Source: Acidobacteriota bacterium (GTDB lineage Bacteria; Acidobacteriota; Blastocatellia; Pyrinomonadales; Pyrinomonadaceae). Taken from it: DNA of 64,000 nt. Shown here in pieces: positions 1 through 64,000 of this stretch (the first letter of the stretch is position 1; every line of letters begins with the position of its first letter). The stretch lies in the NCBI GenBank assembly GCA_003697135.1, contig RFGC01000047.1:62001-126000 (forward strand). The letters are read 5' to 3'. The notes under the pieces were generated by a model. That model ran no database searches. It saw only the letters and a program-made list of their open reading frames with translations, and had not been told where the DNA came from. Both the position numbers and the translations under genes were made by a program.

Positions 1-2
1 TT

Positions 3-560
3 TGTTCCAAATGCGGCTTCCCGCTTAGCGATATTTCTTTGTTGATAAGCAAGGGAGGATATTTGACTACTGGCGGAAAGAAAGATTCTCCTCGCAAAAG
101 AGGTCTGAAGCAGGGACTTTTTATTTTCCTGTTGACATTTTTAGTCGTACCGCTGTTGGCGATTTTGTCTGAGATTTATGGGATAGAAGAGGCATTCGTT
201 GCTATTTCTGCAGTTTTGTTTTTTATGGGTGGGATAATAAGAATGGCTTATGCACTGATGTTTGAAAGTGGGGATTATGCGAGTCTTCAAGAGCAAAATT
301 CTCAGTTCCTTGCGATGCCCAACAAGATGGAGCTCTCATTAGAAAAGGCTTTGCCGTCAGAAATGGATCAGAGTGATTTGCTTCAAGCTCGAACTCAGGA
401 AGATTTGTTTCAGCTTGAACAATTGAAATTCAAGCTACCCGCGAGCGTTACTGAAGAAACCACAATGCTTTTTGAAACAGGACTTTCTGGTGAAAAATCT
501 TCCGTTGAGGAGGTTTCTCAAACTGAGGAAGTTTCATCTCCATTCAAAGAATCCAAATAA
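3..560 (+). CDS. Zinc-ribbon membrane protein, 5' end cut by the window edge
   Basis: The reading frame is open from base 3 to the stop at 558-560 and runs off the left edge, so this is the C-terminal part of a gene. It opens with CSKCG, one CxxC knuckle of the zinc-ribbon type often placed at the N-terminus of small bacterial membrane proteins. A Lys/Arg-rich stretch follows, then two hydrophobic segments (about residues 40-57 and 66-88 from the first visible codon) and a polar Glu/Ser/Gln-rich tail of about 90 residues. A TTG at 39 could serve as a start but would discard the Cys knuckle, so I prefer the open-ended frame. The topology implied is a cytoplasmic zinc knuckle, a membrane hairpin and an acidic tail. 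The function is not recognised. Confidence 0.6.
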   Translation, partial: CSKCGFPLSDISLLISKGGYLTTGGKKDSPRKRGLKQGLFIFLLTFLVVPLLAILSEIYGIEEAFVAISAVLFFMGGIIRMAYALMFESGDYASLQEQNSQFLAMPNKMELSLEKALPSEMDQSDLLQARTQEDLFQLEQLKFKLPASVTEETTMLFETGLSGEKSSVEEVSQTEEVSSPFKESK

Positions 561-563
561 TGT

Positions 564-935
564 TTATTTGTTTGCGAATTTTCTATCTTCTTCAATCAAA
601 GCTAGACCATAGTTTCTGCCGTTTATGGTAACTCCTGTTTGGATTTTCCCTTTGATGCCGACTCTAGCGCCTTTCGATGGAACAGCATTGTTCGTCAATA
701 CCCAAATTTCGCCTGTTCCGTCGTTTACCTTGTATGCTCCTCCTCTGAATCCTTTTATAATCGGTGCGGAAACTCCGAAACTATTTTCTACTGTCCCAGC
801 AATTGTTACCTTTTTCCCATCGAACTTTGAAGGATTGGCTTCAATTTCGCCTATCATTGTTCTGCTAGGACATGCCGCCGAAAGAAGACTCAAAGCCAAA
901 ATCAACAAGATGTTTGGAATTCTTTTCACTTTCAT
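564..935 (-). CDS. Small OB-fold-like lipoprotein
   Basis: This 123-residue protein has a basic N-terminus, a hydrophobic core and an LSAAC lipobox, so Cys22 is the likely lipidated residue. The mature part contains GKKVTIAGTVENSF, VNDGTGEIWVLT and ARVGIKGKIQTG, the short beta-rich pattern of periplasmic OB-fold proteins that carry a DGTG turn. It probably sits on a membrane as a small binding module; the ligand is unknown. It is convergent with the zinc-ribbon gene (3 bp between stops) and appears to be a single gene. The OB-fold call comes from sequence pattern only. Confidence 0.7.
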   Translation of the reverse strand: MKVKRIPNILLILALSLLSAACPSRTMIGEIEANPSKFDGKKVTIAGTVENSFGVSAPIIKGFRGGAYKVNDGTGEIWVLTNNAVPSKGARVGIKGKIQTGVTINGRNYGLALIEEDRKFANK

Positions 936-1036
936 ACTTACCTCGCTATTTTCATAAATTGCGAAACAACAGATTCATTCCTTCGGCCAAAAGTTGCTAA
1001 ATTTTTCATATCAAAATCAAGTAGTTGAAAACAAAA

Positions 1037-1064
1037 ATGGCCTCGCCGAAGTTTGCGAGGCCAT
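1037..1064 (-). terminator. Intrinsic terminator of the TPR-TonB gene
   Basis: A perfect 10-bp inverted repeat, ATGGCCTCGC and GCGAGGCCAT, is separated by 8 bases. Read on the minus strand, it lies 26 bp past the stop of the TPR-TonB gene and is followed by TTTTTGTTTTC, the usual form of a Rho-independent terminator. Confidence 0.85.
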
Positions 1065-1090
1065 CTCTCTACACAGCAAGAACTTAGATT

Positions 1091-2479
1091 TTATCTAGAG
1101 AAGTTAAACACAATAAAGCCTCTTGCCTTAACTGGTTTTCCTTCGATAGTTCTAGGCTTGAATTCCGATCTTTTGGCAGCATCTTCACAAGGCCCACGTA
1201 AGAGACTATGTCCTTCCACTGCCTTTGCTGAGATAACTTTTCCTTGTTCATCCCATGTAACCTCAACTTTTACTTGACCGCCTATCCCTGCTTTTTGAGC
1301 TACTTGAGGATAAACAGGTCTTACTAGTCTCACAATGTCTGAAGAAGTTATTTGACCTACACCGATTATTACATCTGACAAGTCACTATCAATTATCGAG
1401 TTTATTTGTTCTTCAGTAACTTGTGGTTTAGGATTGCTTGGTTGATTTTTAGCTACCTCGTTTTTAGGTTCAGGTTTAGGTTCGGGTTTTGGTTCAGGCT
1501 TGGGTTCAGGTTTGGGTTCAACTTTTTTAGGCTCATCCTTAGGCTGATTTTTGGCTACCTCGTTTTTGGGTTCAGGTTTTGGTTCAGGTTTAGGTTCAAC
1601 TTTCTTAGGCTCATCCTTAGGCTGATTTTTGGCTACCTCGTTTTTGGGTTCAGATTTAGGTTCGTTCTTGGGTTCAACCTTTGGCTGTGTTACTGAGGGT
1701 TGCACTGGAGGTTGAACAGGGGGTGTTGTTCCGGTTGAAGCAACTTGATTTTGCGGTGGTGATGGTGTTGGTCTCGGTAACCGTGCTGTTAGATTTTTCA
1801 GTGCATTTTTGGCTTGTTCATTGTTGGAGTCAAGTTCGACAGCCTTTTGATAGTCTTCCAAGGCTTCTTCTAGGTTCCCGCTTTTTTCATGAAGTTGAGC
1901 ACGATAGAAGAAGGCAGAAGCGTCTTTCGGATTTAGCTCAATAGCTTTATTGTAGTCAGCTAAGGCAAGGTCGTAGTCCTGAGTATTAAACAAAGCGAAT
2001 CCTCTTTTGACATAAAGAGAGCTAGTTCTTGGACTTAAAGTGATTGCTTGATCATAGAGAGGAATCGCTAATTCATATCTACCTCTTTGGACGTAAGAAT
2101 CAGCTCTTTTTTCAAAAGTTGCGTAATCAGTTTGAGGTTGAGGAGCTGGTGTAGGCTGTGGATTGACTGGCTGGCTTACTTGGGTTTTCATCTTTATAGT
2201 GTTTATCAAAATATCACTAGCCCCTGCTCTCTTGAGTTCGTCTTCGATTTCAGGCGTTACTGCAAAGGTTACCCCACGGTCTATCACCGCTTCTATCAAG
2301 ATTCTGTTCTTTTCGTCCATGTCTTGAATCTTTTGCGAACCTAGCGCAACCAGAATGTTAGTTAGGGTCAACGGCTTTTTTTGTGGTGCTGGCTGTGGTG
2401 TTTGTGCACTCAAGATGCCAACACCAAGAACTGTTAGCAGAACAAACAACATTGAGAAAACTTTGAAAACTTTTTTCAT
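1091..2479 (-). CDS. TPR protein with Pro/Lys-rich spacer and TonB C-terminal domain
   Basis: From the preferred start this is about 463 residues. An N-terminal signal/anchor segment is followed by a region around 30-95, roughly three TPR units (about 120-225), a Pro/Lys/Glu-rich spacer (about 240-365) and a C-terminal TonB-type domain containing YPQVAQKAGIGGQVKVEV. The spacer carries a 26-residue repeat and would span the periplasm as in TonB. TonB C-terminal domains couple the inner-membrane proton motor to outer-membrane receptors; in TPR fusions the partner is usually unknown. I chose the ATG at 2479 because an AAGGGGGAA ribosome site lies just upstream; a further in-frame start at 2494 has none. 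It is followed by a strong terminator. The ExbB/ExbD genes at 62.2-63.9 kb are possible partners. Confidence 0.88.
   Translation of the reverse strand: MKKVFKVFSMLFVLLTVLGVGILSAQTPQPAPQKKPLTLTNILVALGSQKIQDMDEKNRILIEAVIDRGVTFAVTPEIEDELKRAGASDILINTIKMKTQVSQPVNPQPTPAPQPQTDYATFEKRADSYVQRGRYELAIPLYDQAITLSPRTSSLYVKRGFALFNTQDYDLALADYNKAIELNPKDASAFFYRAQLHEKSGNLEEALEDYQKAVELDSNNEQAKNALKNLTARLPRPTPSPPQNQVASTGTTPPVQPPVQPSVTQPKVEPKNEPKSEPKNEVAKNQPKDEPKKVEPKPEPKPEPKNEVAKNQPKDEPKKVEPKPEPKPEPKPEPKPEPKNEVAKNQPSNPKPQVTEEQINSIIDSDLSDVIIGVGQITSSDIVRLVRPVYPQVAQKAGIGGQVKVEVTWDEQGKVISAKAVEGHSLLRGPCEDAAKRSEFKPRTIEGKPVKARGFIVFNFSR
1450..1668 (-). repeat. 78-bp tandem repeat encoding a 26-residue Pro/Lys spacer unit
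   Basis: Within the TonB-like gene, the segment starting GGCTCATCCTTAGGCTGATT occurs at 1530 and again at 1608, a period of 78 bp. In protein it gives a 26-residue unit beginning NEVAKNQPKDEP. Two units are nearly complete; one is lengthened by extra PEPK steps and a third is partial. In-frame copy-number change would alter the length of the periplasm-spanning arm. Confidence 0.85.
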
Positions 2480-2534
2480 AACTTCCCCCTTCACGAAAGA
2501 TTATAAACCCAACCGAGCGAAACTTAAAGATTTT

Positions 2535-4064
2535 TTACTGATCACTTATCAAATCATCAACAGTAATTTTCTTTTTCTGCTGATTTTGTGCCGGTGTTGG
2601 TTGAGATTCCCTGGGTTTTCTTTCAGCTTGTTGATCAGCCCTTTGGCGCTGTTCTGATGCTGTCTGTCTTTCGGACCTTTCTACGTTTCTCGTGGGAACG
2701 CGAGCCTCATTTTCAGCTTTACTCTGCTGAGCAGAAGTTGCTTTGGTTTCAGAGGCTTGAGTTGTTTGATTTGTGGACGCAGTCGTTTGAGCATCAGTTT
2801 TACTTTCAGCACTCACTTGATTTTTAGTAGCACTTTCAACGTCAACGCTTGAATCAAGCAAAGACCAAATGCCGAAACCGATTACTATCAGGAAGACTAA
2901 AGTTCCTGCTGCGGCTCCAATCTTCCATTTCGGAATACCTTGGTGTTCTTCGTCAATATCGTATGAGGCAGAGCTACTTAACTCTGAAACTGTTGTCTGG
3001 AGAGTTGTGAGTTTCTGTTCGGCTTCTGCAGCCCGTTTTTCAGCTTCTAGTCTCTTTGCTTCAGCCTCTTGTAGCTTTCTCATCAAGTCAACAACAGGCA
3101 CAGGTTCTGATTCTAAGTTGAGGATTTCATCTTCAAAACCTGTAATCTCTAATTCACCAGACCTTTCGCGTATCCTTACAAAAGCAGTCCTCAGAAATTG
3201 ACGCATTATCGCTGCGGAATCAAAGCGATTTTCACGCCTTACTTCCATAGCTTTTGCTATGGCTTCAGAGATTTCGGGAGGTAATTTCGGGTTGTGTTGA
3301 TGAGCTGGAACTAGAGGGTCTGGTTTGTCTTCAAGCATTTCTATAGACCTTTCAAGAGGGTCAATTGGAAGCCTTGCAGTAAGAAGATAATAAAGCGTCG
3401 CACCAAGCGAATACAAATCGCTTTTAGCATCAGCTGGTTGCTTGAGTATATCAGCAGATTTATCGTCATAAACACTTAACAAAACCTTCTGAGAGGCTGA
3501 ATCGAGTTGCTCAAAAATCACTTCAAAAGGTATGAAGTGCAAGTTTTGATTAGTTATGGTAGCACCGACTTTTGCTTTTGGAGTTACTCCTATTTCCGAA
3601 ATATCTAGCTTTATTTTGCCGTTTATTGCTAGTCTTATGTTCTGCGGCCTTACATTCATGTGAATGATTGGCGGAAGATGTGAGTGAAGATAAGTCAAAG
3701 CATCCAGTAACTCATTCGCCCAGTTTGCGACGTCTGATAAAGGAAATGGCCTTTTGTTTCTCTCTATTAGCTGAGCAAGGCTGTCACCATCAACGTTTTC
3801 CATTACCACGTAGGTTTTGCCACCTTCGTGAAAAACGTCGTAGATTCTCTGAAAGGCTTCATGCTTTAGATTAAGAAGTTTTTCTGCCTCAATTCCTAGC
3901 TCGTCAACTTCTTTTAGAATTACTTCTCTTTTCTCCGCTTCATCGAAGGCTTTGTAGATTTCGACATTTTGGGTTTCCGACTCTGCTTCAAACGGTTGAA
4001 TTACTCGGTAGCGATTTTGTTGCAAAACTGCGTTAGCGTCAAGCATAATTTTTGTTTCCTTCAT
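2535..4064 (-). CDS. Membrane-anchored Ser/Thr kinase-like protein, probable pseudokinase
   Basis: This 509-residue protein has an N-terminal protein-kinase fold (about 19-295), a coiled coil (325-365), one membrane segment (380-403) and a Gln/Ala/Glu-rich external tail. Kinase landmarks remain: ILKEV with Lys51, YVVMEN, and SDLYSLGATLYYLL. The HRDxKxxN catalytic loop reads HMNVRPQN, so the catalytic Asp is Asn137 and the loop Lys is Arg139. There is no Gly-rich loop, and DFG appears as DIS (154-156) or is absent. Known family members phosphorylate Ser/Thr; this copy looks inactive and may act as a scaffold or sensor. An ATG at 4046 preceded by AAGGA is an alternative start. The gene is transcribed ahead of the TPR-TonB gene, 55 bp away. 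Confidence 0.85.
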   Translation of the reverse strand: MKETKIMLDANAVLQQNRYRVIQPFEAESETQNVEIYKAFDEAEKREVILKEVDELGIEAEKLLNLKHEAFQRIYDVFHEGGKTYVVMENVDGDSLAQLIERNKRPFPLSDVANWANELLDALTYLHSHLPPIIHMNVRPQNIRLAINGKIKLDISEIGVTPKAKVGATITNQNLHFIPFEVIFEQLDSASQKVLLSVYDDKSADILKQPADAKSDLYSLGATLYYLLTARLPIDPLERSIEMLEDKPDPLVPAHQHNPKLPPEISEAIAKAMEVRRENRFDSAAIMRQFLRTAFVRIRERSGELEITGFEDEILNLESEPVPVVDLMRKLQEAEAKRLEAEKRAAEAEQKLTTLQTTVSELSSSASYDIDEEHQGIPKWKIGAAAGTLVFLIVIGFGIWSLLDSSVDVESATKNQVSAESKTDAQTTASTNQTTQASETKATSAQQSKAENEARVPTRNVERSERQTASEQRQRADQQAERKPRESQPTPAQNQQKKKITVDDLISDQ

Positions 4065-4075
4065 CTAGAATTTTC

Positions 4076-4105
4076 AAGTATCTGATACTTTGCTATTACA
4101 TTATA
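4076..4105 (-). promoter_or_regulatory. Candidate -10 box and palindromic operator before the kinase-like gene
   Basis: On the minus strand a perfect TATAAT (4105-4100) is followed by AAGTATC-T-GATACTT (4090-4076), a perfect 7-bp inverted repeat around one central base. It lies where transcription would start and ahead of the kinase-like start codon. The -35 is poor. Position and symmetry suggest a repressor or activator site; the regulator is unknown. Confidence 0.45.
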
Positions 4106-4163
4106 AGAAAAACTTTTCCAAAAGAAAAGAAATTTTTTAGTATATTGAGAAATTTTTGAAGGA

Positions 4164-4658
4164 CTAGCTTTTCATTTCTTCCTTTGGTTTGATCAGAAAT
4201 ACCAGCTTGCCTGAATTTTCGGAAATATCTTTCCAAGCAGAGATTTCTAGCTCAACTTTCGCAAGTGCTGCTGTCGGCATGGATTCATTCTGTCCCGTTA
4301 GAATTCTCAATAGTTCTTCCATTCCTGGGTTATGCCCTACAAGCAGCACTGAGGAATACTTATCTTCAATGTTTGAGAGAATGAAAAGAAGTTTCAAAGA
4401 GCTTGCTTCATAAATTTCCTTGTCGAAAACTATATTGGCTTTTAGTTGGGCAGATTCTTTGATCAATTCAGCCGTTTGTGCGGCGCGCTTTGCAGGTGAG
4501 CTTAAGATTATGTCCGGCTGAATTTTTCTTTCTTTCATCAATTTTCCCATGAAAGGCGCTGCTTCAAGACCACGCTTATTCAAAGGACGTTCAAAATCTG
4601 GTAGATTCGGATCATCCCAACTTGATTTTGCATGACGTAGTAAAAAAAGCGTTTTCAT
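4164..4658 (-). CDS. sixA: SixA-type phosphohistidine phosphatase (histidine phosphatase superfamily)
   Basis: This 164-residue protein begins with LFLLRHAKSSWDD, the RHG-type motif whose His takes the phosphoryl group. It continues with FERPLNKRGLEAAPFMGK, SSPAKRAAQTAEL and VGHNPGMEELLRILTG, the other conserved histidine-phosphatase blocks. Length and motif order match the short SixA family, which dephosphorylates phosphohistidine on proteins such as Hpt domains or the nitrogen PTS. The target here is not evident. It is divergent from ppx, with 53 bp between the start codons. Confidence 0.87.
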   Translation of the reverse strand: MKTLFLLRHAKSSWDDPNLPDFERPLNKRGLEAAPFMGKLMKERKIQPDIILSSPAKRAAQTAELIKESAQLKANIVFDKEIYEASSLKLLFILSNIEDKYSSVLLVGHNPGMEELLRILTGQNESMPTAALAKVELEISAWKDISENSGKLVFLIKPKEEMKS

Positions 4659-4711
4659 TTTTGAAATTCCTAATGAAAGCCTGTAGAAATTTCTTTTGAT
4701 TTTGGTTTATC

Positions 4712-6259
4712 ATGGCAGAAGTGAAAAATCAAACCATAGCCGCAATTGACATTGGCTCAAACTCCATCAAACTTTCAGTAGTTCAGGCATCAGCGAGCGA
4801 TTCCTTTATTGTGGTTCTTCAAGAACGCGAAAGAATACGGTTAGGCGAAATGTTGAATGCCGAAAAGATACTGCCGTCTGAAGCTTTGCAGAAAGTTTCT
4901 GAAGTCATAACCAGATTCCGATTGATTGCCGAGAACAGAAAAGCTTCTAAAATTCTTGCCGTAGCGACTGCCTCGGTGCGGGAGGCATTAAACGGAAACG
5001 ATTTCGTTCAAGAGATAGAGAAGAAAACGGGTGTCAAAGTAGAGGTTTTATCAGCTGTAGAGGAGGCGAGATTGATAGGTTTAGCGGCTGCAAGATTTCA
5101 CGGCATCAAAGATAAACTCCTTTTGAACATAGACATTGGTGGTGGTTCAACTGAATTATCTCTTATGCGCGGTGATTTGCCTGAAAAGCTACTTTCATTC
5201 AAGCTCGGTTCTGTTAGTTTGAAAAACAAGTTTCTTTTCTCTGATCCGCCAAAGGAAAAGGAATTAAAGCAAATGCGTAGCGAAATAAGATTTGCCATCA
5301 TGCGGCCTGTCAGGGAAATGAAAGAAGTGACTTGGGATATTGTCAGTGGAACTTCAGGAACAATTCTGAATCTTGTTTCTCTCGCTGATGCCGATAGAAA
5401 AAAGCTTTCCTTGAAGAAGTTGATTGCCATAAACGAAAAGTTATGCAAGATGACAAATGCTGAAAGAGCAACTTTGCCAAGCATCAGTCCTTCTAGGGCG
5501 GAAGTCATAATTTCAGGTGGCTGCATTTTGGAAGAAGTAATGAAGGCTTTGAAAATAGACGTTCTCCAAGCTAGCGGATATGCATTACGTGAAGGCGTGA
5601 TAATTGATTATCTTAAAAAGATCGAAACCGAGCAGATGCCCTCCATTCCAAGCGTTGAAGATCTACGTCTTAAAGGCATATTCGCTATAGGAAGGCGTTA
5701 CGGATATGAAGAAAAACATGCTCTTCAAGTTGCGTGTCTTGCCGAAAAAATCTTCGATGGGATTGCACCCTTCTACAAACTAAAGCGCTCTGATCGAATT
5801 CTTCTTTCCGCTGCTGCTCTTCTTCACAACATAGGTTACTACGTTTCTCATGAATCACACCACAAACACACGCTTTATTTGATAAAGCACTCTGAAATAA
5901 TCGGCTTTTCCGAAAGTGAAAAGTTGATTATAGCCAACATTGCACGCTATCACCGCGGCAAAATGCCACAAGAAAAGCATCCCGATTTTGCCGTTTTAAG
6001 AGAGCGCGAAAAAGATTTGGTTTGGAAATTAGGCGGAATTTTGCGTTTAGCGAATGCTCTTGATAGAAGTTATGAAAGTCGCATCAAAGATCTCAAGGTG
6101 ATATGTGAAAAACGCAAAATCACTATATTGCTTGTATCAAATGAAAGCTGCGAGCTCGAATTGGAAGCAGTCAATGCCCGCAAGGATATGTTTGAAAAAG
6201 CCTTCGGATGCAAACTGATGGTTGCGCTAGAGAGGTTCCAAAATGCATTTCAGCCATGA
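4712..6259 (+). CDS. ppx: Exopolyphosphatase / pppGpp phosphatase with C-terminal HD domain
   Basis: This 515-residue Ppx/GppA-family enzyme has IAAIDIGSNSIKLSV and LLNIDIGGGSTELSLM, the two phosphate-binding loops of the ASKHA fold, in the first 310 residues. The C-terminal part (about 320-500) is HD-like, with LLSAAALLHNIGYYV followed by HESHHKHT. Members hydrolyse terminal phosphate from polyphosphate or convert pppGpp to ppGpp; sequence alone does not separate these. A Rel (p)ppGpp enzyme is encoded at 59-61 kb. The last four bases overlap the following glycosyltransferase start (ATGA), so the two are translationally coupled. Confidence 0.9.
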   Translation: MAEVKNQTIAAIDIGSNSIKLSVVQASASDSFIVVLQERERIRLGEMLNAEKILPSEALQKVSEVITRFRLIAENRKASKILAVATASVREALNGNDFVQEIEKKTGVKVEVLSAVEEARLIGLAAARFHGIKDKLLLNIDIGGGSTELSLMRGDLPEKLLSFKLGSVSLKNKFLFSDPPKEKELKQMRSEIRFAIMRPVREMKEVTWDIVSGTSGTILNLVSLADADRKKLSLKKLIAINEKLCKMTNAERATLPSISPSRAEVIISGGCILEEVMKALKIDVLQASGYALREGVIIDYLKKIETEQMPSIPSVEDLRLKGIFAIGRRYGYEEKHALQVACLAEKIFDGIAPFYKLKRSDRILLSAAALLHNIGYYVSHESHHKHTLYLIKHSEIIGFSESEKLIIANIARYHRGKMPQEKHPDFAVLREREKDLVWKLGGILRLANALDRSYESRIKDLKVICEKRKITILLVSNESCELELEAVNARKDMFEKAFGCKLMVALERFQNAFQP

Positions 6260-7383
6260 AAGTTCTGCAAATACTCGATAGCCTGGGTCGTGGAGGCGCA
6301 GAAAGGCAGGTTCTCGAAATCTGCAATAATGCTGAAAATTTCGGAATAGATGTTTTCTTTGTGACCTTTGGAAGAAAAAGCGATGCTTTGGAGAAAGATT
6401 TTGTTTCCTCAGGTGTGCCTTTCATAAAGTTAAAGAGAAGAATGCCATTTGACCCAATTTTAGCTTTGAGCTTGAGAAAAATAATCAAGCAAAACCGCAT
6501 AAAGATAGTTCATTCTTATCAGCCTGTCGAGGCTTTACATGCATACGCGGCTTGCTTCGGTTTGAATGTCAAAAAAGTATTGAGTTTTCAAGGATTCATT
6601 CAAGACGAGAAAAACTGGAAAACCGCTCAATTTCTTGCTCCGAGAATGGATGCGAACATCGTAGTTAGCGACGGACTTAAGAAATGGCTCTCCAGAAGAA
6701 TAGATTTTGGTGGCAGTTTCGTCCAGATTATTCACAACGGAGTTGATAAGAAGAGATTAAAATCAGCAGGTAAGAAATTACGCGATGAGCTTTCGCTAAG
6801 CGAAAATGATTTGCTTTTTGGTATGATTGCGAATTTTTATCGAGACCCAAGAAAAGACCAGATGACTGTTTGCAGGAGTTTACCGAAGATTTTTGCAGAG
6901 GTCCCGAACTCTAGATGCATTTTTGTCGGTGGAGTCGAGAAAGGAGCAGAGGCGAAGTTTCAGGCATGTGTTGATTTTTGCAAAGAAAATAAAGTTGCTG
7001 ACAAGGTTTATTTCTTAGGTGAAAGAAACGATATAGCAGAAATTTTGGCTTCGCTCGATGTTTTCGTTTTTTCATCTTTGCATGAAGGTTTACCTTTAGC
7101 TGTTTGTGAAGCAATGCTGGCAGGTGTGCCAGCCGTTTTGTCAGATATTGAGCCACTTTTGGAAGTTTCTCAAAACGGTCAATACGCTGAGATTTTTCAA
7201 ACACAGGACGAACAGCACCTAGCGGAAAAGCTAATAAAACTCCTGAAAGATGAATCACATCGGAAGGAATTAGCTCAAAAAGCGCAAAAATTTGCCGAGG
7301 AAAACTTCAGCATAGAAGCCCATCTGAAAAAGTTGAAAGCCCTTTATTCTTCGTTGATCGGCGAAACTCATGCGCAGGATTAA
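6256..7383 (+). CDS. GT4-family glycosyltransferase
   Basis: From the ATG at 6256 this is about 375 residues with the GT-B layout. The N-terminal lobe starts MKVLQILDSLGRGGAERQV, including the typical GGAE. The C-terminal lobe has FVFSSLHEGLPLAVCEAMLAG, the E-x7-E region that binds the nucleotide sugar. It would transfer a sugar from a nucleotide donor to a lipid or glycan acceptor on the cytoplasmic face of the membrane. The start is fixed by the ATGA overlap with ppx; an upstream in-frame start would run about 50 bases into ppx. It is convergent with ntrX. Donor and acceptor are unknown. Confidence 0.87.
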   Translation: MKVLQILDSLGRGGAERQVLEICNNAENFGIDVFFVTFGRKSDALEKDFVSSGVPFIKLKRRMPFDPILALSLRKIIKQNRIKIVHSYQPVEALHAYAACFGLNVKKVLSFQGFIQDEKNWKTAQFLAPRMDANIVVSDGLKKWLSRRIDFGGSFVQIIHNGVDKKRLKSAGKKLRDELSLSENDLLFGMIANFYRDPRKDQMTVCRSLPKIFAEVPNSRCIFVGGVEKGAEAKFQACVDFCKENKVADKVYFLGERNDIAEILASLDVFVFSSLHEGLPLAVCEAMLAGVPAVLSDIEPLLEVSQNGQYAEIFQTQDEQHLAEKLIKLLKDESHRKELAQKAQKFAEENFSIEAHLKKLKALYSSLIGETHAQD

Positions 7384-7391
7384 AAGAACAG

Positions 7392-8747
7392 CTAAAACTT
7401 GATTTTGTCTAAGTTAATTCCCAATGCTTTGATTCTGCGGTAGAGATGACTGCGATCAATTCCCATCAATTCAGCCGCTTTTGAAATGTTGCCGTCAGCT
7501 TCAGCTATTTTCTGTTCGATGAATCTTCGTTGAAATGCGTCCATAGCTTCTTTGAAAGACGGAAAGCGTGAAGATGATGAGAGAAAGCCATCTGATTCAA
7601 ACTCTGGCAGATCATCTGCCGTTATCTTTTGCTTTGTTTTCATTATGACTATTCGCTCAACGGTATTTTTTAGTTCTCTAACGTTGCCAGGCCAACTGTA
7701 TTCTTGCATCGCTTGAATTGCGCTCTCGGTAAATTCCTTCGGTTTCTTGCCGTATGCTAGTGAAAATTTGCGATTGAAGTGATCAACAAGGAGCGGTATG
7801 TCTTCGATTCTTTCTCGAAGTGGTGGTATTTGAAACGGAATAACGTTCAGACGGTAAAATAAATCATGTCTGAAACTGCCTGATTCCATCAATTCATCGA
7901 GATTTTTGTTGGTTGCTGAGATTATGCGCACGTCAACTTTAACGAGCGTGTTACTTCCCAGAGGCTCAAATCGAGATTCTTCTAAAACTCTTAAAACTTT
8001 TGCTTGAACGCGCGGCGACATATCGCCTATTTCATCGAGAAAAAGCGTTCCACCATCGGCAAGCTCGAATTTTCCTTTTTTTGTTTGAGTTGCGCCTGAG
8101 AAAGCTCCTTTCACATATCCGAAAAGCTCTGATTCAACTAATTCCTCTGGAATTGCCGCAGAGTTAACTTCGATAAACGCTTTTTCTTTTCGTCTGGATT
8201 GATTATGTATAGCTCTGGCAACCAATTCTTTTCCTGTTCCCGATTCGCCTTGAATTAAAACTCTTCCGTCTGTCGGTGCTACGATTGCTATTTGCTTTCT
8301 CAAAGCGCGCATTGCTACAGAATTGCCTATCATGACGTATTCTTGATTCAAAGCTTCTGCCAGCTCTGCGTTTCTTAGTTCCAGTTCGCGGGTGCGTATG
8401 GCGTTGCGAACGGTTAGGACGGTTTTTTCTATCGAAAGAGGTTTTTCGATGAAATCGAAAGCACCGAGTTTGGTTGCCATCACAGCCGTTTCTATGGTGC
8501 CGTGGCCGGAAATCATGATAACCACAGCATCGCTACCTTGATCGCGAAGGAGTTTTAGAGTTTCAAGCCCATCTATTCCCGGCAACCAGACGTCAAGCAG
8601 TATACAAGCAAAATTGCTTTTTTCGGCTATTTTGAGGCACTCCTCGCCTGAAGCAACCGTTTCCACTTCGTAACCTTCATCTTCGAGGATTGCGCGTAAA
8701 GAGTTTCTTATTCCTGCTTCGTCGTCAACAACTAAAATTTTTTGCAT
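7392..8747 (-). CDS. ntrX: NtrX/NtrC-type sigma54-dependent response regulator
   Basis: About 451 residues from the ATG at 8747. A receiver domain (1-120) has acidic DD at 8-9 and phospho-acceptor Asp52 in ILLDVWLPGIDG. The AAA+ sigma54-activation domain has Walker A GESGTGKE and Walker B TLFLDEIGD. A C-terminal Fis-type helix-turn-helix has NISKAAELMGIDRSHLYRRI. The loop that contacts sigma54 reads GAFSGA rather than GAFTGA, a conservative Thr-to-Ser change. The start lies 4 bp after the stop of the sensor kinase gene. The pair should respond to a membrane or redox/nitrogen-type signal and activate sigma54 promoters; the targets are unknown. Confidence 0.92.
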   Translation of the reverse strand: MQKILVVDDEAGIRNSLRAILEDEGYEVETVASGEECLKIAEKSNFACILLDVWLPGIDGLETLKLLRDQGSDAVVIMISGHGTIETAVMATKLGAFDFIEKPLSIEKTVLTVRNAIRTRELELRNAELAEALNQEYVMIGNSVAMRALRKQIAIVAPTDGRVLIQGESGTGKELVARAIHNQSRRKEKAFIEVNSAAIPEELVESELFGYVKGAFSGATQTKKGKFELADGGTLFLDEIGDMSPRVQAKVLRVLEESRFEPLGSNTLVKVDVRIISATNKNLDELMESGSFRHDLFYRLNVIPFQIPPLRERIEDIPLLVDHFNRKFSLAYGKKPKEFTESAIQAMQEYSWPGNVRELKNTVERIVIMKTKQKITADDLPEFESDGFLSSSSRFPSFKEAMDAFQRRFIEQKIAEADGNISKAAELMGIDRSHLYRRIKALGINLDKIKF

Positions 8748-8751
8748 CGCT

Positions 8752-10881
8752 TCAAGCTTGTAGTTCAATTATAAACCTTGTTCCCTTCGGAAAATTCTTT
8801 GCAACGCGAATTTTTCCGCCGTGTTCCGATACAATCCGATGAACTATCACAAGTCCCAAGCCTGTTCCACGTCCTTTCGTGGAAAAATAGGGCTGAAAAA
8901 GTCTGGGAATGTCCTTCGGCGATATGCCTTTGGCATTGTCTGCAACTTCGATAAAAATCTTGCCTTGTTTTTCATCGAATTCAGTTGTTACGCATACGGT
9001 TTTTTCGCCTTGCTCTCCGTCAAACGCTTCAATGGCGTTTTCTATCAAATTGACCAGAGCTTGTTTCATTTGCTCTTTGTCAATCATGCAATTAGGCAAC
9101 CTTTCATCGAGCGAAGCTTTTATTTCGATAGTTTCCGAGCGATCCTCGTAAAGCGAAATGACTCTTTTGACTACGTCGTTTAGATTGCCATTTTCGAGCT
9201 TAATATCCGGCAGCTTTGCAAACTTGGAGAACTCATCAACCATAGATTTCAGGCTTTTAACTTCGCTCAAGATCGTTTCAGTGCTTTCTTCTATGATCTT
9301 CTTGAGTTGGTTTTGAGAGTCAGATTTTTCGATTTCGGATAGAAATTTTCGCCTGATTCTTTCTGCTGAAAGCTGAATAGGAGTAAGCGGATTTTTTATT
9401 TCGTGAGCCATTCGGCGAGCAACTTCTGACCACGCTGCGGCTCTTTGAGCGGCTAGAAGTTCGGTCAAATCTTCTATGACTAATACTATGCCACCATCAG
9501 GCAAAAGCGTAGCCGTTAGGGCAACTGGATAGATGTTCCTTTCGTTTGTCTCATCTTTTTGTCCGTTCGGATTCTCGGAGTAAATTGTAGTTTGCTCGAA
9601 AGCCTTACCGGCGCGTTTTGCACGTTTTATGATTTTATCGAAAACTTCGAGATTGTCGGCACTTAAAAGCTCAGAAAGTTTCAGTCCTCGGAAATCGCCA
9701 GTTTCTAGTTTCAGGATTTGTCTTGCGGCCTTATTTATTGTGGCGAGCCGATTTTCAGAATCTAAAGAAATCACGCCAGTTGAAAGTGATTCTAAGACGG
9801 TTTCGATGTATCTTCGTCTTTGTTGAAGTTCCTCTGCGTTTGCCTGAAGTTTTGAGGCCATCTGATTGAAGGAATCAACCAATATGGCAAGTTCGTCTTC
9901 TGCAAGGACATTAACTCGGTGAGAAAGATTGCCTTGGGCTATTTCACCGGCTCCTTCTGCCAAAGCTTTTATCGGAACGGTAAGCCCGCGCGCAACGTAG
10001 AATGCAACCCAACTAGAAGCGAAAATGAGAAGAAATGTTAAAAGTCCCAATGTGGAAAGCCCAATTTGCCGAACCATAGTTTGCTGAGCTTTAAGCCTAT
10101 CGAATTCTTTTAGTGCATTTTCGGCTATTTGATTTAGATTCTCGCCTGAATAAGTGCTTGGTATTATCAAAAGTTTCCTGCCATCAGTAAAATTCTCAAC
10201 TATCATCAATTGTCCGTCGGTATTTTGAAAAACGGATTTTGACGATGAAAAATCTGCACCTGCAATTTTGGCGTTTGCTTCTTCTGTGGAATGACTCTGA
10301 GCCAGAATTCTGTTATCTTTCGATAGGCAAACAATTTTCGCCAGATTCATTTTTTGTGCAAGTTCGGTTAGTTTTTCATCGTTTATCTCAGTGTTTTCGA
10401 GAGAATAAACAAGCAGTTGAGCTTTTTCTTTGAGGCTTGCTACTCGATTCTGAAACACCTCTTGCTGAACCTCACGTGCACTGCGGACAACGTTTTCTGG
10501 GATATTCGTAAACCATCGCTCAATGGCTCTGTTCATGAAGAGATATGAGAAAAGTGACATTGCTGTTATTGGCAGAAGGCTTACGGCGAAAAAATAAAAG
10601 AGAAGGCGCGTCTTTATCTTTGAGCCTAATTGCAATGCTTTCCGCTCGCGTAAGAGCTTCAAAAGGTTGCGAACAAAAATAAAAGCAAAGATTACGAAGG
10701 CGATGAAGTTTAGCGATGAAAGAGCATAAAGAATCAATGTGTCGGTGGCAGTTTCAACTATTATTTCTTTCCATAGGTTGGAAGCTTGAAGCAATACTAG
10801 TGTGATAAGCAGAAGAAAGGAAATGATGCCGAGAACCAATAACTTGAGATACTTTTTGCTTTTTGTTTGCTTCCTTTCCAC
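8752..10881 (-). CDS. ntrY: NtrY-like sensor histidine kinase
   Basis: This 709-residue protein has membrane segments near 12-32, 52-74, 92-116 and 273-296, with an extracytoplasmic sensing region (about 117-272) between the third and fourth. HAMP (about 297-350), PAS (about 358-470), a dimerisation helix with His493 in MAHEIKNPLTPIQ, and an ATPase domain follow. The ATPase has NLIENAIEAF, DNAKGISPKDIPRLFQPYFS and GTGLGLVIVHRI. This is the NtrY architecture. It starts at a GTG (10881) and is co-transcribed with ntrX. It would phosphorylate Asp52 of that regulator; the stimulus is not evident. Confidence 0.92.
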   Translation of the reverse strand: MERKQTKSKKYLKLLVLGIISFLLLITLVLLQASNLWKEIIVETATDTLILYALSSLNFIAFVIFAFIFVRNLLKLLRERKALQLGSKIKTRLLFYFFAVSLLPITAMSLFSYLFMNRAIERWFTNIPENVVRSAREVQQEVFQNRVASLKEKAQLLVYSLENTEINDEKLTELAQKMNLAKIVCLSKDNRILAQSHSTEEANAKIAGADFSSSKSVFQNTDGQLMIVENFTDGRKLLIIPSTYSGENLNQIAENALKEFDRLKAQQTMVRQIGLSTLGLLTFLLIFASSWVAFYVARGLTVPIKALAEGAGEIAQGNLSHRVNVLAEDELAILVDSFNQMASKLQANAEELQQRRRYIETVLESLSTGVISLDSENRLATINKAARQILKLETGDFRGLKLSELLSADNLEVFDKIIKRAKRAGKAFEQTTIYSENPNGQKDETNERNIYPVALTATLLPDGGIVLVIEDLTELLAAQRAAAWSEVARRMAHEIKNPLTPIQLSAERIRRKFLSEIEKSDSQNQLKKIIEESTETILSEVKSLKSMVDEFSKFAKLPDIKLENGNLNDVVKRVISLYEDRSETIEIKASLDERLPNCMIDKEQMKQALVNLIENAIEAFDGEQGEKTVCVTTEFDEKQGKIFIEVADNAKGISPKDIPRLFQPYFSTKGRGTGLGLVIVHRIVSEHGGKIRVAKNFPKGTRFIIELQA

Positions 10882-10970
10882 AAACGAAGTTTAGCATAGT
10901 TTTCAAGACTATCTCCAAACTTTTGAAACTTTATCGTTCCGAATTGAAATCAACGCCGATTTTCTACGTT

Positions 10971-12233
10971 TTACTTTTCTAGGCTAAAATCGTCGAACCA
11001 GACTTTGCCTGAAATTGGGCATATTTGTTTCGGGCATGGAGCACGCATCAAGCGCACAATCACCGCTTCGGTTGTTGGAAGAGTTGTGAAGGCAATTTCT
11101 AGAGATGTCCAGTCTGCTTCTGGTGGGATTGGTTCAGTTTCTGCTAGGACTTTTCCTTCTGCCGCATCAACAACTTGCCAAACTAACGTTTCTTGGGCTT
11201 TCAAATTGCTTCGGAAAAATAGCTTCAGCCTGTATTGCTGGGCAGAAGAGACAACAACCATCTGTTGAATAGAACGAAAATCCTTGCCCGTAGGAGAATT
11301 GAAAATCATAAACAAACTTTGCTCGCCGCTTCGCTTTTGTTCTCTGTTAATGCCTATTTGAGGCTCTACTCCTTCGGAGATTCTCCAGCCGAAGTGGTCG
11401 GGATTTGTCGTGTTTATTTCTTCCTCGAAACTTGGGTTTTGAAACTTTTCAGCTTCGAGTTTTTCGCTGTTCATGATTTGATTTCGCAGATGTAGGGCAT
11501 AACGGAATCTTTTTTCGGAAAGGAATAGACTAAAGAGCTGTTCGGCTAAGTTTCTATATTTTTTCGTGCTTTCTTCTGAAAGAGATTGCCATATTTGAAA
11601 GGCTTCGTCGAATCTTTTATCTCTGGCGAGCACTACCGAGAGTGCTGATTTTACTGCTTCAGAGTCGCCAATTTTATTCAGGATTTTGTCTGAATCACCA
11701 CGCAGAACAAGCCAAAGCGTTGCAATTGCGGGCACAGCAAGTGAGGTGTCCTTTTCAACGGCAATTCGGATTTCATTCAGAGCTTCTTCCTCTTTGCCTT
11801 GTCTTAAAAGGTTGTTTCCCAAAAGCCAGTGAACTTGAGCGTAATTAGGTGCGAGTTCTAAGGCTTTTCTGAAGGCGATTTCTGCTGATTCGGAACTTTC
11901 ATAGCGCTCTCTAGCAAATCCTAAAGCAAGCCAGAAACGATAATCATTCGGTGAAAGCGCAACTGCCTTTTCATACTCCTGCAAGGAGCGATTGATGTCT
12001 TCGGCGCTAAAAGAATTTTCAAGTGAATATGCTAAAGCGTAATGAGTTTTAGGATCGCTTGGTGCAAGAGAAACCAAAATTTCAGCTAATTCTTTTTGGC
12101 GAACGTTTCCCGCCGCTGAATCTGCCAGATACCATCTGATAACAAAGGTCAATAAAATCAAAAACAAGACTACCAAAATGGGTAGTCCGATATTTGCCGC
12201 TACTGAGTTTAAGCGAATGGTCCTTATTTCCAT
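10971..12233 (-). CDS. Membrane-anchored TPR protein with C-terminal jelly-roll-like domain
   Basis: This 420-residue protein has one N-terminal membrane segment (about 16-35) and TPR helices at about 50-240, including the unit around AEIAFRKALELAPNYAQVHWLLGN. A C-terminal region (about 265-420) resembles carbohydrate-binding jelly-roll modules: FGWRISEGVEPQIG, SLFMIFNSPTGKDFRSIQQ and KVWFDDFSLEK. Similar TPR plus binding-domain proteins occur in polysaccharide gene clusters. Its start overlaps the stop of the WecA-fusion gene by one base (TAATG), so translation is coupled. It may organise or bind the glycan made by the upstream enzymes; that role is inference. Confidence 0.75.
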   Translation of the reverse strand: MEIRTIRLNSVAANIGLPILVVLFLILLTFVIRWYLADSAAGNVRQKELAEILVSLAPSDPKTHYALAYSLENSFSAEDINRSLQEYEKAVALSPNDYRFWLALGFARERYESSESAEIAFRKALELAPNYAQVHWLLGNNLLRQGKEEEALNEIRIAVEKDTSLAVPAIATLWLVLRGDSDKILNKIGDSEAVKSALSVVLARDKRFDEAFQIWQSLSEESTKKYRNLAEQLFSLFLSEKRFRYALHLRNQIMNSEKLEAEKFQNPSFEEEINTTNPDHFGWRISEGVEPQIGINREQKRSGEQSLFMIFNSPTGKDFRSIQQMVVVSSAQQYRLKLFFRSNLKAQETLVWQVVDAAEGKVLAETEPIPPEADWTSLEIAFTTLPTTEAVIVRLMRAPCPKQICPISGKVWFDDFSLEK

Positions 12234-14023
12234 TACTCAAATCCGATTGTCTCTATTTTAAGCTCTGCCTTTTTCAAAATTATGCCTGTTTCCCTACAAA
12301 AATCCTTTACTCTGCGCAGGTTTTCTGGCTTTAGCTCTTTGCAACTGATTACGATTTCTTGAACTCCGATTTCTTCGCAAATCTTTGAGAGATCGCCGTT
12401 ACTGCCGAAAATTTTCAGTCCGTTTATAGTTTTCCCTTGTTTCATCGGGTCATCATCAACAAATCCGACGGGCAAATAGTTTAATTTTGGGTTGTTGTAA
12501 ATTTCGCGCAAAACCATCTCCCCACCATCGCCTGCACCATATATCAAAACTTTGCGACTGTTAGGTTGTGACTGATAGGGGAGCAGTTGCCGAAATAGCC
12601 TGAATGCTAGTCTGCTAGCTGTCAAAGTAGTGAAGAGGAAAAGCGCATCAAGCAAAATGACGCTTCGTGAGATTTCTTCGAGTTTGAAGAAAAAGAAGAA
12701 AACTATGACGCATAGGACGGAGCCAGAGACTACTGCCTTTGCGAAAGTTATCGAGTCGCTAAGTGTTGTGTATCGCCAAATACCTCGATAAACGCCCAGA
12801 AGCAAAAATGCTGAAAGCTTCAAAACTATTACGACGGGCAAGCTCATCAGGAAAAATTCCCATCGTTTTTCGTCACTTTCTATCGGACCGAAAACAATTA
12901 TGTTTGCCAAGTAGTAGGCAAGCGAGATTAAGAAAACATCGAGAAAAATCTCGAAAATCCTTCTTTTGTATGAAATGTCAACAAGGAAAGTGAAAATAGC
13001 ATTTTGTTGCTGGATTTCTTGAGTTTCTTCGTAGGCTTTGACTTTGGCAAGGTAAATACCAGCCATTATCAAAATAACGGTAAAGGTGGCTATTAGGGCA
13101 ACGCTTTGAGTAAATTCAAGATTGCGAACAATAATTGCAAGAATGCCAGCAACGGCAGCGAGTCCATATAGCAAGAGAACAGCTTTTTTTTCGGAAAGGC
13201 CCAAAGCTACGAGTTTATGGGAAGTATGATCACGTCCACCTTGGGAGATTTTCTTGCCGCTTAGTTTTCTCAAAATGGTGACGAAGGTTGTATCGAAGAT
13301 AGGGACAAACAGCGTCAACACTGGGACAGCAAGAACCGAGGCAATGCTACGTGATCGACCTGCTGTTTGGCTAAGCAAAATGGACGTCGAGAGAAAGAAA
13401 CCTATAAACATTGAGCCTGCATCACCCATGAAGATTGATGCAGGATTGAAGTTGAAAATTAAAAATCCTAACAAAGCCCCGATAAATCCTGAAATCATGA
13501 CTGCATCGTTGTATCCACCAGCTTCATAAAGGCTTATTAAAGTTATTGTTGCAGCGATTACGGCTATTCCTGCCGCAAGTCCATCCATGTTGTCTAAAAG
13601 GTTGATTGCATTTGTAATGCCGATTATCCAAAAAAAGGTCACAGCAGAGTTTATCAAGGTTGATTCAGTCCAATTCAGTAAAATTCCATTGCCGATGATG
13701 AATAAAGCACCAAAAATTTGTCCTAAAAGTTTTTGATAAGGTTTTATGTCAAAAATATCATCAATCAATCCTACTAAGAACAAAAGAGAGCTTCCTGCAA
13801 GAATGATACTAATTTCTCTATTCCATTCGACGAAGAGAAGATAGGCAAGCCAGACCGTGATAAAAATTGGCACACCGCCATACATCGCTGTAGGTTTTTT
13901 ATGCCATCGGTCAGCTCGCGGCTTAGCTACAAGTCCGTATTTTCTCGCTATATTCCGTGTGAGAAGCGTTAAGATAGCTGAAAGAGAAAATGCCAACAGA
14001 ATCGAAAGAAGAACTTCTTTCAT
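12233..14023 (-). CDS. WecA-type polyprenyl-phosphate sugar-1-phosphate transferase fused to a WbpM/CapD-like N-terminal half
   Basis: This 596-residue protein has two parts. Residues 1-330 are a multi-membrane WecA/MraY transferase with Asp-Asp at 88-89, NLLDNMDGLAAG (141-152), FMGDAGSMF (198-206) and GRDHTSHKL (263-271). That family moves GlcNAc-1-P or a similar sugar phosphate onto undecaprenyl phosphate. Residues 350-596 match the start of WbpM/CapD sugar dehydratases: membrane segments, GVYRGIWRYTTLSDS, then a nucleotide-binding domain with LIYGAGDGGEMVLREI. The protein ends before the short-chain dehydratase domain begins, so the added half cannot be a dehydratase and may be regulatory. 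It is first in a two-gene unit with the TPR protein. Confidence 0.85.
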   Translation of the reverse strand: MKEVLLSILLAFSLSAILTLLTRNIARKYGLVAKPRADRWHKKPTAMYGGVPIFITVWLAYLLFVEWNREISIILAGSSLLFLVGLIDDIFDIKPYQKLLGQIFGALFIIGNGILLNWTESTLINSAVTFFWIIGITNAINLLDNMDGLAAGIAVIAATITLISLYEAGGYNDAVMISGFIGALLGFLIFNFNPASIFMGDAGSMFIGFFLSTSILLSQTAGRSRSIASVLAVPVLTLFVPIFDTTFVTILRKLSGKKISQGGRDHTSHKLVALGLSEKKAVLLLYGLAAVAGILAIIVRNLEFTQSVALIATFTVILIMAGIYLAKVKAYEETQEIQQQNAIFTFLVDISYKRRIFEIFLDVFLISLAYYLANIIVFGPIESDEKRWEFFLMSLPVVIVLKLSAFLLLGVYRGIWRYTTLSDSITFAKAVVSGSVLCVIVFFFFFKLEEISRSVILLDALFLFTTLTASRLAFRLFRQLLPYQSQPNSRKVLIYGAGDGGEMVLREIYNNPKLNYLPVGFVDDDPMKQGKTINGLKIFGSNGDLSKICEEIGVQEIVISCKELKPENLRRVKDFCRETGIILKKAELKIETIGFE

Positions 14024-14080
14024 AACTTTTTAGAACTTTTTACACTAGAGCCCATCAATGCGCTCGTTTCATTCGCTAAA

Positions 14081-14109
14081 ACTATAACAAACCTGAGACT
14101 CAATCGCAA
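14081..14109 (-). promoter_or_regulatory. Sigma70-like promoter of the WecA-fusion operon
   Basis: On the minus strand TTGCGA (14109-14104) is followed after 17 bases by TATAGT (14086-14081), about 58 bases ahead of the ATG at 14023. The -10 matches consensus at five of six positions and the -35 at four. Spacing is ideal. Confidence 0.5.
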
Positions 14110-14210
14110 CAAAAATTTTGCTAGTGGTTGCCAGCGATTTCCAGAAGTAACGAAGAATTAAAGATAATTTCTGTAAGAGTGTTAAGCGAGATGCAAAGGG
14201 TTCATGAGAT

Positions 14211-15317
14211 TTATTCGTCGGCAACAACTTCAGCTTTTTTTGCGAGCGAGAGTTTTTTCGATTGCTCGAACATTTCTCTCAAAGAAAATCCGCGTTTGAC
14301 TATCAACAAAACTCCAACCATCGCCCAAAAGAGAATTCTGCCCTTTCTAATAATTGCCACCGTAACACCGAGTCCCGCGCCCAGAGCTAAAGTCTCTGTA
14401 ACAAATTGCGCCCCAGCCTCGTCAATGCCAACCAAGAAGGGAACAAGCTTGAAAACAATTGTGATCAAACGGCTGACGGATTCAAGAAGGAAAGCGACAT
14501 AAAATTTCGCTCCTTCTTCGCTTATCCGAGAAAGTATGAAGAGAACTTCCAGAACACCGAGAAGGTGAAAGGCAATCTGTAATAGCAGAATCGGCAGTAG
14601 CAAACGTGGGTAATGGCGATAATAGCCGTATATGAGATTCTCAAAAAGCCTTGCGTGTAGTCGTCCGTTTTCCAGATATTTTTTCAGAATGCCCTTTTTG
14701 TAGAGCCATTCGCAAGTGCCACTCAAAAAACGCCACCGGCGAAGCACCATAAGAACAAGGAAAACCATTATTCCTACAGTGGCAAAAATCAGCAGGTCCA
14801 AAGTCCAAATCCAATTCTCACTGAGTTGGAAACTTTTTAAGAAAACTATCGAACCGCAAGCAACGAAGAGAGCTGTGACGAATGAATAAAAGAGATTTTC
14901 AGTTGCGACACTTGACAAGCCTATGATTAAAGGCACTCTATGGCGAACTGCGATTGCTTTTGAGGTTCCGCTTACCAAAATACCAAGCGGAATCATGCTA
15001 CTCATTGCTTCGCCTATGATTACGGCTGGAATGGTGTCCCTGAGACGAAGCTTGTAAGGCTCAAAGACCGAAAGCTTCCATGCTAAAGAACGAACGAAGA
15101 TTCGCAAAAAGTATATGAAAAGAATCACGATGAAGCCATCTATTCCAACTTTCGCAATTCCTTCAAGAATTTCATGAATCCCAACAGACCAAACGAAATA
15201 TCCGAAAAGTAAAATGCCGAAAAACGTAAGCAATAAACCGAGAAATCGAAGTCTCGCTAATTTTCTGCTGTTTGTTTCTGCTTCGCTAATGGTCTTTTCT
15301 TTGAACTTTGAGGACAT
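14211..15317 (-). CDS. YbhN/UPF0104-type integral membrane protein (LPG-synthase-like membrane domain)
   Basis: This 368-residue protein is almost wholly hydrophobic, with seven to eight predicted membrane segments. It carries the family features SVGIHEILEGIAKVG near the N-terminus and LVPFLVGIDEAGAQF in the second half. This is the flippase-like fold found N-terminal in lysylphosphatidylglycerol synthases and alone in many glycan clusters; the soluble aminoacyl-transfer domain is absent. It probably moves or presents a lipid or lipid-linked substrate. It is downstream of no other gene, and it is divergent from the acyl-CoA dehydrogenase with 54 bp between starts. Confidence 0.8.
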   Translation of the reverse strand: MSSKFKEKTISEAETNSRKLARLRFLGLLLTFFGILLFGYFVWSVGIHEILEGIAKVGIDGFIVILFIYFLRIFVRSLAWKLSVFEPYKLRLRDTIPAVIIGEAMSSMIPLGILVSGTSKAIAVRHRVPLIIGLSSVATENLFYSFVTALFVACGSIVFLKSFQLSENWIWTLDLLIFATVGIMVFLVLMVLRRWRFLSGTCEWLYKKGILKKYLENGRLHARLFENLIYGYYRHYPRLLLPILLLQIAFHLLGVLEVLFILSRISEEGAKFYVAFLLESVSRLITIVFKLVPFLVGIDEAGAQFVTETLALGAGLGVTVAIIRKGRILFWAMVGVLLIVKRGFSLREMFEQSKKLSLAKKAEVVADE

Positions 15318-15371
15318 TACTCTATGATTGTTAATAAATCCATTTTACAAAACAGAAAGGAAAAGTTTGTT

Positions 15372-16553
15372 ATGAAGGCAACAGCTTTGGAAAAAGAAAT
15401 TTTACATCCTGCTTTAACGACTTTGAGCGAAGAAGAAGAACTTTTTAGAAGATCGGTTAGGGAATTTGCCGAAGGCGAAGTGCGTCCGCGCGTTGAAAAG
15501 ATGGAAAGAGAAGGCAAGCTAGACCCTGAGATTATAAGACAGTGTTTTGAATTAGGTCTTATGTCAATCGAAGCGCCGGAAGAATATGGCGGAGCAGGTT
15601 CTAGCTTTTTTAATGCGATTTTAGCTATAGAAGAGCTTGCACGCGTTGATGCTTCAACTAGCGTTTTTGTTGATGTGCATAACACGCTCGTAATGAATGC
15701 AATGCTTCGATGGGCTAATGAAGAGCAAAAGAAAAAATACATTCCGCAGCTTGTCAAAGAAAAAGTTGGCGCCTACGCACTTTCAGAAGCCAGTAGTGGT
15801 TCAGACGCATTTGCCTTGAAAACAAGAGCTGTTGATAAAGGCGATTATTACGAATTGACAGGGCGAAAACTTTGGATTACAAACGGCAACGAAGCGGAAA
15901 TTTTCATTCTCTTTGCAACAGTCAACCCAGAAGCGGGTTACAAAGGCATCACGGCTTTTATTATCGAAAAAGGCTTTGAAGGTTTCTCGATTGGTAAAAA
16001 GGAAGACAAGTTGGGGATTCGTGCCAGTTCCACTACGGAGTTGATTTTAGATTCGTGCAAAGTGCCTAAAGAGAATGTTTTGGGTGAAGTCGGGAAAGGC
16101 TACAAGGTTTCAATCGAGACCTTAAATGAAGGTCGCATTGGGATTGGAGCGCAAATGGTAGGCATTGCTCAAGGAGCATACGAAGCAGCTTTGAAATACA
16201 CTGCCGAAAGAGAACAATTCGGGCAAACCATTAACAAGTTTCAAGCCGTTCAATTCCAACTAGCAGAAATGGCGCTTGAGATAGAAGCCGCAAGATTGCT
16301 GGTTTATAACGCCGCTCGCCTTAAAGATTCAGGCAAATCTTTTGTCAAAGAGGCGGCTATGGCGAAACTTTACGCTTCACGAGTTGCTGAATACGTTTCA
16401 TCAAAAGCAATCGAGCTTTTCGGTGGTTACGGTTACGTTAAGGATTATCCTGTCGAAAAATACTGGCGGGATTCTAAAATCGGCGCAATCTACGAGGGAA
16501 CAAGCAACATGCAACTACAAACAATCGCCAAGTTGATAATAGGCGGTAAGTAG
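15372..16553 (+). CDS. Acyl-CoA dehydrogenase
   Basis: About 393 residues of the FAD-dependent acyl-CoA dehydrogenase family, which forms the 2,3-double bond of an acyl-CoA and passes electrons to ETF. Visible signatures are YALSEASSGSDAFALKT, the flavin-contacting stretch around LWITNGNEAEIF, and the C-terminal ELFGGYGYVKDYPVEKYWRD. The last lies before YEGTSNMQLQTIAK, where the catalytic Glu of short/branched-chain members usually lies. I chose ATG 15372 because AAAGGAAAAG precedes it; an ATG at 15324 in the same frame lacks a site. The crotonase at 42.1 kb could act on its product. Chain-length specificity cannot be read. Confidence 0.92.
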   Translation: MKATALEKEILHPALTTLSEEEELFRRSVREFAEGEVRPRVEKMEREGKLDPEIIRQCFELGLMSIEAPEEYGGAGSSFFNAILAIEELARVDASTSVFVDVHNTLVMNAMLRWANEEQKKKYIPQLVKEKVGAYALSEASSGSDAFALKTRAVDKGDYYELTGRKLWITNGNEAEIFILFATVNPEAGYKGITAFIIEKGFEGFSIGKKEDKLGIRASSTTELILDSCKVPKENVLGEVGKGYKVSIETLNEGRIGIGAQMVGIAQGAYEAALKYTAEREQFGQTINKFQAVQFQLAEMALEIEAARLLVYNAARLKDSGKSFVKEAAMAKLYASRVAEYVSSKAIELFGGYGYVKDYPVEKYWRDSKIGAIYEGTSNMQLQTIAKLIIGGK

Positions 16554-16616
16554 TTTTTGAAGCTTTGTTTTGACAAGTTTCTAAGCGATTTTCTGAATTG
16601 ACGGGAGTTTGATTCT

Positions 16617-17900
16617 ATGAGGAAGGTGTTTCTTTCTTTAGCGCTGCTTTTGTCATTTGTTTTTACAAGTTTTTCACAAACAATGCCTGAGGGGTTTGAT
16701 CCCCAATTGTGGCAGAAAGCTTTGAAAATCCACAAGAAAGCGATAATTGTTGATGGTCACAACGATATTACAACACCGATGCTTGATGAAGACCTAGATT
16801 TAAGCACAAGCACTGTAGGAAAGTTCCACAAAGACGGCACTCCATTTCATACCGATCTGAATCGCTTGAAAGTTTCTGGTATAACAGGCGTTTTCTTTTC
16901 GATCTATGTTTCTGGTGAGACTTTGAAAACTGGCGGCTCGATGAGAAGGGCAGTGGAGTTGATAGATGCGACGTATCGCGAAGTTGAAAAGCATTCTGAT
17001 ACTTTGACGATGTGCTACACTTCGCAAGATATAATTCGTGCAAAGAAACAGGGAAAAATATGCGCGTTGATGGGAATTGAAGGTGGTTATGCAATAGAAA
17101 ATTCTCTGTATGCGCTACGGGTTTTCTATCGTCTCGGAGTTCGTTACATGACACTAACTCACAACGTAACACATGATTGGGCTGATGCTCATCGTGATGA
17201 GCCGCGAAACAACGGGCTTTCTGAGTTCGGAAAAGAAGTTGTGCGTGAAATGAATAGGTTAGGAATGCTTGTTGATATTTCTCACGTCTCGGATAAAGTG
17301 ATGCATGATGTTCTTGACATTGCTACTGCTCCTGTTATTGCATCGCATTCATCGGCACGTGGCGTTGCTAATCACACTCGCAATGTTCCTGATGACGTTT
17401 TGAAGCGCATCAAAACGAATGGCGGAGTTGTGATGATAAATTTCTACCCAGCCTTTTTGGACGATGATTACAACAAAGCTGTGACCGAAAGAAACAATAA
17501 ACTAAAACCTCAACTTGATGCTTTGCGGGAAAAATACAAGGACGATCCAGTTGCTTACAGAGAAGCAGAAAGAAAGCTTTTTGAAGAAAACCCAATAGAA
17601 TTGCCGAGCTACACGCGCATAGTTGATCACATTGACCACATCAAAAAAGTCATAGGGATTGATTACGTTGGGATTGGTTCAGACTTTGACGGAGTTCCTG
17701 TGCTTCCGAAAGGCATGAATGGGGCTGAAGATTTGATTTTGGTTACGTATGAGATGCTACGTCGCGGCTACACAGAGCAAGAAATTTTGAAGGTTTTAGG
17801 CGGAAATTTCTTGAGAGCTTTCGCAGAAGCCGAAAGAGTTGCAAAGATAAATTCGCGCAAGATCAGCGCCGAAGGTAGCTTGAAAAAATTCAAGAAATAG
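16617..17900 (+). CDS. Exported M19 membrane dipeptidase (renal dipeptidase family)
   Basis: This 427-residue protein has a cleavable signal (hydrophobic 4-19, ending FTSFSQ). The mature protein has the dinuclear zinc ligands of family M19: IVDGHNDIT, ALMGIEGGYAIE, LTHN, VDISHVSDKVMHDV and IASHSSARGVANHTRN. The C-terminal block YVGIGSDFDGVPVLPKGM is also diagnostic. These enzymes hydrolyse dipeptides, including D-containing ones, in the periplasm or at the surface. GGGAG lies 9 bases before the ATG. It could feed peptide nitrogen to the cell. Confidence 0.92.
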   Translation: MRKVFLSLALLLSFVFTSFSQTMPEGFDPQLWQKALKIHKKAIIVDGHNDITTPMLDEDLDLSTSTVGKFHKDGTPFHTDLNRLKVSGITGVFFSIYVSGETLKTGGSMRRAVELIDATYREVEKHSDTLTMCYTSQDIIRAKKQGKICALMGIEGGYAIENSLYALRVFYRLGVRYMTLTHNVTHDWADAHRDEPRNNGLSEFGKEVVREMNRLGMLVDISHVSDKVMHDVLDIATAPVIASHSSARGVANHTRNVPDDVLKRIKTNGGVVMINFYPAFLDDDYNKAVTERNNKLKPQLDALREKYKDDPVAYREAERKLFEENPIELPSYTRIVDHIDHIKKVIGIDYVGIGSDFDGVPVLPKGMNGAEDLILVTYEMLRRGYTEQEILKVLGGNFLRAFAEAERVAKINSRKISAEGSLKKFKK

Positions 17901-17930
17901 CATATAGAAAACTCGAAAGCGAAAGATGCG

Positions 17931-18773
17931 ATGCTAAATGGGCAGAAGATCATCGTGGTGTTGCCTGCTTACAATGCTGAAAAAACGCTGGAAAAAACAG
18001 TTGCAGAAATTCCGCGTGACATTATAGATGAAATTCTGCTCGTTGATGACGGGAGTTCCGATAAAACGGTAAGTTTAGCGAAGAACTTGGATTTGACAGT
18101 ATTCACGCATGAACAGAATTTCGGATATGGACGAAATCAAAAAACATGCTACCGCGAAGCACTAAAGCGCAATGCCGACATAGTCGTTATGGTTCATCCC
18201 GATTACCAGTATTCGCCGAAACTCATAGTCCCAATGGCAAGTATGATTGCTTATGGCGAATACGATGTAGTTCTAGGATCGAGAATCTTGGGAAATACTG
18301 CTCTTAAAGGCGGGATGCCTCTTTACAAATACATCGCTAATCGTTTCTTGACTTTTGTTCAAAACATTCTAGTCGGACAGAAACTATCTGAATATCACAC
18401 AGGTTTTCGTGCTTTTCGCAGAGAAGTTTTGGAGAAACTACCGCTTGAAGAAAATTCAGATGACTTCGTATTTGACAATGAAATCATTTGTCAGGCGATT
18501 TTTTTCGGATACAGAATTGGCGAGATAAGCTGTCCGACCAGATATTTTCCTGAAGCCTCTTCAATAAACTTTCGTCGAAGCGTCAAATACGGTTTAGGCG
18601 TTTTGGCAACCTCAGTAAAATTCCGACTTCACAAAATAGGAATCTTGAAATTTAGAATTTTCAGAAAACGCGGGCAAAGACTATTTCCTGATTATTACAA
18701 GCAAATAGAGAAAACTCGAGAAGAAGAGTTGCAGAGAGGACAGCAGGAGCTGAAAGAAGTTGGAAAAAGATGA
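17931..18773 (+). CDS. GT2-family glycosyltransferase (polyprenyl-phosphate sugar synthase-like)
   Basis: This 280-residue GT-A enzyme has [32 protein letters not shown] and [15 protein letters not shown], the last holding the metal-binding acidic motif. [12 protein letters not shown] is typical of the dolichol-phosphate-mannose-synthase branch. It would transfer a sugar from a nucleotide donor to a polyprenyl phosphate on the cytoplasmic face. Its stop overlaps the start of a TMTC-like transferase by ATGA, and that protein would need exactly such a lipid-linked donor. The pairing is the main support for the assigned role. Confidence 0.85.
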
Positions 18774-20716
18774 AAGTCTTTCTCAAAGAAAACAGAGAAT
18801 CGCTGATTTTCTTGTCTCTTATCTTGGTTTGTGTAGCCATTTACGGTCAAACGGTCAATTTTGACTTCATCAACACGGACGATATTTACTATGTCTATGA
18901 AAACACAATGGTTTTGAGCGGTTTGAACTGGAATTCGGTTTATTGGGCATTTACTGCTTTTCACTCGGCAAACTGGCATCCGCTCACATGGATTTCTCAC
19001 CAGATAGATGTTTCTCTTTTTGGACTCAATCCGGGCGCTCATCATGCGACAAATGTTGTCTTTCACATACTAAATAGCTTGCTCGCTTTTGCCGTTTTTA
19101 AAAGACTGACAAATGATTTTTGGAAAAGCGCGTTTGTTGCCGTATTTTTTGCAGTTCATCCAACGCATGTTGAATCGGTTGCATGGGTTTCGGAAAGAAA
19201 AGATGTGCTTTCGACGATGTTTTGGCTACTAACAATGCTTGCCTATGCAAGCTACTGTGAATCAAGGCAAAATTCAGCAAGATTCGATAAAGTCGTAACT
19301 TTGAAATACCTTGCGGTTATTTTTCTTTTTGCTTTGGGCTTGATGTCAAAACCGATGCTTGTTACTTTGCCTTTTGTGCTTCTTTTGTGTGACTACTGGC
19401 CACTCGAAAGGTTGAAAAAGCTCGGAGATTTGCAAGTTTTGATACTTGAAAAACTGCCCATGTTCATTTTAACGGCAGTTTCAAGTTACATTACTTTCAT
19501 TGCGCAAAGAGCAGGCGGTGCTGTCGAAGGTCTTGAATCTCTGCCGCTTGACGTTCGACTCATAAATGCTGTTATCTCCTACACTACTTATGTCGTGATG
19601 ATGTTTTATCCCGTAAATTTGGGACTTCAGTATCCGTATAGAAGAGTTTTGAACGTAGAAATTTTCATCGCTTCGTTGATTTTTCTAATCATTATATCCG
19701 CCTTTTGTTTATGGCAATGGAGAAAGCGCAAGTATCTAATTGTAGGTTGGTTGTGGTTTTTGGGAACGTTGGTGCCTGTCATCGGCATAGTGCAAGTCGG
19801 AGCGCAAGCGATGGCTGATCGCTACACATATATTCCATATTTCGGCTTGTTTATAGCATTGGTCTGGGGAGTAGGAGAATTGGCTGAGAGACTCAACTTG
19901 CAAAGAATTGCGGTTATCGTTGGGTTTCTTGCAACGATAGCTTTAAGTATTTTGGCATACAAACAAACTTCATATTGGCGAAATAGCGAAACTCTTTATC
20001 GCTATTCGCTTTCAGTGGTCGGTGAAAGTTTCCTTATAGCATATAACTTCTGTCTTGTTTTAATGAGGCAAGATAGACTCGAAGAAGCCGAAGAGTTCTG
20101 TCAAAAAGCGGCAATCTGGAACAGAGAATACCCCAGTGCTTATAATGCTCTCGGTATTATCAAGATGATAAAACAAGATTATGAAGCGGCAGTTAATTAT
20201 TTCTCTATGGCTCTCAGCCTGAGTCCTACAGACCCTTTGACGCGCCTAAATTATGCTCGATCGCTGGAAAAAGTAGGACGAGAAGATGAGGCAGAAAAAC
20301 AAATGCAGATAACAGAGGAAATTCTGAAAGCCGATGCGAATAATCTGGATATAGTCGTTTTTCTAAAAGCTTGTAGGGAATTGGCCAGTGAATACATGAA
20401 GAAAAATAAGCCAGACAAAGTTCTAAAGGTCTATGAAATAGCTCTAAGTCGTTTACCTGAAGACCTAGAAATAAGAGCAAATTATGCGCTAACGATGGCT
20501 GAAAATAATCAACACGAAGAGGCTAGAAAACAAATCGAAGAAGTTATACAAAAAGCTCCTAACAATCCCAAGTTCTATAACTTTTACGGTGCGATTTTGG
20601 CTAAACAAAATTTGCGCGAAGAGGCTATAAAACAGTTTGAGAAAGCTTTAGAACTAGACCCGAATTATGAAACGGCAAAGAAAAATATAGAGGAGTTAAG
20701 AGGTAAACAGCAATGA
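18770..20716 (+). CDS. TMTC-like membrane O-glycosyltransferase with C-terminal TPRs
   Basis: This 648-residue protein has about ten membrane segments in residues 1-410, then TPR repeats (about 415-645), for example [20 protein letters not shown]. The first loop carries INTDDIYYV, the acidic pair expected of GT-C enzymes. [19 protein letters not shown] matches the signature of eukaryotic TMTC O-mannosyltransferases and their bacterial relatives. These enzymes use polyprenyl-phosphate sugars to glycosylate proteins on the outer side of the membrane. It overlaps both neighbours by 4 bases (ATGA), so the GT2, this gene and the amidase form a coupled unit. Confidence 0.82.
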
Positions 20717-22293
20717 GAAGGCGAGATTTTTTGAAATTTTCTGTTTCTTCGGTATCTGCGGCTTTTTTCATCAAAAATATCGGTGGTGCGGAAATGAAAT
20801 CAGAAGACTTTATTCTGGAAGAAGCTACGATAGCTGATTTACAACAAGCGATGGCTTCAGGCAAACTGACTGCTGTTGACTTGACCAAAGCTTATATCGA
20901 AAGAATCAACAAACTCGATCAGCAGTTAAAATCGGTAGTTGAAATAAATCCAGATGCTTTATCTATAGCTGAAGCCCTCGACAAGGAGAGAAAAAACGGC
21001 AAGGTGCGTTCTGTTTTGCATGGAATACCGATTTTGCTTAAGGACAATATAGATACTGCCGACAAGATGAAGACAACAGCGGGAAGCTTGGCTTTGATGG
21101 ACGCTCCAACACCTAAGCAAGATGCCTTTCTCGTGCAGAAACTAAGAGAAGCTGGAGCTGTGATTTTAGGGAAAACAAATCTTTCGGAGTGGGCAAATTT
21201 CCGTTCGGAAAACTCTTCGAGTGGCTGGTCGGCTCGTGGCGGACAAACGCGCAACCCTTACATTCTTGACAGAAATCCTTGCGGTTCGAGTTCGGGTTCT
21301 GCCGTAAGTGTTTCGGCAAATCTCTGCGCCGCTTCGATTGGAACTGAAACCGATGGCTCAATCGTTTGTCCTTCTTCGGTCAACGGAATTGTTGGTTTGA
21401 AGCCCACAATCGGGCTTGTTTCTAGAAGCGGAGTTATACCGATTGCACACAGCCAAGACACGGCTGGGCCGATGACGCGCACTGTCGCTGATGCGGCGAT
21501 TCTTCTGAGTTTCATCGCTGGCTACGATGAAAAAGATTCCGTAACGTCGCAAGCAAAAAAGCACGCACAAGATTACACGAAGTTTCTCAAAAAAGATGGT
21601 TTGAAAGGCAAGAAAATCGGCATCGCAAGACAATACTTCGGACGCAATGAGCAAGTAGATAAACTAATGGAAGAACAAATCCAAATCCTCAAGCAAAATG
21701 GGGCTGAAGTTGTTGACGTAACATTTCCCGGATTCGGGAAATTCGGCGATGCAGAATATGAAGTTCTTTTGTATGAATTCAAAACCGATATAGCAAAATA
21801 TCTCACTGAAAGAAATGCCAAATACAAGACCTTAGCGGATTTGATAAAGTTCAATGAAGAAAATGCCGACAAGGAAATGCCGTATTTCGGACAGGACATA
21901 TTCTTGAAGTCGCAATCTAAAGGTTCGCTCGAAGATAGAGCTTATCGGCTGGCACTTTTGCAAAGCAAAATAATGACGCAAGACAAAGGAATAGATGCAG
22001 TCGTAGAACAGTTCAAAGTTGATGCAATTGCCGCACCGTCAAATGCTCCAGTGTGGATGATTGATTTGGTAAATGGTGATAGCCCGACAAATTATGTTTC
22101 CAGTTCTTCTATACCCGCAATTGCAGGTTATCCGAACATAACGGTTCCTGCGGGGTTCATCAAGGAATTGCCGATTGGGATTTCATTTTTCGGTCCTGCT
22201 TTCAGCGAGCCAACTTTAATCGAAATCGCATACGCTTTCGAGCAGGCGACAAAGGCTCGACGTAAGCCAAAATTCTTGCCGACTTATCTTTGA
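20713..22293 (+). CDS. Exported amidase (amidase signature family)
   Basis: This 526-residue protein has a Tat-type leader, [18 protein letters not shown]. The amidase-signature Ser-cisSer-Lys triad is supported by ILLKDNIDTADKMKTTAGS (Lys), by the Gly/Ser-rich CGSSSGSAVSVSA, and by IGTETDGSIVCPSSVNGIVG, where the nucleophilic Ser region lies. Family members hydrolyse amides in varied substrates, including aryl amides, fatty amides and peptide amides; this sequence does not narrow it. It is encoded 4 bp inside the end of the TMTC-like gene, so it may be exported and act on, or be glycosylated by, the neighbouring system. Confidence 0.9.
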   Translation: MRRRDFLKFSVSSVSAAFFIKNIGGAEMKSEDFILEEATIADLQQAMASGKLTAVDLTKAYIERINKLDQQLKSVVEINPDALSIAEALDKERKNGKVRSVLHGIPILLKDNIDTADKMKTTAGSLALMDAPTPKQDAFLVQKLREAGAVILGKTNLSEWANFRSENSSSGWSARGGQTRNPYILDRNPCGSSSGSAVSVSANLCAASIGTETDGSIVCPSSVNGIVGLKPTIGLVSRSGVIPIAHSQDTAGPMTRTVADAAILLSFIAGYDEKDSVTSQAKKHAQDYTKFLKKDGLKGKKIGIARQYFGRNEQVDKLMEEQIQILKQNGAEVVDVTFPGFGKFGDAEYEVLLYEFKTDIAKYLTERNAKYKTLADLIKFNEENADKEMPYFGQDIFLKSQSKGSLEDRAYRLALLQSKIMTQDKGIDAVVEQFKVDAIAAPSNAPVWMIDLVNGDSPTNYVSSSSIPAIAGYPNITVPAGFIKELPIGISFFGPAFSEPTLIEIAYAFEQATKARRKPKFLPTYL

Positions 22294-22318
22294 TTTGTCG
22301 GTTGGTTTTCGGTTACTT

Positions 22319-22334
22319 AAGGCAAAGCCTTTTC
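22319..22334 (+). terminator. Possible weak terminator between convergent genes
   Basis: AAGGC-AAA-GCCTT is followed by TTC, with outer ACTT/AAGT complementarity. It lies 26 bp after the amidase stop and before the convergent 121-residue gene. The stem is short, so this is tentative. Confidence 0.35.
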
Positions 22335-22376
22335 AAGTTCTGAAACCACTAGATTCCCGAAAGGAAAAGCATGAAT

Positions 22377-22742
22377 TTATCTGATGCCGATCATCAAGCG
22401 GATCGAGCGATCATGAATCTTCTTTTCAGGGCTTGCTTGCCATTGCCTAAACGATTTTAGTTCTTCTTCACTTAACGGAGAGTTTCCCATTACAGCAGTT
22501 TGAGTAGCGTGAAATGCTCGATTTGTCAAAGCCACATGAGATAGGTTAAAGGTTAGTTTTTCTGGATACTTCGATATGGCTTCATCAGCGGATTCGACAT
22601 CGGGAAAAAGTTCGTTGTAAGCCGCTAAATGCCAGATTTTTTCTCCGCTTGGAGCGTCTTCAACTTCTAAGATTCTCAAAAGCCCGTATCCGCTTTCAAG
22701 TTGAAATATCAAAAAATCACCTGCTTTGTAGTTTTGTGACAT
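22377..22742 (-). CDS. Unrecognised 121-residue soluble protein
   Basis: I do not recognise this protein. It has no signal peptide or membrane segment. It starts SQNYKAGDFLIFQLESGYGLLRILEVED, a compact beta-rich beginning faintly reminiscent of Imm26-like proteins (GDxxxxxLxxGxYGxxRVL), and ends in an Arg-rich SIRLMIGIR. That resemblance is too weak to name it. It lies 34 bp after the secreted 330-residue gene on the same strand, separated only by an imperfect 23-bp tandem duplication, so the two may be co-transcribed. Confidence 0.6.
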   Translation of the reverse strand: MSQNYKAGDFLIFQLESGYGLLRILEVEDAPSGEKIWHLAAYNELFPDVESADEAISKYPEKLTFNLSHVALTNRAFHATQTAVMGNSPLSEEELKSFRQWQASPEKKIHDRSIRLMIGIR

Positions 22743-22749
22743 ATTAAAT

Positions 22750-22795
22750 TTCGTTGGTAAATCAAGGTCTTTTTCGTTAGTAAATCAAAGTCTTC
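22750..22795 (-). repeat. Imperfect 23-bp tandem duplication over a stop codon
   Basis: Bases 22750-22772 and 22773-22795 are the same 23-bp unit (TTCGTTgGTAAATCAAgGTC and following) with three mismatches. The second copy contains the last codons and stop of the 330-residue secreted-protein gene; the first lies just past it, ahead of the next start. Confidence 0.75.
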
Positions 22796-23769
22796 AAATC
22801 GTCTTTGAGAACCTCAAGATTAAGGGAAACCAAGCTTTCATTTCTTGAGATTTTAACGTCGTTAATCATTTTGGCATAAACTTTTTTGTCTTTGCCTGAG
22901 AGTCCGCCTAAGAAACTACCTGCGAGCATTCGCAGAGTGTCAAGCATCTCTTCAAGCGCTTGAGCATTGTCGGGGCTTTTAGTCTTCGCATTTACAGATA
23001 TTTGAATGCCTTTTTCGGTTGAATCAATCCAGCCGAAAAGATGCTGGATGGAAGAAAGGGTTTTTTCAATCTCTTCATCGCCCAAGTTTTGGAGAATTGG
23101 CAAGTCAGATGGAATTTCAGCTCCGAAACGAATTATGGCGTTCGGTTTTTGATTTAGCAAGCTTGCAATCTCAGCCTTGAGTTTTGGGGTTGATGTTAAA
23201 GCTTCTCTGACCGCTTTTACGGAACCAAAGGCTATAGTTTTCTTTTCCAAAGCACAAACGGCTATTTCCGTAGGCAGATTGTTGCCTAAAGTGCCAAGGA
23301 GTTTTGCTACGGCATTGCCGTTTTTATTATCTTGCTTTAACTCTTTTGTGGAAAATACGTAAACGGTAGTGCCGTTTATCTTTTCTTCGCGATGAGTTTT
23401 GGCCAAAAGTTTAGCATTTGCGATTAAATCTTGAGAGTCTTGTTTGCCTCTTGCTAAAACTAAAGCATCTAAGTTCATTTTATTTCCGTTAGATTCGCTT
23501 TTCAGGCCGATGGCTATTTCGTCGAATTGTCTAAGGTCTATGCCTGTTTTGACTTTTATTTTGTCAATCTCTGCGTTGATTTCGGCAAGCTTCTTTGGAT
23601 CGCTAGCTAAAACTTGTGGTATAGCTTCGTTGAAAAGTCGGCTTGAATCAATCGCTATAATGCCGTCTGGATTTGGTAGTAGCTCAACAAGATTTGTTTG
23701 CGCATTTGCTTTGTTGAGAGTTAAAACACTGAAGAATAGAGCCAGAAAGAATATCTTGAAAATTCTCAT
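22777..23769 (-). CDS. Exported protein of unknown function
   Basis: This 330-residue protein has a clear signal peptide (MRIFKIFFLALFFSVLTL, ending ANAQ). The mature part has a repeated theme of amphipathic helices and short strands: LLPNPDGIIAIDSSRLFNEA, FDEIAIGLKSE, DALVLARGK, VYVFSTKEL, and AVREALTSTPKLKAEIASLL. The style resembles acidobacterial periplasmic proteins that start by stating a value and then compare conditions, but I know no named family. No catalytic motif and no Cys-pair or metal-site pattern stands out. It is the first gene of a possible unit with the 121-residue protein. Confidence 0.7.
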   Translation of the reverse strand: MRIFKIFFLALFFSVLTLNKANAQTNLVELLPNPDGIIAIDSSRLFNEAIPQVLASDPKKLAEINAEIDKIKVKTGIDLRQFDEIAIGLKSESNGNKMNLDALVLARGKQDSQDLIANAKLLAKTHREEKINGTTVYVFSTKELKQDNKNGNAVAKLLGTLGNNLPTEIAVCALEKKTIAFGSVKAVREALTSTPKLKAEIASLLNQKPNAIIRFGAEIPSDLPILQNLGDEEIEKTLSSIQHLFGWIDSTEKGIQISVNAKTKSPDNAQALEEMLDTLRMLAGSFLGGLSGKDKKVYAKMINDVKISRNESLVSLNLEVLKDDLKTLIY

Positions 23770-23841
23770 TTTCCAAAAACTCCTTTTGAAAAATTTTCCA
23801 AAGAGCTAAGAAGATGCATTCTCAAAAATAGTTTGCCTTAG

Positions 23842-24384
23842 CTATTTCAAAACCTCAAACTCAAAATAAATTTCCTTTCCTCGAAAAATAAAACTCAAGT
23901 AGTGTTCCCAAAACTTTCTTGTAAATCGAAATGCTGGTATTTTCTGGTCGAGATTTATCAAAAACTCTATGCCTAAAATTCTCCAGAGATTCAGGAGCGA
24001 AACATAGGTTTTGATAGGCTTTAGGCGAACATCGGTGTAAAAGTCGAAAACTCTTTTCTCTGTGAATATGTTGAACGAGTAAGAATTGAAATGGTTGCGA
24101 TGTGTTGGATCGGTTGCCCAATCAGGATTTGTGTAGTGTGGCGTTACGATTTTTATTCTTGCCCCGGGTTTGGCAATGCGGTAAAGCTCAGTAACGAATG
24201 CCATTACATCTGGAACATGCTCGATGACATGGCGCGAGATAATCAGATCGAATTCGTTATCTGGAAACGGATAAGGGATTTTTCCTAAATCGTGGATGAC
24301 ATCAGCCGCAGTGCGCGGATTATTGTCTAGTCCGATTGCTCCTTCGTATTTGTTAGTGCCACAACCTACATCTAGAATTTTCAT
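23842..24384 (-). CDS. Class I SAM-dependent methyltransferase
   Basis: From ATG 24384 the protein is about 180 residues and begins directly with MKILDVGCGTNKYEGAIGLD, the SAM-binding motif I (DVGCG) and the acidic end of strand 2. DLIISRHVIEHVPDVMAFV is the typical motif of small-molecule or glycan methyltransferases. A longer reading from a TTG at 24432 has no support. The family methylates O, N or C atoms of diverse acceptors; the acceptor is unknown. The C-terminal basic/aromatic end (LSFIFRGKEIYFEFEVLK) resembles methyltransferases from polysaccharide loci. Confidence 0.85.
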   Translation of the reverse strand: MKILDVGCGTNKYEGAIGLDNNPRTAADVIHDLGKIPYPFPDNEFDLIISRHVIEHVPDVMAFVTELYRIAKPGARIKIVTPHYTNPDWATDPTHRNHFNSYSFNIFTEKRVFDFYTDVRLKPIKTYVSLLNLWRILGIEFLINLDQKIPAFRFTRKFWEHYLSFIFRGKEIYFEFEVLK

Positions 24385-24458
24385 CTTTTGAAAGTTAGAT
24401 TTTACAGGAAATTGAATCGCAAAGGGAATCAATGCAAATCCGAGCGTTTCTTAAGCTC

Positions 24459-24740
24459 TCAAGATTTATCGGCGATTTCAGTAACGCCACATCTTGGACA
24501 AACCAAAACTTTTCTTGAGCTATCGGCCCACTTTGCTAGAGCTTTGCTTGAAAGCTCAGGCATTTTGCTTTCGGCTTCGCCTTCGCTCATCAGACGGGAA
24601 AGAGTATTGCTTTTGCCTGAAGTCTTAGAAGATTCGTCTTTCAGTTTCTCCTCGCAGCGCTTACAAATCCAGCCAAAACCTTCGTTGTAAAAGTCTTTAA
24701 GCTCTATTTTCATCATAAGCAGAAGGCAGGGAAGGATCAT
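24459..24740 (-). CDS. Small protein with two CxxC zinc knuckles
   Basis: This 93-residue protein has CKRC at 26-29 and CPRC at 80-83, separated by a charged linker of about 50 residues. That spacing suits one four-Cys zinc site built from both ends. No family is recognised; it could bind nucleic acid or a protein partner. The ATG at 24740 has AAGGA seven bases upstream, but that gives a hydrophobic start (MILPCLLL). Two ATGs at 24716/24713 would give a cleaner cytosolic start but have no ribosome site. The initiation region lies in a 9-bp hairpin (24727-24757). Confidence 0.65.
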   Translation of the reverse strand: MILPCLLLMMKIELKDFYNEGFGWICKRCEEKLKDESSKTSGKSNTLSRLMSEGEAESKMPELSSKALAKWADSSRKVLVCPRCGVTEIADKS

Positions 24741-24757
24741 AGCAACTTCCTTCCCTG
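24727..24757 (-). promoter_or_regulatory. Hairpin masking the ribosome site and enclosing the start codon of the zinc-knuckle gene
   Basis: On the minus strand CAGGGAAGG (24757-24749) and CCTTCCCTG (24735-24727) form a perfect 9-bp stem around a 13-base loop. The 5' arm contains most of the AAGGA ribosome site, and the ATG at 24740 lies in the loop. In mRNA this would block initiation until opened. No U-run follows, so it is a poor terminator for the upstream htrA gene. Confidence 0.55.
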
Positions 24758-24772
24758 ATTCTCTTGAGTTAC

Positions 24773-25960
24773 TTAGAATCTTCTTCTGATTGGGGTTCTG
24801 CTCGGTAGCGTTGTTAGCTTCATTGGAACAGTCAGTATTTTGCCATTACGATAAACTTCAACCTGCACAGAGTCGCCGACTTGTTTTTTATCAAGGAAGC
24901 GATAGAGATCATCGAGATTATTCATTTTCTGGCCATCAATCGAAATGATTATATCGCCGAGAAAACCTTCTGGAGTGACTCCACGAAGTCCAGCTAGATC
25001 AGCAGAACCGCCTGGTAAAACTTGAAGGATTACCAAGCCTGAATCAACAGGCAATCTGTAACCTCTTTGAATTAGTTCTTCGACACTACGCAAAAGCGCG
25101 CCTAGTTTCGGACGTTTGACTTCTCCAAACTGGATTAACTGCGGAACAACCCTTTTTGCAATGTTTACAGGAATTGCAAAGCCGATGCCAACCGAGCCAC
25201 CTGCTGGCGACAGAATTTGAGAATTTATGCCTATCATTCGGCCATATTTGTCGAGTAAGGGACCGCCGGAATTGCCGGGATTTATCGAGGCATCTGTTTG
25301 AATTGCCGCGTCTATCAAACGCCCGTTTCTCGCACGAATAGGTCTTTGTAGTGCCGAGATAACACCTGTCGTCAAAGTTCTGTCTAATCCAAACGGATTG
25401 CCGATAGCCAAAACCTTTTGCCCGACTACTAGCTTATCGGAATTACCGAATTCAACAACCGTTAGTTCAGAAGGCGGAGCATCAATTTTTATAACGGCCA
25501 GGTCTGTGTCGGGATCGCCACCTACGACAGTTGCTGGATAAACTTTATCTCCACCAAAACTAACCGTGAGTTTAGAAGCACCTTCGATAACATGATAGTT
25601 TGTTAAGATATGACCTTGTTTATCAATCACCGAACCCGATCCGCTCCCGCTTTCTTCTTCAAACTCTCGGCCAAAGAAATCTTCAAATCGTGCGCTTGTT
25701 TTTATCGAGACCACGCCTGGTGCTACTGCTCGATAAACCTCTATGCTGTTTTGCTCATCGCTAACTTTCGACGGATCGGAAACGCCGGGTATAGGAGTTT
25801 CCGGATTGGCTTCCGCAAAGGCGATTTGATTGCTCTCGTTGGGTTTGCCTTCTGGATTGTTTAGATTCATCAAACAAGATGTAATGCTGAAAGTTACAAA
25901 AGAAGAAAAAGCAGCTATCAGCAGAATTTGCTTTACCGACAATTGATAAGCTTTCGACAT
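24773..25960 (-). CDS. htrA: HtrA/DegP-family periplasmic serine protease with PDZ domain
   Basis: This 395-residue protein has an N-terminal membrane anchor or signal (about 10-30) and a trypsin-like domain. The triad is visible as His in TNYHVIEGA, Asp in DPDTDLAVIKI and Ser in INPGNSGGPLLD. One C-terminal PDZ domain follows, with DSGLVILQVLPGGSADLAGL and GDIIISIDGQKMNNLDDLY. These proteases degrade or refold damaged envelope proteins. A single PDZ domain places it with the DegS/HhoB-like or short HtrA group. GAGGG lies before the ATG and a sigma70-like promoter lies upstream. Confidence 0.93.
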   Translation of the reverse strand: MSKAYQLSVKQILLIAAFSSFVTFSITSCLMNLNNPEGKPNESNQIAFAEANPETPIPGVSDPSKVSDEQNSIEVYRAVAPGVVSIKTSARFEDFFGREFEEESGSGSGSVIDKQGHILTNYHVIEGASKLTVSFGGDKVYPATVVGGDPDTDLAVIKIDAPPSELTVVEFGNSDKLVVGQKVLAIGNPFGLDRTLTTGVISALQRPIRARNGRLIDAAIQTDASINPGNSGGPLLDKYGRMIGINSQILSPAGGSVGIGFAIPVNIAKRVVPQLIQFGEVKRPKLGALLRSVEELIQRGYRLPVDSGLVILQVLPGGSADLAGLRGVTPEGFLGDIIISIDGQKMNNLDDLYRFLDKKQVGDSVQVEVYRNGKILTVPMKLTTLPSRTPIRRRF

Positions 25961-25992
25961 AGTTTCCCTCTACGAGTTGAGATTCAAGCAAA

Positions 25993-26022
25993 ATTATCAA
26001 ATTTCTTCGATGAGATTTCCAA
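25993..26022 (-). promoter_or_regulatory. Sigma70-like promoter of htrA
   Basis: On the minus strand TTGGAA (26022-26017) and GATAAT (25998-25993) are 18 bases apart, and the -10 ends 32 bases before the htrA ATG. The match is fair in both boxes, and no heat-shock-type element is obvious. Confidence 0.5.
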
Positions 26023-26076
26023 ACTGCTTAGTTGTGTTTTACCTTGCTAGGTAAGGAAACTTTTCATCGAAAAACA

Positions 26077-26105
26077 AAAGCCAAACCTACCTGAGGTTTG
26101 GCTTT
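26077..26105 (-). terminator. Intrinsic terminator of the 26.1-27.4 kb gene
   Basis: A perfect 12-bp inverted repeat, AAAGCCAAACCT / AGGTTTGGCTTT, has a 5-base loop. On the minus strand it follows the stop by about 20 bp and is followed by TTTTGTTTTTC. It separates this gene from the htrA promoter. Confidence 0.88.
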
Positions 26106-26126
26106 CTGAAATCTTTTCGATTTGTT

Positions 26127-27368
26127 TTAGCTTACTTTTTTCTTACTCTTTGCTTTGGTCTTTGTGGGAGCATGTTTATTTGTGAGTTTTGTTTTCGCAT
26201 CATCAAACGCCGGAGTTTCTGCAGTGGCAAGAGATGCTTGTTTGAGTTGCGTTGCTTCTACAACGTTACCACCAACTGTTTTGACATTTGTCGTATCCGT
26301 TTGAGTCTCAAATATAGGATTCACGGGGCTCGTAGGATCGGGCATCGGCTTGCTAACCAGTGAAGAAATATATTGATCTACTCCGTCTTTCTTCCCGTCA
26401 AACCGCACGCTGTATAGGATTTTGATAGTTTCGTAAAGTGCCTCTTGGTAAGGCTTGTCGTTAGCAGCAGCAGCTCTGGCTCTGGCGTAAGCGTCTATCA
26501 TTCTTTCTGCATAACCTTTTTGCAAAGCTAAGATTTCTTTAGCCTTTTCTATAAGCTGTTTCTTTGTTTCTTCGTTTGTTTCTTCCTGAGCTTTTTTGGC
26601 GGTTTCGGTTCTTTCATCGTCGAGACGATTATACTCTTCCTTGTAGTAGTCGCCGATGGCTTGATAAATATCAGGGCGCTTCTTTACGTTGGAGTTGTAC
26701 TGAATCGCCTTGTAAAAGAACGGTAGCGCTTCTTTCTTTTTACCTAGTTGATGGTAAAGCGCGTAGCCAGCAGTGTAGTTCATCCATGCAAGGGCGTTGG
26801 TTCTTCCATCGGGAAACTCTTTGGTTTTGTAAATGAATCCCCAGAGGCCATAGTCCTTTGATGGAGCATTTGCTTCGAGTTTTTCGATTGCTTGTTTTGC
26901 GTATTCTAAGGTTTCGTTGGCATATTTCTTATTGCCCAGGAGTGCTTGATCAAGACCCACGGAAGCTAGCGTAAGCATCACATCTAAAGCACTTGCAAAG
27001 TTCGGCTCTATCGTCAAAATATCTTTGCCACTTGCAAAGGCTTGATCTACCTTTACGTTTTTTGAATCCTTGACTGCATCATTAAACTTTTCGATAGCGT
27101 TTCCCAGGTTATATCTTTTTTCCATGTCAGGGAGCCGTTTTTTGACAAACTGTATAGGCTCTTTGTAGGCTTCTTCAGAAGCACACTGTTCAACAAGCTT
27201 TTTGCCTGAATCAATTGCTAGCTTCAATTTGGCTAGATCAGTGCTTCTGTAATTTGGCACAAAGTCTTCGTTGTAAAGCTTGTCGCACGGATTCTCCTGC
27301 GCTATTATAGCGGAAAAACCGAGCATTAACGTCGAGCAGAAAATTATGAATTTTGTTTTGTTTTTCAT
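26127..27368 (-). CDS. Exported helical-repeat (TPR-like) protein
   Basis: About 413 residues with a signal peptide (hydrophobic 6-22, ending AIIAQ). The rest is rich in TPR-like helices: MNYTAGYALYHQLGKKKEALPFFYKAIQYN is the clearest unit, with less regular helices on both sides. A long charged coiled-coil-like segment contains TAKKAQEETNEETKKQLIEKA. It ends in a Lys-rich KTKAKSKKKVS tail. GGAGG lies 6 bases before the ATG at 27368. It is monocistronic, with a strong terminator. It is probably a periplasmic scaffold; no enzyme motif is seen. Confidence 0.75.
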   Translation of the reverse strand: MKNKTKFIIFCSTLMLGFSAIIAQENPCDKLYNEDFVPNYRSTDLAKLKLAIDSGKKLVEQCASEEAYKEPIQFVKKRLPDMEKRYNLGNAIEKFNDAVKDSKNVKVDQAFASGKDILTIEPNFASALDVMLTLASVGLDQALLGNKKYANETLEYAKQAIEKLEANAPSKDYGLWGFIYKTKEFPDGRTNALAWMNYTAGYALYHQLGKKKEALPFFYKAIQYNSNVKKRPDIYQAIGDYYKEEYNRLDDERTETAKKAQEETNEETKKQLIEKAKEILALQKGYAERMIDAYARARAAAANDKPYQEALYETIKILYSVRFDGKKDGVDQYISSLVSKPMPDPTSPVNPIFETQTDTTNVKTVGGNVVEATQLKQASLATAETPAFDDAKTKLTNKHAPTKTKAKSKKKVS

Positions 27369-27533
27369 CAACAACCTCCAACAATTACGAATTTATTGCG
27401 CATCGCATAAGATGTGATTTTCAAAACGACCGTTGCTACATTTTCAAACCTAACGAGTGCAGAAAAAATAATCACGCAACTCGAATCCGACTGTCAAGTT
27501 TATCAGTGCTATTTACAGCCAAAATTGAAAAAT

Positions 27534-28304
27534 TTAGCTATCTTCTTTTTTCTCCCTAACTAATTGAACGGAATAGCCATATAGATCGCTTCGGTAAAGC
27601 GAATGGACATACTCAACGGGTTTGTCTTCGTCCGTATAAACTGTTCTTTCTATCGAAAGAAGAGCGGTCCCTACGCGGACTTCCAGAACTTGTGCAACGT
27701 AAGGGTCTGCAAGTTCAGCTCTGATTTCTTGAATTGCTTTTTCCAAACGATAACCAAGTTTGGTCTCGACAGTGTGAAGTATTGCGCCACTTGAAAGCTC
27801 TGCCATTGTAAGCGCTGAGCCGATTTCTTCAGGCAAATAGTTGATAATCAATCCGAAAGGCTTGCCTTCGTATATCCTGAGTCTCTTTAACCTGTAAACA
27901 GTCGTTCCGGGTTTTATTCGCAAAAGTTCTGCTTCATGAATATCAGCCACAACTTTGTTCATCTCCAAAACCTTAACAGGCGTTTCCATGCCCATTTCGA
28001 TTAGCTCATCGAGCGAGCCGGTTAGATGGATGATTCCAGAAAACTTCCTTCTTCTTGTTTTTCGTGCCGCTACGACTGTTCCTCTACCTTGCTTTCTTTC
28101 TATCAAGCCTTCATCGGCAAGTGCTTGCAGGGCTTGTCGAACAGTTATTCTCGAAACTCCATACTGCTGAATCAATTCGTGTTCGGTCGGCAATCTATCG
28201 CCGGGTTCAAACTCGCCTGAAACTATCTTTTCACGCAAAAGATTTTCAAGCTGATAATAAAGAGGTATGCGTTTGTTCGCAAAAGCTTGTCTCTGTTTCG
28301 GCAT
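27534..28304 (-). CDS. GntR/HutC-family transcriptional regulator with UTRA domain
   Basis: This 256-residue protein has an N-terminal winged helix (about 12-80), with LYYQLENLLREKIVSGEF, PTEHELIQQYGVSRITVRQAL and EGLIERKQGRGTVV. A UTRA ligand-binding domain (about 95-245) has YRLKRLRIYEGKPFGLIINYLP and SIERTVYTDEDKPVEYVHSLYR. HutC-type regulators usually repress a nearby operon and release DNA on binding a small sugar or amino-acid-derived ligand. It is divergent from the GT4/WecG-type pair (126 bp apart), which is a possible target but not a typical one for this family. Confidence 0.9.
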   Translation of the reverse strand: MPKQRQAFANKRIPLYYQLENLLREKIVSGEFEPGDRLPTEHELIQQYGVSRITVRQALQALADEGLIERKQGRGTVVAARKTRRRKFSGIIHLTGSLDELIEMGMETPVKVLEMNKVVADIHEAELLRIKPGTTVYRLKRLRIYEGKPFGLIINYLPEEIGSALTMAELSSGAILHTVETKLGYRLEKAIQEIRAELADPYVAQVLEVRVGTALLSIERTVYTDEDKPVEYVHSLYRSDLYGYSVQLVREKKEDS

Positions 28305-28430
28305 CTTTTTGCTTCCGTTTGCAGAAGTTTCTGAATTATTTTCACACTAATTTTAAGAAAAATCAATTCCTTACAAGGCTTGTCTCATGAGCAAATTGTT
28401 TATTTCTCGGTCTTAAGTTATTTTTAGTAG

Positions 28431-29537
28431 ATGAGAATTTTGATAACTGCACCAAGTCTTGATGAATCAGAAAACGTAAGTGGTATTTCAACCGTAGTAA
28501 GACAAATAATCAATAGTAGTAATTTACATTTTGTTCACTTTGTTGCGGGTAAGAAGGACACGGAAAAGAGGCGTTTTGGATGGTTTTTAAGGCAGTTTAT
28601 CTTGCTATTTAGGTTTTATCGTGAGGCGAAGAAGGTTGACATTGTTCACATAAACACAGCCTTGAATACGCTTTCAATCTTGAGGGATTTTTTTCTCGTA
28701 AGCATTGCGAAAGTTGCAGACAAAAGAATCTTGCTTCATGTTCACGGCGGAAATTTTTTGGCTGTGTGCGAATTTCCTAGCTTTCTACTCAAGAAAATAG
28801 CTGAAAAGATGCTTGCAAAGGCCGATGTAGTTTTGGTTTTGAGCCGAAGAGAAAAGGAAATTTTAGAATCTAAATTCAGCGGACTTAGGAAAGTTTTGTT
28901 TCTAGAAAATTCGGTTGAAGTTGATGAAAGTATTTCAATTGAAAAAAAGCCGAACTCAGTAATTTTTCTAGGGCGTTTAGAAGAATCGAAGGGTTTGCGT
29001 GAATTAGCGGAAGCAATGAAAATCCTAACTTCAGACCCTACGCTGAGCTTTACTCTCAGAGTTTTCGGAGCCGGAACACTCGAAAAGGATTTCGTTTCTG
29101 AAATGAAGAGAACTCTCGGCGAAAGGTTTTACTTCGGTGGTGTTGTTTCAGGAGAGAAGAAAATACATGAGCTTGCTAAGAGCGATATTTTCGTGCTTCC
29201 TTCGCGATATGGAGAAGGATTGCCTATGGCAATGCTTGAAGCTATGGCTTATGAGTGCATTGTTGTAGTTTCCGAAATGGCATCTGTTGGAGAAGTAGTC
29301 GTTGATGGCGTGAATGGATTTTTGATTCAACCGCATAATATCAACCTTTTGGTTGAAAAGCTGAAAAACATTCTAAAAGCCGATGAAGAATTCAAACAGA
29401 GTTTGCGCCGAAATGCTAGAGAGACCGTAAAATCGAAGTTCAACCTGAATAGTTACATTCAGCGTTTGGAAAGAATTTATAGAGAAGAACTGAAGCTTGA
29501 AAGTAAGGATTTGGCGCATGAGAACACACGCAAGTAA
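28431..29537 (+). CDS. GT4-family glycosyltransferase
   Basis: This 368-residue GT-B enzyme has MRILITAPSLDESENVSGIS at the N-terminus and RILLHVHGGNFLAV in the acceptor lobe. In the donor lobe SVIFLGRLEESKGLRELAEA is followed by VLPSRYGEGLPMAMLEAMAY. These are the nucleotide-sugar contacts of GT4 enzymes making capsule, O-antigen or exopolysaccharide. It overlaps the following GT26 gene by 20 bases, so both likely act on the same lipid-linked glycan. Confidence 0.88.
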   Translation: MRILITAPSLDESENVSGISTVVRQIINSSNLHFVHFVAGKKDTEKRRFGWFLRQFILLFRFYREAKKVDIVHINTALNTLSILRDFFLVSIAKVADKRILLHVHGGNFLAVCEFPSFLLKKIAEKMLAKADVVLVLSRREKEILESKFSGLRKVLFLENSVEVDESISIEKKPNSVIFLGRLEESKGLRELAEAMKILTSDPTLSFTLRVFGAGTLEKDFVSEMKRTLGERFYFGGVVSGEKKIHELAKSDIFVLPSRYGEGLPMAMLEAMAYECIVVVSEMASVGEVVVDGVNGFLIQPHNINLLVEKLKNILKADEEFKQSLRRNARETVKSKFNLNSYIQRLERIYREELKLESKDLAHENTRK

Positions 29538-30312
29538 TCGAGAGCAAAAAATACCAGAGTCGAAAATCAAAGTTTTGAGTCTTTTTCCGAATGTAACTTC
29601 ACTTAACGGAATAATCGAAAAGGTCGAAGAGTTAATCAAGTTGCAAAAAGGCGGATACATATGCTTTTCAACTGTTCACATGGTCATGGAAGCTTACGAT
29701 AACCCCGAATTCGCCGAAAAAGTCAATAATGCAGACTACATCGTAACAGACGGAATGCCGATAGTGTGGATGCAAAAACTACAAGGTGCAAAGGAAGCAA
29801 CGAGAGTTAGAGCTAACGATTTGATGATTGAGCTTTGCCGTTATGCCGAAAAACAAGGGTTTTCAGTTGGGTTTTATGGAAGTAAGCCTTCAGTTTTGGA
29901 AAAGATTTTGCAACGCGCTAGGAAGGATTTTCCGAATTTGAAAGTAGTCTATACATTTTCTCCGCCATTTCGGAGTTTGTCAGATGAAGAAGATGCGGAG
30001 ATAACAAAGGCTATAAACGAAGCCGGCCCAGATATTTTGTTTGTCGGGCTAGGGTGCCCAAAGCAGGAAAATTGGATGGCTGATCACAAGGACAAGATCA
30101 GAGCCGTGATGCTCGGAGTCGGTGCATCTTTCGACTTTTTTGCGGGTAGCGTCAAGGAATGCCCTGCTTGGCTAGGAAGATTAGGTTTGGAGTGGCTATT
30201 TAGACTCGTTCAAGAACCTAAACGCCTTTGGCGAAGATACCTCATCTTAAATCCTCGCTTCGTAATTCTTGCGATCCTACAACTCCTGAAGTTGAAAAAG
30301 TTTTTGCTTTGA
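29518..30312 (+). CDS. WecG/TagA/CpsF-family glycosyltransferase (GT26)
   Basis: About 264 residues from ATG 29518, which has AAGGA eight bases upstream. GT26 landmarks are FSTVHMVMEAYDNPEFAEKV, NNADYIVTDGMPIVWMQKL, GFYGSKPSVLEKILQR, ILFVGLGCPKQENWM and VGASFDFFAGSVKECPAWL. These enzymes add the second sugar (often ManNAc or an analogue) to an undecaprenyl-diphosphate-GlcNAc primer. A WecA-type enzyme making such a primer is encoded at 12.2-14.0 kb. The C-terminal basic/hydrophobic helix suits membrane association. Confidence 0.9.
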   Translation: MRTHASNREQKIPESKIKVLSLFPNVTSLNGIIEKVEELIKLQKGGYICFSTVHMVMEAYDNPEFAEKVNNADYIVTDGMPIVWMQKLQGAKEATRVRANDLMIELCRYAEKQGFSVGFYGSKPSVLEKILQRARKDFPNLKVVYTFSPPFRSLSDEEDAEITKAINEAGPDILFVGLGCPKQENWMADHKDKIRAVMLGVGASFDFFAGSVKECPAWLGRLGLEWLFRLVQEPKRLWRRYLILNPRFVILAILQLLKLKKFLL

Positions 30313-30364
30313 GTTTCTGCTTGATTTCTGTAGGAAACCTTTGTTTTGCCGAGAAAACAGCTTC

Positions 30365-31990
30365 TTAAGCCAAGTTCTTGATGGGAAACTCGATTTTTAC
30401 TCCGCCGATGCCGCTTTCCCAGCTTGCAAATTCACATGCTAAACATTCAATACATTTACCGCGTTCGGCTTCTTCTGGTTCGATGGCTAAAACTGGTAAG
30501 TTTCTTTCGCTTAATTTCAAAATCTTCGTCGGACATGACTCAACTATTTTTGCGGCGCTTTCGGTCGAAAAAACCGAATGATTGAAAATTATTCTTCCCG
30601 TGCGGGTTTTGAATTCGTAAAGCTTTGCATCCGCAGAGGTGCTAAAGAATGGCTTTGGAAGAGAAGAATCAAAAGCTCTTTCGTGGGTTTCTTCAAAGCC
30701 TTTTTCTGCCACAGCCTCAGAATTAGGAGTTACTTGATTTTGCTCGTTAATTTTAGCGCCTTGCTTCGAGGTGTTCTTACACGGCTGTTCAGATTGGTTT
30801 TTGTTGGATTCAAAAGCTTGAATCAAATCCTTCAATCTAGAAGCGCAAAATTCAGCCGAGTGTATTTTTTGGTAAGCTTCCATCGGTGCTGGTAAGAATC
30901 GGGCATATTTTTCGACAAGCTCTTTTGCCACTTCTTCGCCATTTCCGCCTAATCTCAAAACAGCAGGAATTTTGGGTTTTACTTCCAAGAAAGCCTTGAT
31001 GATCCCGCGCGCTAATATGAATTGTTCTTGACTGGCGACACCAGAGCCAGAGAGAAAATAGCCGCGAATTCCTGGGATTGAAAGAATTATTCGCGCAGCA
31101 CGGTAGATTTTGGAAGCTGGTGGACTGCCGCTGGTATCAACATAGCAAGCAGGTTTTAACCCGACTGCTTGAGCCGCGTCCAAAGATGCCATAGACCCAC
31201 CGCCGCCTGCACCGTGGAAACCTATTTTGATTTTTGATTCGTCCTCTTGCAAAATCTCTACAAAATAAAAAGTGCCTCTGTAGTCGTTTTTTTCGACTTC
31301 CCAAGCAATTTTCTCAAGTTTTGTCGGTGTATGACCTAATTCACGGGGAATTTCTATGGGCAAATCTGGATGTCTGAAAACGGCATAATCGTCAACGGAG
31401 ATTCTGCAATCTAGAGCAAAAATTTTACCGTTTTTCAGAAGTGCGAGCGGATTGATTTCTGCCGAACGCGCTTCGCATGATTTGGCGACTCGATAAAGTT
31501 TTTGCAAGACAGAAGCAATTCTTTCATCTGAGCAAATCTGCTTTATCTGCTGGATTTCAGGCTCTCGGCGAACCGAGCATACTAATTTCTTCGTTGTTTC
31601 AGCTCTTTCTTCAATTCCGCTTCCGCCGACTTCAGAGAAAATGAGAATCGGACGCTTCAAAACTGTGTCTATTATGAAGCCAAGATAGAATTCTTGTTCG
31701 ATTTCCAATTTTTCTTCAATCAGAACTGCTTCACAAAAATTTTCGCCGATGAGTTTTCCGAGCATTTCGCTTGTTACCCTTTTGGCTTCTTCAGGCGAGT
31801 TGGCAAATTTGATTCCGCCCTTTGCTGCTCTAGATGTGGAATGAATCTGAGCTTTTACAACTACCTTCCCGCCCAGGTTTTCAGCTACTTTGCTCGCTTC
31901 TTCAGCACTAAAAACAACCCGTCCACGCGGAGTTTCAATCCCGTGGGCACGCAGAATTTCTTTTGCTTGATATTCGTGTAGTTTTGCCAT
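30365..31990 (-). CDS. ATP-grasp acyl-CoA ligase (SucC / ATP-citrate-lyase-like) fused to a FixX-type ferredoxin
   Basis: This 541-residue protein has an ATP-grasp domain at about 1-235 that follows SucC from MAKLHEYQAKEILRAHGI onward. The ligase domain (about 240-395) has GAGGGGSMASLD (260-271), YVDTSGSPPASKIYRAARII and YFLSGSGVASQEQF. These are closer to the ATP-citrate-lyase/citryl-CoA-synthetase form than to ordinary SucC (NIFGGI). A low-complexity linker (395-455) leads to a ferredoxin-like end with Cys486-Pro and Cys513-x2-Cys516-x2-Cys519, then GGVKIEF, the layout of FixX. All four cluster Cys are present. The phospho-His partner subunit is not encoded nearby. It is last in a six-gene operon of tricarboxylate enzymes, so a tricarboxylic acid is the likely substrate (inference). 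Confidence 0.85.
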   Translation of the reverse strand: MAKLHEYQAKEILRAHGIETPRGRVVFSAEEASKVAENLGGKVVVKAQIHSTSRAAKGGIKFANSPEEAKRVTSEMLGKLIGENFCEAVLIEEKLEIEQEFYLGFIIDTVLKRPILIFSEVGGSGIEERAETTKKLVCSVRREPEIQQIKQICSDERIASVLQKLYRVAKSCEARSAEINPLALLKNGKIFALDCRISVDDYAVFRHPDLPIEIPRELGHTPTKLEKIAWEVEKNDYRGTFYFVEILQEDESKIKIGFHGAGGGGSMASLDAAQAVGLKPACYVDTSGSPPASKIYRAARIILSIPGIRGYFLSGSGVASQEQFILARGIIKAFLEVKPKIPAVLRLGGNGEEVAKELVEKYARFLPAPMEAYQKIHSAEFCASRLKDLIQAFESNKNQSEQPCKNTSKQGAKINEQNQVTPNSEAVAEKGFEETHERAFDSSLPKPFFSTSADAKLYEFKTRTGRIIFNHSVFSTESAAKIVESCPTKILKLSERNLPVLAIEPEEAERGKCIECLACEFASWESGIGGVKIEFPIKNLA

Positions 31991-32064
31991 CTTCTTTAAC
32001 CCTAGAAAATCATTCAGAGTTTATAAACCTCAAAAAGCTTAATTTGCACCCAAATCAATTTCAA

Positions 32065-32673
32065 CTAGAGCACCTTAGGCATCCATAGTGGTCGCTTGCT
32101 TTCGTATTCGGAAATTTGGTCTTGAAACTGCAAGATAAAACTTATATCGTCGAGTCCTTTGAGGAGTTTTTCACGCTTGAATTCATCTATTTCAAAAGAT
32201 TCGTTAAAACCGAAATCATCTGATATTTGCTTTGTCTGCAAATCAATTTCGAGTTCATAATGTTCGAGTGTTTCAGTTTTTTCAACTAGCGTTTTGATAA
32301 TTCCTTCGGGCAAGGTAACGAGTAGAAGCCCTACGTTGAAAGAATTGTTATAAAAAATCTCGCCGAATGAAGGTGCTAAGATAGCGCGAAAGCCGTAATC
32401 GAAAAGCGCCCAAGGAGCGTGTTCGCGTGAACTTCCGCTCCCGAAATTTTTTCCCGCAATCAGAATAGAAGCATCTTTGTATCTTTCCTGATTCAAGATA
32501 AATTCGGGATTTGGATTTCCGTTTTCGTCAAAGCGCCAGTCGTAGAAGAGAAAATTTCCAAATCCTGTTTTGTCAATTCTCTTCAAAAATTGCTTGGGCA
32601 GGATTTGATCAGTGTCAATATTCGGTTGGAAGATTGCAACCGCTTTTCCTTTGTGTTTTATGAATTTTTGCAT
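32065..32673 (-). CDS. leuD: Isopropylmalate/aconitase-family dehydratase, small subunit
   Basis: About 202 residues from ATG 32673, one base after the LeuC stop (TGA-G-ATG). The sequence is close to the bacterial LeuD pattern: DTDQILPKQFLKRIDKTGFG, FYDWRF and ILIAGKNFGSGSSREHAPWAL, the swivelling-domain loop that closes on the substrate. With LeuC it isomerises 2- to 3-isopropylmalate, or a related tricarboxylic acid. No leuA or leuB lies in the window. Instead the pair sits between MmgE/PrpD and the citryl-CoA-type ligase, so it may also serve that pathway. A longer frame reaching to 32844 would run inside leuC and is rejected. Confidence 0.9.
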   Translation of the reverse strand: MQKFIKHKGKAVAIFQPNIDTDQILPKQFLKRIDKTGFGNFLFYDWRFDENGNPNPEFILNQERYKDASILIAGKNFGSGSSREHAPWALFDYGFRAILAPSFGEIFYNNSFNVGLLLVTLPEGIIKTLVEKTETLEHYELEIDLQTKQISDDFGFNESFEIDEFKREKLLKGLDDISFILQFQDQISEYESKRPLWMPKVL

Positions 32674-32674
32674 C

Positions 32675-34081
32675 TCAATCCTTGAATTTCCAATTGCGAA
32701 TATCAACAAAATGACCTGCAATTGCGGCCGCTGCAACCATTGCAGGCGAAGCAAGATGCGTTCTTGAGCCGCGTCCTTGCCGGCCCTCGAAATTTCTGTT
32801 TGAAGTAGAAGCGCATCTTTCGCCCGGCTGAAGGTAATCATCATTCATTGCAATACACATCGAACAGCCAGAATGGCGCCACTCAAAACCAGCTTCCGTA
32901 AAAATCTTTGCCAATCCTTCAGATTCCGCTTGTCGTTTAACAGTTTCAGAGCCGGGAACAACGATTGCCTTGACTTTCGGATGCACTTTGTAGCCTTTTA
33001 CAACCTTAGCCGCTTCTCTTAAGTCTTCGATCCTTGCATTTGTGCAAGAGCCAATGAAGGCATAGTTGATGCTTATCTCTGTTATTTTTCTCGCAGGCTC
33101 TAAACCCATATATTCGAGTGCTCGTTGAAATGCTTGTTGCTCTAGCTCATTCTTTGCAGTTGAAGGATCGGGAATCTCATCATTTACGGAGATCACCATC
33201 GCAGGCGTCGTTCCCCAAGTAACCTGTGGTTCTATTTTGTCAGCTTCTAGCTCGAAAATTTTATCGAATGCAGAATCGTCATCGCTTTTGAGCGTTTGCC
33301 AGTAATCAATGGCTTTTTCCCAAAGTTCGCCTTTCGGAGCAAAAGGTTTGTCTTTCAAATAATCGAAAGTAACTTCATCGGGAGCGATTAGCCCTGCTCT
33401 AGCGCCTGCCTCAATACTCATGTTGCATACGGTCATGCGTCCTTCCATTGAGAGATTCTTGATAGCATCGCCTGCATATTCAATTACATAGCCATTAGCA
33501 CCGTCAGTGCCGATTCTGCCGATTATGTAAAGAATCAAGTCTTTCGCTGTTATGCCAAACCCAAGTTTTCCCGAAATTTTTATGAGCAAATTTTTTGATT
33601 TCTTCTGCAGAAGGCATTGAGTTGCTAAAACCTGCTCGACTTCGCTTGTTCCGATGCCGAAAGCTAATGCTCCGAACGCTCCATGAGTTGAAGTGTGCGA
33701 ATCTCCGCAGACAATCGTCATGCCGGGCTGAGTAAGTCCGATTTCCGGGGCGAAAACATGGACAATTCCTTGATTTTCGGTTCCTATATCGAAAAACTTA
33801 ACGCCGAATTCTTCGCAATTTTTGCGAAAGGTTTTTATCTGCAAATCGGCAAAGTAGTCTTTTATCGGCGAAAATATGTTCTTGGTTGGGACGGAATGAT
33901 CCATCGTGCCGATTGTCAAATCAGGCCGTCTTACCTTGCGATTGGATTTTCTAAGTCCATCGAAAGCTTGCGGCGTCGTAACTTCGTGAATCAAATGCAG
34001 GTCAATATAAATTATCGTGGGCTTTCCTTCTTCCTGATAAACAACGTGTGAATCCCAAATTTTGTCATAAAGCGTTCTCAT
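32675..34081 (-). CDS. leuC: Isopropylmalate/aconitase-family dehydratase, large subunit
   Basis: This 468-residue protein carries the aconitase-fold [4Fe-4S] ligands: Cys in [17 protein letters not shown] and two in [40 protein letters not shown] and [15 protein letters not shown] are typical of bacterial LeuC. The enzyme moves a hydroxyl group between neighbouring carbons through a dehydrated intermediate. Its start is 22 bp after the PrpD stop and its stop is one base before leuD. Motifs favour isopropylmalate, but the operon setting leaves another tricarboxylate open. Confidence 0.93.
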
Positions 34082-34103
34082 CTGACCGTTGTTAAAGGTG
34101 AGA

Positions 34104-35501
34104 CTAGCTTTGCTCGACCTTGAAACTTTCAGGTTTAGAAACTAGCCGCATTAGTTCCGCAGTGTTTTCCAGAGATTCAAGGTTATAAATTGCCTCGAAA
34201 ACTTTTTGCTGTTGTTCTTTACTTAAAACACCTTCGGCCAGCACTTGGAATTTTTGCCTGAGTTCTTCTTCAGAAAGTTTATCTCTGGGATCGCCTTTCG
34301 GGTAGGCACGTTCTCGCTCTAGCTTTTTCCCATTTTTCAAATTTATAACGACCTTGCAAGGTTGCTCTGCCGGGAATCTGTCTTCAAAAGATGGTTCTAA
34401 AACTGCTCGGACTTTGGGAACGTTTTCTAGTATTTTTTCGTCCTTTAACGCTTCTTCAGTGAATTCATCGGGAGTGAGCTTTCGCCTGACGAGCGCCGCA
34501 GCAATGCAGTATGGCAAACTATGGTCAGCAGTTTCTCTTGAATCAATAATGTATTTCTTTTCGTCCGCCAAAATTTCAGCTGCACGCTTTAGTGTGTAAA
34601 TTTCTATTGATTCGATTTCATCAGGTTTTAAGTCATGTTCAAAAACTAAGTCCAGTGTTGCCGAAATCGGAGCATGTGTTAGGGCTTCCGACGGGAATGG
34701 TTTTATTGAACATTCAGTTATTTTGAATGTTTCTCCCAGTCCTTCGGTTAAAACTTCTGGTTTCCATTCCTCGCCTATGGAATCGAAGAGTCCTTCGCGC
34801 CCCTCGAAAATTGCTTTGGGAGCTTGGTAGCCTTTTTGAGCAAGAAGTGCCGCAAAGACGCCTGCTTCCGTTGCCATCGGGTCAACTGTGTTTTTCATCA
34901 TTGTCAAGGCGCCTGCGGTGACAGCGCCGAGCGTGATGCAATGAGAGCCGCTAATGCCTATAGCATTTGCTATCTGTTCGGCATTAAGACCGAGCATTTT
35001 TCCTGCGACAACCGGAGAAACAAAAGCTGTGAGCGTGGCATGATGGAGTCCTAATTCTCTTATGCCCGGAAAAGCGGCTTCCATAAGACGCATTTCTAGT
35101 TCGTAAGCTATGACAATCGCAGTTAGAAGGTCTTTACCGCTTCTTCCTTCGCGTTCACCGACGCAAAGCGCGGCAGGAAGCAAATCGCTTGGGTGGCTTG
35201 GGTCTTGTTTCCAGTAAACATCGTTGTAATCGAGCGCTCTTATTGCCACGGCGTTAATCAAAGAAGCACTGCGAACGTCGGTTTTAAGATTTGATCCTAT
35301 AACCGAGCATTCGGCATGCCCGCCTATTTCCCGAAAGACCTTTTCCAAAATCGCAAAATCTTTCGTTTTTGACCCGCCCAGAGCGCATCCGATGCTGTCA
35401 TAGAGAAACATTTTTGCCGATTCTATGGCTTCAGCAGAAAGATGTTCAAATTTCAATTCAACTGCGTATTCTGCCCAGATTTGAGAGATCGTTTTCTTCA
35501 T
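34104..35501 (-). CDS. MmgE/PrpD-family dehydratase
   Basis: About 465 residues from ATG 35501. MmgE/PrpD features are [16 protein letters not shown], a His/Asp-rich stretch [22 protein letters not shown] near the active site, [23 protein letters not shown], and the C-terminal [21 protein letters not shown]. The best known member dehydrates 2-methylcitrate to 2-methyl-cis-aconitate; others act on citrate, iminodisuccinate or cis-aconitate. Placement ahead of the LeuCD pair fits a dehydration/rehydration sequence on a tricarboxylic acid. Substrate is not determinable from sequence. Confidence 0.9.
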
Positions 35502-35558
35502 AAGGTTGTGACTTTCTCGAATTATCAAAATTTTCAGTAATCAGGGATTCATTAGCCA

Positions 35559-36122
35559 TCAAAAAGGTCTCTTTTTGCTAACCAAATCAAAGTCGATAAA
35601 GTCGGCGTGATGGAATATAACCGATTCACTTGAGCGAACCATTATGTCGCCTTCTTTCGAGTGTGTGGCAATTATATGAAGCACCTCTAAAGGTATGTTG
35701 CGTGCATAGCTCATTGCAACACCAACAAAAGGATGCCTCAAATGCTTGCCTCGTCCAGCTCTGGTTATCTCACCATTTCGTTCTTCATACTCGATCAGCT
35801 TTCCTACGTCTGCAAGCAAAGCTCCTGCAATCAAATAATCTTTGTTGAGTTTAATCCTGTCGCCATAGGCTTCTTTCAAGACATCTGCTATTGCGACACA
35901 CATTTTGCAGACCGTTCTAACATGCTCGATAAAAGTTATTTGGCAATTCTCAACGTGCACAGAGAAGGGAATCTCTTTAATTCTCTTAACTGTCCATCCA
36001 CCTTTCGTAATGGCGTCTTCCCATACAGCAATGGTTTTGTTTCTAAGGTCAGTGTCTTCTATCAGATTTAACTCAGGTATAGCTTCGACTATTTCCTCTT
36101 TCAACGTCGTTACAGCTTTCAT
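35559..36122 (-). CDS. HD-domain protein with altered metal dyad
   Basis: This 187-residue protein has an HD-fold layout: first His67 in FIEHVRTVCKMC, then AGALLADVGKLIEYEE where the defining His-Asp pair would lie, and later His residues at 127, 130, 149, 154, 171 and 172. The His of the dyad is Ala104 while Asp105 remains. HD enzymes hydrolyse phosphate esters; loss of this ligand suggests weakened or changed metal binding. GAGGATTT precedes the ATG. It lies between the citryl-CoA-lyase-like and PrpD genes in a tight operon, where a phosphohydrolase would be unexpected; it may be structural or regulatory. Confidence 0.8.
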   Translation of the reverse strand: MKAVTTLKEEIVEAIPELNLIEDTDLRNKTIAVWEDAITKGGWTVKRIKEIPFSVHVENCQITFIEHVRTVCKMCVAIADVLKEAYGDRIKLNKDYLIAGALLADVGKLIEYEERNGEITRAGRGKHLRHPFVGVAMSYARNIPLEVLHIIATHSKEGDIMVRSSESVIFHHADFIDFDLVSKKRPF

Positions 36123-36182
36123 AAATCCTCACTTTGTTATGTTGTTATAACATTTTTAGTTTCGTGATTTGAAGGCTTTTTG

Positions 36183-36956
36183 TCAAGCTGGAAGTCTTTT
36201 TCCGAGTTCGCCTTCGTATTGATATTTTTCTACGTCAACGGTTTTCATGGGCGGGTTTTTTTCTTTTTCTTCGATTACATGGGCAATTAAACCCACAACG
36301 CGTGACATGATGAAAACACCATTGGCAAGTTTGGGAGGAAACCCCATCTCACAAAGCAAAGCAGCTATTGCTCCGTCGGCGTTTATTGGTAATTTCTTTC
36401 CGGTTTTCTCTGTGAGGACTTTTTCGATTGCTTTAGCTTGGGAGACAAACTTGCCTGCTAAGCCTAACTCTTCGGCAATTTGGAAAAGTTTGATTGTTCT
36501 CGGATCGGAGGCATGAAATCTGTGTCCAAAGCCTGATACTCGTTCGCCCTTAGCCTTGTAGCTTTCGATTAGTTTTTCTGCTGCCTGCATTTCCGATAAA
36601 TTCTCTTTTTCTTGCATCTCGACAGCTTTTGAGATGGCTTCCATTGAATCTTCTATCGCTCCGCCGTGATACTTGTTTATCGCTAAAATTCCTGCAGAAA
36701 CAGCACAGTTTAGACTGCCGCCAGTGTTTGCAACCGTCACTGCCGCAATTGTCGAGGGCGGACGAACGCCATGGTCTATAACCGAAATCATTATAGCTTC
36801 GAGCAACCGTGCTTCTTTTGAACTCGGAAGCCGCCCTAGTAAAACTAAAAAGACCACTTCTACCCAAGACAGCTTCCCTATCAAATCTTCTATGGGATAG
36901 CCTCGGATATAAATTTTCTCAGCCTCTACCCAAGAAATTGAAGTTTTTCTTTCCAC
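36183..36956 (-). CDS. Citryl-CoA-lyase-like protein (short citrate-synthase fold)
   Basis: At 257 residues this is about 60% of a full citrate synthase and has the length of stand-alone citryl-CoA lyases. Active-site residues are kept: His97 in INKYHGGAIEDSM, His145 in SGFGHRFHASDPR and Asp194 in PINADGAIAALLCEMGF. The NADG form resembles the lyase module of ATP-citrate lyase more than the NVDFYSG of citrate synthase. SVIDHGVRPPST (58-69) is also typical of that branch. It should split citryl-CoA, or a substituted citryl-CoA, into an acyl-CoA and an oxoacid, or run in reverse. It starts at GTG with AGG ten bases upstream and is first in its operon. Confidence 0.85.
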   Translation of the reverse strand: MERKTSISWVEAEKIYIRGYPIEDLIGKLSWVEVVFLVLLGRLPSSKEARLLEAIMISVIDHGVRPPSTIAAVTVANTGGSLNCAVSAGILAINKYHGGAIEDSMEAISKAVEMQEKENLSEMQAAEKLIESYKAKGERVSGFGHRFHASDPRTIKLFQIAEELGLAGKFVSQAKAIEKVLTEKTGKKLPINADGAIAALLCEMGFPPKLANGVFIMSRVVGLIAHVIEEKEKNPPMKTVDVEKYQYEGELGKRLPA

Positions 36957-36994
36957 AAATCGTCAACCTACTATTGACAAAAATTTGTTACTAA

Positions 36995-37022
36995 ATTATA
37001 ACTTTTTTATCTGTTCTGTCAA
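36995..37022 (-). promoter_or_regulatory. Near-consensus sigma70 promoter of the tricarboxylate operon
   Basis: On the minus strand TTGACA (37022-37017) and TATAAT (37000-36995) are both perfect matches, 16 bases apart. Transcription would start near 36988, leaving about 30 bases before the GTG at 36956. The spacer is one base shorter than optimal. The strong boxes imply high basal expression unless repressed. Confidence 0.8.
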
Positions 37023-37117
37023 AACTATTTATTGTGAACTTTTACTTAGGTGATGTTTGAGCAAGTTGAAGAAGTTTGTAATTTGTATAAAACAATTACA
37101 GAAAGGAGTTAAAGCGT

Positions 37118-40030
37118 ATGTCGAGAATTTCAAGTAAAGTTCTTGCGGCGATAATCATGCTGGTTTTTATCAGCAAGATTTTCGCTCAGGATGGAGCAGT
37201 TTTGAGCGGCACGGTGGTTGATGCAACTGGAGCAGTGATTGTAGGGGCGACAGTTAAGTTGCTCGATCTAGCTACAAATCGTGAGATTACGGCGGTAACC
37301 AATGGTGAGGGGAGGTATGAAATCACGGGCTTGCGTCCTGGTGCATATCGTCTTTCGGTGAGTAGTCAAGGTTTTGCTACTTCGGCAAGAAGTATTTTGA
37401 TTCTTGAAGGCACGAGACTAGAAGAGAATTTTACCCTTGCGCCTGGGGCTATCAGAGACGTAGTGACAGTCACGGCGGTAAGGGGAAGTGCACGAGTTGC
37501 AGTGGAAGTTCCGCAGACGGTGACGGTAACAACAAGCGAAGATATTGAACGTCAGCGACCACGTTCATCTTTCGAGGTAATAGAAAGAGCACCGAGTATA
37601 ATTGTTCGTGAGACAAATCCATCGCGAGAAAGACCGCGTCTTCGTGGACTAGATTCCAGCCGTTTGTTGATAGTCATTGATGGAGAGAGACTTAACAACA
37701 CAAGAACTGACCTACAAACAGGGCTTTCACCTTCGATAATTGACATAACACAACTAGAGAGCGCAGAAGTAGTTGCTGGGGCTGGTTCTTCTGTGTATGG
37801 GTCTGACAGCTTGGCAGGAACGATAAACTTTGTCACAAAAGGACCGACGCGTTCCGATAAGGGATTGCTTGTTGGTTTTCGTCTTGATGGGAACTATGCA
37901 ACAAATGGAAAGGTAAGAAGAGGAAGTGGAGTGTTAAACATAAGTAATGAGACCTTTGCATTTCGCTTTTTAGGTTCGATCTTTCGACTCGAAGACTACA
38001 ACATGGGCGGTCGCGCTATAACTCTTGATGAAGTGATAAGCCTTGGAAGATTTTTCACCAGTGTTCCTACCAGTTTACCGAGACCGAATGGGACTTTCAC
38101 AACCAATGGTCCCGGTAGCTATGCTATTTTTAGCATCCCAGAGAATGGAAAAATACTTTTCGGCGGCGGTAATGGGTATAACCTTCAATTCGATGCATGG
38201 TGGTTTCCCGCTGAAAACCACAATTTCCGCGGTCGCTACATAGGAAGTTTTCATAGCAATCTGCAAGATGCTTTTTCAGGACCTCCTTACGAGAGTCAGC
38301 AGAGGTTCAACGAATTTCGAGACTTCAGTAAATTCAGTTTACGCTACGAGGGTCTGAACGTATTGAGTTGGCTTCCGAGAGTTTCTGTGAATTTCTACAA
38401 TCAGAAACTTAGTTTCCCTCAGAACCAATACGACTATACGAATCAAGCTGTGAGTGCGGCTTTTCCAAACGGAAGCTATTCAGGCACTAACTTTACAGGA
38501 AATCCGTCTGTTTTTACAATGAGCGTTTACACTAGCAACAAAAACACTATAACAACCTTCAACATAGACGCTCAGGCAAACGTTCAGCCCTTCAATGGTT
38601 TGATCATCACTCTCGGCGGACAGAGGTTAAAGGATCAGTCCAGAGATGAATTTATTAGCTATGGTCTTATAGGGTTTGATCCAAATCGTCCTAATCTGTC
38701 CCCTAATCCTGTTACCTTCACTTATCTAGGTCAGAACTTTACGGCAAGAGGTTTGCAGTCAGGAGCAAGCTCTCCGAATACGGATTATGAGGATAGAGCT
38801 TTTTTCCTACAGGCAGAACTTGATCGGATTCGATGGTTGAGAATTTCTGCTGGATTTAGAGTTGATAATTGGAGAACTAAAGCAATGCCATCGAATACTT
38901 TCCCGCTGCAATTCGAGTTTGGAGTGCTGCAGGCGGCAATACCAGCAATTCAGGCTGATCCGGGACCTTTGGCTTCACAAGTAAGCGCGCTTCCAAAACT
39001 TTTAGCTCTTGCAGGTAGAACTGGCGAGATAACAACCAGCAAGACGAGTTTTACAGGAAACGTCGGCATAGTGTTAAGGTTACCCTTCGGCTTGAATCCG
39101 TATCTCAGGTATGGAACAAGCTATCGAGAACCTTCTTTGACAGAAAGATACATCATTCGCAACTTCCCAGCGTTTCCGGGTTTGGTCGCTATAGTCGTGG
39201 GTAATCCAAATCTGGAGCCTGAAAAAGGAAGAAATTACGATGTAGGTCTGAAGGTTCAAGGTAGATTCTACACAGGTAGTTTCGGATACTTCCGCAATGA
39301 CCTGAGAAACCTTATAATCTTTCAAATCCCTGCTTTTGGTAATATTTGCGTAGCTCCTAATCCAGCCATAGGATTGCTTCCGCTATCGCCGATATTTGCG
39401 CCGAGTGCGCCACCATGCCAGGTTGGTCAATCAGCTATAAGTTTTAACGGCAGAATAAATCAGGCAGTCAACGTTATTAGAGGGTTTGAAGGAACAGGAG
39501 AAGTAAACGTCCCACTTGGTAGATACGGTAGTTTGAATCCATTTGTTAGCTTTAGCGCTTTACATGGAACGAACAAATCTCCAACACCTTTGGATATATT
39601 CCGCTTGCAATACTTGCAAAGCTTGCCTAACAAACCCTTCGAGATAGGTGGTTCTGTTGATGACTTTCCTTTGGCTAACATAACGCCTTTTAGATTGATT
39701 GGTGGAGCACAGTTTATAGACAGAAGCGGGAGAATTTTCGTTGAGTATTCATTCCGTCATCAAGGAAGAGTTAGGAGAATAGCTCCGGGAACACTAACAG
39801 GCACAACTCTAGTTAATTATGGAACCTACGCTAGTTTGAATTCCTTCACGCGCCATGACATCAAAGGAGGTTACAGTTTCTCAACAGATAGAGGTAGAAT
39901 TTCGATAAATGCCGGTATAACTAACATCGGCAATAGACTTTATTGGGAGCACTTCCAAAACGCTCCAGCTCCCGGTAGAAGCTTTATATTCGGTGTTACC
40001 ACCGAAATATTCAACATTCTGAAGAGATAA
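37118..40030 (+). CDS. TonB-dependent outer-membrane receptor with carboxypeptidase-regulatory-like domain
   Basis: This 970-residue protein has a signal peptide (1-23, ending IFAQ). A CarboxypepD-regulatory-like beta domain follows (about 25-115: LSGTVVDATGAVIVGATVKL, GRYEITGLRPGAYRLSVSS). The plug is at about 120-240, with RPRLRGLDSSRLLIVIDGER and AGAGSSVYGSDSLAGTINFVT. A long beta barrel ends in an aromatic-rich strand (SFIFGVTTEIFNIL). It imports an unknown ligand across the outer membrane with TonB/ExbBD energy. AAGGAG lies nine bases before the ATG. It is divergent from the tricarboxylate operon and is followed by a terminator. Confidence 0.93.
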   Translation: MSRISSKVLAAIIMLVFISKIFAQDGAVLSGTVVDATGAVIVGATVKLLDLATNREITAVTNGEGRYEITGLRPGAYRLSVSSQGFATSARSILILEGTRLEENFTLAPGAIRDVVTVTAVRGSARVAVEVPQTVTVTTSEDIERQRPRSSFEVIERAPSIIVRETNPSRERPRLRGLDSSRLLIVIDGERLNNTRTDLQTGLSPSIIDITQLESAEVVAGAGSSVYGSDSLAGTINFVTKGPTRSDKGLLVGFRLDGNYATNGKVRRGSGVLNISNETFAFRFLGSIFRLEDYNMGGRAITLDEVISLGRFFTSVPTSLPRPNGTFTTNGPGSYAIFSIPENGKILFGGGNGYNLQFDAWWFPAENHNFRGRYIGSFHSNLQDAFSGPPYESQQRFNEFRDFSKFSLRYEGLNVLSWLPRVSVNFYNQKLSFPQNQYDYTNQAVSAAFPNGSYSGTNFTGNPSVFTMSVYTSNKNTITTFNIDAQANVQPFNGLIITLGGQRLKDQSRDEFISYGLIGFDPNRPNLSPNPVTFTYLGQNFTARGLQSGASSPNTDYEDRAFFLQAELDRIRWLRISAGFRVDNWRTKAMPSNTFPLQFEFGVLQAAIPAIQADPGPLASQVSALPKLLALAGRTGEITTSKTSFTGNVGIVLRLPFGLNPYLRYGTSYREPSLTERYIIRNFPAFPGLVAIVVGNPNLEPEKGRNYDVGLKVQGRFYTGSFGYFRNDLRNLIIFQIPAFGNICVAPNPAIGLLPLSPIFAPSAPPCQVGQSAISFNGRINQAVNVIRGFEGTGEVNVPLGRYGSLNPFVSFSALHGTNKSPTPLDIFRLQYLQSLPNKPFEIGGSVDDFPLANITPFRLIGGAQFIDRSGRIFVEYSFRHQGRVRRIAPGTLTGTTLVNYGTYASLNSFTRHDIKGGYSFSTDRGRISINAGITNIGNRLYWEHFQNAPAPGRSFIFGVTTEIFNILKR

Positions 40031-40053
40031 GGAAAAAGAATCCGTAAGGAGAG

Positions 40054-40082
40054 GAGCTTCCCAACCGGGAAGCTCTTTTTTT
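40054..40082 (+). terminator. Intrinsic terminator of the TonB-dependent receptor gene
   Basis: GAGCTTCCC and GGGAAGCTC form a perfect 9-bp stem around AACC, followed by seven T. It begins 23 bp after the receptor stop. Confidence 0.92.
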
Positions 40083-40103
40083 GGATTTCGAGACTTGAGA
40101 TAT

Positions 40104-41546
40104 ATGAGAGTATCGAGACGTAGGTTCTTGTCAAGCATTTTAGCACTTCCTTTTGTCGGGCTATTTAAGCCTGCAAGAAGCGTTTTAGTGCTCGGGGCAG
40201 GGCTTTCTGGATTGTCTGTCGCTTATGAACTTGCTTTGAGAGGTTACAAAGTAACTGTGATTGAAGCTCGTGATTATGCAGGCGGTAGAGTCTTCACACT
40301 TCGTAAGCCTTTCTTGAATAATCAGTATGTCGAACTTGGTGGTGAACTCATTGGTGATGGTTACAAACGATTCTTGAAATACGCTAAAGACTTTTCAATC
40401 GAGTTTGAAGAAAATCAAAACCCAGTAGAAACGGGCGGAAGCGTAGCTAATCCTCAAAGAGGCATTACTTCTTCAGCTATTTTGAAGGGAAGGCTTTTTG
40501 CAGTTGGGACAATACTGAATGAAAATCCCTATGGCCTACCTGAAAAAGAAACAATGGATTTGCCGCCTGCAATTTTGTTTAGGCACATAGCAAGTGTCGT
40601 ATCAGAACTTCGCACCAATCCGTCGAAAATTTTCGATTACGATAGGTTGTCTTTAGCAGATTTTCTGAGAAAGCGCGGAGTCTCTGAGCAGATGATAAAG
40701 CTCATGAATATCTCGCTGAATTACAATTCAATTGAGACTGTTTCAATGGGCGGAGTTCTCTGGGATGCAGTGAGAAGAGTTTCTGCAGGAACGAAACCGA
40801 TCCAAATCATTGGTGGTAATGACAGGATAACGAAAGCATTGTTTGAGAATAGTGTGAGACTTGGGGTCAAGTTTATTTTCCAAGCTGAGGTGAAGCGAAT
40901 TTCTCAGAATCCGTCGTCGGTGAGGGTGTCTTTCCTGAAGAACGGTAAAGTCGAAACTGTAGAAGCCGACAAAATCGTTTGCACGATTCCTTTTTCGGTT
41001 CTAAGAGAAATCATTTTTGAGCCGAATTTGCCTGAATCGAAAGCAAAAGCTATAAATGAGCTTGCTTACACGAGGATAACGAAAGTATTTCTGCAAGCAG
41101 AACGTGCCGCTTGGGATGAAAGAAATTTGGGAGCGGCTATTTGGACGGATACACCTTGTGAGAGAATCTTTAATTCGGCTGGTAAAAAGGGCGATAAATT
41201 TGGCATTTTCACGATATGGACTGAAGGCGCAGGAGCGGAAATCCCTGAAAGCATGAATGACAGGGAAAGAATTGTCTGGGGCCAGAGAGAGTTTGTCAAG
41301 GCTTTGCCTTTCATGAAAGGCCGAATCCAAAGGAGAGCCACCAAGTCTTGGACGCTTGATAAGTATGCGCGTGGAGCTTATGCTCATTTTAAGGTTGGAC
41401 AGCTTGCAAGTCTTCAGCCTTTTTTGAAAACACCTGTTGGCAGGATTCACTTTGCAGGAGAACACACAGCCGAAAAAATGCCGGGAATGGAGGGCGCTTT
41501 GGAATCGGCAGAAAGAGTAGTTGCAGAGATTGATTCTGGAGGTTAA
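40104..41546 (+). CDS. FAD-dependent amine oxidase (flavin monoamine oxidase family)
   Basis: About 480 residues from ATG 40104. A Tat-like leader (SRRRFLSSILALPFVGLF) precedes the dinucleotide-binding motif VLVLGAGLSGLSVAYELALRGYKVTVIEAR, so the enzyme may be folded with FAD and exported. GGRVFTLR and the C-terminal IHFAGEHTAEKMPGMEGALESAERVV complete the flavin site. Family members oxidise primary or secondary amines to aldehydes or imines, giving H2O2 and ammonia; the substrate is unknown. It follows the receptor terminator by about 20 bp. The copper-amine-oxidase-like gene 1.4 kb downstream may belong to the same theme. Confidence 0.88.
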   Translation: MRVSRRRFLSSILALPFVGLFKPARSVLVLGAGLSGLSVAYELALRGYKVTVIEARDYAGGRVFTLRKPFLNNQYVELGGELIGDGYKRFLKYAKDFSIEFEENQNPVETGGSVANPQRGITSSAILKGRLFAVGTILNENPYGLPEKETMDLPPAILFRHIASVVSELRTNPSKIFDYDRLSLADFLRKRGVSEQMIKLMNISLNYNSIETVSMGGVLWDAVRRVSAGTKPIQIIGGNDRITKALFENSVRLGVKFIFQAEVKRISQNPSSVRVSFLKNGKVETVEADKIVCTIPFSVLREIIFEPNLPESKAKAINELAYTRITKVFLQAERAAWDERNLGAAIWTDTPCERIFNSAGKKGDKFGIFTIWTEGAGAEIPESMNDRERIVWGQREFVKALPFMKGRIQRRATKSWTLDKYARGAYAHFKVGQLASLQPFLKTPVGRIHFAGEHTAEKMPGMEGALESAERVVAEIDSGG

Positions 41547-41725
41547 ATCGAGTCCTTGAGCGCAATGAGTCTTTGAAAATTTTGAGATTTGCTTTAGGTT
41601 AATCGTCGAGACAATCGGTTAGATTTTGCTACGCACAGACAAAGTTCAAAAAATCAAATTGCTCTCGAAGAGACTTTGTGGTAGATTTATAAGCTAAGAC
41701 AAAGTAAAGACTTATCAAGCAAAAA

Positions 41726-42097
41726 ATGACAACAGAGCCTATCGAAGAAAGACGCTTTGCCCTTCGGATGGCGTTACGGCTACCAGTAGTTGTTTCCGGA
41801 CGAACTGCAGACGGTTCGGTGTGGAGTGAACCAACAGAAACTGATGACATTTCAACAATCGGTGCTTTGTTTCATATCAATCAAAGAGTTTCAATAGACG
41901 AGATTCTAAATATCCGTTCACATCGTCCTGATGGCGTTCCTGTGGAAGTGAAAGCCAAAGTTATTAGAACGACTCCTTCGAGTTATGGAACAATGCGCGT
42001 TGGAGTTATTATTATCGAGCCTACGGAGAGTTGGTTAAGATTTTTCGTTTCATGGGTTGCCGATGAGCAAATTAACGAGGAGAATCAGAAAATTTAG
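41726..42097 (+). CDS. PilZ-domain c-di-GMP-binding protein
   Basis: This 123-residue protein is essentially a single PilZ domain. The c-di-GMP ligands are visible as the RRFALR N-terminal motif (RxxxR) and DISTIGALF (DxSxxG). These domains bind dimeric c-di-GMP and change motility, biofilm or polysaccharide output. No attached output domain is present, so it must act on a partner. It ends 3 bp before the crotonase start, which suggests co-transcription, although the functions are not clearly related. Confidence 0.88.
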   Translation: MTTEPIEERRFALRMALRLPVVVSGRTADGSVWSEPTETDDISTIGALFHINQRVSIDEILNIRSHRPDGVPVEVKAKVIRTTPSSYGTMRVGVIIIEPTESWLRFFVSWVADEQINEENQKI

Positions 42098-42100
42098 GTT

Positions 42101-42883
42101 ATGAGCAGTTACGAAACTATCTTGATCGAAAAGCAAGACGGAGTAGCTATTTTGACAATAAATCGTCCAGATAAACTAAACGCCTTGAATTACAAAGTGC
42201 ATGTTGAAGGCGTTAATGCTCTCGATGAACTTCGCAGAGACAGTTCTGTAAAAGTTGTTATAATAACAGGTGCAGGCGATAAAGCCTTCATTGCTGGTGC
42301 AGATATTTCGGAATTTGCAGGCAAAACGGTTGTCGAGCAAAGAAGCATTTTTCACGAGAGAACCCTTTTCAATTCGGTTGATACTTTTCCGAAACCGACC
42401 ATTGCAATGATAAACGGTTATTGCTTGGGTGGTGGCTGTGAAGTTGCTTTAGCCTGCGATATTCGTTTGGCAAGTGAAAAAGCGAAGCTGGGTCAACCCG
42501 AAATAAATTTGGGGATCATTCCCGGCGGCGGTGCAACGCAGAGGCTAACACGCCTTGTCGGTGAAGGAAAAGCGATGGAGTTGATTTTAACCGGTGATAT
42601 GATTGATGCCCAAACGGCTTTGTCCATAGGGCTTGTCAATCATGTTTATCCACATGACCAGCTTCGTGAAAAAACTCTGGAGATGGCGCGTAAAATTGCT
42701 GAAAAAGCTCCCGTAGCTTTGCAACTCGCAAAAGAAGCTGTAAAGTTTGCATCGCGCTCGAACCTTGATGAAGGTTTGCGCCGTGAGGTTGATCTTTTCT
42801 CAATTTGTTTTTCAACAGAGGACAAAGAAGAAGGAGTAAGAGCGTTCCTTGAGAAAAGAAAGCCAGAATTCAAGGGTAGATAG
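42101..42883 (+). CDS. Enoyl-CoA hydratase / crotonase-family enzyme
   Basis: This 260-residue crotonase has the oxyanion-hole segment AFIAGADISEFAG and the second loop INGYCLGGGCEVALACDIRLA, then AKLGQPEINLGIIPGGGATQRL, where both catalytic Glu residues of true hydratases lie. It would add water to trans-2-enoyl-CoA in beta-oxidation or amino-acid degradation. The acyl-CoA dehydrogenase at 15.4 kb could supply its substrate, but there is no hydroxyacyl-CoA dehydrogenase or thiolase beside it. Confidence 0.92.
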   Translation: MSSYETILIEKQDGVAILTINRPDKLNALNYKVHVEGVNALDELRRDSSVKVVIITGAGDKAFIAGADISEFAGKTVVEQRSIFHERTLFNSVDTFPKPTIAMINGYCLGGGCEVALACDIRLASEKAKLGQPEINLGIIPGGGATQRLTRLVGEGKAMELILTGDMIDAQTALSIGLVNHVYPHDQLREKTLEMARKIAEKAPVALQLAKEAVKFASRSNLDEGLRREVDLFSICFSTEDKEEGVRAFLEKRKPEFKGR

Positions 42884-42905
42884 AAATTTAGCTGAGAATT
42901 AGAAA

Positions 42906-42928
42906 GCTCAAGCCTAGCGAACTTGAGC
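42906..42928 (+). terminator. Hairpin after the crotonase gene, possible terminator
   Basis: GCTCAAG and CTTGAGC form a 7-bp stem with a 9-base loop, 22 bp past the stop. No T-run follows directly, so it is a weak terminator at best or a transcript-end structure. Confidence 0.35.
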
Positions 42929-42976
42929 ATTGATATAAACACTCGGTTTTTATTCAAACAATTGAGGAGGTGAAAA

Positions 42977-44710
42977 ATGAAAGCGGGCGAGAAACTGTTG
43001 CTCGTTGCAGTGGTAGTTGTTTTTTCCATTGCAACTGTGTTGGCTGGGGAAGAAACCAGCAAAGAGCATAAATCGAGGAAACAAGATTCGCTTGAAATAA
43101 AAGTCGTGCCTTGGGGGCCGACGCAGGCTGATGTTGAAGTGGCAAAGGCACGCGTATTGCGAGATTCTTCATTGCAGAATGAACTTCGCGGCGTGAAGTA
43201 TCGCCTAATGGCTTTTGAGTTTTTGGAAAATAGCGACACCGATAAATCGAAACCAACGATGCCACCGAGCCGTTTCAGGGTCATTTTTTATGACTACACA
43301 AACGATCAAGTAGTAGTGGCTGAAGGCGACTTCAAAGGTAAAGAAACTATAAAGGTTTATCGAGATTCGTTCGAGGTTGGGACTAACGAAGACGAATTAA
43401 ATGCTGCATTTGATATTGTGAGCAAATCGCCTGAGTTCGCATCTGCCGCAGGCCAACTGGAATTTTACGAACCGATGCCTCCGACAACATACATAAACGG
43501 AGAAAGGCTTGTTAACGTTGGGGTTCGGAATTTAAGAACAGGCGAAAACGAAATTGTAAGTGTTAGTTTCAAAAACGACAAAGTAGTTCGTTATCAAGAA
43601 AAAGCTCCGCCTACCTCGAAAGCTGGGCCTGAAGGTTGCGGAATTTCCAGCGCAGGACAAGGAAGCACTGGTAGAGGTCTTGCCGGACAATACCAGCTAA
43701 CCGTAAACGACCAAAACGGCTCGCCTCTTTGGGAAATGCTTATAATCAGACCTTCATCTTCTTCAGGAGCCGGCAGTGAAGGTTCAGGAATTGAAATCAG
43801 AAACGTAAAATACAAAGGCAAAATGGTTCTCAAGCGTGGACATGCGCCAATCTTGAACGTTCAATATGTCAACAATGCTTGTGGTCCTTTCAGAGATTGG
43901 CAATATGCTGAAGGATATTTTCAGATTCCTAATTCGGGTGTTAATTTCCCAAACGGTCCTGATGGCGGTATAGCGATTCTCCCTCCAGGGACGATAGCTA
44001 CGACTGCCGTAGAGACAAGAAATGATTTAGGTAATTTCAGAGGTGTGGCTATCTACAGGCAAGATGTAGGCTACGGCGAAGAAGTTGTTCTGGTGACAGA
44101 GATGAATGCAGGTTGGTATCGCTACATAATGGAGTGGAGATTTGCTCCTAACGGAACAATACGCCCGCGTTATGGTTTTGCATCGGTTACTAATAGTTGT
44201 GTTTGCAGACCGAGAACACACCACGTATATTGGCGCTTTGACTTCGATATAGTTCAACCGAATAACAAAATCTTTCAAGTCGAGCGTGGTAGAAAATTCA
44301 TGAAGCAGATTTTGACGGAAGCAGCTATTTTCCGTCAATACCAGCTAAATCGTAGCTTCTTGATTCAAAATGCTAACGGTGACGAAGCTTACATAATCAC
44401 ACCCGGCTTGAATGATGGTAGCGTTGCCGATAGATTCGGAAACTTGACTGATACCTTCGGAGCAGGTGATTTTTGGTTATTGAGATTCAAAGGCACTGCC
44501 GATAGTCCGTTTGAACTTGACGATCCGAATACAAGTGCAGCAGCGAATCTAGCGCCTTGGGTTGATGGTGAGTCTTTGGATAATCAGGACATAGTTGTTT
44601 GGTATGGAGCGCATCAATATAGAGTTGATGATACAAGCTTCAGTGAGCGCTCAAACGTAATTTCAGGGGTTCACGTTATAGGGCCAACGATAAGGCCGGT
44701 GCGCTGGTAA
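42977..44710 (+). CDS. Exported copper-amine-oxidase-like protein with altered cofactor motif
   Basis: This 577-residue protein has a signal peptide (about 1-23). Residues 270-577 follow the copper amine oxidase catalytic domain: IEIRNVKYKGKMVLKRGHAP, then VLVTEMNAGWYRYIMEWRFAPNGTI, RTHHVYWRFDFDI and DIVVWYGAHQY, ending GPTIRPVRW. In true enzymes the topaquinone Tyr sits in an NY(D/E) motif; here it reads W-Tyr381-R. Two of three copper His may be His415/416, adjacent rather than HxH, with His546 near the end. It may keep a related redox role or have lost catalysis. Residues 40-210 are unlike the N2/N3 domains I know. GAGGAGG precedes the ATG. Confidence 0.7.
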   Translation: MKAGEKLLLVAVVVVFSIATVLAGEETSKEHKSRKQDSLEIKVVPWGPTQADVEVAKARVLRDSSLQNELRGVKYRLMAFEFLENSDTDKSKPTMPPSRFRVIFYDYTNDQVVVAEGDFKGKETIKVYRDSFEVGTNEDELNAAFDIVSKSPEFASAAGQLEFYEPMPPTTYINGERLVNVGVRNLRTGENEIVSVSFKNDKVVRYQEKAPPTSKAGPEGCGISSAGQGSTGRGLAGQYQLTVNDQNGSPLWEMLIIRPSSSSGAGSEGSGIEIRNVKYKGKMVLKRGHAPILNVQYVNNACGPFRDWQYAEGYFQIPNSGVNFPNGPDGGIAILPPGTIATTAVETRNDLGNFRGVAIYRQDVGYGEEVVLVTEMNAGWYRYIMEWRFAPNGTIRPRYGFASVTNSCVCRPRTHHVYWRFDFDIVQPNNKIFQVERGRKFMKQILTEAAIFRQYQLNRSFLIQNANGDEAYIITPGLNDGSVADRFGNLTDTFGAGDFWLLRFKGTADSPFELDDPNTSAAANLAPWVDGESLDNQDIVVWYGAHQYRVDDTSFSERSNVISGVHVIGPTIRPVRW

Positions 44711-44808
44711 AATTGGATACTTCTGAAGCGAGTAGTATTTCTGAAACGCCTCTTAAACGAGAATCTTTTTGTCTGTTTTTGCTGGTGAATTGATTTAGAT
44801 AGCTTTGC

Positions 44809-46110
44809 CTAAGAACCATTTGGTTCTGGCTGTGTTTTCTCATCAGATTTCTTTAACCTGAGAAGATGGATTTTTCGATCATCGGCTCGCAAAATCTCTA
44901 TGTTCAATCCATGAATAGTAAATTTCTCTCTTGGTTTCGGTATGTATCCGAGCTTACTCGTCACAAGCCCGGCAATTGTAGTAATGTCTTCTTCTTCAAT
45001 CTTGATGTCGAAAAGCCTTTCTATTTTATCAATTTCGGCCGAGCCTAGGACGTCGAAGTAACCTTCTTTACCTTCGATGATCTCGATAATTTCTTCTTGC
45101 TCTATGTCTTCATCTTCTATCTCACCGACTATTTCTTCCAAAATATCTTCGATTGTGACCAGTCCCGCTACGCCGCCGTATTCATCAACAACTATGGCAA
45201 GTTGTATGTGATTTTTCTGCATTTCCTTGAGCAATTCAGATGCTAGCTTTGTTTCAGGAACGAAGAAAGCAGGTCGTAAAAACGCCTCTATTTTTTCGTT
45301 TTCCTTTCCTTCTGCCCATGCTGTCAAAAGATCGCGCACGTAAATCATTCCTTCAATGTTCTCAATGTTTTCCCTGAAGACTGGAATTCGTGAATACTTC
45401 TCTTCAATCATCAAATCACGAGCTTGTTGAACTGTAGCTTCCACTGGCAGAGCACAAATTTCCGTTCTTGGGGTCATGATTTCCATGACGCGTGTTTCCA
45501 AAAATTCCACCATCGCTTCTATCATCTTGTGTTCTTCATCTTCGATGATTCCTTCGGCTTTGCCAACTTCGATTAGAGCCTGGAAGTCTTCCTCGTAATC
45601 TTCATCATCTTCTTCCTCTTCTTGTATTTCTTGCTCTTGTCTTTTTCTAAGCAAACGTTCAAAGGGATCAGCAATAAAAGACATAAACCTGTAGGAAGGT
45701 CGCACCAGTGGGAGCAGGAAAAGTAGTTTCTTTTCAGGATTTTTCCATGTGAGAAAGCGTGGAATGAATTGGCGAAAAATTCCCGAAAGCGGAAGAGCGA
45801 TTGCCAGTGAAATCAAAAGTAGCTCATAGGGAGTTTGGAAAATCTGGCTTTGATAGACTATCAGCGTCGTTAAAACTGAAAAAATAATCAAAAGAATCTG
45901 AATCGTTGCAGAAAGAGCAAAACGAAATTTGAAACGATTTTCCAAAATTTCCAAAATCCACTTTTTGGACTGTGAAGGCGGCTCTGCTCGGATTTCGGCT
46001 AATAATCGCCTTAACGAAACGTCCGATAGCTGTGAGAAAGACATATCAATCGTTGCAAGAAAAACAAGCAACACCAAAATCAAAATAGCTATGGCTATTT
46101 GAATTTCCAT
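44809..46110 (-). CDS. CorC/HlyC-type membrane protein with CBS pair
   Basis: This 433-residue protein has a DUF21 membrane domain (about 1-140), an acidic stretch EEEEDDEDYEEDF, two CBS domains (about 205-330: VMEIMTPRTEICALP, YSRIPVFRENIENIEGMIYVRD, and VVDEYGGVAGLVTIEDILEEI), and a C-terminal CorC_HlyC domain. This family is linked to Mg/Co efflux and membrane-damage tolerance; CBS pairs sense adenosine nucleotides. It is last in a run with ybeY and phoH, a common arrangement, with 12 bp between the genes. Confidence 0.9.
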   Translation of the reverse strand: MEIQIAIAILILVLLVFLATIDMSFSQLSDVSLRRLLAEIRAEPPSQSKKWILEILENRFKFRFALSATIQILLIIFSVLTTLIVYQSQIFQTPYELLLISLAIALPLSGIFRQFIPRFLTWKNPEKKLLFLLPLVRPSYRFMSFIADPFERLLRKRQEQEIQEEEEDDEDYEEDFQALIEVGKAEGIIEDEEHKMIEAMVEFLETRVMEIMTPRTEICALPVEATVQQARDLMIEEKYSRIPVFRENIENIEGMIYVRDLLTAWAEGKENEKIEAFLRPAFFVPETKLASELLKEMQKNHIQLAIVVDEYGGVAGLVTIEDILEEIVGEIEDEDIEQEEIIEIIEGKEGYFDVLGSAEIDKIERLFDIKIEEEDITTIAGLVTSKLGYIPKPREKFTIHGLNIEILRADDRKIHLLRLKKSDEKTQPEPNGS

Positions 46111-46122
46111 AAATGAGTGTCT

Positions 46123-46551
46123 TTAGTCTATGTTCAGTTTTTTTCTGAGTTCTAGTTCGAGTTGATTCATCTGCCCACTGTCCGTTTCATGATTATAACC
46201 GCAAAGATGCAAAATTCCATGCAAAATGAGTTGTTTTATTTCCTTTTCCAAACTAAGGCCATTTTCCTTTGCTTGTCTTTTGGCGGTTTCTAAGCTAATG
46301 ACTATATCGCCTAGGAAATCGTTCTTCGGTTCGGATGGATCGGCCTCGTAGCCGAATGAAAGCACATCGGTTGGCAGATTCTTGTTGCGGAAGGTTTTGT
46401 TGAGTTTTTTAATTTTCTGATCCGAAACGAAAACAATCGTAAAATCTTTGTCTTTGGCTTGCTCTATCAAATTTGAAGCTTCTTTGGCAAATTTTTCAAA
46501 TCTGGATTTTTCTAGCTTTATCTTTCTTTGTTTGTTGATAACTTCGGGCAT
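46123..46551 (-). CDS. ybeY: YbeY endoribonuclease, 16S rRNA maturation
   Basis: This 142-residue protein has the zinc-binding signature LILHGILHLCGYNHETD (H-x3-H-x5-H; Asn replaces the more common Asp before the last His). LNKTFRNKNLPTDVLSFGY is the conserved N-terminal block. YbeY takes part in 3'-end processing of 16S rRNA and ribosome quality control. It lies 12 bp after phoH and 12 bp before the CorC-like gene. Confidence 0.93.
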   Translation of the reverse strand: MPEVINKQRKIKLEKSRFEKFAKEASNLIEQAKDKDFTIVFVSDQKIKKLNKTFRNKNLPTDVLSFGYEADPSEPKNDFLGDIVISLETAKRQAKENGLSLEKEIKQLILHGILHLCGYNHETDSGQMNQLELELRKKLNID

Positions 46552-46563
46552 ATTTAGAGTTTT

Positions 46564-47607
46564 TCAAGCTGATGCAAGTTTCGCTTCTTCGTTGTCTCGT
46601 TCGTAGGCTTCGATGATTAGTTGCACAAGGCGATGGCGGACAACGTCTTTTTGAGTGAAGTAAATAAACGCAATTTCTTCGATGCCTTTCAAGATTCTCT
46701 CGGCTTCCAAAAGCCCGCTTTTCTGGCCACGTGGCAAATCAATTTGAGTTTTGTCACCAGTAATTACGACTTTTGAGCCGAAGCCGATTCTGGTGAGAAA
46801 CATTTTCATTTGCTCGCTTGTTGTATTTTGGGCTTCGTCCAAAATGATGAAGGCATCGTTAAGAGTTCTTCCACGCATGAATGCAAGCGGAGCAATTTCT
46901 ATTATCCTTTTCTCAAGCATTCTAGTAACCTTTTCAGCATCAACCAGGTCAAACAAAGCATCATAAAGCGGACGCAAGTATGGATCGACCTTTTCTTGCA
47001 AATCGCCGGGCAAGAAACCTAGTTTCTCACCCGCTTCAACGGCTGGGCGCGTTAGAATTATTCTGGAAACCTGCTTTTGAAAAAGTGCCTGAACTGCCAT
47101 CGCTACAGCCAGGAAAGATTTGCCAGTCCCCGCAGGACCGATGCCAAACGTCAAATCTTTAGTTTGGATTGCCTCTATGTATTTTCTCTGCGTTGGTGTT
47201 TTCGGCGTGACTTGTTTTTTTCCTGAAGGATTAAACCGAGCTTTCGTGAAATAGTCTCTGAGTGAATAAGCACGGTCTTCAGCTATATGTTTGAAAGCAT
47301 CTCGCAGTTCTCTGTCGGTGAATGTGTTTCCTTCGGAAAGAAGCTCAGCAAAATCTTGCAAAATTTGTTCTACCGTCTTAACATCGTTCGGATCGCCGTC
47401 AATTGTTAAGTCTTGACCGCGAACGTTGACACGAACATCTAAGATTGACTCCAGATACTTTATGTTTTGGTCTTGAACTCCAAAAAGCGTTTCTATTCCT
47501 CTTGGTGGTAGTTCTATTCTTTTCCTTTCGCTCAAATCTCCTTTGAAAACCTCTTTTTGAGAATCTTTCTCAATTCCGACGCTACTAAAACCTTGCGCTT
47601 TTGTCAA
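46564..47607 (-). CDS. phoH: PhoH-like ATPase
   Basis: This 347-residue protein has a small N-terminal KH-like region (about 40-110: [21 protein letters not shown]) and then the PhoH P-loop domain. That domain has [19 protein letters not shown] (Walker A), [20 protein letters not shown] and [22 protein letters not shown] (Walker B). PhoH proteins are RNA-associated ATPases, often next to ybeY as here. The only workable start is a TTG at 47607 with no clear ribosome site, so the N-terminus is uncertain. Confidence 0.9.
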
Positions 47608-47643
47608 TGGAAATTAAGAAGTCTTGTCGAAAAAAACAATTCC

Positions 47644-48090
47644 TCAAGATGTCGCTTGACTCTGTGATTGAGAACAATGTTTCTCGAAAGCCTCAATCAG
47701 GGCTTCGGCAATCTCAACAGGATGCCGACCTTCCAAATCTTTACGCTCGAACATTTGCACCAGCTTCCCGTTTTTCAGAATCGCAATCGAAGGTGATGAA
47801 GGCGGATAAGGAGCAAAATATTCGCGTGCTTTTTCTGTTGCATCAATATCGGCTCCTGCAAAAACTGTTATCGAGCGGTCCGGCTTAACACTTGCCTTTT
47901 GAAATGCAAGTGCGATACCCGGACGCACTCCGGCTGCCGCACACCCGCAAACCGAGTTGACTACAACCATTAAAGTTCCTTTGGTGTTTTCAATCGCTGC
48001 AACAACTTCTTCGGGCGTTCTTGTTTCTTCAATCCCGATCTGCGTTAGTTCGCGACGCATTCCGTGAATCATTATTTCAGGATAAGGCAT
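47644..48090 (-). CDS. BrxA/BrxB-family bacilliredoxin
   Basis: About 148 residues from ATG 48090. MPYPEIMIHGMRRELTQIG and the redox motif VVVNSVCGCAAAGVRPGIAL are the hallmarks of the YphP/YqiW family. The CGC motif resolves mixed disulfides between proteins and bacillithiol or other low-molecular-weight thiols. If bacillithiol-linked, the biosynthetic genes bshA-C should be elsewhere in the genome. It lies between tsaE and phoH on the same strand. Confidence 0.9.
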   Translation of the reverse strand: MPYPEIMIHGMRRELTQIGIEETRTPEEVVAAIENTKGTLMVVVNSVCGCAAAGVRPGIALAFQKASVKPDRSITVFAGADIDATEKAREYFAPYPPSSPSIAILKNGKLVQMFERKDLEGRHPVEIAEALIEAFEKHCSQSQSQATS

Positions 48091-48169
48091 AGTCCTAAAC
48101 TTTTCTCCTCCTTGAATTTTTGCTTCCCTTAATGAGAATATCAAATTTTCTGATTCTTTATCAAACCTT

Positions 48170-48619
48170 CTATTCCGAGCGGCTAATCATAATCTTTCTT
48201 TTCTCATCTCCTTGACCTTCGATTTTCACAGAAATTTTTTTTCTTGATGAAATTGGTAGATTTTTTATCTTTTCGGCCCACTCGATTATTACAACCGAAT
48301 TTTCGTCGTTTAGGATTTCTTCTAATCCAATGGACGGATCGTTTTCACCTTCAACGCGCCACAAGTCAACATGATAAACGTTGAACTTTTCCGTGTCGTA
48401 GATATTCACTAACGTAAACGATGGAGAATTAACCTCGTTTTCATCGAATCCCAAAGCTGAGACGATTCCCTTGGTCATTAAGGTTTTTCCTGCACCTAAT
48501 CCGCCTGAAAGCATTATCACTTCGCCGCCTGATAGTGATTCAGCAATTTTGACGCCAAGTTTGAAGGTTTCATCGGGCGTTTCGCAAATATGTTCTTCTG
48601 TTTCAATCCATTGCTTCAT
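48170..48619 (-). CDS. tsaE: TsaE, ATPase of tRNA t6A modification
   Basis: This 149-residue protein has the P-loop SGGLGAGKTLMTKGIVSALG, NSPSFTLVNIYDTEKFNVYHVDLWR, and VVIIEWAEKI. These are the conserved blocks of TsaE (YjeE), which works with TsaB and TsaD to place threonylcarbamoyl on A37 of ANN-decoding tRNAs. The C-terminal basic segment is normal. It is followed by the bacilliredoxin gene after 79 bp. TsaB and TsaD are not in the window. Confidence 0.93.
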   Translation of the reverse strand: MKQWIETEEHICETPDETFKLGVKIAESLSGGEVIMLSGGLGAGKTLMTKGIVSALGFDENEVNSPSFTLVNIYDTEKFNVYHVDLWRVEGENDPSIGLEEILNDENSVVIIEWAEKIKNLPISSRKKISVKIEGQGDEKRKIMISRSE

Positions 48620-48660
48620 AAAACTTGAAACTCAAGATATGCTGAAATTCAAAAAACTTT

Positions 48661-49485
48661 TCAAAGAACTCTTTTGTAAAACTCCCTTCGCAAAGTTGTT
48701 GTCAGTTCGCTTGTGAAAAATTCGCTTTCTATCTTTCTCACTGGGACTATGCCAATTCCGCTAGAAGTTAAGAAAACCTCATCTGCCAGCAAGAGTTTGT
48801 TCAGGGTTTCTTTGACTGTGTAGATTTCTATTCCCAAATCCTTGCAAATCTCAATTACGAAGGCTCTCGTTGTGCCTTCTAGGCATCCGGTTTCCAGAGA
48901 AGGTGTGAAAACCACTTCGTCTTCGACCCAGAAAACGTTAGCCATACAAGCAGAACTTACTTCTTCTTTCTCGTTAAGGCGTAAGGCTTCATCAAATCCT
49001 TCTGATTTTGCTTTTTCAAGTGCAAGCAGATTCTCTAAATAATTGCACGATTTTACACCTCTTAGAGCAGACCCGGAATTTATTCTATAAGGCGAGACCT
49101 TCAGCCTAATCTCATCAGGAGTTTCCCTGAATTGAGCCGTTGTTATCAACACAGAAGTTTGCCTAGCTTCTCCACCCCAAAGCCCTTCGATTGTCTCCTC
49201 AAAGACAGTGATTCTAGCGCGTCCTTGTTCAAGATTGTTTTTTTCAATAACTTCCAGCAGTGCTTCTTTAACTTTTTCTTCTTCTTGTAGCTTTAGTTTC
49301 AATCTTTGTGAGTCTTGCGTTAATCGTTTCCAGTGTTTTTCCCACTGGAATGGTTTTCGGTTGTAAATTGCTATAGTCGTAAAGGCACCATAGCCGTAGA
49401 ATACAGCCGAAGAAAAAGCGCTTATTTTTGCTTCTGATGCCTTCAGAATTTTGAAATCCTTTGAAACGAAGTTTTCCACTTTCAA
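48661..49485 (-). CDS. Class IV PLP-dependent aminotransferase / aminodeoxychorismate-lyase-like
   Basis: This 274-residue fold-type IV PLP enzyme has GYGAFTTIAIYNRKPFQWEKHW at the N-terminus and GVKSCNYLENLLALEKAKSEG, which contains the PLP-binding Lys. EVSSACMANVFWVEDEVVFTP and the phosphate-binding LLADEVFLTSSGIGIVPVRK follow. It could be PabC (4-amino-4-deoxychorismate lyase), a branched-chain or a D-amino-acid aminotransferase. The 4-base overlap with the sensor kinase stop implies a TTG start at 49485; a GTG at 49479 is also possible. Confidence 0.85.
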   Translation of the reverse strand: MKVENFVSKDFKILKASEAKISAFSSAVFYGYGAFTTIAIYNRKPFQWEKHWKRLTQDSQRLKLKLQEEEKVKEALLEVIEKNNLEQGRARITVFEETIEGLWGGEARQTSVLITTAQFRETPDEIRLKVSPYRINSGSALRGVKSCNYLENLLALEKAKSEGFDEALRLNEKEEVSSACMANVFWVEDEVVFTPSLETGCLEGTTRAFVIEICKDLGIEIYTVKETLNKLLLADEVFLTSSGIGIVPVRKIESEFFTSELTTTLRREFYKRVL

Positions 49486-52442
49486 ACTGCTCTTCTGTTA
49501 GTTGTAGGGCTTTTTTGAATTTGTGCTGTTTCTGCAATTAAGGGAAATTCCAAGCGGAAAGTCGTCCCCTTACCAACTTGGCTGGAAACCTCTATTTTGC
49601 CAGAGTGTTCTTGCACGATTCCATAGGTAACAGCCAAACCTAGTCCAGTGCCACTGCCGATTGGTTTTGTCGTAAAGAATGGATCGTAGATTTTGCCGAG
49701 ATTTTTTTCATCAATGCCAACGCCTGTATCTGCGATCTCGATGAAAACAGCCTCTTCATTACAATCCGTTTTCAGCGTGAGTGTTCCACCGCTGGGCATT
49801 GCATCAATAGCGTTGAGAACCAAATTTGTGAAAACTTGTTGCAGTTTTCCTGCATTGCCTAAAATTTTCGGAAGATCGGCTTTGTAATTTCTTATGACCT
49901 CGATATGCGACTTGCGTAGTTGCGGTTCTAAAAGCTGCAGTGTGTCTTCTAAAATTCGATTTATCTCAACTTCGGCGAATTCCGTTTGTCCGTTCTTGGT
50001 GCTTCTTGCGAAATTCAGCAGGTTACTTACGATATTAGCGGCTCTTTCAGTTTGTTTTTGGATTTTTTGTAAGATTTTATGTTTCGGGTCTGTTTGCGGT
50101 ATCATTTGCAAAAGCATCTGTGTATAGCTAGAAACACCTGTCAAAGGCGTGTTGACTTCATGCGCAACACCTGCCGCCAGCAGTCCGATGCTTGAGAGTT
50201 TCTCGCTTTGCTGAAGTTGCTCTTCGAGTCTAACCCTCGTTGTGACATCTTCTAGAACGATGATATTCCCGCTTCGTCTCATCGAACGCAATGGGGCAAT
50301 TCCGACATTCAAAATCAAAACCTTTCCTTCATTGTTTTTGGCTGTGAGTTTGTAAGCTCTACACGGTTCTCTCAAACTCCATTTTGAATTTCCTAAAACT
50401 TCTGCAAGGCTTTCTAAAAAATTTCTGTCGAAGATTTCTTCTATTGCTTTTCCGATTACTTCTGTTCGCTTCAGACCGAACATTTCTTCAAAAGATGAAT
50501 TGCAGTGAGTTATGATTCCGTTTTCATCAGTCGCTAAAAGTCCTACGTTGACAGATTCAACAATGGATTCGTTAAATTCTTTCAAAAGTTCCAGTTCTTG
50601 CGCTCTTTTTTCTTGCTCTTGATAAAGCAAGCTATTTTCGATTGCAACGGCAATGTAGCCTGAGATAGTGCGGAGAATGTCTAAATCTTCTGATGAAAGC
50701 AATGCGCCTTCGGAAGTTCTTCCCAAGCCAATTACGGCTATCATTCTGCCGCGGACAACGCAAGGCACGAAATAATGAAGCTCTTGCCTGAAAGAAATCG
50801 GACCTTTGCCATTTTCTGCTTCCAATTCATCAATTCTTACCAGACCCTTTTTGGAAGATTTGATTCTTATGATTTGGCGGAAATCGTTTGGGATTGTGTA
50901 TTCTGCATTGAGATTAACTGCTTTAACAAGGCGATAGCCGCCAGATGCTGTTTCGTCTTCGATAAAGATAGCAACCTTTTCTACGTCAAGCACCTGTTGG
51001 AGTCGTTCTATCAAGGAATTCAACAAAGATTCAAGGCGTGTGGTCGCCGAGATCGTTTTGCTGAAGTCGAGTAGCCCGCGCCTGAGATCATATCTTTCGC
51101 CGTAGAAGAATCTATCAACCCTTTCTTGAAGAAAGTTTTTCAGTGGTTCGCTGAGCATTACTATCGCCGCCATAGCGATAATCGAAACTACTACTCTAAC
51201 GACTATTTCTGCACTTGAGAGATTTTCTCCAAAGGTTAACAGAATCAATCCAAGAGAAAGCGTGCCGATCATTAGGGCTATTGCCAGCGTCGTTAGAACA
51301 TAAACGACCGCACGGCGAACAACTATGTCAACATCCATCAAACGGTATCGAATAACGGAATGCCCGAGACTGAGCGGTATGAGAAGAAGCGGAAGCGTCG
51401 AAAGTGCCGCTGTTAAGTAATCGTCAGGTAGATATGTAAGTCGGCGAGTAATTTGTAAGCCAATTATCGGCACTATTGCCGCGGCTGTTCCCCATATAAC
51501 CCACTTCAAACGCTGACGCACAAGCGGCTCATGTGTGTTAACAAATCTCCAGAGCAGACAAACAGCGCCTAGAGAAATGCCGATAGTGAAATGCATCAAA
51601 AGCGCTTGATTTATAAGCCCGAAAACGTCGTGAGCATTGATGAATTCCACTAATCGGCTTTTGAACTCATCACTTAAAGGTAGTGAGAGTGATATTGAGA
51701 AAAACAGGTTCAAAAGACTTATTGCGATGGCTGGTAGATAAAGACTTAAAGTCTTTAGTTTCGAGCCAATGAAAACTTGTGTTTGAACTGGGTAACGCAA
51801 ACAGAAATGCAGGAAAACAGGCACAAAAAACGCAAAAGCCAAATCGTCAATCAAACTAACCGCTAAATCGAAATCTTCCCCAAGACCTAATGGTTTATAG
51901 ACATGGAAAATAAAAGCAACTAAACAGAGAATAGCGAAATGCAGAACAAATGGAGCTTCCGCACCTTGTTTGAAAAATACGAAAAATCCAATGCCTAACC
52001 AGAAAAAGCCAACCAGAGTTAAAAAGAATGTGGTTGGAGTCCATCTTGGCAGTGAATCTAGTCTGGTTAGGTCTGCAATGTAGATTCTGTCGGAAAAGGA
52101 ATAAGAGGTTCTTTCGAGTGAATATGAGAGATTACCTCCAACGCCTGCCGCTTCTAAATAAAGCTGTATATCGGATATTTGGCTTATTTCTTCAAAATTT
52201 TTTCCGTCAAGGCTTATACCTATGAGTCTATCACCTACGAAAACACCTGCTCTGTCGCCCGCATATCCCGGTATTTTGTCTTCGACAAAAATTCCTTCAG
52301 GTTTCTGAACCCAGATGATACCATCTGTTGGCGGCAAATCGTGAGTCGAGCGCTGAAGCAAATTCAAAAAGGCTCCAACTACAAAGAAAAGCGTCGCCAG
52401 AATCCATATCAAACCCCAATTTGTGAAGATTTTACTTTTCAT
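49482..52442 (-). CDS. Large sensor histidine kinase: PDZ-like, multi-membrane, GAF, PAS, kinase
   Basis: This 986-residue protein has one N-terminal membrane segment (about 9-28) and a PDZ-like external module (about 45-110: DKIPGYAGDRAGVFVGDRLIGI). Seven to eight membrane segments (about 135-430) follow, then GAF (about 465-605) and PAS (about 620-730). The dimerisation helix has His in AAGVAHEVNTPLTGVSSY, and the ATPase has NLVLNAIDAM, DTGVGIDEKNLGKIYDPFFT and GTGLGLAVTYGI. No response regulator is adjacent, so it is an orphan. Its stop overlaps the aminotransferase gene. Confidence 0.9.
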   Translation of the reverse strand: MKSKIFTNWGLIWILATLFFVVGAFLNLLQRSTHDLPPTDGIIWVQKPEGIFVEDKIPGYAGDRAGVFVGDRLIGISLDGKNFEEISQISDIQLYLEAAGVGGNLSYSLERTSYSFSDRIYIADLTRLDSLPRWTPTTFFLTLVGFFWLGIGFFVFFKQGAEAPFVLHFAILCLVAFIFHVYKPLGLGEDFDLAVSLIDDLAFAFFVPVFLHFCLRYPVQTQVFIGSKLKTLSLYLPAIAISLLNLFFSISLSLPLSDEFKSRLVEFINAHDVFGLINQALLMHFTIGISLGAVCLLWRFVNTHEPLVRQRLKWVIWGTAAAIVPIIGLQITRRLTYLPDDYLTAALSTLPLLLIPLSLGHSVIRYRLMDVDIVVRRAVVYVLTTLAIALMIGTLSLGLILLTFGENLSSAEIVVRVVVSIIAMAAIVMLSEPLKNFLQERVDRFFYGERYDLRRGLLDFSKTISATTRLESLLNSLIERLQQVLDVEKVAIFIEDETASGGYRLVKAVNLNAEYTIPNDFRQIIRIKSSKKGLVRIDELEAENGKGPISFRQELHYFVPCVVRGRMIAVIGLGRTSEGALLSSEDLDILRTISGYIAVAIENSLLYQEQEKRAQELELLKEFNESIVESVNVGLLATDENGIITHCNSSFEEMFGLKRTEVIGKAIEEIFDRNFLESLAEVLGNSKWSLREPCRAYKLTAKNNEGKVLILNVGIAPLRSMRRSGNIIVLEDVTTRVRLEEQLQQSEKLSSIGLLAAGVAHEVNTPLTGVSSYTQMLLQMIPQTDPKHKILQKIQKQTERAANIVSNLLNFARSTKNGQTEFAEVEINRILEDTLQLLEPQLRKSHIEVIRNYKADLPKILGNAGKLQQVFTNLVLNAIDAMPSGGTLTLKTDCNEEAVFIEIADTGVGIDEKNLGKIYDPFFTTKPIGSGTGLGLAVTYGIVQEHSGKIEVSSQVGKGTTFRLEFPLIAETAQIQKSPTTNRRAV

Positions 52443-52636
52443 TTATAAAACTCTTCACCAAGTTACAATTTTCCCATGCAAAACTCGTTCCATCAAGAAT
52501 TTTTATCTGAGGAGCTGTCAAGTGGCTGAAAAATCCTTACTTGAAAAAGCTGGTAAAATAGGGAAGTTTTTCTTGAGAGGCTAATTTATCCATTTTTTCG
52601 TTTCTTAATCCAATTTCTTGGATTTTTTACGAATTT

Positions 52637-54000
<1,364 letters not shown>

Positions 54001-54652
54001 AGAAGATTTCCTTGTAGATGAACGCTATCGAAGTCAGGATCAACGGCATAACGAAATATATGCCGACGCAAAATGCCAAGTTTCCTATAATTGCCAAAAC
54101 AAAGCCTGCTAAAAATATCTTCACAACAACATTTAGATTTTGCCAGACCGCTTTTGAACTTATCAAAATAGATTGCCAACCCGAAACTCCTTTATCTGCT
54201 ATCAGCAAGAAAGAAAACGTCAGCAAAGTGTGAAGGCAAACTATTATGAAGACCAATGCAAACTCGATTACAAAGATTTTCAAAAGCAAATACGACAAAT
54301 CAGAATTGCTATCAAAAAATATCATTGCAAAAGGAACTGCAATCCCTACGATTGGCACGGGCAAAATGAAAAGAACAGTTGGGAGAAAACTAGGAAAGAA
54401 AAGCCTGAATCCTTTGAGAAAATCTTCAAAAACCACATTTTCACCTTTGAGTGCCTGTAAAATGCAAACGAATGCACCACAAAAGACAGCGCCTAACAAA
54501 ATTCCCAAAGACATTTGAGCTATCACCAGTGCAAGAAATGTAACGATGAACAAAATCCAGTAATGTTTTTTAATCGAGTCCCACGATTTTTTGTAGCAAT
54601 CTGTAACGCTGATTTCCACTTTGCGGATTCTCAGACTTTCCATGCTTTTAAC

Positions 54653-55909
54653 TCATTTGATTATTACTTGAAGAACATCAACCGCTTTTCTCTTTTCTAT
54701 TTTGCCGTCTTTCGTGACTATAACCAGACTTTCTTCGTCAATCTTAAAGGATGAGACTTCCTGCATGAGCTTTTCTAATTTGCTTCCATCTTTGAAAATG
54801 ACTATAAGGTTCATGTTTGCAAATACAGCTGTTTCTTTTGCTTCTTCAGTTTTTTCGATTTTTCCTTCTTCGGTTTTTGCTACTTGCTCCGATGACACTT
54901 CTTTTGGGGTTTCTTTTTCTTGTTTTGTCAGTTCTTCAAGCTGTTTCTTGTCTAGATTTTCGGTGTTTTCTGTTTCTTTCTCGATTTTATCTTCTACAAG
55001 CTGTTTTTTTTCAACTTCTTTATCAGCGCTCTCCTTTTTTTCGATATTTTCAGCTACTTTGGTTTTTTCTTCTTTTTCTTCATTAACTTGGTTTTCCGTG
55101 ATCTTTTCCTTCTCTATTTCTTGTTTTTTCTCGGTGGTTTCGATGTTTTCACCGGATTCGATTTGCTCTGATTTTTCCTCTATGTTTTGAATTTTTTGCA
55201 ATTCCTTCTTTTCCACATCTTCTCCAATTTTTTTCTCAATCTCTTCGTTTATCGGCTTTTTCTCAGCCATTTCTTCTGCTGATTCACTTTTTTGAGGTTC
55301 TTCCATTGGCTTTTCTTCAACAATTTGTTCTTTGGTCTCTTTGTTTTCTTCTTTGTTTGGAGAACTTTCTTCTAGTTTCTTTTCTTTTTCAGAGTCCTGT
55401 TTTTCGGCAGATATTTCTTTAATTTCGTTTTGCCTTAAATCTGCTGAGAGGTCTTCAAGTAGTTTCTTTGCTGATTCTTTGGCTATAAAACTTCCCGCAA
55501 ATTTTATTCTGAATTTTGCAGGATTATCGTTTGGAGTTCTTCCTTCGATTCTAAGAAGCAAAGTTTCTGGTTTTCTTAGGAAAACGACTCTACCTGTTTC
55601 TACCTTTGTATCTGCGGCGTAGATGGTGATTTTCGCAAGTGGTCTTAAATTACTTGCTATAAAAATATCCAAGTCTCCGTTAAGATTTTCAGCTTCGACA
55701 TTGATGAAGAGATCGCCTTTGTCGGCATCTAGGCTGTAGAAAATTCTTGTTAAGCGGTCGTCGCCAACGCGTCGAGGTTTTATGGTTCCAACCAGTTGAT
55801 TTGACGTTACCGGGATTGGAAAGTCCTGACTTCCAAGTTGAGCTGAGGCGGTTACTGCAAGAAGCAAGTTTAGCCAAAAGAATGAGCTTATTCTGAGTGC
55901 TTTCTTCAT
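54653..55909 (-). CDS. Exported protein with long Lys/Glu-rich low-complexity region
   Basis: This 418-residue protein has a signal peptide (1-23, ending ASAQ). A beta-rich domain (about 25-140) contains RLTRIFYSLDADKGDLFINV and LLLRIEGRTPNDNPAKFRIKF, similar to prepeptidase-C-like beta folds. About 200 residues then consist mainly of Glu, Lys and short hydrophobic steps. A compact C-terminal domain follows (about 355-418: MNLIVIFKDGSKLEKLMQEV and VTKDGKIEKRKAVDVLQVIIK). The central part may be a periplasmic spacer or coiled-coil-like helix. Function unknown. Confidence 0.75.
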   Translation of the reverse strand: MKKALRISSFFWLNLLLAVTASAQLGSQDFPIPVTSNQLVGTIKPRRVGDDRLTRIFYSLDADKGDLFINVEAENLNGDLDIFIASNLRPLAKITIYAADTKVETGRVVFLRKPETLLLRIEGRTPNDNPAKFRIKFAGSFIAKESAKKLLEDLSADLRQNEIKEISAEKQDSEKEKKLEESSPNKEENKETKEQIVEEKPMEEPQKSESAEEMAEKKPINEEIEKKIGEDVEKKELQKIQNIEEKSEQIESGENIETTEKKQEIEKEKITENQVNEEKEEKTKVAENIEKKESADKEVEKKQLVEDKIEKETENTENLDKKQLEELTKQEKETPKEVSSEQVAKTEEGKIEKTEEAKETAVFANMNLIVIFKDGSKLEKLMQEVSSFKIDEESLVIVTKDGKIEKRKAVDVLQVIIK

Positions 55910-55969
55910 CTCTTAAAGCTTAAATTATAATGCTACTCCGAGATGAAAGATAGCAAAAATTTCCTTATC

Positions 55970-56701
55970 TCATTTTTGCGCCGTTACCTTTAGCCCTGTA
56001 AACATTGAGTTTTCTTGGCCATCGAACTTTTTTGGTTTTTTGTCGGTTTTGATTAGCAAGACGTAGATGGGAAATAAAATTATTCGCAGGGATTTACGGA
56101 AGATTTCGGGCATTTTTGCAAAGGTGAGCCATAGACCTATCATTTGAGCCAAAGCCATATTCCAACCACCGAGAGCAGAGATTTCAATATTCTTGAACCC
56201 GGCATTAGCGAAAAACCTTTCAAGTGAGAATGGTGTGAAGCGATATTCGTCATGAGGAATTTCATGTAGATTCCACACAAAAGGCACTGTGGCAAAGACT
56301 ATACCGTCATATCTCAGCACGCGCCATATCTCACGCAGGATTTCTTCTGTGTCTGCGTAGTGTTCCAGAAATTCGGTTGCCATAACACAGTCAACGCTTT
56401 CATCTTCGAGAGGAATCTTTTTGCCGTCCCATTCAAGATCGGGCTTTAGAAACTCGGAGTAAAGCGGGCTTTGCCAATCCATGCCAATATACTTTTCGAC
56501 TTTCGGGTTCGATTCGATGATTTTTCTGTATGGCATCAAACCACAACCTACGTCCAGAACTGTCCCGTAAAACTCAGAAGATGCTTTTTTGACACTTTCC
56601 AAAATAGCCGTCCGCACGGTGTAAATTAACATCGTTTTCGGACGTAAAGGGATTGACAAAAACTCCCTTTCAATTAGGTTTTCGATGTCATTTCGGTTCA
56701 T
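55970..56701 (-). CDS. Class I SAM-dependent methyltransferase
   Basis: About 243 residues from ATG 56701. Motif I is GTVLDVGCGLMPYRKIIE, followed by an acidic SAM-ribose contact in KYIGMDWQSP and by VDCVMATEFLEHYADTEEIL. The C-terminal part has a hydrophobic membrane-facing segment (IIGLWLTFAKM to IILFPIYVLLI). This pattern is common in methyltransferases of cell-surface polysaccharide loci. It lies 18 bp after the TylF-type gene, so both may modify one glycan. Acceptor unknown. Confidence 0.85.
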   Translation of the reverse strand: MNRNDIENLIEREFLSIPLRPKTMLIYTVRTAILESVKKASSEFYGTVLDVGCGLMPYRKIIESNPKVEKYIGMDWQSPLYSEFLKPDLEWDGKKIPLEDESVDCVMATEFLEHYADTEEILREIWRVLRYDGIVFATVPFVWNLHEIPHDEYRFTPFSLERFFANAGFKNIEISALGGWNMALAQMIGLWLTFAKMPEIFRKSLRIILFPIYVLLIKTDKKPKKFDGQENSMFTGLKVTAQK

Positions 56702-56719
56702 CGTCCGAAAAATCAAGTA

Positions 56720-57424
56720 TTATCGCTTTATAATGTAGTAAACGTCAGAATTTTTCCACTGATTTATTCTCTCCGGAAGTTTGTATTTTGACAGATAGTC
56801 ATGAATGGCTTTGGAGAATCCTTCCCAAAAGTAGTAATCGTCCATTATTATTAACCCGCCTTTGGCTACTTTTGGATAGAGGTTTTCCATGCATTCCATA
56901 GTGGACTCATACCAATCGCAGTCAAGGCGCAAGATAGCTATAGGCTCTTTGAACTCGGCTTTTGGCAAAGTGTCTTTGAACCAGCCTTTAACTATGTTAA
57001 CGTTGGGAACTTTTGCTAAAGCCATTGCTTTTTGAGCGAACTCAATCTCGGCTCTGCAGTTATCAAAGTAATTCGGAGCATCTTTTCTAGATTGCCATTC
57101 AATTGCTTCTCTGCCGTCAATTTCCTGTGCTTGTGGCAGACCCTCGAAACTATCGAAAAGATAGTAGTTCCTTTCAGGACCTAAAATTTCAGCCATTGCG
57201 GCAGACATCCCACCTCGCCAAACACCGCACTCTACAACACAACCCTCAACGTCTTTGAACTTTTCGCAAAGCTCTAAGTTAGGCACGAAATTTTCATAAG
57301 GCACCATCGTAAGGTTTTGATACTTTCGATAAATAGCCCTATATCTGGTCTTTCTTATCTGTTGTTTGACTATATCTTTCATTGCTCTAAGGCTTCTTCG
57401 GAGATTTTCTTGAAGTGGTTTCAT
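56720..57424 (-). CDS. TylF/MycF-family O-methyltransferase
   Basis: This 234-residue protein has VEGCVVECGVWRGGMSAAMAE, NYYLFDSFEGLPQ and the divalent-metal motif ILRLDCDWYEST followed by GGLIIMDDYYFWEG. TylF-family enzymes are Mg-dependent and methylate sugar hydroxyls, as in macrocin; in non-producers they often act on O-antigen or other glycans. It heads a pair with the second methyltransferase. Confidence 0.9.
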   Translation of the reverse strand: MKPLQENLRRSLRAMKDIVKQQIRKTRYRAIYRKYQNLTMVPYENFVPNLELCEKFKDVEGCVVECGVWRGGMSAAMAEILGPERNYYLFDSFEGLPQAQEIDGREAIEWQSRKDAPNYFDNCRAEIEFAQKAMALAKVPNVNIVKGWFKDTLPKAEFKEPIAILRLDCDWYESTMECMENLYPKVAKGGLIIMDDYYFWEGFSKAIHDYLSKYKLPERINQWKNSDVYYIIKR

Positions 57425-57516
57425 TTTAAGGTTTTCCTAGAAATTTCAGTTTAATCACGTAGTTTCAATTCTACAATAACTTTTCTGTTATTTGAGTCGT
57501 GTTTTTCGCAATCATC

Positions 57517-58761
57517 TCACCAAAACCAACTGCCTAAAAGTTTATAAAACGGGATGATTTCGACTTTTGTATGATTGAGCGAAATACTCATGTCCATCTC
57601 AAGGTTAACAACCAGCGCTTTTTGAGGCTTATACCTTTCTATAAAACTTCTCATACTTCTCGTTATTTCAGGTTTTGAAAGTCTTTTGTATTTGGCTTCT
57701 ATGGGGATAATCTCCGTTCCTAACTCCACCACAAAATCTACTTCACTTTTGTCTTTGGTTCTCCAAAAATAGATTTTGGCAAAATTTTGTCTTGCCTTTT
57801 CCTTTAACAAATTGAAGATAAAGTTCTCAAAAACAAAGCCAGTGTTTCTGATGCTCCAAGCACTTCCTACCGCAAAATTTCTCATGCCGAGATCACGAAA
57901 GTAAAAGATCGAAGATTTGGTTATCTCTTTCCGAATGTTTCGGAAGTAAGGAGGAACTCTTTCAATAATGAAAGTTTTCTCCAGATACCAGAGATAATCT
58001 TTCAAGGTTTTAATTGATATGCCGACAGTATTTGCAATTTCAGAAAGATTTACGAGACTACCAATTTGGGAAGCCATTATTTTGATTAAATTGTTGAATG
58101 CAACCGTCTTCTGAACTTTTAGAAGATAGTAAATATCGCGTTCAATGTAACTCTGATAGATTTCGTTAAGGATTTTCAGTTTCTCACTCTCAGTTTCTTC
58201 GGTAATTACTCTTGGATAACCTCCGAAAACGAGATACTCTTCCAGAAGTTCATCTGTTTTGCTCTTTTCGGTATCAAAAAAGTCTAAAAGTCTGTCTTCA
58301 TACTCATAGCTGGTTTTGTAATTGACAAACTCTTCAAATGAAATTGTGGAAATCTCAAAAACTCTTTTTCTACCAGCTAAAGATTCATGTATCTTCTCTT
58401 TTAATTCAACACTCCCAGAGCCTGATACGATAAACTTGTAAGGTAAATTCATATCGTAAATTCCTTTCAAAAAAAGACCTGCATTCTCTTTCCGCTGTAT
58501 CTCATCTATGAAAACAAATCCACTTTGTTTTCCCAGCGCAAGTTCTATTTTCTTTATCAATTTTGCTTGTGAGGTAAAGAATTCTTTGTCGTGCTCAATG
58601 TCTAGATTTAAGAAGAGGGTCTTTTTATCATTTTTTTCTAGGTATTCCTTAAGCATAAGCATTAGAGTTGTCTTGCCTGCTTGTCTCGGTCCCACAATGA
58701 AAGAAATCTCCTTTTTATTGAGATGCTCTTTGATTTCATCAAACAGCTTTCTTTTAATCAT
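57517..58761 (-). CDS. AAA ATPase with DUF4143 C-terminal domain
   Basis: This 414-residue protein starts with AAA_14: Walker A SFIVGPRQAGKTTLMLML, Walker B FVFIDEIQR and sensor-like FIVSGSGSVELKEKI. The second half is DUF4143: GISIKTLKDYLWYLEKTFII and YFWRTKDKSEVDFVVELG, the last resembling the E-x-D-F nuclease-like core. Such proteins are common and patchy in prokaryotes, often behaving as mobile or horizontally acquired genes, and their function is uncertain. It stands alone between methyltransferases and rel. Confidence 0.9.
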   Translation of the reverse strand: MIKRKLFDEIKEHLNKKEISFIVGPRQAGKTTLMLMLKEYLEKNDKKTLFLNLDIEHDKEFFTSQAKLIKKIELALGKQSGFVFIDEIQRKENAGLFLKGIYDMNLPYKFIVSGSGSVELKEKIHESLAGRKRVFEISTISFEEFVNYKTSYEYEDRLLDFFDTEKSKTDELLEEYLVFGGYPRVITEETESEKLKILNEIYQSYIERDIYYLLKVQKTVAFNNLIKIMASQIGSLVNLSEIANTVGISIKTLKDYLWYLEKTFIIERVPPYFRNIRKEITKSSIFYFRDLGMRNFAVGSAWSIRNTGFVFENFIFNLLKEKARQNFAKIYFWRTKDKSEVDFVVELGTEIIPIEAKYKRLSKPEITRSMRSFIERYKPQKALVVNLEMDMSISLNHTKVEIIPFYKLLGSWFW

Positions 58762-58959
58762 ACTTCCATCTTAACACGAGATTTTTGAAAATTAACTTCC
58801 AAAATTCTCGGACTAATCTGAAGCTGTAGTATCAAGCAAACTGCAAGTCCGAAGAAAGCACATGAGGCTTTTTTCTTATTTCATCAAGAGTTTTGAATAG
58901 CTAGAATTGGTTAAGTGGGGTTTCTGCTACTGGTGGCTGTCTTTGTTAAAAGTAGCTTC

Positions 58960-61164
58960 TCAGATTATTCTTCTAACCTCGAAAACTCCTGGGATTCTTT
59001 CTATAGCGCTTATGACTCTGTCAAGATGGTCTTTATCGAAAACTTCTACGGTTACTTCTATTAGTCCTCTATTGTCTTTTGAGACTCTTGCTCTGGCGTC
59101 GAGAATGCTGGTTTTAATATCAGCTATTGCACCTGTTATTTCGGCAAGTATTCCTGTTCTGTTTTCTGTTTCAACTGTTATCTTCACGCTTTGAGCTGGG
59201 ATTTTTGCGTCTTTTGCCCATTCAACTTCGATTATTCTTTCCTTGTTAGCCATCAGACTTATCAAGTTCTTACATTTTTTGCTATGAACGATTATTCCTC
59301 TGCCGTTTGAAACATAACCGACGATTTCCTCTCTGAAAACTGGGTTACAACATCGAGCGCGTGAGACCAAAAGATTATCAACACCTTTGACTAAGATTGC
59401 ATCTTCGACAAGACCTATGAATCGTTTAACTGCTTTGATTCCCGACTGTATTGCAGATTCTTTTTTCTTTTCAGGATCACGCCTAGCGAATTCTTCAGAG
59501 CCTAAATACTTTGCCATGAACCCGCGAGGCAGAATTTTTCCATAACCGACATAAGCAAAAAGGTCCTCGATTCTGCCCAAACCGTATTCGCCTACGATGC
59601 GTTTGAGGTTTTCTTCATCGCTTAAGATTTTTTTCGGTGAGAGATCAAATTTTTCGATTTCGCTAGAAAGCATTTTTCTGCCAATTTCTATAGCTTCAGC
59701 ACGCTGTTGAGCCGCTACCCAGTGCCTGATTCGATTCCTTGCTTTTGCTGTCTTTACGTAGTTTAGCCAGTCGGAGCTTGGATGGGCTGTTGGTGATGTG
59801 ATGATTTCGACAACATCACCATTCTGAATTTCGGTTCTTATCGGAACCATTCTGCCGTTTATTTTGGCTCCAATGCAGGTATCGCCGATCTCTGAGTGAA
59901 TAGCGTATGCAAAATCTATTGCAGTTGCACCGCGTGGAAGACTAATGATTTTCCCTTTTGGTGTGAAGGCATAAACATCTTTCGGATAAAGGTCTAGTTT
60001 GAGCGATTCTAAAAAATCGTTAGGGTCTTTGATATTTTTAGCTTCCTCAACCAACGGAAGCAAGAGTCTTGAAACTATCGTTTTAAGTTTCTCAAGTCCT
60101 TTATCCTCATCGTTTTTGCCAAGTTTGTTTTCTTTGTATTTCCAATGAGCGGCAACGCCTTCTTCTGCTACGTGGTGCATTTCTTCTGTGCGAATCTGAA
60201 TTTCAAAGGCTTGTCCGCCTTCACCTATAACAGATGTGTGAAGTGATTGATAAAGATTTTCTCTCGGTGAGGCGATCCAATCCTTGAATCTTTCCGGGAC
60301 GGGTATCCAAATACTGTGAACCACACCCAATGCTGAATAACAAAGACTTTTGTCGTTAGGGGTGATTATTCTTGCGGCGATTAGGTCATAAACTTCGTTT
60401 ATAGTGATTTTTCTCTTTTTGAGCTTTTTCCAAAGAGAGTATAAGCGTTTAACGCGCCCTTGAACTTCAACATATGGAACTTGGTTTTTTTCTAAATTCT
60501 CTCTGATAGTGGCTGTAATTTTTTCAAGTCTTTTTTCTAGTTCTGGACGTCTTATTTCGACTTCTGCAGCTAGTTTTTCGTATTCTTCAGGGTGCAAGTT
60601 CTTAAAAGCTAAATCCTCAAGCTCTCCTCTAATCTTTCCCATTCCGAGGCGATGTGCGATTGGAGCATAAATATCGAGAGTTTCCTGTGAAATTCGCTTT
60701 CTTTTTTCAGGTTTAAGATATTCTATCGTTCGCATGTTGTGGAGTCTATCAGCGAGCTTAATCAATACGACTCTTGCATCTGTTATCATTGCAAGAACCA
60801 TTTTGCGAAGGTTTTCAGCTTGCTGTTCTTCTTTCGGGAGGTTACTGATATGAGCAATTTTTGTGAGTCCGTCAACGAGGTTTGCAATTTCGTCACCGAA
60901 GGTTTGTCGTAGAGTTTCTAAGTCAACGAGTGTATCTTCAACGACGTCGTGAAGAAGCCCTGTTGCAACTGAAATCTCATCGAGCCTCATGTCGGCCAAT
61001 ATGTCGGCTACTGCAAGAGGATGGATCAGATATGGTTCTCCTGAAGCTCTTTTTTGGCCACGATGATGAAGGGCTGAAAAAAAATATGCTTTGCGGATTA
61101 AATCTATGTTTGCTTTTGGATGATTTTCTAATACTTTATTGATTATGTCTTCGATGCGAATCAT
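58960..61164 (-). CDS. rel: Rel/RelA-SpoT bifunctional (p)ppGpp synthetase/hydrolase
   Basis: This 734-residue protein has an HD hydrolase domain (about 30-180: HHRGQKRASGEPYLIHPLAV and ATGLLHDVVEDT, both intact). The synthetase domain (about 230-370) has GRVKRLYSLWKKLKKRKIT and VYDLIAARIIT. TGS (about 410-470), a helical/zinc-finger region with CCNP and a C-terminal ACT domain (about 655-734) follow. This is the full long-RSH layout. The intact HD dyad supports hydrolysis as well as synthesis. The ATG follows directly after a terminator hairpin and six T (61165-61205), with no ribosome site visible. Confidence 0.95.
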   Translation of the reverse strand: MIRIEDIINKVLENHPKANIDLIRKAYFFSALHHRGQKRASGEPYLIHPLAVADILADMRLDEISVATGLLHDVVEDTLVDLETLRQTFGDEIANLVDGLTKIAHISNLPKEEQQAENLRKMVLAMITDARVVLIKLADRLHNMRTIEYLKPEKRKRISQETLDIYAPIAHRLGMGKIRGELEDLAFKNLHPEEYEKLAAEVEIRRPELEKRLEKITATIRENLEKNQVPYVEVQGRVKRLYSLWKKLKKRKITINEVYDLIAARIITPNDKSLCYSALGVVHSIWIPVPERFKDWIASPRENLYQSLHTSVIGEGGQAFEIQIRTEEMHHVAEEGVAAHWKYKENKLGKNDEDKGLEKLKTIVSRLLLPLVEEAKNIKDPNDFLESLKLDLYPKDVYAFTPKGKIISLPRGATAIDFAYAIHSEIGDTCIGAKINGRMVPIRTEIQNGDVVEIITSPTAHPSSDWLNYVKTAKARNRIRHWVAAQQRAEAIEIGRKMLSSEIEKFDLSPKKILSDEENLKRIVGEYGLGRIEDLFAYVGYGKILPRGFMAKYLGSEEFARRDPEKKKESAIQSGIKAVKRFIGLVEDAILVKGVDNLLVSRARCCNPVFREEIVGYVSNGRGIIVHSKKCKNLISLMANKERIIEVEWAKDAKIPAQSVKITVETENRTGILAEITGAIADIKTSILDARARVSKDNRGLIEVTVEVFDKDHLDRVISAIERIPGVFEVRRII

Positions 61165-61205
61165 AAAAAAGTGGTGTCCGAGTAATTATTTTAATCGAAC
61201 ACCAC
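61165..61205 (-). terminator. Terminator hairpin abutting the rel start codon
   Basis: On the minus strand GTGGTGTTCGA and TCGGACACCAC pair over 11 positions, including one U-G, around a 13-base loop, and six T follow (61170-61165). The next base is the A of the rel ATG. It lies 38 bp after the TPR lipoprotein stop. Confidence 0.75.
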
Positions 61206-61243
61206 CAAGAATTAGAAGGAATTTTCGATTAAGAAGGTTTTTC

Positions 61244-62173
61244 TTAATTTTTGGATGATTCTTGCTGAGATTCTTGCTTTGATTTTTCTTCTTCTTTTTG
61301 CTTGCGTTTGGCTTCGGCTAAACGAGTAAATTCTGCTCTGGCACTTTCTGCTTCTTTTTCAAGGCGCTCCTTATCTTCTTTACGACCTTCCATTTCAGCT
61401 AGGATTTTTTCCTGTATCAAGAGAGAGGTTTTGTAAGACCATATAGAATCAGCACTTTTGTCCAAAGCTAGCGCCTTGTCTATTAGTTCTTTGCCTTTTG
61501 CTATGCAACCTTTCAGTTGTTGGTAGGTTTTTTCTTCTGCCGGTTTGACGTATTCATAGACCTGTTTGTTGTCAACCTTAACAGTCTTTCTAACGGAAGG
61601 ATTGGAAGTTATTTCGTTAGCACAGACGTTTTCCTTCGATGCTAAAAGAGCATAGGCCATTGCTCTTACAGGATCAGGAAAGCTACTGTCTTCAGCTATT
61701 TGAGTTTGCCAATTTTTCCATTCATCGTTTCTTTGTAAGGTCTCAAGCAAGTTTCCCACAGCCGCTATGGAGCTAGAAAGGAGGTCTTGAACTCTCTTGT
61801 AGGTATTGATTGTTTTTTCATCGTTTTTATTTTCTTCTAGTTGCTTCTTCAGCCTATTGACCTCATCTTTCAGTTGTGGGATTACTTTTTTGTATTCAGC
61901 AATTGCTTCTTCAGCCTGTTTCTGATCGCGAGTAGAAACGTATTTGGCATGTAGGGTTCTTGCCAGAAATAGCCTTCCCAAAGGCTGATCCGGACTTAAA
62001 CTGATTGCTCGACGAAAATGAGCCTCAGCTTCATCGTAATTTTTGTTTTGGTAAGCTTGTGTCCCATCAACTAAATGTTGTTGGGTTTTTATCTTACTCC
62101 ACAACGAACAATTCGTTAAAGTTACGGTCAAGACAACCAGCAAAGGCAAAAAGCTTTTCTGAATGAAACTCAT
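61244..62173 (-). CDS. TPR lipoprotein
   Basis: About 310 residues from ATG 62173, which has GGAG nine bases upstream. An N-terminal signal ends in the lipobox LTNC. TPR units follow: AYQNKNYDEAEAHFRRAISLS and QAEEAIAEYKKVIPQL. The middle has a charged helical region, and the C-terminus is a Lys/Glu coiled coil (about 265-310). Placed directly after the ExbD pair, it may belong to the envelope-energising set, for example as a Tol-Pal-like accessory protein; that is inference. Confidence 0.8.
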   Translation of the reverse strand: MSFIQKSFLPLLVVLTVTLTNCSLWSKIKTQQHLVDGTQAYQNKNYDEAEAHFRRAISLSPDQPLGRLFLARTLHAKYVSTRDQKQAEEAIAEYKKVIPQLKDEVNRLKKQLEENKNDEKTINTYKRVQDLLSSSIAAVGNLLETLQRNDEWKNWQTQIAEDSSFPDPVRAMAYALLASKENVCANEITSNPSVRKTVKVDNKQVYEYVKPAEEKTYQQLKGCIAKGKELIDKALALDKSADSIWSYKTSLLIQEKILAEMEGRKEDKERLEKEAESARAEFTRLAEAKRKQKEEEKSKQESQQESSKN

Positions 62174-62197
62174 CTTTTCCAACTCCACATTAAGAAT

Positions 62198-62689
62198 TTA
62201 GTTTTCTAGATCGTCTATTTGCAGGCCGACAGGTTGGGCGCCTGCAGTTTTTACGGCGTCTATGACTTTTGCAACATCACCGTAACGGATGGACCGAGGT
62301 GCTTTGATGAAAACCGTTTTTTCAACTTCGTTAGTCCCTTCACGAAAGATACCGTTACGTTCTCTATAGTCAAAAACCTCTCTAAGTCTTTGAATCAAAG
62401 GATTCGGGTCCGCTATGTTGCCCATGTTGTCTTTGTTTAATCTTAGGCTTAAATCCTTCGAGACAAAGACTATCAGAGCATTAGGGTTCGGCTTAATAAT
62501 TGCTTGTTGCTCTTGAGGTTTAGGTTCTGCTGGAACTTTTGCTTCAAAGCGTGTTGGTTTCGATGGAGAGATAACCATAAAGATAATCAAAAGAACCAGC
62601 AGAACATCAATCAAAGGCGTTACATTTATGTTTGGTTGCGCCTCCTCGTGTTTTATTTCAACTTCTTCGAAATCACCGAACAGGGCCAT
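62198..62689 (-). CDS. exbD: ExbD/TolR-family protein (second copy)
   Basis: This 163-residue protein has a cytoplasmic N-terminus, one membrane segment (INVTPLIDVLLVLLIIFMVI, with the functional Asp in PLIDVLL), and a periplasmic domain with VFIKAPRSIRYGDVAKVIDA. ExbD/TolR dimers sit in the pore of the ExbB/TolQ pentamer and convert proton flow into force on TonB or TolA. It lies 10 bp after the first exbD. Two ExbD genes after one ExbB is common in some phyla. Confidence 0.93.
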   Translation of the reverse strand: MALFGDFEEVEIKHEEAQPNINVTPLIDVLLVLLIIFMVISPSKPTRFEAKVPAEPKPQEQQAIIKPNPNALIVFVSKDLSLRLNKDNMGNIADPNPLIQRLREVFDYRERNGIFREGTNEVEKTVFIKAPRSIRYGDVAKVIDAVKTAGAQPVGLQIDDLEN

Positions 62690-62699
62690 GATCTACCTC

Positions 62700-63155
62700 C
62701 TATTCAACTCTTTTCTTTTTGTCGGCTACTAGTCCAATTTTGTCAACGTTTTGGGCGCGGATTATATTGATTGCCTCAACAACCGTGCCATAATCAACGT
62801 TAACGTCACTCTTGATGTAAACGATTCTCTTTTCCGTTTCGCCTTTAAGCCTGCGGTCAATCACTTCTCCCATAACCTCTTTTATTTTCTCGCCCAAAAC
62901 GGCACGAGAGTATCGGTCTTTGCCGATATAAAATTCGTAGTTATTTGGTATGGCTACCACGACCGCTTTTTCATTGTTTATGTATTGATCCTCTTCCGGT
63001 GCATTCAAATCACGCGGAATGTTAACGGTGACGCCTTGCTGGAGTAGTGGCGTGATTATCATAAAGATAATCAGCAACACCAACATCACGTCAACCATAG
63101 GAGTTACGTTTATCTCGGAATTATATTCATCCGACCCGCCAATTTTCATTCCCAT
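62700..63155 (-). CDS. exbD: ExbD/TolR-family protein (first copy)
   Basis: This 151-residue protein has EINVTPMVDVMLVLLIIFMII, the single membrane segment with the essential Asp, and a periplasmic end RIVYIKSDVNVDYGTVVEAI. GGAGGAG precedes the ATG. It differs clearly from the second ExbD, so the two probably form a heterodimer or serve different partners. It is separated from exbB by 60 bp that contain a strong hairpin. Confidence 0.93.
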   Translation of the reverse strand: MGMKIGGSDEYNSEINVTPMVDVMLVLLIIFMIITPLLQQGVTVNIPRDLNAPEEDQYINNEKAVVVAIPNNYEFYIGKDRYSRAVLGEKIKEVMGEVIDRRLKGETEKRIVYIKSDVNVDYGTVVEAINIIRAQNVDKIGLVADKKKRVE

Positions 63156-63179
63156 AGGCTTTTTCTCCTCCTAACGAAT

Positions 63180-63209
63180 TTAAGCCAGAAAATAAAATTT
63201 CTGGCTTAA
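63180..63209 (-). promoter_or_regulatory. Intercistronic hairpin between exbB and exbD
   Basis: TTAAGCCAGAAA and TTTCTGGCTTAA form a perfect 12-bp stem around a 6-base loop, 7 bp after the exbB stop and 25 bp before exbD. On the minus strand it is followed by ATTCG, not a U-run, so it is more likely an mRNA-end or partial-termination element than a full terminator. Confidence 0.7.
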
Positions 63210-63215
63210 GTTTTC

Positions 63216-63935
63216 TTATCCCTTTAGTTGCTTAGCGCGTTGTTTAATGAAGTAGTCAATGAGTTCAGAAGCTGAGTTCTCCATTTCAACGCTGAAGTTA
63301 GCAACCTTGTTTGTGTAGTAGTTGAATAACCAAACAGCCGGAACAGCTACACCGATTCCAAAAGCCGTGGCTACCAGAGCTTCTGCAATTGCGCCACCAA
63401 CTACTGCAATACCGGCATTTTCGGTTTTTGCTAAGGAAACGAAGGCTCCAATAATGCCGACAACAGTTCCAAAGAGTCCAACGAACGGTGCAGTCGAACC
63501 AACAGTAGCTAGTCCAGAAAGTCCGCGCTTTAGTTCAGCTTGCTTGACTGCTATTGCTCTTTGCAAAGCGCGTTTTGAGGCTTCTAGTTCATCGCTTGTT
63601 ATTTCAGCACCTTGATGGGCTTGGAACTCCTTTAATCCTGAAGAAACAACCATCGCTAAATGCGAATTCTTGTGTTTGTCGCTTATGTTTATGGCTTCTT
63701 CGATGTTGTTGTTCTTCAGAGCTTGAGCAACCTTTTGAGCGAATATCCTTGATTGTTGTTTGGCTGTGTTGTATGTCATCCAGCGCTCAATTCCTATTGC
63801 GATTACATAGACTGACATGAAAATCAGAACAAAAACAACTATCCATCCAGGGATAGTCAAGCTCTTTGCGATTTCATACAGTCCGAACTCGAATTTTTGT
63901 TGCTGTTCCAGAAGTATCAACAGAAAGCTTGTCAT
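63216..63935 (-). CDS. exbB: ExbB/TolQ-family proton channel subunit
   Basis: This 239-residue protein has three membrane segments (about 28-50, 140-165 and 180-205). The MotA/TolQ/ExbB core is GLATVGSTAPFVGLFGTVVGIIGAF followed by GGAIAEALVATAFGIGVAVPAVWLF. The Thr in each of these segments lines the proton path in known structures. GGGAGG lies before the ATG at 63935. It is upstream of two ExbD genes. The motor would energise the TonB-dependent receptor at 37.1 kb through a TonB such as the TPR-TonB protein at 1.1-2.5 kb, or another TonB upstream. Confidence 0.94.
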   Translation of the reverse strand: MTSFLLILLEQQQKFEFGLYEIAKSLTIPGWIVVFVLIFMSVYVIAIGIERWMTYNTAKQQSRIFAQKVAQALKNNNIEEAINISDKHKNSHLAMVVSSGLKEFQAHQGAEITSDELEASKRALQRAIAVKQAELKRGLSGLATVGSTAPFVGLFGTVVGIIGAFVSLAKTENAGIAVVGGAIAEALVATAFGIGVAVPAVWLFNYYTNKVANFSVEMENSASELIDYFIKQRAKQLKG

Positions 63936-63966
63936 CTTTTCTTTATCCTCCCATGAATAAAATTTA

Positions 63967-64000
63967 TTATGGCGGTGGCGGGACGTCTGATTTCACATCC
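63967..64000 (-). CDS. C-terminal end of a gene cut by the right edge
   Basis: On the minus strand the frame reads DVKSDVPPPP and then two stop codons (first at 63969-63967). It ends 32 bp before the exbB start. Only ten residues are visible, so identity is unknown; a Pro-rich end upstream of exbB would suit an envelope protein. It could also be a chance open frame. Confidence 0.3.
   Translation of the reverse strand, partial: DVKSDVPPPP

Follow-up and report, generated by a model that had tools for sequence, protein, structure and literature searches.

The minus-strand gene at 30365-31990 of the window (the whole 64,000-nt stretch of Acidobacteriota DNA analyzed here) is a single open frame encoding one 541-aa protein, here called SucC-Fd, in which a CoA ligase and an apparently intact [4Fe-4S] ferredoxin domain are joined in one chain, as the earlier note on this sequence had claimed. 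Such ligase-ferredoxin fusions are found in about 15 phyla, within a fixed operon, and one clade seems to have reduced the two clusters to one. With middling confidence, SucC-Fd is proposed to be the beta subunit of an ATP(ADP)-dependent CoA ligase/lyase system for a tricarboxylate (citrate or a homologue, e.g., homocitrate), in which the Fe-S domain sets assembly or activity by redox state or oxygen, and is not a FixX-style carrier. CoA ligases of the SucC/citrate-lyase superfamily stand where oxidative and reductive TCA chemistry part ways; a built-in Fe-S domain would be a direct redox switch at this branch point, or an assembly ferredoxin like that of archaeal RNA polymerase.

The fusion protein and its distribution

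The open reading frame, coordinates, and Cys numbering of the earlier note are correct, and the strand is minus. The protein begins with a ligase domain (residues 1-392; 30815-31990) consisting of an ATP-grasp and a CoA-ligase-type half, recognized by Pfam as ATP-grasp_2/SucC (E 4.9e-41, 141 bits), by structural alignment to chains of SucC, citryl-CoA synthetase (CCS), and ATP-citrate lyase (ACL), and by invariant columns. It is followed by a disordered linker (residues 393-455; 30626-30814), variable in length among homologues, and by a ferredoxin-fold domain (residues 456-541; 30368-30625). A full-length AlphaFold2 model built from 60 homologues (mean pLDDT 88.7, pTM 0.84) has a body resembling SucC, a linker predicted to be unstructured (pLDDT about 40-50 in the core region, and below 50 at 404-421 and 423-440), and a compact domain over 456-541 at pLDDT about 95. 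Structure prediction, which the earlier note had proposed as a check, therefore gives a confident ferredoxin fold, in keeping with Fer4-type matches in relatives and with fold matches. The succession of a SucC-type ligase domain and a linker was likewise seen rightly, with the boundary now at 392.

The ligase body aligns best with Thermus SucC (PDB 3ufx; Z 29.5 over 358 residues, 2.5 Å), then with the CCS large subunit (Z 26.7) and ATP-citrate lyase (Z 25.2). K46, N180, D194, and the loop GSGVASQEQ (315-323) are invariant or conserved in the family. By its predicted fold, and by the catalytic, Mg, and ATP residues present in its sequence, SucC-Fd belongs to the SucC/CCS/ACL superfamily.

Four cysteines are predicted [4Fe-4S] ligands: Cys486 (30533-30535), followed by Pro, which is the last Cys of motif I, and Cys513-x2-Cys516-x2-Cys519 (30434-30454), the first three of motif II. 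All are invariant in the 81 of 81 homologues aligned, in agreement with the claim that the four likely ligands are kept. From the computed fusion, predicted fold, and ligand conservation we infer that SucC-Fd binds [4Fe-4S] cluster(s).

A frameshift, misjoin, misassembly, or chance as the source of the fusion is ruled out by its recurrence. The same architecture was found in 7 of 60 relatives, and a scan of genome contigs (234 relatives found, 80 kept) yielded 75 distinct fused homologues from about 15 phyla, which also answers the search for the same fusion in other genomes suggested earlier. By record titles, these phyla include Acidobacteriota, Chloroflexota, KSB1, Aminicenantes, Cloacimonetes, Marinimicrobia, WOR-3/Hydrothermota, Zixibacteria, Gemmatimonadota, Calditrichota, Deinococcota, Coatesbacteria, and others. 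Within the Acidobacteriota the fusion is present in 31 of 396 genomes, where copies are full length save at contig ends and in one copy with an in-frame TGA. Purifying selection acts on the ligase part as well as the ferredoxin part (dN 0.18-0.34, dS being saturated).

The copy with the in-frame TGA (L163; G390:C53:4973-6514) has this codon in place of the third Cys of CxxCxxC, where its relatives have TGC; it may be a sequencing error, a nonsense mutation, or selenocysteine.

The earlier note knew of no described enzyme with this combination, and none was found in the literature searched, which included few subscription journals, or in the family libraries searched. Publications on Type II ATP-citrate lyase, in the passages covered, do not mention a ferredoxin domain, and a plasmid search had only ordinary SucC and malate-CoA ligases among the matches listed. 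No NCBIfam or Pfam model was encountered that sets the family apart from SucC; genomes may therefore be mis-scored for citrate cleavage or for succinyl-CoA synthetase.

Ancestry of the ferredoxin domain

The domain had been assigned to FixX, with a link to electron-transfer flavoprotein (ETF) and ETF:quinone oxidoreductase. There is a resemblance: the window protein has the CP...CxxCxxC ligand order and a short C-terminal strand, GGVKIEF, reminiscent of the GVEF of FixX. The assignment is nevertheless not borne out. Local alignment to E. coli FixX scores 38, a value reached by 64 of 1000 Cys-fixed shuffles, so there is no significant sequence relation, and profile comparison (hhalign) gives an 18-column match that is out of register, at 43% probability. 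The genomic context also differs: no ETF or fix genes were recognized in the operon, and the single ETF-alpha match in the genome is on another contig (C14). Most of the family, moreover, has eight cysteines in this domain. Derivation from FixX, with the ligase linked to ETF and its quinone oxidoreductase, is thus hardly credible.

The eight-Cys pattern points elsewhere. In 69 of the 75 distinct homologues the domain reads C-x2-C-x4-C-x3-C ... C-x2-C-x2-C-x3-C, as in 2[4Fe-4S] ferredoxin domains of the OorD/KorD type and the Fer4 families. In 2[4Fe-4S] ferredoxins, three ligands of each cluster come from one Cys motif, and the fourth is the final Cys of the other motif. The domain in the window has four Cys in place of eight, but those it keeps (Cys486 of motif I with Cys513, 516, and 519 of motif II) are exactly one ligand set. 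In its clade the other set is gone, except that L048 has a single orphan Cys. In a midpoint-rooted tree built from the ligase part alone, the four-Cys form is a single change, on a branch uniting seven Pyrinomonadaceae-type sequences (99% SH-aLRT); the direction is taken to be loss and not gain, because the eight-Cys form is found in all other phyla. The prevalence of eight Cys, together with their loss in a single clade, accounts for the FixX look: judged from its sequence, the window domain is a reduced 2[4Fe-4S] ferredoxin, in which the cysteines expected to bind one cluster were lost once in the Pyrinomonadaceae clade.

Library searches agree with this for the family, if not for the window domain itself, which has no Pfam match at E 0.1 or better: Fer4_9 (Pfam) matches 59 of 66 relatives, and OorD, among the commonest NCBIfam matches, 55 of 66. 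The best PDB profile match of the ferredoxin part is the ferredoxin subunit of 2-oxoglutarate:acceptor oxidoreductase (E 0.0056). An isolated model of the domain (mean pLDDT 84) matches formylmethanofuran dehydrogenase, the delta subunit of PFOR, APS reductase, and simple ferredoxins at Z 5.5-7, while the top Foldseek matches are Rpb3-type subunits of plant Pol IV/V. No FixX chain is among the fold matches listed.

Operon, partner genes, and substrate

In the window, SucC-Fd is the last of six genes, all on the minus strand. The first encodes a 257-aa homologue of citryl-CoA lyase (CCL; 36183-36956; NF004869, 279.8 bits against a cut-off of 212), with the catalytic DHG and GFGH motifs kept. 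Then come a 187-aa HD-domain protein that is a conserved member of the module (35559-36122; Pfam HD, 9.6e-10), a 474-aa MmgE/PrpD-family dehydratase (34104-35528; by Pfam), found as a module member in Acidobacteriota and KSB1-type loci, and the large and small subunits of 3-isopropylmalate dehydratase, LeuC (32675-34081; TIGR00170, 784 bits against a cut-off of 560) and LeuD (32065-32673; start placed at Met58 of a 259-aa ORF, with TIGR00171 matching over residues 58-244). This LeuC (within 32065-34081) is the only LeuC-type protein in the genome, and leucine synthesis may therefore depend on the operon.

For the counts of neighbors, 55 loci were used in which the sequence continues for 4 kb or more past the downstream end of the fusion. 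Of these, 52 have a SucD-type alpha subunit gene after the fusion (within 400 bp in 48), CCL is present in 43, the HD protein follows the lyase in 36, and 32 have a PrpD, aconitase-type, or isocitrate-type gene. The typical order is SucC-Fd, SucD, CCL, HD, and then AcnL-AcnS and/or PrpD with an isocitrate-type dehydrogenase. In several Anaerolineae (L078, L085, L089, L092, L095, L113), SucD and CCL form one protein of 565-604 aa. The phospho-His motif of SucD is kept in relatives, as are the His motifs of CCL, and the SucD of the window genome has SHAGA.

The window genome (G000) has its dedicated SucD away from the fusion, on another contig (G000:C20:96978-97874). This protein is 74% identical to the neighbor of the fusion in a genome of the same genus (G001), where SucC-Fd and SucD are adjacent and WecG, GntR, and TPR genes adjoin a relative of a gene on C20. 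Between the two genomes the joins are exchanged: one breakpoint separates SucC-Fd from SucD, and the other separates the WecG gene from a gene now on C20 (28431-30365; G000:C20:92770-97874). The cause is either a reciprocal rearrangement or a join made in assembly. A GntR-type regulator gene at 27534-28304 (minus strand) has homologues adjoining SucC-Fd in L036, L037, L051, and L103 but not in same-genus G001, and its link to SucC-Fd is uncertain.

Two known systems are similarly composed. CcsA, the CCS large subunit of Hydrogenobacter (PDB 6hxq), has the same fold and the same GGGGS and GNPP-type motifs in its acyl half, and acts together with a citryl-CoA lyase and a small subunit of the SucD type; its 429-residue chain is only about 28% identical to SucC-Fd, differs in its substrate loop, and is without a ferredoxin domain. 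ATP-citrate lyase (AclA/AclB, PDB 6hxj; human ACLY) likewise combines SucC-type, SucD-type, and citrate-synthase-like lyase parts, and the SucD-CCL fusion of the Anaerolineae has the AclB architecture. Against this, the SucC-Fd system has a separate CCL in most lineages and the extra ferredoxin domain, and identity is 19-26%. A search of 20 fusion-bearing genomes detected no separate ATP-citrate lyase.

A ligase for succinate or malate, i.e., an ordinary SucC paralogue beside which CCL is incidental, is another reading. SucC beta subunits share the ATP-grasp fold and the catalytic residues, and the whole-domain profile score is highest for the Thermus protein. But SucC-Fd scores below the SucC equivalog cut-offs (NF001913, 218.7 bits against 370; TIGR01016, 217.4 against 375.55) and that for malate-CoA ligase in NCBIfam (168 against 604), has another acyl-binding loop as well as the ferredoxin tail, shares GGGGS and GNPP-type motifs with CCS, and is encoded in a genome that has a separate canonical SucC. 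Nor does the CCL gene look incidental, given its place beside the fusion at most of the loci counted and its fusion to SucD at some. A succinate or malate ligase is accordingly very unlikely.

CCL and dehydratases beside SucC-Fd fit a tricarboxylate substrate, but the acyl half does not settle which one. With its consensus as query, the first PDB match is CCS (69 bits, against 63 for SucC); with the family profile the two are tied (SucC 61, CCS 58). The substrate loop GSGVASQEQ is invariant, where CCS reads GGTANNT and E. coli SucC GGIVRC. The corresponding citrate-binding loop of ACLY is ...ANFT. The ...ANNT of CCS is not present in SucC-Fd, which has an invariant ASQEQ at 319-323, and since the loop is unlike that of either CCS or SucC, citrate itself is not certain. 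In Zixibacteria and Gemmatimonadota, operon proteins of about 650 aa pass the homoaconitase equivalog (670-743 bits, cut-off 530) and not that for aconitase (L118:13229-15184, L097:15637-17595, L111:14183-16111). The operon dehydrogenase leans toward homoisocitrate dehydrogenase in NCBIfam, below the cut-off, and toward isocitrate dehydrogenase in the PDB. The loop and the homoaconitase scores together lead to the wording used here, citrate or a close homologue, possibly homocitrate.

In a more specific form of this idea, the operon would encode a widespread ferredoxin-tailed CoA ligase/lyase pathway for homocitrate or another homologous tricarboxylate X: acetyl-CoA and a 2-oxoacid would be interconverted with X-CoA, and X-CoA with X plus ATP, followed by homoaconitase- and homoisocitrate-dehydrogenase-like steps, with the redox state of the cluster setting the direction (synthesis with ATP gain, or ATP-driven cleavage). 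This is rather improbable as a whole. The literature searched, which included few subscription journals, had nothing on homocitryl-CoA. Lysine biosynthesis by the alpha-aminoadipate route is rejected as a general role, since just 2 of 22 genomes have a LysX that scores over the cut-off. Replacement of citrate synthase by the operon is not general either: an ordinary full-length citrate synthase is present in 20 of 24 genomes with the fusion, while three show only a short lyase.

The surroundings of the module vary. In the Anaerolineae loci L085 (6674-8995), L078, L089, and L095, genes of the ADP-ribosylglycohydrolase family and repeated paralogues (clusters c7, c22, c28, c35) adjoin the fusion. 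In Pyrinomonadaceae (37118-41546 in the window; L033, L034, L035), the module adjoins genes for a DUF1838 protein and a glyoxalase/dioxygenase-family protein, as well as a divergent large receptor-like gene and an FAD amine-oxidase-like gene, the last two named by eye. These flanking genes suggest a catabolic context there.

Possible roles of the iron-sulfur domain

From the computed operon, partner genes, and catalytic motifs, we infer the substrate class, the direction of reaction, and a gating or assembly role for the cluster. In the proposed mechanism, SucC-Fd would pair with its dedicated SucD-type alpha subunit, which carries the phospho-His; the pair would form or consume a CoA ester whose acid is citrate or a near homologue, with ATP (or ADP); the CCL homologue would reversibly split this ester, giving acetyl-CoA plus a 2-oxoacid; and the free acid would be handled by the operon's PrpD/aconitase-type and isocitrate-type enzymes. 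Through the [4Fe-4S] cluster (putatively two in most relatives, one here), redox state or oxygen would set assembly or activity of the complex.

One alternative is that the domain is a true electron carrier, passing electrons to or from a redox enzyme such as a 2-oxoacid:ferredoxin oxidoreductase, so that acyl-CoA and reduced ferredoxin are channeled together. The family's dicluster pattern, its OorD matches, and the solved-structure profile match to an oxidoreductase subunit are what such a carrier might be expected to have, and conservation is strict for the cluster motif that is kept and for its acidic surroundings. On the other hand, neither a ferredoxin-using oxidoreductase nor any other conserved redox partner was found in the operons across the loci compared, the ligase reaction is non-redox and needs no electrons, and the window clade has dropped one of the two clusters yet kept the operon. 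For these reasons it is unlikely that the enzyme requires the cluster as a relay, and the carrier role as a whole seems unlikely.

As a further possibility, the domain might be purely structural, a folding or docking module that holds SucD, CCL, or the HD protein without sensing redox state. The model for this is archaeal Rpo3, an RNA polymerase subunit whose ferredoxin-like domain, with one or two clusters, has an experimentally supported role in assembly; in Methanosarcina acetivorans (M. acetivorans) the Rpo3 clusters affect assembly after the heterodimer stage and are dispensable for viability (PMC5300874). The host enzymes are unrelated, but in both cases the domain is carried by a subunit with non-redox chemistry, both families have one- and two-cluster forms, and the Rpb3-type chains that head the Foldseek matches are of this kind. 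One argument against a purely structural domain is that motif II (GKCxECLACE) is conserved beyond the seeming needs of a plain docking fold. This reading is possible but not probable.

In the reading preferred here, in which the cluster sets assembly or activity, archaeal Rpo3 serves as the precedent for an assembly role, and redox gating of the ligase is possible. An oxygen-sensor role is not specifically favored, since the domain is retained both in lineages that have a COX1-type oxidase and in lineages that do not. Oxygen is also rejected as an explanation for the cluster loss, as this oxidase occurs in both groups and does not discriminate between them: it is encoded in all five of the reduced-clade genomes and in 10 of the 17 with the eight-Cys form.

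Follow-up and report, generated by a model that had tools for sequence, protein, structure and literature searches.

A probable exported pseudoenzyme with a copper amine oxidase fold and arginine at two copper-ligand positions in Acidobacteriota

A 64,000-nucleotide stretch of an Acidobacteriota genome (contig RFGC01000047.1, positions 62,001 to 126,000; hereafter 'the window') encodes on its forward strand, at 42977-44710, an intact protein of 577 amino acids with a predicted copper amine oxidase (CAO) fold, in which both outer copper-binding histidines are replaced by arginine; it is therefore probably a maintained, exported non-oxidase. Our preferred explanation, which we consider rather likely, is a CAO-fold pseudoenzyme that is exported and lost its copper site through selection. 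A non-redox function outside the cytoplasm is what its preserved fold, its fixed arginine pair and the purifying selection seen in its clade suggest. The novelty is a bacterial clade with two fixed arginines at copper-ligand positions, within a CAO-like family of which we found no description among the papers listed in searches for bacterial CAO-like or pseudo-CAO families, where few subscription journals were covered; the family appears to be uncharacterised.

The ATG of the ORF is preceded by a Shine-Dalgarno-like GAGGAGGTG (42964-42972), and the hydrophobic N-terminus (residues 1-23, MKAGEKLLLVAVVVVFSIATVLA; 42977-43045), modelled as a helix over residues 4-21, is a probable signal peptide; both were read from the sequence. 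A D2/D3-like N-terminal half follows (approximately residues 40-215; 43094-43621), delimited by VIA alignments starting at model residues 37-48 and by the profile alignment, and then a D4-like (catalytic-domain) half (approximately residues 236-577; 43682-44707), delimited by profile, structural and hhalign alignments. The landmarks PNGTI, FDFDI, VVWYGAH and GPTIRPVRW named in the initial annotation are all found in the protein.

The weak Pfam score masks what the model indicates to be a full-length relationship to CAOs. The Cu_amine_oxid profile (PF01179) scored 29.5 bits, above its cut-off of 27, with a best stretch covering residues 507-544 only, and was found at E ≤ 0.01 in 68 of 70 aligned family members. 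An NCBIfam search of the protein gave no match, and a six-frame Pfam search of its own genome did not report the gene. With the single sequence, phmmer found no CAO in the PDB; its best match, a retroviral-like protease (E 3e-4), is probably spurious, since the family profile placed CAO chains on top (E 3.6e-15; a single unrelated chain scored E 0.34) and the best 50 of 98 Foldseek matches in the PDB (E ≤ 0.001; top E 1.1e-21) were all CAOs. The AlphaFold2 model used for Foldseek was built from the 70-row family alignment and reached pLDDT 90.0 and pTM 0.89. Among the matches listed, Foldseek superpositions were loose, with TM scores of 0.5-0.6 for the query and rmsd values of 9-14 Å, which leaves room for a different arrangement of the domains. 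The VIA structural alignment laid residues 46-577 on residues 97-713 of E. coli CAO (Z 26.6, 3.5 Å, 425 residues); the D2-D3-D4 part therefore appears complete in the model, and the E. coli D1 stalk is absent. The fold check proposed in the initial annotation thus returned a CAO (pLDDT 90; Foldseek and VIA) and no unrelated fold.

According to PMC3382800, CAOs themselves make topaquinone (TPQ) from a precursor tyrosine within the consensus T-x-x-N-Y-D/E once three strictly conserved histidines have coordinated copper, and replacement of the Asn before this tyrosine by Ala (N404A in HPAO-1) leaves TPQ at only 5-10%. In the window protein, Tyr381 (AGWYRY; G379-W-Y-R-Y383 at 44111-44125) aligns with the TPQ tyrosine of GNYDY, both in the profile alignment with PDB chains and in hhalign against 27 CAOs that were taken from Acidobacteriota genomes as stop-to-stop frames (probability 99.6 over 506 columns). 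The two alignments agree with the initial placing of the cofactor tyrosine in GWYRY and, as far as an alignment can tell, put Tyr381 on the TPQ position, which had been suggested as a point to check. The surrounding residues, N-A-G-W-Y-R, depart from the TPQ consensus, with Trp and Arg in place of its Asn and Asp/Glu; this deviation is real but not peculiar to the protein, as W380 occurs in 86 of 103 family rows and Tyr381 in all of them.

At the copper-ligand positions we find Arg413 (AGA, 44213-44215) for the first histidine, His415, which is kept, for the second, and Arg549 (AGA, the last residue of H546-Q547-Y548-R549 at 44612-44623) for the third, so that the three-histidine site is not present. 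Arg549 lies six residues past the WY of VVWY, and this third position had been overlooked. The adjacent His pair, formerly read as standing in place of HxH, was misregistered: the actual arrangement is R413-T-H415-H416 and the family motif is H-x-H-H, so that the register of the alignment rules out an adjacent-histidine metal site and HH comprises the second copper histidine and an extra one, His416 (44219-44224; 103/103 and 102/103 rows, respectively). With arginine at two of the three ligand positions, the earlier suggestion of metal binding loses ground; its companion, a different cofactor, gained no support here, and the view that TPQ is unlikely to form is well supported. The CAO base Asp aligns (hhalign) on Ala311, which Asp307 precedes by four residues and Glu312 immediately follows; no conserved acid occupies the aligned position, and the nearly invariant Asp307 (43895-43897; 102/103 rows) is a candidate counterpart. 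Tyr297 (43865-43867; Tyr in 102/103 family rows and 5/5 CAO rows) stands where CAOs carry a conserved active-site tyrosine. Asp422-x-Asp424 (44240-44248; 9/9 two-arginine rows) and Asp538 (44588-44590; 9/9 and 73/94 other rows) are probable counterparts of the acidic residues of what is presumably the CAO calcium site.

The protein belongs, as judged by alignment and tree, to a bacterial CAO-like family, marked by AGWYRY and HxHH, apart from the CAOs sampled. In a tree of the D4 half (42 rows), 30 CAO-like rows were split from ten CAOs and two NYNY proteins by a branch with support 100/99. Genome searches gave matches for 13 of 396 genomes drawn from the phylum, 34 of 162 from the class and 27 of 119 from the taxonomic family, in three sets that share members. 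Some few of the weakest matches belong to true CAOs or NYNY proteins; the 27 contain one of each. From GTDB contigs, 107 loci were confirmed and 80 kept, spanning Acidobacteriota, Bacillota, Actinomycetota, Bacteroidota, Pseudomonadota, Nitrospirota and others. A first alignment had 98 rows (L002, L003, L015, L071 and the second L049 piece excluded) and a second 111, with contained duplicates and new frames shorter than 300 amino acids removed; setting aside five CAOs, L014, L102 and L108 left the 103 family rows used for all counts. Residues 413/549 are H/H in 73 rows, which thus keep all three ligand histidines, H/D in 16, R/R in nine, H/I in two, H/gap in two and H/R in one. Outside the R/R rows His413 is universal (94/94); the R/R clade has R-x-H-H instead of H-x-H-H.

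The nine R/R rows and the single H/R row (L018, equal to L120) form one clade with support 100/99 in a 38-row tree. L018, nested within it, is the exception in combining His413 with Arg549, and because a 20-N gap in the assembly lies two bases ahead of its codon 413, this histidine may be either a true reversal or an assembly effect. For comparison we took 12 near three-histidine relatives, chosen by similarity before the tree was inspected, of which 11 count at column 549, L130 lacking its C-terminus. Of 142 columns invariant in these relatives, only three are fixed otherwise in the nine R/R rows (H413R, Y504F and H549R); that two of the three are copper ligands has a hypergeometric probability of 9e-4, in a post hoc test that treats columns as exchangeable, and a looser test gave five positions (403, 413, 504, 547 and 549). 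All six arginine codons are used across the arginine positions, so it is the residue that is being kept, and reading frames are free of internal stops in all nine rows. Asp551 co-occurs with the arginine pair, as mostly does Asp552, and His415, His416, His546, Tyr381, Tyr297, Asp307, Glu448 and Asp498 are kept throughout. The match of residues 46-577 in the structural alignment, together with both arginines in 9/9 rows with varied codons, is beyond chance. Two close R/R pairs are under purifying selection, with dN/dS of 0.048 (L019/L022) and 0.064 (L004/L118), against 0.152 in one close three-histidine pair as a control; the other unsaturated R/R pairs, with dS > 1.4, gave 0.12-0.27, and dS was saturated in all eight pairs containing the window protein. 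On these alignments, change appears focused on the copper site rather than being part of a general decay.

As two ligands and the Asn before the tyrosine are gone, copper binding, TPQ formation and amine oxidation are improbable. In the pseudoenzyme that we favour, type-2 copper would not be held without the three-histidine site, Tyr381 would stay an unmodified tyrosine and amine oxidation would be absent. Arg413 and Arg549 would fill the metal cavity, presumably held by salt bridges or hydrogen bonds to the co-occurring Asp551 and Asp552; the side-chain positions of both arginines and of Tyr381 are deduced from the alignment. Outside the cytoplasm, the former substrate pocket or the surface would now serve to bind some partner or ligand, which may be anionic. 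Against this reading stands the persistence of Tyr381 and His415 (both 103/103 rows) and of Tyr297 and Asp307 (both 102/103), for which a protein made only for binding has no obvious need. We tentatively entertain a wider proposal, in which the AGWYRY/HxHH family is an undescribed CAO-fold lineage with its own copper-tyrosine chemistry or cofactor, marked by a Trp beside the precursor tyrosine, an extra histidine pair, probably on the other face, and an Asp at the third ligand in one branch. In the R/R clade, selection would then have turned this site into one with two arginines and no metal, serving a new function in binding or catalysis.

That the protein is a metalloprotein of another kind, its metal bound by His415 together with other residues or by a His416/His546 pair, seems unlikely to us. 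All three histidines are kept in 9/9 R/R rows, and His416 and His546 occur together in 76 of 103 family rows, but His546 is missing elsewhere and 27 rows lack at least one of the two. Moreover, the model predicts a strand at residues 413-423, and because the neighbours 415 and 416 should face opposite sides of it, His416 and His546 are probably directed away from the old copper cavity. A different, metal-free catalysis employing Tyr381, Asp307 and the two arginines, which we regard as quite improbable, would account for the retention of Tyr381, Tyr297, Asp307, Glu448 and Asp498 next to the replacement arginines in every R/R row; yet several of these residues may be structural, and neither 16 related regions nor the 80 loci revealed a conserved gene partner or pathway. 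It is very unlikely that the gene is decaying toward loss: its stop-free frames, the same two arginines with varied codons in 9/9 rows and a dN/dS of 0.05-0.06 in two close pairs speak for maintenance, against the patchy occurrence of the family (the 27 of 119 genomes given above) and the fate of the true CAO of the same genome, reduced to a C-terminal scrap with an in-frame TAG. Least of all do we expect a working TPQ CAO with an unusual motif. The fold, a tyrosine at the TPQ position and the conserved Tyr297 would suit one, but arginine replaces two copper histidines, the motif has Trp and Arg where Asn and Asp/Glu belong, and the aligned base position lacks a conserved acid.

Compared with TPQ CAOs such as E. 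coli TynA and Arthrobacter globiformis phenylethylamine oxidase (PF01179), the protein shares the D2-D3-D4 fold over residues 46-577, the position of the precursor tyrosine, the second copper histidine, the active-site tyrosine and the probable calcium-site Asp residues. It differs in having W-Y-R instead of N-Y-D/E, arginine at the first and third copper histidines, no conserved acid aligned with the base Asp, and a length of 577 amino acids against at least 639 in the 27 stop-to-stop CAO frames. Three-histidine members of its own family (Peribacillus L036, Acidobacteriota L020/L113 and Nonomuraea L056) resemble it in AGWYRY, HxHH-x-YWRFDFD, Asp307 and the single chain of two halves, but keep His413 and His549 and could therefore bind copper. 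Rodent Svs1 and Doxl1/2, derived from diamine oxidase, lack the TPQ tyrosine or at least one copper histidine and are presumed inactive, as described in PMC7556508, and Arabidopsis AtCuAO-epsilon-1 and -2 are given in PMC12058724 as CuAO genes without essential active residues; a CAO pseudoenzyme is therefore an already known kind of protein. Set against these descriptions only, Svs1 and Doxl are likewise CAO homologues missing the tyrosine or copper histidines, two of the latter in our case, and are young Aoc1 duplicates of myomorph rodents, whereas the protein here is bacterial, keeps the tyrosine and has an arginine pair fixed across a clade. A PF01179 match by itself does not mean an amine oxidase. 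Close relatives that differ, among otherwise invariant columns, almost only at the copper ligands constitute a natural experiment on a copper-free CAO scaffold, and the three-histidine and two-arginine relatives offer a ready pair for asking whether the W-Y-R family makes topaquinone.

The ORF list contains the FAD amine oxidase reported earlier (40095-41546), ending 1.4 kb upstream of the CAO-fold gene. It starts with a twin-arginine-like SRRRFLSS, the reading of which suggests export. A link between the two genes did not hold up: relatives of the FAD amine oxidase or of the upstream TonB receptor were absent above the clustering threshold from 16 related regions of 4 to 19.5 kb, among them that of the sister genome, and from the frames of at least 90 amino acids in 80 loci (flanks of up to 8 kb, often shorter). 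A functional association with either gene was rejected, as neither is conserved even in the sister genome. In the window's genus the CAO-fold gene is located elsewhere than in other relatives, behind PilZ and enoyl-CoA hydratase genes that recur ahead of it only in the sister genome. An apparent neighbour cluster in 44 of 80 loci proved spurious, as it consisted mostly of shadow frames antisense to the CAO-like gene itself.

Several relatives carry the family gene near what we take, from their sequences, to be an Hsp33-like gene and a ribonucleotide-reductase-like gene. Among R/R members, L169 and L171 have both neighbours, L172 and L173 the Hsp33-like one and L170 neither; the H/R member L174 has the ribonucleotide-reductase-like one. 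Among three-histidine members, L023 and L029 have both, L020 the ribonucleotide-reductase-like, L177 the Hsp33-like and L175 neither. This shared neighbourhood suggests that the ligands were lost in the same gene and not in a new copy; against proof of this stand L170 and L175, with neither neighbour, and the genomes G399 and G428, which carry two family copies. The only six-frame match to PF01179 in the window's own genome is the CAO scrap mentioned above, located at L001:1501-1647 (G000:C12:216807-216953), and no intact CAO was reported by the six-frame search there or in the sister genome G204.

Other branches of the family show further variation. In 16 rows (L073-L079 and L070; e.g., L075:7791-9047) the H-x-H-H motif is kept and the third copper-ligand position is Asp, which makes a two-His-one-Asp site possible. 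In short CAO-like branches the N-terminal half appears to be encoded by a gene of its own, placed immediately before the D4 gene, as in L084 (7237-7914 and 7914-8750). A related upstream frame was found in 17/17 loci of L080-L096, in L088 as one open frame with D4, and in 11/11 loci of L068-L070 and L072-L079; with the N-terminal half of the window protein, these frames share clear homology in L084 and L093 and weak homology in L070, L090 and L075. The split pair of L084 adjoins an ATP-grasp-like gene (L084:9786-10778), named by inspection and with no Pfam match, frames related to which occur in only two of the 80 loci; the N-terminal-half gene of L084 might be a large precursor. The short NYNY and HMH proteins L014:880-2187 (reverse strand) and L102:880-2034 group with CAOs and not with the AGWYRY/HxHH family. 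Phage records gave no match; on plasmids we found two Variovorax copies annotated as hypothetical proteins and a third, unannotated match. L073, L074, L075, L076 and L079 have two family genes each, and a protein with five CxxCH motifs is encoded near the family gene in L075 and L070. Brevibacillus dissolubilis carries two tandem three-histidine copies (L038:6025-7701 and 7932-9668).
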